Positions 1 through 33,391 of a stretch of 33,391 nucleotides of DNA are shown in pieces. Positions within the stretch are counted from its first letter, which is position 1. Every line of letters begins with the position of its first letter. The position numbers and the translations under genes were made by a program. The DNA is from an uncultured Lachnospiraceae bacterium (GTDB lineage Bacteria > Bacillota > Clostridia > Lachnospirales > Lachnospiraceae): contig CAMOGQ010000026.1 of the NCBI GenBank assembly GCA_946614165.1, positions 1-33,391 of the forward strand. The letters are read 5' to 3'. The notes beneath the pieces were generated by a model that saw only the letters and a list, made by a program, of their open reading frames with translations, was not told the DNA's origin and ran no database searches.

Positions 1-1
1 C

Positions 2-55
2 TTATATCCCGCGGACGACTTTGGTCGGCCGGGGTTTTACGCGCCGTTTCGATAA
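2..55 (+). CDS. C-terminal tail of an unidentified protein (partial)
   Basis: The first bases read in one frame as a 17-residue tail that ends LYPADDFGRPGFYAPFR before TAA. The composition (Gly, Pro, Phe and acidic residues) looks like a genuine protein end, and a strong hairpin follows about 27 bases later. The rest of the gene lies outside the window, so no function can be assigned. The alternative is that this is non-coding contig-end sequence. Confidence 0.35.
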   Translation, partial: LYPADDFGRPGFYAPFR

Positions 56-81
56 ATCTTCGGGGCATATATGAGAAGAAA

Positions 82-125
82 AAGGAGGGAAAGGGGGACC
101 CGGCGCCTTTCCCCTTTCCCCCCTT
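82..125. terminator. Purine/pyrimidine-rich terminator-like hairpin
   Basis: Arms at 82-96 and 111-125 pair over 15 positions with one A/C mismatch and a 14-base loop. The top strand has an A-run before it and TTAAAAT after it. The minus-strand reading gives TTTTCTTCT after the stem. It probably ends the gene whose tail is at 2-55. Confidence 0.5.
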
Positions 126-145
126 AAAATAAACAGATTCTGCTT

Positions 146-175
146 CTGATAAAATCTTAATAAACAGGGTATGAT
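146..175 (+). promoter_or_regulatory. Possible murA promoter
   Basis: CTGATA (146-151) and TATGAT (170-175) are separated by 18 bases and match the sigma-A consensus at 4/6 and 5/6. They lie about 125 bases before murA, in the AT-rich part of the intergenic gap. No other gene lies between. Confidence 0.3.
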
Positions 176-299
176 AAGGGTGAGTATGAGTATCCGGAGA
201 AGGCCCCGCCGGTCTTTCCGAAAGAAAAAAAGATGATTCCGTCCCGGCTTCTTTCTCTAATGGCGCCCGGACGCTTCCCGTATATTCGAAAGGGGAAAT

Positions 300-1610
300 A
301 TGACAGAGTATTATAAAGTAGAGGGCGGATACGCCCTGATCGGTGACGTTATGGTTTCGGGCTCCAAGAACGCGGCCCTTCCCATTATCGCATCCACTCT
401 CATGACAGATGAACCCGTTATCCTTACGAACGTCCCGGACATCACGGATATCCGGATCATGCTGGAGGCCCTCCGCAGCATGGGCGCCTCCGTAGAGCGG
501 CTTGACCGCCACACCTTCCGCATCTGCGCGGAGGCGGTGGATCCTGACAGGAAGGCGGATACGGAGGGCCTTCGCACCATCCGCTCCTCCTATTATCTTC
601 TGGGGGCCCTGCTGGGGAGATTCGGCAGAGCCGCCGCGGCCCTTCCCGGCGGGGACGATATCGGAAGCCGGAAAATGAACCTGCATGAAAAGGGCTTCAG
701 GGCCCTGGGCGCTGAAATATCCTATGACGAAGACGGATTTGCCCTGGTCCGGGCAGACGCCCTCAGGGGAGCCTCCATCTTTCTGGATACGGCTTCCGTA
801 GGCGCCACCATGAACATCATCATGGCCGCCGTTATGGCCGGGGGCGTCACCACCATCGGCAATCCCGCCAGAGAGCCCCATGTGGTGGACCTTGCGAACT
901 TCCTCAATCAGATGGGGGCGGATATCCGGGGCGCCGGCACCGACAGCATCCGGATCACCGGCGTACCCTCCCTCCACGGCACATCCTACAGCGTCATTCC
1001 CGACCAGATCGAGGCAGGCACCTTTATGATCGCAGGCGCCGCCACCAGGGGAGACATTACCCTTCACGGGGTCATTCCCAGGCACCTGGAATCCATTGCC
1101 GCAAAGCTCAGGGAGACCGGCTGCTCCATAACCTTCGAAAAGGACTCCGTCCGGGTCTATGCTGCCTCCAGGCCCTTAAAGACCAGCGTGACCACCCTTC
1201 CCTTTCCCGGCTTTCCCACGGACATGCAGCCCATGATGACCGTCCTTCTTGGCCTGTCCCGGGGCGTCTCCCACGTGACGGAGACCGTCTTCGACAGGCG
1301 CTTTGGCTATGCCGGAGAGCTTGTCCGCATGGGGGCCTGTGTCCGTATCTGCGGCAGGACCGCCGTCATCGAAGGCGTGGAAGGCTATACCGGGTCCCGC
1401 CTGACGGTGCCGGATATCCGGGCCGGAGCGGCCCTGGTCATCGCGGCCCTGGCCGCCGAGGGGCCCTCCGAGATCAGAGGCATCGGCCATATCGAGAGAG
1501 GCTACGAGGATTTCCCCGAAAAGCTCGCCTCCCTGGGCGCCAGGATCGAAAAAGCGGAAGCCTGTGCCGCTCCCCGGGACAAGGCCGCATCTTCCCAGGG
1601 CCCGGCATAA
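300..1610 (+). CDS. murA: UDP-N-acetylglucosamine 1-carboxyvinyltransferase, Cys-to-Asp type
   Basis: This is the first committed enzyme of peptidoglycan synthesis: it transfers enolpyruvate from PEP to UDP-GlcNAc in the cytoplasm. The 436 residues match the normal family length (about 420) and the two-lobed EPT fold. SGSKNAALP near residue 21 carries the substrate-binding Lys/Asn, TIRSS near 93 an Arg, GFPTDMQ the catalytic Asp, and IERGYEDFPEKL is the usual C-terminal block. The mobile loop reads LPGGDDIGSR, so the position that is Cys115 in E. coli is Asp119 here. The gene starts at ATG after AAAGGGG and ends at a bidirectional terminator. Clostridia often carry two MurA copies; whether this is the only one cannot be seen here. 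The last roughly 20 residues (Ala, Lys, Ser rich) are a non-conserved tail. Confidence 0.95.
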   Translation: MTEYYKVEGGYALIGDVMVSGSKNAALPIIASTLMTDEPVILTNVPDITDIRIMLEALRSMGASVERLDRHTFRICAEAVDPDRKADTEGLRTIRSSYYLLGALLGRFGRAAAALPGGDDIGSRKMNLHEKGFRALGAEISYDEDGFALVRADALRGASIFLDTASVGATMNIIMAAVMAGGVTTIGNPAREPHVVDLANFLNQMGADIRGAGTDSIRITGVPSLHGTSYSVIPDQIEAGTFMIAGAATRGDITLHGVIPRHLESIAAKLRETGCSITFEKDSVRVYAASRPLKTSVTTLPFPGFPTDMQPMMTVLLGLSRGVSHVTETVFDRRFGYAGELVRMGACVRICGRTAVIEGVEGYTGSRLTVPDIRAGAALVIAALAAEGPSEIRGIGHIERGYEDFPEKLASLGARIEKAEACAAPRDKAASSQGPA

Positions 1611-1631
1611 AAACATAAGACCAAAAATCAA

Positions 1632-1673
1632 GCGCCGCCCGGAAGGGAAATCCTTCCAGACGGCGCGTTTTTT
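1632..1673. terminator. Bidirectional intrinsic terminator between murA and the FUSC/HAD gene
   Basis: The stem pairs GCGCCG (1632-1637) with CGGCGC (1661-1666) and GGAAGG (1641-1646) with CCTTCC (1652-1657). It is followed by six T on the plus strand. The minus-strand reading continues into TTGATTTTTGG. It serves the two convergent genes. Confidence 0.85.
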
Positions 1674-3018
1674 AAAAGTGAAATATGTTCCTCCAGCCCT
1701 TCAGGCTGACAGGTTCATACCGTTTCTTCAGTTCTCTGACCAGGTTTCCTCCGCCCGCATCCGGGATCAGTACGTCGTACTCTCCCTTTTTGCCGCTGAA
1801 ATAGACAGTCCTTGGAGCGCCTGTCAGGCGGCGCAGCTCCTCCAGCATCACTTTGCGGTTTGCCTCCCTGGAGTAGATCCGGAGAATCTTTTCTCCTTCC
1901 CGGCAGTCAAAGGTATCCGTGACGGTCCGGATCCGGGGAGCGAAGCTCTGCTCCGTAAGGTCACTCGCCAGAGCCTCCACCTTTTCGGCCCTGTCAATGA
2001 CCAGGTAATAAAGAACGTTGTCATTCACATCCTCCTCCGCGGACACATAGTTGCGGTAGGGGGATCCTTTCTTTTTCAGGTAGAGATGGTAAAGGGCATC
2101 CTGAGAAGACCCCTTCTCCGGCGGAAGGCCGGAGATCTTCAGGCCCCTGGTATAAATGACCAGAAGGTTTTCCTCCACCCGGTTGACGTTGAAGGGAAAG
2201 CCTCTGCCTGTCAGGAAGGCCGCCACCTGCTCTGCCGTCTCTTCTTCCATCTTGACCGTCTTCACATAGGCCATCTCCCCCATGTCATAGAGACAGGCTC
2301 CGTCCATGGCGATGATGGGGATCTTCAGCCCTATGCCCTTTGTCAGCTCCCGCACCGTGGCAGGGGTCTGCTTTGTGGAAACGGAAAAGCGCATCCCGTC
2401 TTTAATAAAACGGTTGAGCTGGATCCTGGTATAGGGAGACAGATTCCTGTCCTCCCTGAAAAGCACGTGGTCCACGCCGGAGACAAAAAGGGTCTCCCGG
2501 TCCCTGGTCCTGGGCAGGTGCAGGCAGTTGGCCGCGATGGCCACGCCCACGCCGATGAATGTGTCCATGGTCCTGTTGAACACGAAGAGATAGGGATCGG
2601 CGTCCCCGATGTGGTTCATGATGATGCTTAAAAAGACCACCGTCGAAAAGTAGGAGGATTCCGTGATCTTTAAAAGGACCGTGGAATACAGGACGACACC
2701 GGCAAAGAGGACCAGGGTCATGTAGTAGGCAGGCGTGTCCTGGAAGGTGGCCCTGTCTCCCGAAATATAGAGGGATCCGATCAGGACCAGGCCTCCCCAG
2801 AAGGCCCCCACCAGGGTCCCGGTGATGCGCTTCCTGCCCACTTTCAGCATGTTTTCCGTATAGGGCTGGATGCACTGGAGAGAAGCTATGATGGAATAGA
2901 AGGGTGCCCCCCTCCGGCCTCTTAAAAAGTAAATGATGATGCAGAAAAGTACCGCCAGGACCGACCGCAGGATTCTCTGTCCCGGCAGGGGAAAGTGTTT
3001 CCTGTTTGTCCGGTTCAT
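1672..3018 (-). CDS. FUSC/aromatic-acid-exporter-like membrane protein fused to a degenerate HAD domain
   Basis: Residues about 15-165 are a membrane domain of the FUSC/ArAE_1 (DUF939) type, with hydrophobic helices and the motif GRKRITGTLVGAFWGG near 61-76. Residues about 175-448 align with Cof-type HAD phosphatases: LSPYTRIQLNRFIKDG and AMDGACLYD are typical. Motif I reads VSGVDHVLF (179-187), so the nucleophilic Asp is Gly181 while Asp183 remains, and the GDxxND motif near the C-terminus is also lost. The protein probably sits in the inner membrane with a non-catalytic HAD module on the cytoplasmic side. Its ATG overlaps the TGA of the upstream MATE gene by 4 bp, which suggests coupled translation and a shared export role. 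The exported substrate is unknown. Confidence 0.75.
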   Translation of the reverse strand: MNRTNRKHFPLPGQRILRSVLAVLFCIIIYFLRGRRGAPFYSIIASLQCIQPYTENMLKVGRKRITGTLVGAFWGGLVLIGSLYISGDRATFQDTPAYYMTLVLFAGVVLYSTVLLKITESSYFSTVVFLSIIMNHIGDADPYLFVFNRTMDTFIGVGVAIAANCLHLPRTRDRETLFVSGVDHVLFREDRNLSPYTRIQLNRFIKDGMRFSVSTKQTPATVRELTKGIGLKIPIIAMDGACLYDMGEMAYVKTVKMEEETAEQVAAFLTGRGFPFNVNRVEENLLVIYTRGLKISGLPPEKGSSQDALYHLYLKKKGSPYRNYVSAEEDVNDNVLYYLVIDRAEKVEALASDLTEQSFAPRIRTVTDTFDCREGEKILRIYSREANRKVMLEELRRLTGAPRTVYFSGKKGEYDVLIPDAGGGNLVRELKKRYEPVSLKGWRNIFHF

Positions 3019-4373
3019 AAGGCCGCCTCCGTATTTTTTCTGTTCCAGCTTCTCCGGCGGATCAGCCAGTAGGTCACTTCCGTAATACAGCAGGCCGACC
3101 AGCCCACGGGATAGCCCAGTCCCACCAGGATGGGAATGTTGGCCACAAAGCGGGTCACCAGGAAAAGATAGGCCTGCCGCACCAGCACGAAATTGGTCAG
3201 CATGATGATCATGGGGCCTCTGGCATCTCCCCTTCCGCGGAGCGCCCCGGCCAGCACATGGTTAATGGTATTGCACATGAGGAAAAAGACGTTGGTCCGC
3301 AGGAAGAGGACGCCGGCTTCGATGACCGAGGCATCCTTCGTAAAGAGACCGGTGGCGGGAGCGGCGAACGTATACAGAAGGGCCGCTATGGATGCCGTCA
3401 CGCTGACGGACAGAACCAGCGTGGTGCTGGTCCCCCGGTCCGCCCTTTCCTGGTCTCCTGCCCCTATGTTCTGACTGACAAAGGTGGTGGCCGCCATGGC
3501 CATGGACTGGATGGGCAGCATGATGAACTGGTCCAGCTTGTTGTAGCAGGACCATCCCGCCATGACGCTGGATCCGAAATGGTTGACATAGGACTGGACG
3601 AAGATGTTGGAAAAGGAGGTTATGACCGACTGGATGCCGGCCGGCATGCCTATGGAAAAGATCCTGACCGTGATCTGGGGATCGATCCTTAGGTCCCTCC
3701 AGCTCAGACGGTAGATCTCGCCGGTGCATGTCAGAAGGAAAAGGATCAGGACGGCAGAGATCATCTGGGAAATGACGGTGGCAAGAGCCACCCCCTCCAC
3801 GCCCATATGGAAGCTCACTACGAAAAGAAGGTCCAGAATGATATTGAGGACACTGGTCAGGATCAGAAAGAGCAGGGGCCTGACCGTATCGCCCACGGCC
3901 CGGAGGATGCCGCTGCCCATGTTGTAGACAAGAAGGCCGGAAATGCCAGCCAGATAGATGGTCAGATAGACCGTGGCCTCCGGGAAGACATCTTCCGGTG
4001 TGGCCATAAAGGCCAGCATGGGCTTTACGCCCAGAACGCCCACGATGGTAAAAATAGCCGAAAGGGCAAAGGTCAGGGCCATGGTGGTCTCTATGGCGTC
4101 GTGAAGTCTGTCTTCTTCCGCGGCTCCGAAATGCTGGGAGATCAGAACGCCCGCCCCTACGGAAAAGCCGTTGAAAAAGAAGACGAACATGTTGGTGATC
4201 ATGGTGGTGGATCCCACTGCCGCCAGGGCTTCCTTGCCCACGAAGTTTCCCACCACGATGGAGTCCACCGTGTTATACAGCATCTGAAAGGCGTTTCCCA
4301 GCATAAGGGGAAGGGAAAACGCGATGACCTGGGCGAGAATGGGTCCCCGGGTCATATTTCTGGTCCTGCTCAA
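3015..4373 (-). CDS. MATE family efflux transporter
   Basis: This is a cation-coupled multidrug/toxin exporter of the MATE (NorM/DinF-like) superfamily with 12 predicted membrane helices in 452 residues, the usual length. Supporting blocks are GPILAQVIAFSLPLMLGNAFQMLYNTVDSIVVG at the N-terminus (reported here only as a block), NMGSGILRAVGDT before helix 5, and FVSQNIGAGDQERADRG in the second half. The predicted start is TTG at 4371-4373, eight bases after GGAGG. An ATG at codon 7 (4353-4355) has AGGA eight bases upstream and is an alternative. It is the first gene of a pair with the FUSC/HAD gene. No clear promoter was found in the 200 bases upstream. Confidence 0.9.
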   Translation of the reverse strand: MSRTRNMTRGPILAQVIAFSLPLMLGNAFQMLYNTVDSIVVGNFVGKEALAAVGSTTMITNMFVFFFNGFSVGAGVLISQHFGAAEEDRLHDAIETTMALTFALSAIFTIVGVLGVKPMLAFMATPEDVFPEATVYLTIYLAGISGLLVYNMGSGILRAVGDTVRPLLFLILTSVLNIILDLLFVVSFHMGVEGVALATVISQMISAVLILFLLTCTGEIYRLSWRDLRIDPQITVRIFSIGMPAGIQSVITSFSNIFVQSYVNHFGSSVMAGWSCYNKLDQFIMLPIQSMAMAATTFVSQNIGAGDQERADRGTSTTLVLSVSVTASIAALLYTFAAPATGLFTKDASVIEAGVLFLRTNVFFLMCNTINHVLAGALRGRGDARGPMIIMLTNFVLVRQAYLFLVTRFVANIPILVGLGYPVGWSACCITEVTYWLIRRRSWNRKNTEAAL

Positions 4374-4532
4374 AATTCATACCTCCGCCGGACCCGGCAC
4401 CTTTTCTCTTCCGGATCCGTCTCCTTTAACCATAACACCGCCCCTGCCCTCTTGTATAATGAAAATTTATCAAGGGACGCATACAGTTTTTCTATAAAGC
4501 ACCGGCCCCTCCCTGGCAGGATCTCCCTGCAG

Positions 4533-4565
4533 AAAAAAGCGCGGGAAAGCTTATCTCTTCCCCGC
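4533..4565 (-). terminator. Terminator of the ABC exporter gene
   Basis: Reading the minus strand, GCGGGGAAG (4557-4565) pairs with CTTTCCCGC (4541-4549) through one G-U pair, and six U follow after GC. It begins five bases after the stop codon. Confidence 0.85.
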
Positions 4566-4570
4566 ACTCC

Positions 4571-6316
4571 TTATTCGTTTCCGTCTTCTTTTCCCTTGAA
4601 GGCGGCCCCTGTCTCCGTAAATTCCAGCACTCTGTCGCAGATGGTCAGGGCGGCCGGGCGGTGGGTCACGATGACGACGGTCCTGTCCGTCATGGACCGG
4701 AGGTTTTCCAGAAGGCGCCTTTCCGTCCCGGCGTCCAGGGCGCTGGTGGCTTCGTCCAGAAGGAGGACCGGGCTTCCGGAAAAGATGGCCCTTGCAATGG
4801 ACAGGCGCTGCATCTGTCCCTCGGAAAGGCCTGTGCCCCTCTCTCCCAGAAGAGTGTCGGGCCCATCTTCCAGTTCCGAAACAAACTCGTCCGCGCAGGA
4901 GATCTGCAGGGCCTCCCTCAGTCTTTCCTCGTCAAAGGCAGCCTCCGGGTCCGCGAAGGAGACCACCTCCCGGATGGTCCCGTTCATCAGGACGTTCCCC
5001 TGGGGAACATAGGCGAAGAGCCTTCGGAAGGAAGAGGTCAGGTCAAAACGGCGGCCGTCCGGCCCAGTATAACAGCGCCGTCCCCTGTCCGGCCGGTATA
5101 CGCACATCAGAAGCTTCAGGGCCGTGGACTTGCCGCAGCCGCTGTGGCCGGTAAAGGCAGTGATCCTGCCCTTTGGGATCTCCAGGGACAGGGACTCCAG
5201 CACCGGAGGAAGCTTTTCAATGTCTTCTTCTGCCGCGCTCCCGCCGGAGGGATAGTAGGCAAAGGTAACGTCCTCCAGTCCGATGGCTGACAGTTCTCTT
5301 TCATAGAAGCCTGTCACCTCTTCCAGAGAAAGGGCATCTTCCCCGTCTGCGGGGAACCTTTCCGCCTCCATCAGCCGCTCCGCGGAGGCCAGCATAGCAT
5401 AGTACCTGGGAAGATATCCGGTGATGCCCGCAAAGGGGGCCTGGATCTGGCCGATCAGCTGGGTGATGGCCGTCAGCGTGCCGAAGGTGATCGTGCCCGT
5501 CAGGATCCCCCAGCCGCACCAGGCAACGCCCAGCAGGTACATGCCGTTCATGGCCATGCCGAAACCGATATTGGCAAAATTGGAAAAGTGATTCCGCCGC
5601 ATCCTGGCCGCCTGATGGTCTCCCATCTTCCGAAGGGCCTCCCTGCGGGTCTGATCCTCAGCCGCGAAGGACCGGATGATGAGGAGGCTGCCGATGTGCT
5701 CCTGCAGAAAGACCCGCAGATTCCCGTCCGATTCCCGGATCCTTTTGTGAAGGATCCTGAGCCTTTTTCGGAAGAGAAAGGTAAGGACCACCATGGCGGC
5801 CCCGCCGGGGATCAGGATGGCCGCAAAGCGTATCTCCAGCACCAGGATCATGATCAGAGCGCTGAAGAGCTTGACCACCATGCCGGATACGCCCGGCAGT
5901 ATGTCCGTGTAGTCTTCCGCCACCAGCCTTGTATCGGCGGTCAGGCGGCTCATCCATTCCCCGGAATGAACGGCACTGACTCTCAGATAGTCCCTGTTGA
6001 GGAGCGTCGCCGTCAGCCGTTCCTTGAAGGTGTTTTCCAGGGAGGACCTGGAAAGCTCCGTCAGCCACCGTATGAGAGCCCTCATTCCCAGCTGCAGGGC
6101 GGCCAGGCCGATCAGCAGAACAAGAAACTTCCGGAACTCCCCGGCGGCATGTCCCGCGGCAGCGTCCACGATCTCCCTGAGAAGCAGGGCATAGACCACC
6201 CCGGAGGCTCCGTACAGGGCCTGAATCAGGGTCAGGAAGAGAATATACAGTTTTTTCCTGCCCGGCACTGTCCAGAGCCAGTGCAGAGCGGATTCTTTTG
6301 TTTTCATAGCTTTCAT
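4571..6316 (-). CDS. ABC exporter, fused membrane and ATPase domains
   Basis: This is a half-transporter of the type I exporter (MsbA/LmrA-like) class that should work as a dimer in the membrane. Residues about 25-310 hold the six-helix membrane domain, including EWMSRLTADTRLVAEDY, typical of the coupling region. The ATPase half has Walker A GHSGCGKST (390-398), a Q-loop in YVPQGN, signature LSEGQMQRLSIARA, Walker B VLLLDEAT and a switch His in VTHRP. An acidic insert (residues about 357-370) separates the start of the ATPase from Walker A, longer than usual. The start ATG (6314-6316) has a poor ribosome-binding site; ATG at codon 4 is possible. It has its own promoter and terminator, so it is monocistronic. 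No second half-transporter lies next to it, so a homodimer is likely. The substrate is unknown. Confidence 0.9.
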   Translation of the reverse strand: MKAMKTKESALHWLWTVPGRKKLYILFLTLIQALYGASGVVYALLLREIVDAAAGHAAGEFRKFLVLLIGLAALQLGMRALIRWLTELSRSSLENTFKERLTATLLNRDYLRVSAVHSGEWMSRLTADTRLVAEDYTDILPGVSGMVVKLFSALIMILVLEIRFAAILIPGGAAMVVLTFLFRKRLRILHKRIRESDGNLRVFLQEHIGSLLIIRSFAAEDQTRREALRKMGDHQAARMRRNHFSNFANIGFGMAMNGMYLLGVAWCGWGILTGTITFGTLTAITQLIGQIQAPFAGITGYLPRYYAMLASAERLMEAERFPADGEDALSLEEVTGFYERELSAIGLEDVTFAYYPSGGSAAEEDIEKLPPVLESLSLEIPKGRITAFTGHSGCGKSTALKLLMCVYRPDRGRRCYTGPDGRRFDLTSSFRRLFAYVPQGNVLMNGTIREVVSFADPEAAFDEERLREALQISCADEFVSELEDGPDTLLGERGTGLSEGQMQRLSIARAIFSGSPVLLLDEATSALDAGTERRLLENLRSMTDRTVVIVTHRPAALTICDRVLEFTETGAAFKGKEDGNE

Positions 6317-6373
6317 TCAGCACAAATATCCGTGTAAAGTCCCGTTTGGCGCGGGGCCCCGTATCTTCGGGTA

Positions 6374-6402
6374 ATTATACTTGGCTTTGGCGCAAATGTC
6401 CA
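6374..6402 (-). promoter_or_regulatory. Sigma-A promoter of the ABC exporter gene
   Basis: On the minus strand TGGACA (6397-6402) and TATAAT (6374-6379) are separated by exactly 17 bases, matching consensus at 5/6 and 6/6. The expected start of transcription, near 6367, leaves a leader of about 50 bases. Confidence 0.75.
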
Positions 6403-6463
6403 CGGTGCGGGGTGCTCAGGTCTCCCGGGACTCCCTGTGTATCCCTCTCCCCTGCATTTCCTC

Positions 6464-6497
6464 AAAAAAAGGACATCCGGCATAAAGCCGGATGCCC
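6464..6497 (-). terminator. Terminator of the chromate-transporter operon
   Basis: GGGCATCCGGC pairs with GCCGGATGTCC around the loop TTTAT, with one G-U pair, and seven U follow. It lies about 29 bases after the stop of the second transporter gene. Confidence 0.9.
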
Positions 6498-6525
6498 AAA
6501 GACTCCTTTCAAAGCCCGGGAAGAA

Positions 6526-7074
6526 TCAGGACAGCAGGGGAAGAAAACCATAGAAAAACATGCCCAGAACGGCCGAGCTGATAATGACGGCCGGCACGGA
6601 CCACTTCTTTCTGATCAGGAGAAAGAGCATCAGGGCCGCGATCCCCGCGGACCAGATCTGCAGGGACCTGCCCGCAAAGTAGGTCTCGGAGCCCAGGGTC
6701 ACGATGACCCCCAGGATCATGGCGATGCAGATGGGCTTTACAAAGTACATGATGGACCGCATGACGGAGCTGTTCTTGAATTTCTCAAAGAAGACTGCGA
6801 TCAGCATGGTCAGGGTAAAGGCCGGCATGAGGACTCCCAGGACGGCCACCACGCTGCCCGGAAAGCCGGCTGTCTGCATGCCGGTAAAGGTGGCGCAGTT
6901 AATGCCCAGGGGACCGGGCGTCATCTCGGCGATGGCCACCAGGTTAGCCAGGTCTTCGGCCGTCATCCAGCCGTGGGAGGACATCTCCTCCAGAATCAGG
7001 GGAACCATGGACATGCCGCCGAAGCTGGTAAAGCCGATCTTCATAAAGGAAATAAAAAGCTGCAGATAGATCAT
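6526..7074 (-). CDS. chrA: Chromate transporter family protein, second half
   Basis: The 182-residue membrane protein is one half of a CHR-family transporter. In the short-chain form two homologous six-helix proteins combine into one carrier, and this is the second gene of such a pair. The family block FGGMSMVPLILEEM (residues about 18-31) and MTPGPLGINCATFTG (about 51-65, with the conserved Pro-Gly-Pro) are clear. It starts three bases after the first half ends, with its GGAGG inside the end of that gene. Chromate is the named substrate of the family, but anaerobes may use these proteins for other anions such as sulfate. A strong terminator follows. Confidence 0.88.
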   Translation of the reverse strand: MIYLQLFISFMKIGFTSFGGMSMVPLILEEMSSHGWMTAEDLANLVAIAEMTPGPLGINCATFTGMQTAGFPGSVVAVLGVLMPAFTLTMLIAVFFEKFKNSSVMRSIMYFVKPICIAMILGVIVTLGSETYFAGRSLQIWSAGIAALMLFLLIRKKWSVPAVIISSAVLGMFFYGFLPLLS

Positions 7075-7077
7075 TCC

Positions 7078-7662
7078 TTACGCCTCCTTCCTTTCTTCCG
7101 GCAGAGAAGTCTTCTGCTTCTGCTCCCTGACAAACCACCAGACAAGGGCGCAGCCCACGCCCAGAAGGACCAGAATGATGTTGCTGATCCCCATAAAGAG
7201 AGACAGGCAGAAGGCCACGGCGCAGATGGCGATGGCAGGAGGGGTGCTCAGGGCATCCTTTCCCAGGGAAAGGGCCGCGCTGCCGATGATGGGCACCACA
7301 GCGGCCCGGATGCCGATCAGGGCCGCATGGACCCAGTAGCTGTCCTTAAAGGCATTGTAGAACCGGGCCACGATGGTCAGGATGATGACTGCCGGGCTGA
7401 TGATGCCGAAGACCGCGCAGAGGGCTCCGAAGACCCCTGCCACGTGATAGCCGAACAGAAGGCTGATGTTGGTGATCATAATGCCCGGGCAGGATTTGCC
7501 CACGGCCACCATTTCCAGAAGCTCCGCCTTGGTGATGACCTGCCTCTTGTTTACGAATTCCTGTTCCATCTGTGCCAGGATGGCCCAGCCTCCTCCGAAG
7601 GTGAAGCAGCCGATCTTGAAAAAGAAGGCAAAGATGGTAAGTCCCTTTTTTAATTTCTCCAT
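7078..7662 (-). CDS. chrA: Chromate transporter family protein, first half
   Basis: The 194-residue membrane protein has the N-terminal CHR signature FKIGCFTFGGGWAI and the second conserved block VGKSCPGIMITN (residues about 54-65). Hydrophobic helices run to about residue 175 and are followed by a charged tail. It starts at ATG with AGGAG six bases upstream. It forms a two-gene operon with the other half. The upstream gap is AT-rich and shared with a divergent LysR gene, which makes that LysR the likely regulator. The name refers to the family; actual chromate efflux is not proven. Confidence 0.9.
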   Translation of the reverse strand: MEKLKKGLTIFAFFFKIGCFTFGGGWAILAQMEQEFVNKRQVITKAELLEMVAVGKSCPGIMITNISLLFGYHVAGVFGALCAVFGIISPAVIILTIVARFYNAFKDSYWVHAALIGIRAAVVPIIGSAALSLGKDALSTPPAIAICAVAFCLSLFMGISNIILVLLGVGCALVWWFVREQKQKTSLPEERKEA

Positions 7663-7704
7663 GCATGGCTCCTGTATGACTTATTCCGTCAGAGAATAAA
7701 GGTT

Positions 7705-7796
7705 ATTATATGCATTCATATTTTTCTATACCTTATCATTGTATACTGCATTTGTATAATATATAATTTTGTCATATTTTCATAGTTTAAAACTAT
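7705..7796. promoter_or_regulatory. AT-rich divergent control region with LysR-type boxes
   Basis: Three dyads fit LysR sites: ATAC-N9-GTAT (7728-7744), ATAC-N7-GTAT (7743-7757) and ATAGTTTAAAACTAT (7782-7796); the last two obey the T-N11-A rule. On the minus strand TATAAT (7705-7710) has no good -35, as expected for an activated promoter, and the second box would be centred near -52. On the plus strand TTGTAT (7739-7744) and TATAAT (7762-7767) could drive the lysR gene, and a box overlaps them, which allows autoregulation. Confidence 0.5.
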
Positions 7797-7861
7797 ATTT
7801 TTGAATTTTCCTGTCTCTTCCCTCGTCTCCCATTGTCTTTGATATTCAGAAAGGAGTCCCC

Positions 7862-8854
7862 GTGAACTGGAACCAGCTGCAGTATATCGTGACCACCGCC
7901 CAGGAAGGGTCCGTCACCAGGGCCGCCGCCAGGCTCTTCATTTCCCAGCCCTCCCTGACCCTCAGCATCCAGAACCTGGAAAAGGAGCTGGGCATAAAGA
8001 TCTTCGAAAAAAGAAAGGGAGCCCTTTCCCTCACCTACGCAGGCCGCCTTTACTACGACTGGGCTCTCAACACCCTCCATTCCCGGGACCTTCTGGAAGC
8101 AAGACTCGGGGATATCAAGGAGGAAAAGAGCCATCAGATCCGTCTGGGCATCAGCCCCCACCGCAGCCGCATCCTCCTGCCGGCCATCCTGCCCCGCTTC
8201 TATGAAATCTTTCCGGCTTCCGAGATCCTTCTGGAGGAGCGCCCCACCTACCAGCTCCGGTCCTTGCTGGAGGAGGAAAAGCTGGACCTGATCATAGACG
8301 TCCCCCATCCGGACTCTCTGAACTACCAGAACATCCTTCTGGCCCAGGAACACCTGGTCCTGGCGGTTCCCGAGGTCTATTTAAAAAAGCTCCCGGAGAT
8401 CTCTCCGGAAGCTTCCATGGTCACAACGGACCCTGAGGATCAGGCGGGCGGGGCCGTGCCCATCCGGGCCTTCTCCTCTTTTCCTTTCTTTACTCTGGCA
8501 GAGCCCCAGAACCTTTCGGCCCTCTCCCGCCGGATCTACGAGGCGGCGGGTTTCCTGCCCCGGACCAGGCTGGTCTGCAGCAGCATCGAAACGGCCCTGG
8601 ATCTCTCCTCCAAGGGCCTGGGCATCGTTCTTGCTCCCGAGATCTACTCCCACTCCGACAGAGCCCCGGAGGGGATCCGTTTCTTCCATATGGCCCCCCG
8701 CATGGCGGACCGGCTGGACATGCGCCAGATCTGCCTCGTCCACCGCAAATCCCTCTACCTGCACGCGGGCCTGAAGACCCTGATCGGCCTCTTTATGGAA
8801 GCCGCGCCGCAGATCTACGGACAGGAAAGGCAGACGCCATCCCCCCGCTCCTGA
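7862..8854 (+). CDS. LysR family transcriptional regulator (LysR 1), divergent from chrA pair
   Basis: The 330-residue protein has a winged helix-turn-helix at residues 1-60 (VTRAAARLFISQPSLTLSIQNLEKELG) and a periplasmic-binding-like effector domain from about 90. The start is GTG with AAGGAG five bases upstream; no in-frame ATG with a better site precedes it. The gene diverges from the chromate-transporter pair over a gap with LysR-type boxes, so it probably controls that pair in response to a small ligand. Its 3' end converges on the sensor kinase gene, and no strong terminator was seen between them. Confidence 0.9.
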   Translation: MNWNQLQYIVTTAQEGSVTRAAARLFISQPSLTLSIQNLEKELGIKIFEKRKGALSLTYAGRLYYDWALNTLHSRDLLEARLGDIKEEKSHQIRLGISPHRSRILLPAILPRFYEIFPASEILLEERPTYQLRSLLEEEKLDLIIDVPHPDSLNYQNILLAQEHLVLAVPEVYLKKLPEISPEASMVTTDPEDQAGGAVPIRAFSSFPFFTLAEPQNLSALSRRIYEAAGFLPRTRLVCSSIETALDLSSKGLGIVLAPEIYSHSDRAPEGIRFFHMAPRMADRLDMRQICLVHRKSLYLHAGLKTLIGLFMEAAPQIYGQERQTPSPRS

Positions 8855-8948
8855 ATGTCCTCATCTTCTTTCTTTTTCAGGCGATGGGGTCCCTGGCCGG
8901 ATCGTCCGCTGAGCCGTCCGGAATCGGCATTCCCGGCACTCCGTGTTG

Positions 8949-11087
8949 TCATCCATGATTGGAAGGATCCTGAGAGTCAGGCAGGCGGATCTGGTCCAGG
9001 ATCCCGTTGTCCATGCACCATTTCTGTCCGTCCGTCATTTCCCGGGTCAGAAGAATGACCTGAATGCCGCTGTCCGTTCTTTTCACGATCTGGGCCAGGT
9101 CGATCCCGCTCATGGTCTCCAGCTCGTTCTCTGTGATCAGAATATCGCAGAAATGTTTCTTCTCCTGCAGACGGGAGATCACGGCCGCTTCATGGGACCG
9201 GTATTCGATCCTGGTCCCCAGGCTGTCCAGCCATACCTTCCAGGGGGCCAGATTTTTCTGGTCCCTGCAGACGCATACAGTGCGGACCTGGCCAGCTCCC
9301 TTATTCGCCCGGTACATATCCTCCTGTCTCTTTTTTCCCTCAAACTTCATCAGGAAGGAAGTGCCTTCTCCTTCCCTGCTCTTCACCTCTATGCTGCCCC
9401 CGGCATTCTCCACCATAGTCCTGACAACCGAAAGGCCCAGGCCCGTTCCCTGGCTGGATCCCTTGGTGGTATAAAAGGGTTCGAAAATATCCCTGAGGCT
9501 CTCCTCCCGGATGCCGCATCCCGTATCCGAAACGGACAGAAAGGCCTTCCTGTCCTCTCCGCTCCCGGATTCCTCCACTCTGTAAGTGATCTTCAGTTCC
9601 TTCTTCCCGCTTTTCTCCATGGCATGAAAGGCATTTTTACACAGGTTCATCAGGATGTGCTGCATCATGCCTTCCCGGCCCCGGATCCAGACAGAGTCCG
9701 GAGAGATATCCGCATGGAAAGAGATCCTTGCAGGCACCAGCTGTCTGACCACGGATACCGCCTCCTCCGTCTCTCTGGTCAGATCCAGCAGGACCATCCT
9801 TCCTCCCGCATCCATACGGGAGAAATCCAGAAGCTCTCTGGAAAGAGCGGCCGCCTGATTCACGGACCTGAGCATCTCCGACAGGATCTGGCGGTTGTCC
9901 TCCGAGACGGAAGGGTCGCTCTCCAGAAGCTCTCCGTAGACCATGACCGGGGTCAGATAGTTGTTGAACTCATGGGCGATATGGCTGCTCATCATGCCCA
10001 TGGACTGAACTCTCTGGTAATGCCGGATCTCATCGTTCTTTCTGGCCAGGGCCTCCATGCCCCGGTTGATCTCCTTCAGGTAGGAGATCTCCTTCTTCTG
10101 GGACTCTTCTCTCCGGATGGCCCAGGAGACCCAGATCAGGATCAGTACGATGGCAGCAAGATATACAAGGGTCAGGGCCGACATCATAAAAAGCATGCGG
10201 CGAAGAGGCCTCGAAAGCTCCGAAATGGGCAGAGTGGAATTGACGATCCACTTTTCCCCGTCCATGTCAATGGTGGTATAGGCTACGATCCTGCGGACAG
10301 ATGTCAGGTCCGGATCGTCCCAGACATAGGAATCCAGGATCCCGGTGCCCTCCTCCTGCTTCCTCTGCAGATCCAGCCAGGACTCCAGGCTCTGCAGATC
10401 CAAGTCGGGATAGGCCTCTTTTCTGTCATAGAGGGCGTCCATGCCGATCTGGCTGACGGCATGGTGCATGATAATGGCCAGGGAGGAGTCCTTTACGACA
10501 GAATAGCCTCCCTCTCCGATCCGGACAGGCAGGACGATCTTTTTATGGACCAGGCTCAGGTCCATGGCAAAGACCAGGGTGCAGGGCCCACCTGAAAGGT
10601 CCATGCTTCTCCCGATCAGCATCTCATACCAGCCGCTTCCCGCCTGATACTTGTCCAGGATGGAAGCCCGGGAAGGAAGGTCCCCTGCCAGGGCAGGCGC
10701 CTCATCAGGCCATGTCCCCAGGGTAAAGAGGATATCCTCCCCCTGCCTGCAGATACAGGCAGGATAAAGCCCCTCTTCTTCCTTCATCAGAAGTATAGCC
10801 GCCCTGGAAAGATCCTCAGGGGATACGTTTTCTCCGTCCCCCATGGCCGTATCCAGGATCAGGTCGATCTTTTCCATCTCCTGGGTAATATACTGGTCCA
10901 GGCTCCTTCCTATAGTCCTTGCCATGGTCAGAAGCTGGCCCTCTTCTGTTTCGATCAGGTTCTTTCTGTATCGGCTGTAGACCCCGGCATTGGCCAGGAT
11001 CATGACAGCAGAAAGGACCACCGCCGCGATCACGGTGATGATCCTCATTTTTCTTCCGCTCCAGACATTTCGAAACTGACTGGTCAT
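8949..11087 (-). CDS. Hybrid sensor histidine kinase with extracellular dCache-like domain and degenerate receiver
   Basis: The 712-residue membrane kinase has TM helices near 15-35 and 299-321 with a large extracytoplasmic sensing region of dCache type between them. The H box SHIAHEFNNYLTPV holds His372. The ATPase part has the N box MNLCKNAFHAM, G1 VSDTGCGI, F box FEPFYTTK and G2 GTGLGLSVV. The last roughly 115 residues resemble a receiver, but the phospho-acceptor Asp is Glu653 (DILITENELETMSG), the acidic pair at its start is absent and the late Lys is not evident, so it is probably a fixed-state module. Its start overlaps the response regulator stop by 4 bp. Because a citrate-type carrier gene lies just upstream, a carboxylate signal is a reasonable guess. 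Confidence 0.88.
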   Translation of the reverse strand: MTSQFRNVWSGRKMRIITVIAAVVLSAVMILANAGVYSRYRKNLIETEEGQLLTMARTIGRSLDQYITQEMEKIDLILDTAMGDGENVSPEDLSRAAILLMKEEEGLYPACICRQGEDILFTLGTWPDEAPALAGDLPSRASILDKYQAGSGWYEMLIGRSMDLSGGPCTLVFAMDLSLVHKKIVLPVRIGEGGYSVVKDSSLAIIMHHAVSQIGMDALYDRKEAYPDLDLQSLESWLDLQRKQEEGTGILDSYVWDDPDLTSVRRIVAYTTIDMDGEKWIVNSTLPISELSRPLRRMLFMMSALTLVYLAAIVLILIWVSWAIRREESQKKEISYLKEINRGMEALARKNDEIRHYQRVQSMGMMSSHIAHEFNNYLTPVMVYGELLESDPSVSEDNRQILSEMLRSVNQAAALSRELLDFSRMDAGGRMVLLDLTRETEEAVSVVRQLVPARISFHADISPDSVWIRGREGMMQHILMNLCKNAFHAMEKSGKKELKITYRVEESGSGEDRKAFLSVSDTGCGIREESLRDIFEPFYTTKGSSQGTGLGLSVVRTMVENAGGSIEVKSREGEGTSFLMKFEGKKRQEDMYRANKGAGQVRTVCVCRDQKNLAPWKVWLDSLGTRIEYRSHEAAVISRLQEKKHFCDILITENELETMSGIDLAQIVKRTDSGIQVILLTREMTDGQKWCMDNGILDQIRLPDSQDPSNHG

Positions 11088-11782
11088 GCCTTCTCTCCTT
11101 CATCCATCCTGTATCCGATCCCCCGGACCGTCTTCAGATAGACCGGATTTCTGGGATCCTCCTCGATCTTGGCCCGGATCCGTTTGATATAGACAGTGAT
11201 GGTATTGTCGTCCACCACCGCGTCGTTCCAGATCTGCCGGTAGAGCTGCTCCTTGGAAAAGACCCTGCCGGGATTTTCCAAAAGAAAACGGAAAAGATTC
11301 AGTTCCCTTCCCGTAAAGGTCAGAGGCTCTCCGTTCTTATAGCATTCCATCTTCAGAAGGTCCATACGGAAGGGGCCCACCATAAGCTCCGTGTCCCTGT
11401 CCCTGGAATAGACCTGGCTGCGTCTGATCAGGGCCCTGGCCGTCTGGATCAGGACAGAGGTATGGAAGGGCTTCGTCAGATAGCTGTCCGCCCCGTAGCC
11501 CAGGCCCAGGATCTGATTCATTTCATCGTCCTTGCCGGAAAGCATGAGGACAGGGGTGTTGTCGCCGGAACGCCGCATTTCCTGCAGGACCTCATAGCCG
11601 CCCTTTCCGGGCATCATGACGTCCAGAATGACCAGCTGGAATCTTTCCCGCCGCAGCATCTGCAGGGCCTCGGCACCGTCCGACGCTTCCGCAGTTTCCA
11701 TATTTTCCCTGCGGAAGGCTGTTTTCAGTGCCATGCGTATGGGCGCTTCGTCATCCACGATCAGGATCTCATTCATAGACAT
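11084..11782 (-). CDS. OmpR/PhoB family response regulator
   Basis: The 232-residue two-domain regulator has a receiver with the acidic pair DDE (10-12), the phospho-acceptor Asp54 in VILDVMMPG, a switch Ser82 and Lys104 in YLTKPF. The DNA-binding winged helix at the C-terminus has TGRELNLFRFLLENPGRVF and DDNTITVYIKRIRAKI. It starts at ATG with GGAGG seven bases upstream. It is translationally coupled to its kinase (ATGA overlap). Candidate targets are the citrate-type carrier gene, whose promoter has repeated GTGACC half-sites, and its own operon. Confidence 0.93.
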   Translation of the reverse strand: MSMNEILIVDDEAPIRMALKTAFRRENMETAEASDGAEALQMLRRERFQLVILDVMMPGKGGYEVLQEMRRSGDNTPVLMLSGKDDEMNQILGLGYGADSYLTKPFHTSVLIQTARALIRRSQVYSRDRDTELMVGPFRMDLLKMECYKNGEPLTFTGRELNLFRFLLENPGRVFSKEQLYRQIWNDAVVDDNTITVYIKRIRAKIEEDPRNPVYLKTVRGIGYRMDEGEKA

Positions 11783-11827
11783 GGGGCTTCCTCCGTTTTA
11801 CATTTTAAAAACTTCTGTTATAGTATC

Positions 11828-11866
11828 ACAAAACTGCGGCCTGCCGTAGGCATGCCGCAATTTTGT
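11828..11866 (-). terminator. Long hairpin between citrate carrier and response regulator genes
   Basis: Arms ACAAAACTGCGGC (11828-11840) and GCCGCAATTTTGT (11854-11866) pair over 13 positions with one mismatch, and the loop can form GCC/GGC pairs. The A-rich and U-rich outer ends fit a bidirectional terminator, which would separate the transporter from the two-component operon. It could instead be an operator for the regulator gene. Confidence 0.5.
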
Positions 11867-11942
11867 CAGTGCTTCTTTCCGATATTTTGTTTTCCTGCAA
11901 ATATCATCAGGTTGTCTGTCTTATTTCAGCTGCCTGTATTTC

Positions 11943-13244
11943 TTATACAGGGATGATTCCCACGATGACGCAGAGGATCACAGTGATCACGCTGATCAGG
12001 AAGTAGGGCGGGATGCTGAACTTCATGTGGTCCTTGAGCTCTGTACCGGTCAGACCGATGGCCAGGAAGGTAGCGGGAACCAGAGGGCTGACCATCAAAG
12101 CCAGGTTCTTGCCGATGATCATGGCCACTGCTGTGCTCAGGGAAGCCACGCCGTAGGTCTCGCCTACCTGCATGACCAGAGGCATGATGCCGTAGAAGTA
12201 AGCGTCGGTTCCTACGCAGAGGCCCAGAGGCAGGGCCAGGATGCCGAAGATGACGTGGATGAACTTGCCCAGGGCGGCGGGGATGATGCCCATGATGGCG
12301 TTTGCCATTTCTGTCAGCATGCCGGTTCCGTCAAAGACGCCCACCATGGCGCCTGCGGCAAAGAGGGTGGCGGAAATGATCAGGGCTGCGGGGGCGTGCT
12401 TCTTGATCAGCTTGTCCTGAAGCTTCTGGTCGGGATAGTTGACTGCCAGAAGGATGCAGAGGGCGGCCATGAATACCACGTAGCTGGGAGCCAGGCCCGC
12501 GGACAGGATGGCGATGACTGCGACGGTAAGGATCAGGTCGAATGCAAGCAGAGGACCGTGCTTTCTGAGGGCGTCCGCTTCGGCGGCTGCCTTCTGGTCG
12601 ACTTCCACTTCTTCGCCTGCACCCTTGCCTGCGCCGGCCTTAACGGCCATCATGCCCAGGATGACTGCCAGGACGATGTCCAGGACAAGGCCCATGATCT
12701 GAACGGGAATGAGGATGTGCCAGAGATCGTTGGCGTCCATTCCCAGAACGGTGGCCGCTCTGGCTGTGGGGCCGCCCCAGGGGAGCAGGTTCATGACGCC
12801 CATGCAGGCACCGGTGATGCAAAGCAGGATCTTTGGATCGATCTTCATTCTCTTATAAACGGGATAAAGAGCGGGGATGGTGATCAGGACGGTGGTGGCT
12901 GTGGTGCCGTCCAGGTGGGCGATGGTAGCGATGATGGCGGTGGCCACGGTCACGGCGATGACATTGCTGCCTGCCTTTTTGACCAGCCAGTCCACGATGA
13001 TGTCAAAGAGGCCCGTATCGGACAGGACGCCGAAATAGATGACCGAAAAGATAAACAGTATACCGTTGCTGGTGGTGGTGGTGACGCCCTCCTTGATCAT
13101 GCCGGCCACCTCCACGGGACCGTGTCCCAGGATCAGGGCCGCGATGGCGGGAACGACTACGAGTACGACGATGGGCGACATCTTTCCTTTAAGAAGAAGC
13201 GCCACGATCACGATGATCATGATAAAGCCTACTGCTGCAACCAT
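11943..13244 (-). CDS. CitMHS family citrate/metal (H+ or Na+) symporter
   Basis: The 433-residue membrane protein has about 12 helices, the normal CitMHS length. Characteristic stretches are SDTGLFDIIVDWLVKK, AHLDGTTATTVLITIPALYPVYKR and NLLPWGGPTARAATVLG; a charged loop near 205-230 splits two halves. CitM and CitH of Bacillus import citrate as a complex with Mg2+ or Ca2+. The start is ATG after GAGGAGG. It lies between the PrpF-type gene and the two-component operon, all on one strand, each with its own control region. In Bacillus a citrate-sensing two-component system switches on citM, and the arrangement here is parallel although the regulator type differs. The substrate could also be another tricarboxylate. 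Confidence 0.9.
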   Translation of the reverse strand: MVAAVGFIMIIVIVALLLKGKMSPIVVLVVVPAIAALILGHGPVEVAGMIKEGVTTTTSNGILFIFSVIYFGVLSDTGLFDIIVDWLVKKAGSNVIAVTVATAIIATIAHLDGTTATTVLITIPALYPVYKRMKIDPKILLCITGACMGVMNLLPWGGPTARAATVLGMDANDLWHILIPVQIMGLVLDIVLAVILGMMAVKAGAGKGAGEEVEVDQKAAAEADALRKHGPLLAFDLILTVAVIAILSAGLAPSYVVFMAALCILLAVNYPDQKLQDKLIKKHAPAALIISATLFAAGAMVGVFDGTGMLTEMANAIMGIIPAALGKFIHVIFGILALPLGLCVGTDAYFYGIMPLVMQVGETYGVASLSTAVAMIIGKNLALMVSPLVPATFLAIGLTGTELKDHMKFSIPPYFLISVITVILCVIVGIIPV

Positions 13245-13297
13245 TTTTCTTCCTCCTCTTTCCTTGAAGTGTTTTTTTCTGCTGTCTGTCAGCTGTT

Positions 13298-13336
13298 ACT
13301 ATAAGGATAAGTGACCGGAATGAAATTAAAGTGACC
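13298..13336 (-). promoter_or_regulatory. Possible promoter of the CitMHS gene with GTGACC direct repeats
   Basis: TATAGT on the minus strand (13298-13303) is a 5/6 match for -10, while the -35 at 17 bases (ATTTCA) is poor, as for an activated promoter. The plus strand shows AAGTGACC at 13309-13316 and again at 13329-13336, exactly 20 bases apart, about two helix turns. This spacing fits OmpR-family regulators. Confidence 0.4.
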
Positions 13337-13368
13337 CTATTATGACAGTTTTGTCACAATAGGGTCAC
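13331..13368. terminator. Perfect inverted repeat downstream of prpF-type gene
   Basis: GTGACCCTATT (13331-13341) and AATAGGGTCAC (13358-13368) pair perfectly, and TGACA/TGTCA pair inside with a 4-base loop. The minus-strand reading continues TTTAATTT, so it can end the PrpF-type gene. Its left arm also contains one of the GTGACC repeats, so it may double as an operator. Confidence 0.55.
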
Positions 13369-13446
13369 CTGACTTTTTCTGTATGAAGATCATTTACGAA
13401 GCACGCAGGCGGCCGGCCTTTTTTCATCGGCACGGTCTTCCCTTAA

Positions 13447-14583
13447 TTATCTGCGGATGTAGATGGTGCCTTCCATGATCCTTCTGGCAGTCCTCTGTAC
13501 GGCTACGCCGGGGACCTTCACTTCCTCTCCCTCTTTCACGATGGTGGGGACCATGGTCATGACGCCGCTGGGATGTCCGATCCTGACGGTCTCTCTGCCG
13601 GGTGCGCCCAGGACCTTCTGAAGAAGAGAGCCTTCCAGGAAAGCCGCTACGGAAATGGAACTGGCGGATGTCAGAGGACAGGCCTTATGGCACTTGAATA
13701 CGGATATGACGCGGGCGCATACGTCCATGTCTTCTGCTTTTGTTTCTCCGCCTTCGATATCCCTGTAGGAGGCAGGCTTTGTAAAGAAACCCACCTTGGG
13801 AACTGCGGGCTGGTTGTCGGTGGCATCCTTCAGATCAGAGGCAAAGCCCATCTTCACGCAGGCCGTGCCCCGGATCTTCTCCAGCAGGTCGCAGACCTCT
13901 TTATTTCCGTTGATCTCTTCGGGAAGCTCCGTGCCCTTCATGCCTATATCCTCCGCCCTGACCAGGACAATGGGATTGGATACGTCCAGGATGGTGGCTT
14001 CGATGGGACCGTGGCCGGGAATGTCCAGAAGATCCAGCGTATTTCCCGTAGGAAGGAGCTTTCCTGTCTTGGAGCCTGCGGGGTTCAGGAAATTGACCTT
14101 AAGCTCGGCTGCCGTGCCGTCCACGCCGGCGATATGGCAGTCGCCCTCCTGGGCAAAGGTGCCGGTCTCATGGTCGATGGGAACAGTCACGTCGATGTAC
14201 TTGTCGGTATTGCGGTTGAAAAGGTGAACATTGGTAACAGGCTCTTTGATGTCCACCAGGCCGCTCTCTACGGCGAAGGGACCGACCGCGGCGGTCATGT
14301 TGCCGCAGTTGGACTTGTAGTCGATCTGCTCCTTGCCCACGATGACCTGGCCTACCAGGTACTCTACGTCCACGCCTTCCATGTCGCTCTTCCAGACGAT
14401 GACGATCTTGTTGTTGGAGGATACGGTGCCGCCCATGCCGTCGATCTGCTTGGGATCGGGGCTTCCCATGACCTGAAGAAAAATGGAATCCCACTCAGCT
14501 CTGTCAGCGGGAAGATCCTCTTTTAAAAACATGCAGCCCTTGCTGGTGCCGCCTCTCATGAATACTGTTCTGAACTTTCTCAT
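13447..14583 (-). CDS. PrpF/GalD family isomerase (aconitate, methylaconitate or oxalomesaconate type)
   Basis: The 378-residue protein has the two-domain DapF-like fold of PrpF, which moves a C=C bond in unsaturated tricarboxylates. The N-terminal signature FMRGGTSKGCMF, Lys59 in SSNNK and Cys93 in SNCGNM match the residues used for proton transfer in PrpF. PLTSASSISVAAFLEG and RIGHPSGVM are also typical. Known activities in the family are 2-methylaconitate cis-trans isomerase, 4-oxalomesaconate tautomerase and E. coli YbhH; sequence alone does not choose. The start at ATG 14581-14583 is supported by GAGGAG and by a promoter upstream, which excludes a longer reading. Next to aconitase-like hydratases, it likely feeds them with the right double-bond isomer. 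Confidence 0.92.
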   Translation of the reverse strand: MRKFRTVFMRGGTSKGCMFLKEDLPADRAEWDSIFLQVMGSPDPKQIDGMGGTVSSNNKIVIVWKSDMEGVDVEYLVGQVIVGKEQIDYKSNCGNMTAAVGPFAVESGLVDIKEPVTNVHLFNRNTDKYIDVTVPIDHETGTFAQEGDCHIAGVDGTAAELKVNFLNPAGSKTGKLLPTGNTLDLLDIPGHGPIEATILDVSNPIVLVRAEDIGMKGTELPEEINGNKEVCDLLEKIRGTACVKMGFASDLKDATDNQPAVPKVGFFTKPASYRDIEGGETKAEDMDVCARVISVFKCHKACPLTSASSISVAAFLEGSLLQKVLGAPGRETVRIGHPSGVMTMVPTIVKEGEEVKVPGVAVQRTARRIMEGTIYIRR

Positions 14584-14661
14584 AGTATGCTCCTCTTCTG
14601 ATCCTGTCAGCTGATCAGCCTGCTTCGCGGCCCTGCTGCCCAAATTCTGCTTTCCTTGTTC

Positions 14662-14690
14662 ATTATAGTTCTGTCTCATTTGTTTGTAAA
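14662..14690 (-). promoter_or_regulatory. Promoter of the PrpF-type gene
   Basis: TTTACA (14685-14690) and TATAAT (14662-14667) on the minus strand are spaced 17 bases, matching consensus at 5/6 and 6/6. Immediately upstream (14695-14704) the plus strand reads ACATTTGTGA, identical to the core of the dyad before the SorC regulator gene. Confidence 0.75.
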
Positions 14691-14760
14691 TATAACATTT
14701 GTGACTGAGCCATAACCTTTTTTGCATAGCCGGCCTGCATTATGCGTCAGGAAGTATACA

Positions 14761-14794
14761 AAAAGAGGACTGCCCCGGAATGCAGTCCTCTTTT
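14761..14794. terminator. Terminator of hydratase 1
   Basis: AAAAGAGGACTGC (14761-14773) and GCAGTCCTCTTTT (14782-14794) pair perfectly over 13 bases around an 8-base loop. A and U tails make it bidirectional. It lies about 86 bases after the hydratase stop; no convincing reading frame lies in between. Confidence 0.9.
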
Positions 14795-14879
14795 GCCCGT
14801 CCTGAGACGGAAGTTTATACAGTCAGCTCATATGTGAGGAGGAGCTTCTTTTTAACAATTCCGTTCTGCCTGCCGGATC

Positions 14880-17180
14880 TTATTTCTTCCTTTTGTTCCG
14901 GTTAAAGTTGATCAGGCACCCGGCCTTTACGATCTCTCTCTCATTCTTTGTCATATCCATGATGTAGAGATCGATCTGCTCAGCCTTTCCATCCTTTACC
15001 ACGTAGGCCTTGATGTCTGACAGATCGCCGTCCAGGGCCTTTCTGATGCCGGGTACATAGATGTAGTCGCCTACTTCAAAGGCATCGGGCTCGCCCTTGA
15101 GATGGAAGGGGATCATGCCCCAGTTCATGACGTTGGAGCGGTAGCGCTTGGTGGCATACTCCTTGGTAATGTTGGCCAGACCGCCGATCACTCTCTGGCA
15201 GGAAGCTGCCTGCTCGCGGGCGGAACCGTCGCCGGGCTTGTTGGCGTATACCATGGATCCGATCTCGATGTCCTGTACATTGACATCCTCGGAGCCGGGA
15301 ATGGTGTTGATTACCCTGTAGACATCCGCAAGGGCGGGATCCTTTTCCACTGCGCTGCCGCCGGATACGCGGACTCTCTCAGTCTGGTCCACAGCCTTGG
15401 AACGGCCTACATATTCGGGATCTCTTCTGGACAGAGTGAACTCTGCCAGGCCCAGAGGGTTGGATCTGTAGGAGGAAGTCTCACCGGAAGGAATCAGTTC
15501 GTCAGTGGTGGTGACTTCATCCAGGATCTTGGAGCAGACCTTTAAGAGGATGTTGTCGGCCAGGGGTTCCAGTTCGGGCCAGGGCTTGATGTTGGGACCG
15601 TCAAAGAGGGAGACCTCAGGCTGGGCCTTGCCGAATCCCTGGTAGACGCGGGCCCTGTAAACGGTATCGTCATAGTCGTGCTCAGGCACATTGCCCCATA
15701 CGTCGTACTCGGCCGCGGAGGTAAGAAGGCCGCCGTTTGCTGCGGTAGCCGCGATGGAACGGGCGTCCATAAGGGCCGCTGCCGCCATCTGGCCGTTGCC
15801 GGGCTTGGAACCTTCTCTGTTGGGGAAGTTCCTGGTGGTGTGGCGGATGGACAGGCCGTTGTGCATGGGCGTGTCGCCGGCACCGAAGCAGGGGCCGCAG
15901 AAGGCTGTCTTGACGATGGCGCCTGCCGTCATCAGGTCTGCGATGTAGCCCTTTCTTGCCAGGTCGATGAATACGGGCTGGGAAGAAGGATAAACGTCAA
16001 GGGAGAATTCGCCGGCGCCGCAGCTTCTTCCGCGGAGCATGTTGGCTGCTTCCACCACGTTGGTGTAGTTGCCGCCTGCGCAGCCTGCGATGATGCCCTG
16101 CTGGACCTGGAGCTTTCCGTCTCTGATCTTGTCAAGAAGAGTGAAGTTCGCTCTTCCGTCTGCGATACGGGCGGCTTCCACTTCCACAGTATGAAGGATA
16201 TCTTCCAGGTTGGCGTTCAGCTCGTCAATCTCATAGGTGTTGGAGGGATGGAAAGGCAGAGCGATCATGGGCTTTACGGTGGAAAGGTCTACGTAGACGC
16301 AGCCGTCGTAGTAGGCTACATCCGCGGGATCCAGCTTCCTGTAATCCTGAGGTCTGCCGTGGCTTACCAGGAACTTCTGGGTATCCTCGTCGGTTCTCCA
16401 GATGGAGGACAGGCAGGTGGTCTCTGTGGTCATAACGTCGATGCCGTTGCGGTAATCGGTGGTCATCTCGGAGATGCCGGGGCCAACGAATTCCATGACC
16501 TTATTCTTGACATAACCCTTTTTGAAGACAGCGCCGATGATGGCCAGGGCGATGTCCTGAGGTCCCACGTAAGGAGCAGGCTTTCCGTCCAGGTAGACAG
16601 CTACAACGCCGGGATAAGCTACGTCATAGGTATCCCTGAGCAGCTGCTTGCCCAGCTCTCCGCCGCCTTCGCCGATGGCCATGGTGCCCAGAGCGCCGTA
16701 ACGGGTGTGGGAGTCGGAGCCCAGGATCATCTTTCCGCAGCCGGCCATGGTCTCGCGCATGTACTGATGGATGACGCCGATGTGGGGAGGAACATAGATT
16801 CCGCCGTATTTTTTAGCGGCGGAAAGGCCGAACATGTGATCATCTTCATTGATGGTGCCGCCTACCGCGCACAGGGAGTTGTGGCAGTTGGTCAGAACAT
16901 AGGGCAGAGGGAACTCTTCCATGCCGGAAGCTCTGGCTGTCTGGATGATACCTACGAAGGTAATGTCGTGGGAAGTCATGGCGTCGAAACGGATGCGAAG
17001 GTTGTCCATGGACTCCGCTGTGTTGTGGGCCTTCATGATGGAATAGGCGATGGTGCCCTTTTTTGCCTCTGCAGGGGCAGCGCTCTTTCCAGTCATCTGT
17101 TCCACTCTGGCTGCCTCAGCCTCGGGAACGATCTCTGTGCCGTTTACAAGGTATACGCCGCTGTCATAAAGTCTGACCAT
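14880..17180 (-). CDS. Aconitase-superfamily hydratase 1 (YbhJ-like)
   Basis: The 766-residue protein has the full aconitase domain order. [19 protein letters not shown] is the substrate-region loop. Iron-sulfur ligands are visible as [11 protein letters not shown] and the pair in FCGPCFG. The C-terminal swivel domain carries SSYRSNP and [10 protein letters not shown]. These are the [4Fe-4S] lyase/hydratase features, but the flanking words differ from true citrate aconitase (SCTNTSNP), so it belongs to the uncharacterised YbhJ-type hydratases. The start is ATG 17178-17180 with AAGGAG upstream. It is monocistronic, with a LysR-type bipartite operator 100 bases upstream. E. coli has a similar pairing of a PrpF-type protein (YbhH), a transporter and YbhJ. 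The exact substrate is unknown; a tri- or dicarboxylic hydroxy acid is expected. It has a paralogue at 18569-20806. Confidence 0.9.
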
Positions 17181-17258
17181 TTGTTTTTCTCCTTTCAGAA
17201 TGTCTCCGGGTTTTTGTCTGCTGCTGCTTTTTTTGTGTTTCTGTTTCTTTCTGATTCC

Positions 17259-17287
17259 ATGATACCCTGGTCTTATCATAGAGTAAA
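17259..17287 (-). promoter_or_regulatory. Promoter of hydratase 1
   Basis: TTTACT (17282-17287) and TATCAT (17259-17264) on the minus strand are separated by 17 bases (4/6 and 5/6). The -35 box lies inside the 16-bp block shared with the 59-residue gene, whose promoter has the same layout. The expected leader is about 70 bases. Confidence 0.6.
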
Positions 17288-17325
17288 ATACATATCTGAT
17301 AATGTTAAATATAGATATTTTCTAT
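17276..17325 (-). promoter_or_regulatory. Bipartite LysR-type operator, copy A
   Basis: The block TCATAGAGTAAAATAC (17276-17291) is followed by the dyad ATAGATATTTTCTAT (17311-17325), an ATAG-N7-CTAT, T-N11-A site. The dyad would be centred near -66 and the block overlaps -35. An equivalent element with identical block and identical 33-base offset occurs at 26648-26697. Confidence 0.65.
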
Positions 17326-17520
17326 GTATATCCCTGATCCTCTGCGCCGGTCAATTCTTTTATCCTGCTTCTTATTTTAAATCCGGACATTCCCCCCGGG
17401 GATATTCCTTTTCATGGCTAAGGCATTCAAACATATCATGGAAGGGGGCTCAGACTGTATGAAGCGGGAATAACCTGCGTAAGAAAATGCTCCCTTTTCT
17501 TTTTCCATTCCCGCAGGGAA

Positions 17521-17561
17521 AGACAGACCGGCCGGAGCATCTTCCTCCGGCCGGTCTGTCT
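17521..17561 (-). terminator. Long perfect hairpin after the dehydrogenase gene
   Basis: Seventeen bases (17521-17537) pair perfectly with 17545-17561 around a 7-base loop. It lies 36 bases after the dehydrogenase stop at the end of the SorC operon. Only a short UUU tail follows on the minus strand. The remaining gap up to hydratase 1 holds a second inverted pair, GCGGGAAT (17464-17471) and ATTCCCGC (17507-17514), and the LysR-type element; no gene was seen. Confidence 0.6.
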
Positions 17562-17596
17562 GGTTGCCTGTTTCCCTTCTTTTTCAGTTCCTGTCC

Positions 17597-18565
17597 TTAG
17601 GATTTCCCGCTCAGGGCCCTGTAGTATTCCCTGGCCGCAGGTACCTCCAGGCCGCACAGATCCGCTTTCCGGATCAGGGCTCCCAGGAAGGCGTCCAGCT
17701 CCGTGGGCCTTCCGGCGTCCACATCCTGCTTCATGGAACTGGTGGCGGACTCCGCCTGGACCCTGGTGGTAAAGTCGAACTTTCTGTCCACGAAGTCCTC
17801 CGGCATTTCGATTCCGCAGGCAAGGGCCGTTCTATAGCCTTCCGTCAGGATTTCCCTGAGGTCCTCCCTGCATTTTTCGCTGCGCCGCAGCTCTCCGGAG
17901 GTGATCCGGTATCTGGCGGTGATGGTATTGAAGGCGCAGTTATGGACGAACTTCTGCCACTTTTCGCTGACGATCCTTTCGGTAAAGCGGCTGTCGAAGC
18001 CGGCCGATTCAAGCATGCGGTGAAGGGACAGGGCCCCCTCCTGCTGCCTTCTGTCAGGATCTTTGGATCCTATGAATATATGGGCGTAGTTTCCCCTCTG
18101 GACAGCGGAGAAGTCATCGTTCATGCTTGTGGCGCAGTAGATGACCGCATCGGCAATGATACTTTCCGGGAACATTTCCCTGAGCCTTCCCGAAGCCTCG
18201 ATCCAGTTCATGACGGGGACGATCACCGTATCCGGCCCTATACAGGGCCTGAGCCCTTCGGCCATCTTTTCCAGGCTGTAGTTCTTGACACAGATCAGGA
18301 CAAAGTCCTGCATGCCCAGATCCTCTGCCCTGTCCGAAACTGCGGCGGGGAAGGCGCTTCTTTCCCCGTAGAACTGGCTGTGGAGGACAAGGCCCTCTTC
18401 CTTAAGGGCCTGTGCTCTCTGCCCCCTTGCAATAAGGCTTAAGGAGGAAGCATATCTCTGTCCGATCATGGCGGCCATGACGGTCCCTATGGCGCCGACG
18501 CCTGCCACGCAGATCCTCCTGCCTGTAAAATCATCCTTTTCCGTTTTCATTTCTTCCATAAACAC
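17597..18565 (-). CDS. Ketopantoate reductase (PanE/ApbA) family dehydrogenase
   Basis: The 322-residue NAD(P)H-dependent 2-oxoacid reductase has a Rossmann motif ICVAGVGAIGTVMAA near residue 17, the catalytic-Lys region EKWQKFVHNCAFNTI, and the C-terminal signature SSMKQDVDAGRPTELDAFLG with the substrate-binding Ser and Glu. True PanE makes pantoate, but here the gene is last in an operon with a hydratase, an aldolase-like protein and a SorC regulator, which argues for reducing a related 2-oxo acid in that pathway. The start is uncertain: GTG (18563-18565) three bases after the hydratase stop with AAGGA nine bases away, or ATG at 18557-18559. CoaX is in the window but no other pantoate genes. 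Confidence 0.88.
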   Translation of the reverse strand: MFMEEMKTEKDDFTGRRICVAGVGAIGTVMAAMIGQRYASSLSLIARGQRAQALKEEGLVLHSQFYGERSAFPAAVSDRAEDLGMQDFVLICVKNYSLEKMAEGLRPCIGPDTVIVPVMNWIEASGRLREMFPESIIADAVIYCATSMNDDFSAVQRGNYAHIFIGSKDPDRRQQEGALSLHRMLESAGFDSRFTERIVSEKWQKFVHNCAFNTITARYRITSGELRRSEKCREDLREILTEGYRTALACGIEMPEDFVDRKFDFTTRVQAESATSSMKQDVDAGRPTELDAFLGALIRKADLCGLEVPAAREYYRALSGKS

Positions 18566-18568
18566 GCC

Positions 18569-20806
18569 TTAATGTCCTTCCCTGTAGTAATTGATCAGGC
18601 ACCCGGCCCTCAGGATGGTCCGCTCGTCCTCTGTCAGGCTGTCCAGGGTGCAGGGGATCTTCCTGACGGTCAGAGCCTCCGGCCCCTCTTTTTCAAGCAC
18701 TTCTATAAGGGCCCTTACATCTCTTCCCTGTCCGTCCAGCAAAAGGGCCGTCACCTTCTCTTCTCCTCTTTCCAGGATGCCCGCCATATTCTCGATATAA
18801 ACAAAGCTTCCCAGAGGAATCTGCGGACTTTCCTCTGTTCTCAGGGGCACCAGGCCCCAGTTGATGCAGTTGGACCTGTAGCGTTTCGTGGAATACTCTC
18901 CCGCCAGATTGGCAAAGCCTCCCAGGACCTTCTGGCAGCTGGCAGCCTGCTCTCTGGAGGATCCGTCTCCGATCCGTTCCCCGGCCAGAAGGGTCCCAAG
19001 AGTGATGTCTCCTTCCTTTGAGAAGTTGATCCTGGCTGCCTCCTCTCTGATCTTTTTTGCCCTGGCCACATAGGCGGGGTCCCGGCTGATCAGGGTAAAT
19101 CCGGAGATCTTTTCGGGATTGGACCGGTAGGAGGAGGCTTCTCCCGAAGGGATCAGCTCGTCCGTGGTCACAGCCCCCTGATAGGACCCTGCCGTCACAA
19201 GGAGCAGGTTCTTTTTCATGGAGGCCATGCGGGGCCAGTCCGCGATGCCGGGGCCCATGACCAGCTTCTCCTTCGGGTCTGGCCTCCCGTATCTGTCCAG
19301 GACCTGCCTTTCATAGATGCCTCCCTCATAGGAAGGAGAAAAATCTCTGTATTCCACGTCCAGTTCCGTGGCGGCCGTAAGTGAGCCTCCGTTTCGGACA
19401 GTAGCCGCAATGGATCTGGCGTCCATGAGGCAGACCGCCGCCATCTGGCCCTGTCCTGGGCTGGATCCCTCACGGCAGGGATAGTTCCTGGTCACATGGC
19501 GGATGCTGAGCTGGTCGTTGGCAGGGGCATCGGTGACGCCGAAGCAGGGCCCGCAGATGGCGGGCCGCAGGGTCACCCCGGCCATGGCCAGCTCGGAAGC
19601 TGTGCCGGATCTGATCAGGTCCTCCATGACAGGGAGGCTGGAGGGATTGACGTGCAGGGAAAGGCCCTCCGCCTTCAGATCCGCCCCCTTAAGGATATCC
19701 GCTATGGCGGTTATGTTTTCCGTCATGCCGCCCGCGCAGCCGGATACCAGGGCCTGGTCGGGATAAAAGCCTCCCTCTCTCAGGTGGTGCATGATGGAGA
19801 AGGGCTTTCCCCGATTTCCCTTGATCTTTCTTCCCGCTTCCTCCACCTGCGAAAGGTATCTTTCCATATCTTCCTTAAAGACCCGGATGGGCAGGGCGTT
19901 GGATGGATGGAAGGGCAGAGCGATCATAGGCTCCACCAGGGAGAGGTCGATCTCGATCAGGCCGTCGTAGAGGGCACCGTTTTCGGGAGAGAGCTGCACA
20001 TAGTCCTCTTCCCTTCCGTGGTCTCTTAAATATTCCCAGGTCTTTTCATCCGTGCACCAGATGCTGGAGAGAGCCGCTGTTTCCGTGGTCATGACGTCGA
20101 TCCCCATGCGGTACTCCATGGACAGGTTTCCTATGCCCTCTCCCACGAACTCCAGGATCTTGTTTTTGTTGAAGCCGATGGGAAAAGTCTCTGCCGCCAT
20201 GGCAAGAGCCGCGTCCATGGGCCCTACTCCGGGCTTTGGCGCTCCCGTCAGCTTCACGGCGATTACAGGGGGACAGGCCATGTCATAGGTATGGCCCAGA
20301 AGCTGCTTGACCAGTTCTCCGCCCCCTTCCCCTATGCCCATGGTCCCCAGGGCTCCGTAGCGGGTATGGGAGTCGGACCCCAGGATCATCTTTCCGCCGC
20401 CGGCCATCCGCTCCCGCATATACTGGTGGAGGACTCCTCTGTAGGGAGGCAGAAAGATGCCTCCATAGTGCTTTACGGCAGAGAGGCCGAAGGCATGGTC
20501 GTCCTCAGACGTGGTTCCTCCCACCGAGCACAGAGTGTTGTGGCAGTTGGAAAGGACATAAGGGAGGGGAAAGGCCTCAAGGCCTGCCGCCCTGGCGCTC
20601 TGCAGGATGCTGACATAGTTGTTGTCCGGGGAGACCATGGCGTCGAAGCGGATCTTCAGATGCCGCATATCGCCGGAATGGTTGTGGGCTTTCAGGATCC
20701 TGTAAGCCATGGTGCCGGCCCTGCCGGCATAAGTGTCCTTTCCCTCCTCCGGAAGGATGTTTCCCCTCCCGTCCAGGTAAACGGGATGTGCTGTCAGTCT
20801 GATCAT
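18569..20806 (-). CDS. Aconitase-superfamily hydratase 2 (YbhJ-like)
   Basis: The 745-residue paralogue of hydratase 1 has the same domain order. It keeps [21 protein letters not shown], the cluster ligands VSGCAGG and ICGPCFG, LSIRHVTRNYPCREGSSPGQGQ, and the swivel-domain words SSYRSNP and DGSSREQAAS. Differences around the active site (for example GVTDAPANDQ against [10 protein letters not shown] in hydratase 1) suggest a different but related substrate. It starts at ATG with AAGGAGG five bases upstream. It is the third gene of the SorC operon, 72 bases after the RraA-type gene and three bases before the dehydrogenase. As an Fe-S enzyme it should be oxygen-sensitive, in keeping with an anaerobe. 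Confidence 0.9.
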   Translation of the reverse strand: MIRLTAHPVYLDGRGNILPEEGKDTYAGRAGTMAYRILKAHNHSGDMRHLKIRFDAMVSPDNNYVSILQSARAAGLEAFPLPYVLSNCHNTLCSVGGTTSEDDHAFGLSAVKHYGGIFLPPYRGVLHQYMRERMAGGGKMILGSDSHTRYGALGTMGIGEGGGELVKQLLGHTYDMACPPVIAVKLTGAPKPGVGPMDAALAMAAETFPIGFNKNKILEFVGEGIGNLSMEYRMGIDVMTTETAALSSIWCTDEKTWEYLRDHGREEDYVQLSPENGALYDGLIEIDLSLVEPMIALPFHPSNALPIRVFKEDMERYLSQVEEAGRKIKGNRGKPFSIMHHLREGGFYPDQALVSGCAGGMTENITAIADILKGADLKAEGLSLHVNPSSLPVMEDLIRSGTASELAMAGVTLRPAICGPCFGVTDAPANDQLSIRHVTRNYPCREGSSPGQGQMAAVCLMDARSIAATVRNGGSLTAATELDVEYRDFSPSYEGGIYERQVLDRYGRPDPKEKLVMGPGIADWPRMASMKKNLLLVTAGSYQGAVTTDELIPSGEASSYRSNPEKISGFTLISRDPAYVARAKKIREEAARINFSKEGDITLGTLLAGERIGDGSSREQAASCQKVLGGFANLAGEYSTKRYRSNCINWGLVPLRTEESPQIPLGSFVYIENMAGILERGEEKVTALLLDGQGRDVRALIEVLEKEGPEALTVRKIPCTLDSLTEDERTILRAGCLINYYREGH

Positions 20807-20878
20807 TTCTGCCTCCTTCAGGGCCTTCTGCCCGTATGCCGAATTGATTCCACAGATTAAAAGAAATAATTACGAAGA

Positions 20879-21499
20879 TTACATGGACTTCAGGATCCGG
20901 GGCATGACCTTTCCGGTCTCCTTCATGCGCCGGATGGTCTCCTCCTGCCGCCTTCTTTTGTCCAGGGCCCTTTCCATGACCTCTTCCGCCTCTCCGGGGC
21001 GGATGACCACGACTCCGTTGCGGTCACCTATGATCAGATCCCCGGGACTGACCGGGGCCCCTCCGCAGACCACAGGAGCGCCGATCCTGCCTTCTCCGCT
21101 CTTGCCGGCCGTCCCGGGGGTGATCCCACGGGCAAAAACGGGAAATCCCGCCTCCTCCAGGCCTTCGATATCCCTGCAGCAGCCGTCGATCACCACGGCC
21201 TCCGCCTTCATCATGGAGGCGCAGATGCTTCTGTGGTCTCCCCAGTAGGAGCAGGCGCAGTTTCCCTTACCGGCAATCACCAGGACGTCTCCCTCTTCCA
21301 GCTGCTCTATGGCATCCGCTATGATGCCGCCCTCTCCGGAAGGAACGTCCACGGTAAAGGCTCTGCCGCAGATCTTCTCCCTGCCTGCCCTGGGCCCGAT
21401 CTGATAGTCCATGGACCTGTAAAGCCCCATGCCGTCGCAGAGCTCCGGAGTAGTAAAACCTCTCAGTTTTTCGATCAGTTCTTTTTCGGTACTGTTCAT
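20879..21499 (-). CDS. RraA / 4-hydroxy-4-methyl-2-oxoglutarate aldolase family protein
   Basis: The 206-residue protein has the alpha-beta-beta-alpha fold family shared by RraA and class II HMG/CHA aldolases. Visible are YWGDHRSICASMM, the core VVIDGCCRDIEGLEEAGFPVFARG with the Arg-Asp used for substrate and metal binding, and GDLIIGDRNGVVVI. Family enzymes cleave 4-hydroxy-2-oxo acids to pyruvate plus a second 2-oxo acid; E. coli RraA is a non-catalytic RNase E inhibitor. The acidic residue usually two positions after Arg-Asp is Gly here, though a Glu lies one position earlier. The operon setting beside a hydratase and a 2-oxoacid reductase favours an aldolase or decarboxylase role. It starts at ATG after AAAGGA, 14 bases from the SorC gene. 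Confidence 0.85.
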   Translation of the reverse strand: MNSTEKELIEKLRGFTTPELCDGMGLYRSMDYQIGPRAGREKICGRAFTVDVPSGEGGIIADAIEQLEEGDVLVIAGKGNCACSYWGDHRSICASMMKAEAVVIDGCCRDIEGLEEAGFPVFARGITPGTAGKSGEGRIGAPVVCGGAPVSPGDLIIGDRNGVVVIRPGEAEEVMERALDKRRRQEETIRRMKETGKVMPRILKSM

Positions 21500-21513
21500 C
21501 TTTCTTCCTTTCT

Positions 21514-22473
21514 TCAGATCTGCAGGATCCTGCGGGCCGTATCCGTATCCGTGATCAGCCCGTTGATATAGCCCCTGCGGATGGCCAGCTCCGTGACATG
21601 GGCCTTATGGCGTCCGCAGACAACGGCCAGGCGGTGTTCGGCTTCAAGGATCCTGTCCAGAGGCATGGCCATGACTTTTCTGTTCAGGGGGATGTCCGCC
21701 ACTGATCCGTTCTTATCCAGTACATAGCCGTAAATGCTGCCGCAGCATTCCCCGCTTCCCTGCCTGTCTTCGGGCGTCAGATAGGGCGAAAACATGGGAT
21801 TTGTCAGGGGAAGGGAAGATGTCCCTCCTATGCCCGTGATGACAGCGTCCGGTCTCTGAAAGCGCGCCATGGTCCCGGCGATAAAGGGTTCTGCCTCCAA
21901 AGCGCTTTTCAGGTCCGGATCCTTCATGTAAAGGGGCGCATCCAGAAAATAAAAGTCTCCGCTGTAGGCGGAAGCGGCCAGAGCTGTCAGAGATCTGGAA
22001 TCGGCACCCGGATTGGACATGGGGAAATTTCCTGTCATCTGAACAGCCGTGATCTTTTTCTTCATGGAGGGCTGGATCCTGGAAATGACCGAGTAAAGGG
22101 TCTTGCCCCAGGTCACGCCCAGAACGGAATCCGGCTTCAGGATCCGGTCCAGATATCTGGCTCCCAGCTCTCCGATCTGGGACAGGGCCTCTATATAGGG
22201 CAGGTACTGGGTATCCACCACCAGGACCTCCTTCAGGCCCAGAGTGTCCCTTAGCTGCTCCTCCATGGCCGAAGCCGTGGCCCGTCCGCCCCGGATCCGG
22301 ATCTCGACGATCTGTTTCTCTCTGGCCTCCTGCAGAAGCTTTGCCACCTTGAAGCGGTTGGTCTCAAAGGCCTCTGCGATCTCGGACTGGTTCCTGCCCA
22401 GGTAATAGTACTGGCCTGCAATCTCCGCCAGAAGGTCCTCTCTCTCCACGCCCGTAAGTCTGTCTATATCCAT
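21514..22473 (-). CDS. SorC/DeoR-type transcriptional regulator
   Basis: The protein of about 319 residues has an N-terminal helix-turn-helix (YYYLGRNQSEIAEAFETNRFKVAKLL) and a SorC sugar-binding-like effector domain (VLGVTWGKTLYSVI, IGGTSSLPL, GSIYGYVLDKNG). These regulators usually bind a phosphorylated sugar or an acid and act as homotetramers. The start is most likely ATG 22471-22473 with AGAGG eight bases upstream; a longer form from 22515 has a weak site. As first gene of the operon with the RraA-type aldolase, hydratase 2 and dehydrogenase it probably controls its own operon through the ATCACATTT repeats upstream, and perhaps the divergent 2HCT carrier. Confidence 0.9.
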   Translation of the reverse strand: MDIDRLTGVEREDLLAEIAGQYYYLGRNQSEIAEAFETNRFKVAKLLQEAREKQIVEIRIRGGRATASAMEEQLRDTLGLKEVLVVDTQYLPYIEALSQIGELGARYLDRILKPDSVLGVTWGKTLYSVISRIQPSMKKKITAVQMTGNFPMSNPGADSRSLTALAASAYSGDFYFLDAPLYMKDPDLKSALEAEPFIAGTMARFQRPDAVITGIGGTSSLPLTNPMFSPYLTPEDRQGSGECCGSIYGYVLDKNGSVADIPLNRKVMAMPLDRILEAEHRLAVVCGRHKAHVTELAIRRGYINGLITDTDTARRILQI

Positions 22474-22541
22474 TTCTGTTACCTCTCTTTCCTGTTTCCC
22501 GGTTTCGAAATTCATGATCGGACTTCTCTCAGACTTACTTT

Positions 22542-22574
22542 ATCACATTTTAGCATTTAAATCACATTTGTGAT
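22542..22574. promoter_or_regulatory. Candidate operator of the SorC regulator
   Basis: ATCACATTT occurs at 22542-22550 and again at 22561-22569, 19 bases apart. The second copy extends to the dyad ATCACATTTGTGAT (22561-22574). The site lies about 70 to 100 bases before the SorC start and 245 before the divergent carrier. The rest of the 345-base gap holds the palindrome CAGATGCATCTG (22780-22791), 27 bases before the carrier start, and no gene was seen. Confidence 0.5.
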
Positions 22575-22818
22575 ATTCATAAAGGTTTTTCGCCATTCAT
22601 TTCGGGAATACTGAATTCATGCGTTAAAGCAAAAAAAATTTGTGCACCCTCCCTGCTTTTTTCCGCCGCCTCCCCCTGTCCTCCTGCTTCGGAAATCCTC
22701 TCTGTCTGCATTCTTTTTTGGAATATCGCTCTCCTGTTTCTTTATTGGCCCTGAAATAACCGGGGTGCTAAGGTATTTACAGATGCATCTGCTTTATTAT
22801 TTAATCAGGAGGAGAAAC

Positions 22819-24156
22819 ATGAACGAAAAAAACAATGAACGTACAGGTCTCTGGCTTGGCGGCATGCCCTGGTGGCTTACCGTGGCTGCAGTCCTGCTCT
22901 GCATGATTCCCGTATATATCATCCAGGGATCCGGAGAGGACGCTTCCATGGTTCAGTCCACAAGTATGGCAGGCTCCATGGCCATGTGCCTTGCTCTGGG
23001 CGTAGTATTTAATGAGCTGGGCGAACGTATTCCCATCTGGAACAAGTATATCGGCGGCGGTCTGCTGCTGAGCTTTTTTGGTGTCGCCATCATGCGCCAG
23101 TTCGGTCTGATCCCTCAGCTGGCTCTGGACGCCATCAACTCCTATGTATCCGATGACGCCAACTTCCTTGAATTCTTCATCATCATGCTGATCATCGGCT
23201 CCGTTCTGTCTCTGGACAGAGACATCCTCTTAAAGTCCTTCGCCGGCTACATTCCCGCCATTCTGGGCGGCCTTGTCTGTGCCATGATCATGGGCGTGGG
23301 CACGGGCTTCATCTTCGGTGTAAAGCCCGCTGACGCCATCATCAAGTACGTGCTTCCCATCATGGGCGGCGGCAACGGCGCAGGCGCAGTGCCCCTTTCC
23401 CAGATCTACGAACAGATCACGGGCGATCCGGCAGCCACCTACTATTCCTTCGCCATCATTATCCTGACCATCGCCAACCTTTTCTGTATCGTTGCCTCTG
23501 CGGCCCTCAACGCCCTGGGCGAAAAGGTACCTTCCCTGACAGGCGATAAGAAGACCCTGCTCCGTGCCGGCACCAACCTTGCAAGAGACGACGCCAAGAT
23601 CAAGACCGACAACGACGATCTCTTCGGCGCTCTTCTGCTGGCTATGGCCTGCTTCTCCGTGGGCCGTCTGATGAGCAAGGTGATCCTGCCCAAAATCGCA
23701 GGAGCTCCCATCCATCAGTATGCCTACATGATCATCTTCGTCGTGATCCTGGCCGCCACCGGCATTATCCCCGCCAGAGTCCGCGCAGGCGCTAAGCGCC
23801 TCCAGAACTTCTTCTCCGGCTACATGGGAATCGTCATCATGGTCGGCATGGGCGCAGACTTTGACCTGGGCGAGCTCTTTGCAGCCATCGCTCCCGGCAA
23901 CATCGTCATCGCTCTTATGATCGTCATCGGCGCCATCATCGGTTCCGGCGCTGTGGGCTATCTGGTAGGCTTCTATCCCATCGACTCTGCCATTACCGCC
24001 GGCCTCTGCATGGCAAACCGCGGTGGCAACGGCGACCTGGCATGCCTGGGTGCTGCAGACCGTATGGATCTGATCGCTTATGCCCAGCTGTCTTCCAGAC
24101 TTGGCGGCGGCATCGTACTGATCGTCGCTTCCTTCCTCTTCAGCTTCATGCTGTAA
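22819..24156 (+). CDS. 2-hydroxycarboxylate transporter (2HCT/CitS family)
   Basis: The 445-residue sodium- or exchange-coupled carrier for citrate, malate or lactate-like acids (CitS, CimH, MleP) has about 11 helices. The two family reentrant-loop motifs are present: GGGNGAGAVPLS near the middle and CMANRGGNGDLACLG near the end, both with Gly-Gly-Asn-Gly. SRLGGGIVLIVASFLFS closes the protein. The start at ATG 22819 is set by AGGAGGAG four bases upstream; a longer in-frame reading lacks such a site. It diverges from the SorC operon, so the operon enzymes probably use its substrate. No clear terminator follows; a 12-bp hairpin without U tail lies before the next gene. Confidence 0.93.
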   Translation: MNEKNNERTGLWLGGMPWWLTVAAVLLCMIPVYIIQGSGEDASMVQSTSMAGSMAMCLALGVVFNELGERIPIWNKYIGGGLLLSFFGVAIMRQFGLIPQLALDAINSYVSDDANFLEFFIIMLIIGSVLSLDRDILLKSFAGYIPAILGGLVCAMIMGVGTGFIFGVKPADAIIKYVLPIMGGGNGAGAVPLSQIYEQITGDPAATYYSFAIIILTIANLFCIVASAALNALGEKVPSLTGDKKTLLRAGTNLARDDAKIKTDNDDLFGALLLAMACFSVGRLMSKVILPKIAGAPIHQYAYMIIFVVILAATGIIPARVRAGAKRLQNFFSGYMGIVIMVGMGADFDLGELFAAIAPGNIVIALMIVIGAIIGSGAVGYLVGFYPIDSAITAGLCMANRGGNGDLACLGAADRMDLIAYAQLSSRLGGGIVLIVASFLFSFML

Positions 24157-24203
24157 TAAGACGCCCCCCGGGGCCGATGCATAAACATGCCTCCCCGCAT
24201 TTC

Positions 24204-24240
24204 ACCGGGGCCCGCATCCCTGCTTTGGGCGGGTCCCGGT
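24204..24240 (+). other. Strong stem-loop before the helical membrane protein gene
   Basis: ACCGGGGCCCGC (24204-24215) pairs with GCGGGTCCCGGT (24229-24240) through one G-U pair, around a 13-base loop. It has no U tract. It lies 42 bases before the next start codon, so it may partly end the carrier transcript or act on the downstream mRNA. Confidence 0.4.
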
Positions 24241-24282
24241 ATGAAGGGGACGGTAAGCACTTTCACAGAACGGAGATTCCTG

Positions 24283-25098
24283 ATGGTCGCATATTTTCGC
24301 AGAATGAATATTCTGCTGATGGTCCTTGGAGGCGCCGCCGGCGCTGCTTTCGGCTTCCTTGCCCTGAAGGGGCAGATCCTGAACAGACAGAACATGGCAG
24401 GCATCTTTATCTTTGCCCTCTTCATTGCGGCTGGCATAGTGGCCGGGCGCCTTCTTTCGGCGCGCCTTTCCACCAGAAGGCTCAGAGCCATTTATTCCAT
24501 CCTCTATAAGGAGAACGATCCCCGCAGGTTCATCTCCGTTTTCGGTCCTCTCCTGGAAGGGGTTCCCCGGAACCTGGCCGAATACATGGACGGATGCTGC
24601 CATCTTTCCTTTGCCTACCAGGCTCTGGGAGACCTGGACAGTGCATGGAAAGCCGTGGAAGGCCTGCGTCCCGGGGACCTGAAGCTCCACGCCCTGACCG
24701 TAACGTCCAGGATCGTCAGCCAGAAAGCAGGCCTGGCCCTTCTGCAGAAGGATTCGGAAAAGGCCGGAAGCTTTCTGAAAGACCTGGAGCTTCTAAGGAA
24801 CGCGGCCGAAAAAAGAGCTCCCATGCTTGCCGGGAACCTGAAGGAATGCATCCGCCTTCAGAAAGCCAGGACAGATGCCTTAAAGCTCCTTCCGGAGACG
24901 GATACAGCCTATCTGGAAGAAGAGATCCGGGTCTCTGCCAATGTCATTCACAGAAAGGAGATCCAGCTTGAGCTGGCCGCCTTCTTTATGGGGCGGGGCG
25001 AAGCAGAAAAAGCCCGTCCCCTGCTGGAGGATCTTCTAAGTACAGAGTATTCTCTGGCAAGCGAAGAAAAGGCACGCATTCTTCTTTCGCAGCTGTGA
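24283..25098 (+). CDS. Membrane-anchored helical (TPR-like) protein of unknown function
   Basis: This 271-residue protein is not recognised. Residues about 8-30 and 37-57 form two hydrophobic helices close together, then a cytoplasmic, mostly helical region of about 210 residues. That region has TPR-like spacing (LSFAYQALGDLDSAWKAVEGL; LAAFFMGRGEAEKARPLLEDLL), with a small residue followed by aromatic positions. It probably works as a scaffold at the membrane. The start is ATG 24283, seven bases after GGAG; a longer reading from 24187 has no such site. It follows the 2HCT carrier on the same strand by 126 bases and may be co-transcribed if the hairpin between is not a terminator. Confidence 0.7.
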   Translation: MVAYFRRMNILLMVLGGAAGAAFGFLALKGQILNRQNMAGIFIFALFIAAGIVAGRLLSARLSTRRLRAIYSILYKENDPRRFISVFGPLLEGVPRNLAEYMDGCCHLSFAYQALGDLDSAWKAVEGLRPGDLKLHALTVTSRIVSQKAGLALLQKDSEKAGSFLKDLELLRNAAEKRAPMLAGNLKECIRLQKARTDALKLLPETDTAYLEEEIRVSANVIHRKEIQLELAAFFMGRGEAEKARPLLEDLLSTEYSLASEEKARILLSQL

Positions 25099-25144
25099 TC
25101 TTATAAGGAGAAAGAGCGAAAGCTTCTTCAATATTTCTCTACTC

Positions 25145-25190
25145 AAAAAGGAAGCCGGAGCGGATCTGTCTGATCCCGCTCCGGCTTCCT
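25145..25190 (-). terminator. Terminator of LysR 2 gene (also shields the helical protein gene)
   Basis: Arms 25149-25166 and 25172-25190 pair over 18 positions with one bulged G and a 5-base loop. Five U follow on the minus strand. The plus-strand side lacks a U run. Confidence 0.85.
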
Positions 25191-25249
25191 GCCGTCTGTC
25201 TTATTGATCCGGTACGCTGCTGCCACCCCGCATTCTTTACGGCTTGTCC

Positions 25250-26233
25250 TTAAGTTTCTTCCCTTCTTTCTTCCTTTCCGAAGACCTGTTTCATGGTGCC
25301 GATCAGGGCCCTTTCCGCCTGGTCCAGGTAGACATCCTCCCTGTAGACGGCGCTGACGTCCCAGGAGTCCTGGCTTTCTCCGTAAAGGAAGCAGTTGAAA
25401 CTGTCGTAGCCTCCCAGAACAATGATGGCTCTCTCGGGAGTAATGGTATAGCCCAGGCCGGCCCTGGCCAGCTGAACTGCCGAAATACAGTTGGCCACTT
25501 CCATGATCTCTTTGGGGAAGAAGCCAGCCTCACGGAAGATGTCTTCCATGCGCCTCCTGATAAAGGTGCCTTCCTTGACTATGATAAATGGCCTGTCCTT
25601 CAGGTTCTGCAGACGTACGACCGGCATGGGGATGCCGGCAGCCGACATGGCCTTCAGGGGCTTTCTGCCTTCCCCGGTCTCTTCCTGCACAAGGTCCTCT
25701 TCCCGGACCACGCCGTCTCCGGCTACCACATACAGATTTTCCCGGTAGATCCGCTCCACCTTCAGTCCGGGCGGCAGGTCCGATTTGTCTCCCGGCAGTA
25801 CGGCAAAGCCGATCTTGTCGATCAGAAGATTCCTTATGATCTCGGAGGACCTGGATTCCTGAAGGCGGATCTCCATGTTGGGGTACTGCTGTCTGAACAG
25901 GGGCATGACCCTGGAGAGCATGTAGCCGGCCCTTTCGTTGGGAATACCGATATTGATCCGGCCCTTCTTCCCGTGGCCTATGTCCGTCAGCTCCCTTCGC
26001 ATGTTGTCGCGGATCCTGAGGATCTCCCTGGCATGTTCCACATAGATCTCTCCCGCATAGGTCAGGGACAGAGGATTAGTCTTCCTGTCAAAGAGCCTGA
26101 CGCCCAGGTCCTGCTCCACCTTGGAAATGATATAGGAGAGGGAGGGCTGGGAAATATAAAGCCTTTTGGCCGCCTCTGTCACGCTTCTCTCCTCAGCCAC
26201 TGCCGTAATATAAGTCAGTTCGCGAAAATCCAT
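25250..26233 (-). CDS. LysR family transcriptional regulator (LysR 2)
   Basis: The 327-residue protein has an N-terminal helix-turn-helix (RSVTEAAKRLYISQPSLSYIISKVEQDLG, here described rather than quoted in full) at residues about 15-45, then an effector domain with RINIGIPNERAGYMLSRVMP and GLGYTITPERA. The start is ATG 26231-26233 with GGAGG eight bases upstream; a longer form from 26290 lacks a site. It lies 130 bases after a 59-residue gene on the same strand, with a terminator between. A bipartite LysR-type element sits upstream of that small gene and another one upstream of hydratase 1, which makes this regulator the best candidate for both. By analogy with CcpC it may sense citrate or a related acid. 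Confidence 0.9.
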   Translation of the reverse strand: MDFRELTYITAVAEERSVTEAAKRLYISQPSLSYIISKVEQDLGVRLFDRKTNPLSLTYAGEIYVEHAREILRIRDNMRRELTDIGHGKKGRINIGIPNERAGYMLSRVMPLFRQQYPNMEIRLQESRSSEIIRNLLIDKIGFAVLPGDKSDLPPGLKVERIYRENLYVVAGDGVVREEDLVQEETGEGRKPLKAMSAAGIPMPVVRLQNLKDRPFIIVKEGTFIRRRMEDIFREAGFFPKEIMEVANCISAVQLARAGLGYTITPERAIIVLGGYDSFNCFLYGESQDSWDVSAVYREDVYLDQAERALIGTMKQVFGKEERREET

Positions 26234-26301
26234 AATGATATCCTCCGGGACCATGCAGACGGGCTTAAAAGCGGCCCTCTGCGTCTTCATTTATTCTAGC
26301 A

Positions 26302-26342
26302 TAAAAAGCGCTGCACGGAGATTTTGCCTCCGCTGCAGCGCT
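26302..26342 (-). terminator. Terminator of the 59-residue gene
   Basis: AGCGCTGCACGGAG and CTCCGCTGCAGCGCT pair over 14 positions with one bulge (26307-26342). UUUUUAUG follows on the minus strand. It begins 20 bases after the stop of the small gene, which supports that gene being real. Confidence 0.8.
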
Positions 26343-26362
26343 CTGCTCTTTATCTTTCTGTA

Positions 26363-26542
26363 TTATGCCTGTTCGATATAATCGTCGATCACCTGGAAGT
26401 CGGCTCTTTCTCTTTTCTTTTCGAGGCTCCTGTCATAGGCCTCTCTTCCGGGTACATACTGCCTCTGGGTGACGCTTCTGCCGAAAATGTTCCTGTAGAT
26501 GTTTTCAGGTCTTCTGTTTCTCATCTTCCTTGTCTCAGTCAT
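26363..26542 (-). CDS. Small basic protein of unknown function (59 residues)
   Basis: ATG 26540-26542 to TAA 26363-26365 gives 59 residues starting MTETRKMRNRRPENIYRNIF and ending DFQVIDDYIEQA. The first three quarters are rich in Arg and Lys, the end is acidic; there is no membrane segment and no Cys. The gene has every expected signal: AAAGGA eight bases before ATG, a promoter with -35 TTTACT and -10 TAAAAT, a bipartite LysR-type operator, and its own terminator. The operator and promoter match those of hydratase 1 in sequence and spacing, so it is probably switched on with that enzyme. It might be a small partner, adaptor or nucleic-acid-binding protein, but no family was recognised. Confidence 0.7.
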   Translation of the reverse strand: MTETRKMRNRRPENIYRNIFGRSVTQRQYVPGREAYDRSLEKKRERADFQVIDDYIEQA

Positions 26543-26630
26543 GATCTTTATCCTTTCCGGCGGCAGCCTTCCGCCCGGGCATCTGTCTTTCCTTTTCCTG
26601 CGGCAGTTTTTCTTCCTGCTTTCTGATTAT

Positions 26631-26659
26631 ATTTTAAGGCATTCTTTTCATAGAGTAAA
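26631..26659 (-). promoter_or_regulatory. Promoter of the 59-residue gene
   Basis: TTTACT (26654-26659) and TAAAAT (26631-26636) on the minus strand are 17 bases apart, the same -35 and spacing as at hydratase 1. The leader would be about 80 bases. Confidence 0.55.
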
Positions 26660-26697
26660 ATACCCGAAATCGTATGTTTCTCATAGAAATATTCTAT
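26648..26697 (-). promoter_or_regulatory. Bipartite LysR-type operator, copy B
   Basis: TCATAGAGTAAAATAC (26648-26663) is identical to copy A, and ATAGAAATATTCTAT (26683-26697) is the matching ATAG-N7-CTAT dyad. The offset between the parts, 33 bases, is the same as in copy A. The remaining 200 bases up to the DUF2089 gene hold only the promoter of that gene. Confidence 0.65.
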
Positions 26698-26860
26698 GCA
26701 AAAAAGTAAGTCCGGCCAAAACCGGAAAGGAAATATTTAAAGGGAGAGCGGCAGAACCAGGACAGGTGGTCTTTATCCGGACGGATCCGGCTGCTCAGAG
26801 CCCTTTTTCCGTTCCTTCCCGATTTTATGGTATTTTAATTTTTAAAAGTGTTCTTTTATA

Positions 26861-26889
26861 TTGACTTTAATATTATTAAATACTATCTT
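26861..26889 (+). promoter_or_regulatory. Promoter of the DUF2089 gene
   Basis: TTGACT (26861-26866) and TATCTT (26884-26889) are separated by 17 bases within a strongly AT-rich stretch, 28 bases before the start codon. Confidence 0.45.
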
Positions 26890-26916
26890 TAAATATATGA
26901 AAGGCAGGTGATTGTT

Positions 26917-27216
26917 ATGGCCGTTGAAACCGTACCCGAATGGATGACCGGTCTGGAAGACGAGGATCTTGTGTTCATTAAAAAATTTCTCCTCTCCTCC
27001 GGCTCTCTCAAAGAGATCGCCCGTCAGTACCAGGTCACCTATCCCACCGTCCGTCTCAGACTGGACAGGCTGATCCAGAAAATTCGGATCAGTGAAGAAA
27101 GGGAGGGCGATTCCTATATCGCCCTGATCAAGAGACTGGCCGTGAACGAAAAGATAGACTTTGACACTGCAAAAATACTGATTTCCGAATACCGGAAAGC
27201 AAAAAAAGGAGAATGA
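26917..27216 (+). CDS. DUF2089 family helix-turn-helix protein
   Basis: The 99-residue protein is dominated by a helix-turn-helix of DUF2089 type: LEDEDLVFIKKFLLSSGSLKEIARQYQVTYPTVRLRLDRL spans residues about 14-53, with the recognition helix around YPTVRLRLD. The family is small, cytoplasmic and probably DNA-binding. The start is ATG 26917, eight bases after AGG of AGGCAGG; a GTG nine bases earlier is too close to that site. It precedes a small membrane protein gene by three bases, a common arrangement in which the membrane protein may modulate the regulator. Its targets are unknown. Confidence 0.8.
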   Translation: MAVETVPEWMTGLEDEDLVFIKKFLLSSGSLKEIARQYQVTYPTVRLRLDRLIQKIRISEEREGDSYIALIKRLAVNEKIDFDTAKILISEYRKAKKGE

Positions 27217-27219
27217 CTC

Positions 27220-27540
27220 ATGAAAATAAGTGTTTTAACTTTTGTCGTACTTGCTCTGATATGTGCCGCCTTTCTCTGGCTTCAGTTATTTCTTTCGAAA
27301 AAAGAAAGTCCCTGGCCGGGCCTGGTCCTCCCCGCAGTCTCTTTTGCCTGGTCTCTGCTGGCCCTCTTCGGCGCCATCATCTATGATGGCGGCACATGGA
27401 AGGAAACCCTTTTTACGGCCCTCTCCATCCTTCTTCCCCTCAACATTCCCACTTTCATCCTTCTGGCCGTCTACGCCGCCTGCAGGGGCGGCAGCCGCAG
27501 GAAAAAAGATCTGGACAGGATGAACATACAGGATCTATAA
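27220..27540 (+). CDS. Small three-helix membrane protein
   Basis: This 106-residue protein is not recognised. Hydrophobic helices lie at about 4-24, 33-54 and 66-88, followed by a basic tail (RGGSRRKKDLDR) that should stay in the cytoplasm. It has AGGAG upstream, inside the end of the DUF2089 gene, so both are translated from one mRNA. A terminator follows. It may be a sensor or anti-regulator partner for the DUF2089 protein, but this is inference from the pairing alone. Confidence 0.7.
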   Translation: MKISVLTFVVLALICAAFLWLQLFLSKKESPWPGLVLPAVSFAWSLLALFGAIIYDGGTWKETLFTALSILLPLNIPTFILLAVYAACRGGSRRKKDLDRMNIQDL

Positions 27541-27623
27541 AAATCCCTTCCGCTGCCGGAGCGTCCTGTCAGGCAGGCGGATGCCGGGCCTGAGAGGTAA
27601 AGTATGAACTGAAATAAGAACAT

Positions 27624-27666
27624 AAAGAGCGGCAAAGCAGGTCTGTCCTGCCTTGCCGCTCTTTTT
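27624..27666. terminator. Bidirectional terminator between the DUF2089 operon and coaX
   Basis: AGAGCGGCAAAGCAGG (27626-27641) and CCTGCCTTGCCGCTCT (27647-27662) pair at 15 of 16 positions around TCTGT. A U run follows on the plus strand and UUUAU on the minus strand. Confidence 0.88.
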
Positions 27667-27685
27667 CTGCGTCCGGATGTTTTTT

Positions 27686-28453
27686 TCAGGCATTTGCCTC
27701 ATAGATGTAGCGAAGGCCTCTGAGCAGAAGCTGATCGTCCTGTATGATGCCCTTATGCCTGCAGAGGGGAACGATGCTGCCGGAAAGGCCCCCTGTGGCT
27801 ACCACGGTCATCTTTCTGCCGCATTCCTCCTCGATCCGCTCGATCATGCCGTCCAGCATGGAGGCGCTGCCGTAAAGGATGCCGCTCTTCATACAGTCCA
27901 CAGTGTTTTTCCCGATCAGGCACCGGGGCGGATCCAGGTCGATGGCAGGCAGCTGGGAGGTCTTCGTGGTCAGGGAGTTCAGAGAGACCTTAAGGCCCGG
28001 AAGGATCATGCAGCCGGTAAAGTTATGGTTCTCATCGATGACGGAAATGGTGGTGGCGGTCCCCATGTCGATCAGGATCAGGGGGCACTCATAGTCCCTG
28101 ATGCCCGCGGCGCCTGCCACGATCAGATCGGTGCCCACGGTTGCCGGGTCGTCCACGTCAAAGCCCATGCCGGTCTGAAGGCCGGGGCCCACCACCAGGA
28201 CCCTGCAGGAAAGGATCTTTTCCAGGGCCTTTCTGATACTGGCGGTCAGGGGCGGAACGACGGAAGCGATGACAGCTCCCGTTACCTCCGAAGGGTCCAC
28301 TCCCTCGATCTCAAAAATGTTTTTCAGGATCAGGGCATACTCCATGGAGGTCTTTCCCTGGTCGGTGGACAGCCGCTCCAGAAAGCGGATCTCCTCTCCC
28401 TCAAAGCCGCCCAGGACCATGTTTGTATTTCCGATATCGATGGTAAAAAGCAT
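27686..28453 (-). CDS. coaX: Type III pantothenate kinase
   Basis: This enzyme phosphorylates pantothenate in the first step of coenzyme A synthesis and belongs to the ASKHA fold, needing a monovalent cation and having low ATP affinity. The 255 residues are the usual length. Phosphate-binding blocks are MLFTIDIGNTNMVLGGF at the start, VGTDLIVAGAAG in the middle and LIDMGTATTISVID; ATGGLSG near the end completes the set. The ATG at 28451-28453 is fixed by the fold starting at once and by AGAGGG upstream; a promoter overlaps the longer reading from 28543. It is monocistronic. The adjacent genes have no clear link with CoA, although a ketopantoate-reductase-like gene lies 9 kb away. Confidence 0.95.
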   Translation of the reverse strand: MLFTIDIGNTNMVLGGFEGEEIRFLERLSTDQGKTSMEYALILKNIFEIEGVDPSEVTGAVIASVVPPLTASIRKALEKILSCRVLVVGPGLQTGMGFDVDDPATVGTDLIVAGAAGIRDYECPLILIDMGTATTISVIDENHNFTGCMILPGLKVSLNSLTTKTSQLPAIDLDPPRCLIGKNTVDCMKSGILYGSASMLDGMIERIEEECGRKMTVVATGGLSGSIVPLCRHKGIIQDDQLLLRGLRYIYEANA

Positions 28454-28533
28454 TGCAGGCACCCTCTTTCTTTCCGTTTCAGTCTTTTTAGCGCGGCAGT
28501 TCAGGGCGTCTTCTTCCTGCCCTGCCGGTAAAG

Positions 28534-28562
28534 AGTATACCATTCCGGGAGGGGATGGGCAA
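28534..28562 (-). promoter_or_regulatory. Promoter of coaX
   Basis: TTGCCC (28557-28562) and TATACT (28534-28539) on the minus strand are 17 bases apart (4/6 and 5/6 matches). The leader would be about 75 bases. Confidence 0.5.
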
Positions 28563-28605
28563 ATGGGAATCAGAACTGTCCGGGAAAGCCCGCATCAGCC
28601 TTACA

Positions 28606-31032
28606 TCAATATCGGATCCCGGGATCCATGCCTTCCTTCAGCAGGGCGTTGTAATAGGTGACCATGGGAAGGAAGGCCTGGGCAAAGCTCTTGGTGGGAG
28701 CGGATCCCACCAGGACAGCGTCCTCGGCGATCCTCTTGGTCATGCTGAGGCCGGGCTTCCTGGAAGCCTGGAGGCGGAAGGTCCTGATGCCGCAGTCCAG
28801 GTAATGTCTGAATCCCGTCAGTTCATAGCCTATGGCCATGGCTTCCAGAAGCAGGGTATTGTTGCCGTTGCGCATAAGGCTGGGCAGTTCCTTATAGTAG
28901 AAAAGCCCGTAGGGGTTCATGAAGTTCTCGGTCAGGTCATCTATGGCGCCCAGGATCAGATCCTTCAGATTGGGATCGGGGAAGACCCTGTAAATGCGCA
29001 TCAGGCTCCCCGCGGCCACGGAGATCATAAAGCCCACCCGGATCACGGTATTGTCCGTATAGGGAGCAAGCCATGTGCCGTAGCGGTCGTTCCACTCTCT
29101 GAACTGGCTTATAATAAATCTGGACTTGGCAAGCCATTTCTCTTCCCCCGTCTCCAGGTAAAGGGCCGTCAGGGTCCTGAGGGCCCAGCCGGTCTCTCTG
29201 GCGCTGGCTTCGCCGGGTTTTAAGTACATGGGGGTCTCCAGAAGACGCAGGACATTCTCTCCTATTCCCAGGGCCGATTCCAGGGCCCTTCTGTCTCCGG
29301 TAAAGTGCCAGAGATCCAGAAGACCTTCCACCCATTCGTGGCTGCAGACCATGACGCCGCCGGGGCCCTTTCCGTCTTCGGAGCCTCCGTTATGGCTCCT
29401 GGTATGCTCCCACTGGCCGTCCTGCCGAAGGGGGTCTGTGCTGTAGTGGCAGATATCCACGTCCATCCAGTGAAGGGCTGCCGTTCTGGCATAGTCCAGG
29501 AAGCGTCTGACGCCGGTCCTGGCATAGAGGGCAAACATAGCATGGGGGAAGTCGTACTCATTGTTGGTCCAGACCAGCTTTCCGCCGCCCCTTCCCTGGG
29601 CCGTATAGTTGGAATCCGGGAAGTCGCCCCAGTTCATCATGCCGTAGGCTCTGCCGTGATTGTCCGCCATATCCATGAAAAGCAGCTCCGTTTCGGGATC
29701 GGCCTTTAAGGGGTCCGTAACGATTCCCGGCATGAAGCCGGCTTTGTCAAAGTGGACGGGATCCACCCAGGGCTGCACGGGCATCTGATAGATCAGGCTC
29801 CTGTTATCCAGCTCTTCTATGGTTTCTTCCGCTGTGTGGAAATGGAGGAGCATCCTCTGCTCCCTGGCCATGCCGGAGGAAAAGACCACCTTCTCTTCAC
29901 CTTCGGGGATCAGGAAGACCGAAAGGCCGTTCTTTCCGGCGGCGATGGCCTTGGGGAAGTTCTGCTGGGCCTGATAGACCGTGGCGCAGACGCCGCCGTT
30001 CCTGTCGCAGAAGTCTGCCATGAAGGTTCCGTAGAGGACCTCGGCGAAGTGCTCGTTGGCTTCTGCCACCAGGTCCTTTGCACCCACCTTAAGAGACACT
30101 TCTTTTCCCCGGCCCGAGATGCTGAAGCGGGTCTTATAGTTGGAGATCCCGGTCAGGGTCCTGAAATAGCCTTCCTCCCTGCGGATCTTCTCCTCGATGC
30201 AAGGCAGTTCTCCGGTGCCGGAGGTCATAAACAGGTCTTCCGTCTCCATGGTCCCTGCCAGGTCCCCGCAGCCGGTGGAATCCAGCTTTCCGGCCCCGTC
30301 CCGGCCCTGAAGGCGGACCAGAGGCTCCATGCCTTCATCCGGCAGGATATGGAAGCGCCATGCATCCGGCACCAGGTCTCCCATGGAATCGTTGAAAAGG
30401 CGGGCGGCCATATCGATCCAGGGCTTTCCGGCCGTAAAGGTAAGACGGAGAGTGACTCTGGTAGGAGCTTCTCCGAAGACCTTCCGGTATGTTCCCTGTC
30501 CCTCCAGGATGGCCATGACAGGACCTTCCTCCACCACTGTCCATCTTTCAATAAAAGGCAGAAGCTCTCTGCCCTCAAAGACGAGAACCGGGCCTCTGAA
30601 CTGGTCCCCCGTATAGTTTCTGCCTTCTGCGGTCAGAGAGGCAAAAACCGTCTCCGTCCCGTTTTCCAGGCGGGCCTCAAGAGGGCCTGTGGAAACAGCA
30701 AAGCCCTTCTCGTCTTTCCTGACAGAAAGGCCCGGGACTTCTCCGGCGGGCAGAGGCAGCCTTGCGCCCTTGTAATCCAGTACGATGACCTTCTTTTTGT
30801 TTCCGGGGAAAAAGCCCAGGAAACGCACCAGCAGGAAGCGGATGCTTCCGTCGGGCCAGAAGGCGGTGGGCAGGGTCTGCAGAGGATAGCTTCTTTCTCC
30901 GTCGGAAAGCTCCAGACGGCTCAGATCAGCTTTCTTCATATACCCTCTTTCGAAGGGAATGGCCGCCTGGGCATACTCAAAGTCCAGGTTTCCCTTATAA
31001 AGCTTGTCGCAGTGCAGTGTTACGGGCAGCAT
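28606..31032 (-). CDS. YetA/exo-rhamnogalacturonan lyase (PL26-like) family protein
   Basis: The 808-residue protein has no signal peptide, so it should be cytoplasmic. The sequence resembles the PcRGLX/YetA family: an N-terminal beta-rich domain (to about 130), a central beta-sandwich (to about 400) and a C-terminal alpha/alpha barrel. Blocks such as LVWTNNEYDFPHAMFALYAR, WEHTRSHNGG and HEWVEGLLDLWHFTGDR fall in the barrel, where the His, Tyr and Arg residues are likely at the active cleft. Such enzymes cleave short uronic-acid oligosaccharides from pectin or related polysaccharides. The start is ATG 31030-31032, with AAGG five bases upstream. It overlaps the end of the MATE pseudogene by 38 bases, so the two were once one operon, probably controlled by the divergent AraC gene. 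The substrate is not certain. Confidence 0.65.
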   Translation of the reverse strand: MLPVTLHCDKLYKGNLDFEYAQAAIPFERGYMKKADLSRLELSDGERSYPLQTLPTAFWPDGSIRFLLVRFLGFFPGNKKKVIVLDYKGARLPLPAGEVPGLSVRKDEKGFAVSTGPLEARLENGTETVFASLTAEGRNYTGDQFRGPVLVFEGRELLPFIERWTVVEEGPVMAILEGQGTYRKVFGEAPTRVTLRLTFTAGKPWIDMAARLFNDSMGDLVPDAWRFHILPDEGMEPLVRLQGRDGAGKLDSTGCGDLAGTMETEDLFMTSGTGELPCIEEKIRREEGYFRTLTGISNYKTRFSISGRGKEVSLKVGAKDLVAEANEHFAEVLYGTFMADFCDRNGGVCATVYQAQQNFPKAIAAGKNGLSVFLIPEGEEKVVFSSGMAREQRMLLHFHTAEETIEELDNRSLIYQMPVQPWVDPVHFDKAGFMPGIVTDPLKADPETELLFMDMADNHGRAYGMMNWGDFPDSNYTAQGRGGGKLVWTNNEYDFPHAMFALYARTGVRRFLDYARTAALHWMDVDICHYSTDPLRQDGQWEHTRSHNGGSEDGKGPGGVMVCSHEWVEGLLDLWHFTGDRRALESALGIGENVLRLLETPMYLKPGEASARETGWALRTLTALYLETGEEKWLAKSRFIISQFREWNDRYGTWLAPYTDNTVIRVGFMISVAAGSLMRIYRVFPDPNLKDLILGAIDDLTENFMNPYGLFYYKELPSLMRNGNNTLLLEAMAIGYELTGFRHYLDCGIRTFRLQASRKPGLSMTKRIAEDAVLVGSAPTKSFAQAFLPMVTYYNALLKEGMDPGIRY

Positions 31033-32406
31033 TTCTTCCTTCCTTTCTTTTTGTGAAAACTCTGCCTTCCTCTTCACCGGACCTGCTTACGATCTCTTTC
31101 CACCTCTTTGAACGGTAGAAGGTCAGAGATGCCGCAAGCCCGAACATGAAGCTGATGGATACGCCGAAGGTCACATAGTGGCCGTCATAAAAGCGGGAGA
31201 TCAGGAAAGCAGCAGGGATCCTCACCGCCCAGAGCATCAGAAGATTGACGAGAGTCGAAAATTTCACGGCTCCCACGCCGTTTGCAAGGTTCAGTATGGT
31301 GTTCAGTACGCAGTAGCACCACTGGAAGGGGATCTGGAGGCCTATGCAGACCAGGGCAAAGGCTATGGTCTGCTCATCCCCTGTAAAGAGGCGGATCAGG
31401 GGCTTTGCAGACATATACATGCAAAGGCCCAGAAAAGCCGTGGTCAGTCCGGAGTAGAGGGGAACGATCCGTCCGCCCTCCCGGAGCCTTCTGTAGTTTC
31501 CGGCCCCGAAGTTCTGACCGGCAAAGGTGGACATGGCGCCCGAGAAGGAGGTAATGGCAACACTGGAAATTCCCATGATCTTTCCGGTAACGGAGGTGGC
31601 CGTCATAAAGGCCGATCCCTGGGTATTGATCAGAGACTGCATGACGATATGGCCCACCGTATAGACCGAGTTGTTGAAGCCCAGGGAAAGGCCGATCCGC
31701 AGGATCTCCTTCAGCATGTCCATATCCGACCTGCCCGGAAGAATGCCAAAGGGCAGGGAGGGATATTTCTTTCTGATATAGACAATGGAGGCAGCCCAGG
31801 ACATGAACATGGCGATGACCGTTGCCAGGGCCGCGCCGGCAGCGTCCATGGAAAGGCCTGCCACAAAGACAATGTCCAGCACAACATTGACCAGAGTGGA
31901 TATGAACAGGAAGACCAGGGAGGATGCGGAATCTCCCAGTCCCCTGAGGATCCCTGCATTCATGTTGTAGCCCATGTTGGCAAGAAGTCCCACAAAGACG
32001 ATCCGGATATAGGAAAGGGCCAGGTCCCAGGTATCTGCCGGCAGACAATGCCCAGGAGGCTTAAGGGAAGGGCCGCCATATAGGTAAAGGAGACCGCCGT
32101 CCGGACCAGCCGCCCCAGGCTCTCGTCGTCCTCCGCTCCCGTATAGACGGAGACAAGGACAGAAATGCCGGTTCCGATGCCCATAAAGACGCACAGGAAG
32201 ATCTCCAGGGGCTGGGAGCTGGTCCCTACCGCTGCTATGGAGGCCGGGCCGCTGAAGTTGCCGATAATAAAGGTATCCGCCGTGGAATACAGCTGCTGAA
32301 GGATATTTCCTATGACCATGGGTATGGCGAAGAGGACGATCAGCTTCATGATGGGTCCCTCCGTCATATCCAGCTTTGTTTTTGATCTGCTTTGAACTTT
32401 ATTCAT
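30995..32406 (-). pseudogene. Frameshifted MATE family transporter gene
   Basis: Two frames each hold half of one MATE exporter. The first (ATG 32404-32406, AAGGA upstream) reads through IPMVIGNILQQLYSTADTF and ends its family match near LPLSLLGIV. The second resumes at LPADTWDLALSYIRIVFVG, then GYNMNAGILRGLGDS and AGQNFGAGNYRRLREGG, to the stop at 30995-30997. Compared with the intact MATE protein at 3015-4373, about 10 residues are missing at the break, so a small deletion that is not a multiple of three has occurred near 32034-32060. The break lies by the palindrome TCTGCCGGCAGA (32034-32045). It could be a true loss of function, a phase-variable site or an assembly error. A TATAAT lies about 50 bases upstream of the start, without a good -35. 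Confidence 0.8.
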
Positions 32407-32573
32407 CTCATTCCTTTTCTTCAGCCCCTCACTCTTTACCGGCTGCAGTTTCATTATAGGAAGAAGCAGTAGTCAAAAACATAAAAAATGCTTTAATATC
32501 CACAGAACCTATGAAATCGGATACATTTTTATATATTATATTCGAAATCACATCAGAAAGGAAACGGTAAAGC

Positions 32574-33389
32574 ATGGCTGATAAGGAAAATACGGTGGTC
32601 TTCCGGAAGGACACGGAAACCCTCAAGGTCAGCGAGCTGCTGGTCCGGAAAAAAACCGACATGAAGGCCCGCCACTTCCATGATACGGCCGAGCTTTACA
32701 TCCTCATGGAAGGAAAGCGCTATCTTTTCGCGGACCGACGGGTCCTTTCCCTGGAAGCGGGACAGGCCGTACTGATCCCGCCGGGAAGGATCCACAAGAC
32801 CTCCACCTTCGGGGACGATCCCTGCCACCGCAGGTTCCTTCTGCAGCTGTCCGAAAAGGGCTCTGAGGGAATCATCCGGTCTCTGACAGGGATGGATTTC
32901 GAAGCCTTCTGCCAGAAATATCAGGGATGCGCCGCCTTTGACAGTCAGACCTGGCCCCGGGCCCTGGATCTCATGGACCGGATCAAAAGTGAATTCGGCG
33001 GAGATTCCCCCGCCCTGCCCATGGCAAGGCTTCTGGCCCACGAGCTCCTCCTTATCTTCGCCGGCCAGAAGGACCGGCAGGAAGAGGAAGGATCCCTTCA
33101 GGGCGCGGCTCCCGCATCCCCCGGCAGCTCTCCGGGGATCCACGGCTTTACGGAGGATGTCATCGCCTACTTAAGCGAACACTACATGGAAGACATATCC
33201 CTGGATGATCTGTCCGGGCGCTTCTTTGTCAGCAGGGCCTATCTGACCAGGTCCTTCAGGGCCGTCACCGGCGTGACCCTGGTCCAGTATCTGACTGTAG
33301 TCAGGATCCGGAACGCCTGCCGGCTCTTAAAGGATACAGACTATACCGAAGTTGAAACTATGCCGAAACATTTGAAAAAAGCCTGTTGA
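32574..33389 (+). CDS. AraC family transcriptional regulator, C-terminally incomplete
   Basis: The 271-residue protein has an N-terminal cupin-like sensing domain (residues about 30-85, with HFHDTAELYILMEGKRY and LIPPGRIHKT) and the first AraC helix-turn-helix (ISLDDLSGRFFVSRAYLTRSF) followed by the linker helix VVRIRNACRLLKDTDY. The second helix-turn-helix that should follow (about 45 residues) is absent: after DTDY the protein runs into TEVETMPKHLKKAC and stops two bases before the window end. The last bases are also more AT-rich than the gene. The protein would be expected to bind poorly, or the contig end is wrong. It diverges from the MATE/lyase operon, which it probably controls. It starts at ATG 32574 with AAGGA eleven bases upstream. 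Confidence 0.75.
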   Translation: MADKENTVVFRKDTETLKVSELLVRKKTDMKARHFHDTAELYILMEGKRYLFADRRVLSLEAGQAVLIPPGRIHKTSTFGDDPCHRRFLLQLSEKGSEGIIRSLTGMDFEAFCQKYQGCAAFDSQTWPRALDLMDRIKSEFGGDSPALPMARLLAHELLLIFAGQKDRQEEEGSLQGAAPASPGSSPGIHGFTEDVIAYLSEHYMEDISLDDLSGRFFVSRAYLTRSFRAVTGVTLVQYLTVVRIRNACRLLKDTDYTEVETMPKHLKKAC

Positions 33390-33391
33390 TA

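Follow-up and report, generated by a model that had tools for sequence, protein, structure and literature searches.

Conserved two-part LysR-type operators and a predicted tricarboxylate regulon linking an aconitase-family hydratase with an undescribed small protein in Lachnospiraceae

Two sites, A and B, in the genome of an uncultured Lachnospiraceae bacterium are very probably conserved two-part LysR-type operators with likely promoters, through which the LysR protein LysR 2 is predicted to control an aconitase-family hydratase (hydratase 1) and a 59-residue protein (p59) within a regulon for tricarboxylate (citrate/aconitate) catabolism. Both sites lie in the window, the whole stretch of 33,391 nucleotides that was analysed (GCA_946614165.1, contig CAMOGQ010000026.1, positions 1-33,391, forward strand). 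This makes available a testable regulon, consisting of regulator, operator, promoter geometry and targets, for the use of citrate/aconitate-type acids in Lachnospiraceae. The new part is a family of small proteins linked to aconitases. A search of the literature brought up neither this regulon nor p59.

Read on the minus strand, both sites show the same succession: an ATAG-N7-CTAT dyad, AACAT, GTATTTTACTCTAT (which contains the -35 box TTTACT), a 17-base spacer and a -10 box. Their parts are located as follows.

Element A, 17278..17325, minus strand: dyad 17311-17325, AACAT 17302-17306, TATTTTACTCTAT block 17278-17290
Promoter A, 17259..17287, minus strand: -35 TTTACT 17282-17287, 17-base spacer, -10 TATCAT 17259-17264
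Element B, 26650..26697, minus strand: dyad 26683-26697, AACAT 26674-26678, TATTTTACTCTAT block 26650-26662
Promoter B, 26631..26659, minus strand: -35 TTTACT 26654-26659, 17-base spacer, -10 TAAAAT 26631-26636

The initial annotation had placed one 16-base block at 17276-17291 and again at 26648-26663, with a dyad beginning 33 bases past the block's ATAG, AACAT at an equal offset in both copies and a minus-strand promoter with the dyad near -66. Its coordinates are right: TCATAGAGTAAAATAC is the same at both positions, the 33-base offset and the place of AACAT hold at A and at B, and the promoter boxes are present at both, with the dyad centre near -66 relative to the predicted start. LysR-type operators have a dyad with a T-N11-A core near -65 and a second site near -35. 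A and B, with starts as predicted, fit this layout of a dyad plus a second site. Their proposed reading as a LysR recognition site and an activation site is supported, and the layout tracks LysR 2 across genomes.

The genes and further features around the two sites are the following.

CitMHS citrate:proton symporter family, 11943..13244, minus strand: 304 bits, cut-off 259.7
PrpF-family isomerase, 13447..14586, minus strand: Pfam PrpF
Hydratase 1, 14880..17180, minus strand: aconitase superfamily, NF008503 'hydratase', 1371 bits, cut-off 641
Hydratase 2, 18569..20806, minus strand: aconitase superfamily, NF008503, 922 bits
RraA/aldolase-family protein, 20879..21499, minus strand: homologs with element in G392, G396 and G063
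2HCT-family (2-hydroxycarboxylate) transporter, 22816..24156, plus strand: homolog with element in G395
LysR 2, 25250..26233, minus strand: predicted regulator of elements A and B
Hairpin followed by T5, 26306..26343, minus strand: between p59 and LysR 2, -27.6 kcal/mol, z -4.74
p59, 26363..26542, minus strand: 59-residue protein, C terminus DDYIEQA
LysR 1, 7862-8854: LysR protein

Hydratase 1 starts at 17180 behind an AAAGGAG site. For hydratase 2 no element of its own was seen in the window; homologs with the element are found at L065 and L069/G388. The PrpF-family isomerase scores below both NCBIfam cut-offs, the related models being 4-oxalomesaconate tautomerase and methylaconitate isomerase. 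A 2-dehydropantoate-reductase-family gene is also nearby. A consensus scan did not list the hairpin behind p59; by its sequence it is likely an intrinsic terminator. Since this strong hairpin with its T run follows p59 and separates it from LysR 2, p59 probably has its own short transcript and is probably the first gene that site B serves, with LysR 2 reached by read-through if at all. Scanning the window for tRNAs and with Rfam gave no matches. Just past site B, a DUF2089-type HTH gene (PF09862; 26917-27216, plus strand) is transcribed away, out of an A+T-rich region.

Within the genus the element tracks LysR 2. Among 62 genomes, LysR 2 orthologs (at least 60% identity) are found in G000, G316 and G364, a fourth match at 36% being a paralog, and the element (20 fixed bases, at most two mismatches) occurs in exactly these three, with none for reversed-pattern controls. 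L063 lies in genome G316, and L072/G391 in G364; each was counted once. The co-occurrence gives a Fisher value of 2.6e-5, an overstatement because G000 and G316 are near-identical and the genomes are related. In none of the 13 genomes that lack LysR 2 and have a hydratase 1 match of at least 80%, among 37 draft assemblies of the same genus, was the element present. Lack of conservation before homologous genes had been named as the point that would speak against a common regulon; the element is kept before hydratase 1 homologs in LysR 2 genomes. In G364, a p59 homolog lies directly upstream of hydratase 1, with one copy of the element before both, which supports the suggested regulon of a regulator, an Fe-S hydratase and a small protein, with LysR 2 as its presumed binder.

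A contig search with LysR 2 yielded 34 loci, among which 17 (L063-L079) have at least 47% identity, and from these a set of 17 genomes was formed, the window's own and those of L064 to L079. Among the genomes with LysR 2 loci are Oribacterium strains, an assembly from roe-deer omasum, and RUG assemblies, which by their name we take to be of rumen origin. A relaxed element, ATAG N6-7 NTAT N20-22 TATTTTACT, was found at 23 places in 13 of the 17 genomes, against a single place for the reversed-pattern control. Eight of the 23 places were known when the relaxed pattern was designed; 15 are new. The initial annotation had suggested listing the genes downstream of the element in related genomes. 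Tricarboxylate genes or p59 lie behind 20 of the 23 places; the target is unclear at one (G394) and unrelated at two (G384). The first recognisable downstream gene is hydratase 1 at eight places, citD-citE at six, p59 and an RraA-type gene at two each, and hydratase 2 and a 2HCT gene at one each. The new places give the same picture, 13 of 15 standing before such genes (hydratase 1 six, citDE six, 2HCT one). In six genomes of the Oribacterium group the element occurs as a pair with about 2.7 kb between the copies; hydratase 1 lies behind one copy and citDE behind the other. One Oribacterium-group operon was examined, the cit operon of G384 (L160): citDE is followed by citF (687 bits, cut-off 501) and then citX (174, cut-off 105), citE scores 373 bits, below its cut-off of 443, and citD was named from its sequence. 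No exact relaxed element is present in the genomes of L064, L074, L078 and L079 (4 of 17); L074 and L079 have degraded versions in place. The predicted regulon is well supported by these comparisons; it is broader than first proposed and concerns tricarboxylate catabolism. A search of the window's genome (assembly 87.65% complete) found no CitF. The citrate lyase branch, which the Oribacterium group, G033 and G364 have, was therefore not found there.

LysR 2 has the domains HTH_1 and LysR_substrate, and its clade has a support of 97/99 in a tree with long-branch warnings. The element, the promoter-like boxes with their spacing, their conservation and the genes behind the element are plain in the DNA; from them we infer LysR 2 as the binding protein, the direction of its control and a carboxylate effector. 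Related LysR proteins (LysR 1 and that of G421) are found beside the same kind of element, and for this reason LysR 2 stands as the predicted binder. That one of these other LysR proteins of the same broad group, LysR 1 or one of LysR 3 type, binds A and B in place of LysR 2 is unlikely. LysR 1 does have a similarly built element (7782-7796), but it belongs to another clade, whose member in G232 carries an element variant of its own before a ChrA-like gene. A LysR 3-type gene, of another clade, adjoins hydratase 1 and PrpF in G364, yet at E 1e-60 neither the window's genome nor G316 contains a match to LysR 3, and it is present in G376, which lacks both the element and LysR 2. Distant LysR genes adjoin hydratase 1 at Oscillospiraceae loci, and G421 pairs the element with a LysR protein only 31% like LysR 2; against this, the element directly adjoins LysR 2 in G063, L071 and L073 and lies inside the LysR 2 gene cluster in G119. 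LysR 2 remains the preferred regulator of A and B.

Concerning the relatives themselves, an ATAG-N7-CTAT dyad with a TATTATAC block lies at 7782-7796 of the window between LysR 1 and divergent genes, which from their sequence we take to be ChrA-like. The same dyad arrangement is found in G232 (L128) with a LysR 1 relative (45%) before a ChrA-like gene. LysR 1 probably controls ChrA-like genes via its own variant of the element. In G421 (L181:9660-9705), the element stands before hydratase 1, LysR and p59, the divergent LysR being 31% like LysR 2; related LysR proteins seem, from this locus, to share the operator.

Apart from the regulator, the likeness of A and B needs an explanation. The two copies of TCATAGAGTAAAATAC are its sole matches in the window at up to three mismatches, where shuffling leads one to expect 0.11. 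The composite of 18 fixed bases has two perfect matches in the window and none at up to three mismatches in 100 shuffles; in the whole 3.78-Mb assembly (87.65% complete) it is perfect at A and B only, the third match having three mismatches. Element A is also perfect in the near-identical genome G316/L063. Repeated 16-mers form seven groups in the window, several of them between paralogous genes, and the significance of the sites rests on their architecture, a 16-mer repeat by itself being not rare there. The identical 16-mer could also mean that A and B are one promoter recently duplicated, with no shared regulation, but this is very improbable: beyond the motif, identity is at chance level (5 of the 21 free positions within the element agree, as do 22 of 150 bases upstream and 47 of 150 downstream), and the architecture recurs before other genes in other genomes. 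Since flanks and free positions are unrelated, A and B are not a recent duplication, and selection is the better account of their likeness.

Background rates were estimated in 299 family genomes chosen regardless of LysR 2. Here the relaxed pattern matched at 25 places against about 36 for the control, which is background level, and 13 of the 23 non-own matches lie inside open frames of at least 170 codons. Two non-own matches turned out to be new LysR 2 loci, G119 (element, aconitase, LysR 2 at 53%) and G063 (LysR 2 at 49%, element, RraA). With the strict pattern, 61 of the 299 genomes match at two mismatches or fewer, and control matches are equally common; all matches but the two own sites carry one or two mismatches. 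Without LysR 2 as a guide this strict scan was of no use, and it was kept as background. A chance assembly of A+T-rich motifs and promoter boxes, which would agree with the control-level matches in arbitrary family genomes (25 places), is hardly credible for A and B in view of 0 of 100 shuffles matching, of 23 places against 1 in the LysR 2-homolog genomes and of coherent targets.

The anatomy of the element is regular. In 25 of 27 elements a -10-like hexamer (at least 4 of 6 matches) follows after a spacer of exactly 17 bases, with a mean score of 4.93 as against 3.33 at the next best offset; this set includes the LysR 1 site, which is among the two misses, as well as the near-twin L063, and is without the two unrelated G384 sites. 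In the free region there is a conserved C/T-A-T, whose A and T are found in 16 of 16 distinct N7-type elements, though unconstrained in the search pattern. The half-sites ATAG, CTAT, CAT, TAT and CTAT are spaced by 11, 9.5, 14 and 9.5 bases from centre to centre, mostly about one helical turn.

p59 is a member of an undescribed family of small proteins, as judged from its relatives. It is without a Pfam or NCBIfam match. Among about 5.8 billion proteins, 18 homologous entries were found (E 4e-34 to 3e-16), all of them small (53-92 residues) and ending in DY(I/V)E(Q/E)A; one, P0004, is the window's own protein with an inner start. Searched with a profile, 62 genomes of the genus and 397 of the family yielded eight small-ORF loci. 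Beyond the window and its near-twin G316, there are five loci, four found by profile alone, at which an intact p59 has an aconitase-family gene no more than about 1 kb away, and this linkage extends over four genera. In G364, first noticed beside the hydratase, p59 and then hydratase 1 are co-directional and about 50 bases apart, with the element upstream. G033 has citDE and, further on, hydratase 1 followed by p59, here a weak profile match (E 7e-4); G421 has the element, hydratase 1, LysR and p59 (E 1e-11); G037 has 2HCT, an aconitase-like gene and p59 (E 1e-5). On contig C95 of the window's own genome (L156:5103-5369), a 49-residue p59 paralog (E 3e-7) is divergent from a 665-residue aconitate hydratase, and between them lies a perfect ATAG-N7-CTAT dyad without the TATTTTAC block. 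In the window and G316, p59 adjoins LysR 2, and the element is what p59 and hydratase 1 have in common; in the window, about 5.6 kb separate p59 from the closest aconitase-family gene. Judged from gene neighbourhood only, p59 would, as a small protein, assist or modulate aconitase-family enzymes.

Some p59 candidates were set aside. A p59-like remnant without a start codon in G368 (L158:2753-2878) lies beside a thioesterase-like gene; as a remnant with no aconitase-family neighbour on its 4-kb contig, it was dropped from the neighbourhood count. Six of 11 p59-profile places were dropped as lying inside large open frames: two in ORFs of 589 and 350 codons and four (G480, G116, G083 and the window's own genome) in what we take from the sequence to be isoleucyl-tRNA synthetases. 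The profile matches one ungapped stretch of 44 residues in these synthetases (L180, L174, L175, L177), and hhalign of p59 against them gave 41% probability and E 3e-4 in a single comparison. The stretch is possibly the origin of p59, or else a chance likeness. p59 as a fragment of hydratase 1 was rejected, there being no significant similarity (best E 2.0). The predicted fold of p59 has two helices and a mean pLDDT of 57, which makes the model too poor for a fold search.

As the likely mechanism we propose that LysR 2 would bind as a tetramer. It would occupy the dyad around -66, the recognition site, together with the conserved CAT around -51 and the TATTTTACTCTAT region from about -38 to -26, the activation site; the half-site spacings of mostly about one helical turn could be read by such a tetramer. 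The activation site would cover, and sit just behind, the weak -35 box TTTACT, and a carboxylate effector would shift the downstream contact of LysR 2 so that RNA polymerase fires. Acids of the citrate/aconitate type would be handled by hydratase 1 jointly with the PrpF-type isomerase and the transporters. Tentatively, and with somewhat less than even confidence, p59 may found a new microprotein family that binds and tunes aconitase-family Fe-S hydratases, a tricarboxylate-sensing LysR protein driving the joint production of both through twin operators or, as in G364, through a single one. If so, anaerobic gut bacteria would place the fermentation of citrate and trans-aconitate under joint transcriptional and allosteric control. 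Since members of the p59 family are found with aconitase-family genes in four genera, two purified proteins would suffice to test its role.

Among known systems, the initial annotation had pointed to CcpC, the regulator of citB and citZ in Bacillus and Listeria, which according to PMC8514465 acts on the aconitase promoter of citB through a dyad centred at -66 and a half-dyad at -27 to -33. This parallel stands for the layout, a LysR protein with a dyad near -66 and a second part at about -38 to -26, and for the targets, aconitase-like hydratases and, in G119, an aconitate hydratase (NF005558, 842 bits, cut-off 612) with the element upstream and LysR 2 adjoining, known by its position alone. 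It does not extend to orthology. The CcpC model NF058504 has a cut-off of 400 bits, of which LysR 2 reaches 96, and A and B have ATAG/CTAT boxes in place of the ATAA/TTAT boxes given for CcpC in that source. Several of the citrate contacts listed there, I100 (backbone), S129, R147, S189, S191 and R260, are not kept: R147 is P in 18 of 19 LysR 2 sequences and I100 is E in 19 of 19, whereas S129 is S in 15 and T in 3 of 19; S189 and S191 align with E/K/R and G, in an alignment that is weak (5.9 bits), and R260 falls outside it. R101 and R226 of LysR 2 are invariant in 19 of 19 sequences and, as a guess, could bind carboxylates. LysR 2 would work like CcpC without being CcpC itself.

In Bacillus velezensis, according to passages of PMC11495376, the LysR protein TarR controls uptake and isomerisation of trans-aconitate through tarAB, and TarA is an aconitate isomerase of the PrpF superfamily. 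Unlike A and B, the TarR sites mutated there are TTATAA palindromes, the targets are the adjacent isomerase and importer, and these passages name neither a hydratase nor a small protein. Because TarA is a PrpF-superfamily aconitate isomerase under a LysR protein, the trans-aconitate/citrate route, with isomerase, hydratase and, where present, citrate lyase, appears the likeliest pathway here. E. coli has a comparable locus, ybhD-ybhHIJ, described in part of PMC9068703, where a LysR gene lies beside PrpF-type ybhH, the putative tricarboxylate transporter gene ybhI and the putative hydratase gene ybhJ, and where deletion of ybhD raised ybhH expression. No small protein is annotated at this E. 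coli locus, and YbhD forms a very long branch relative to LysR 2 in the tree with long-branch warnings. Passages of two further papers report that Acidaminococcus ferments trans-aconitate through citrate (PMC3035267) and that oxidation of trans-aconitate lowers tricarballylate, a toxic rumen end product (PMC5830445). For p59, the closest functional precedent is AcnSP of Synechocystis, a protein of 44 residues which, according to PMC7336809, alters Km and Vmax of aconitase. AcnSP resembles the aconitase N terminus, unlike p59 in its comparison with hydratase 1, and p59 would be its analogue in function.
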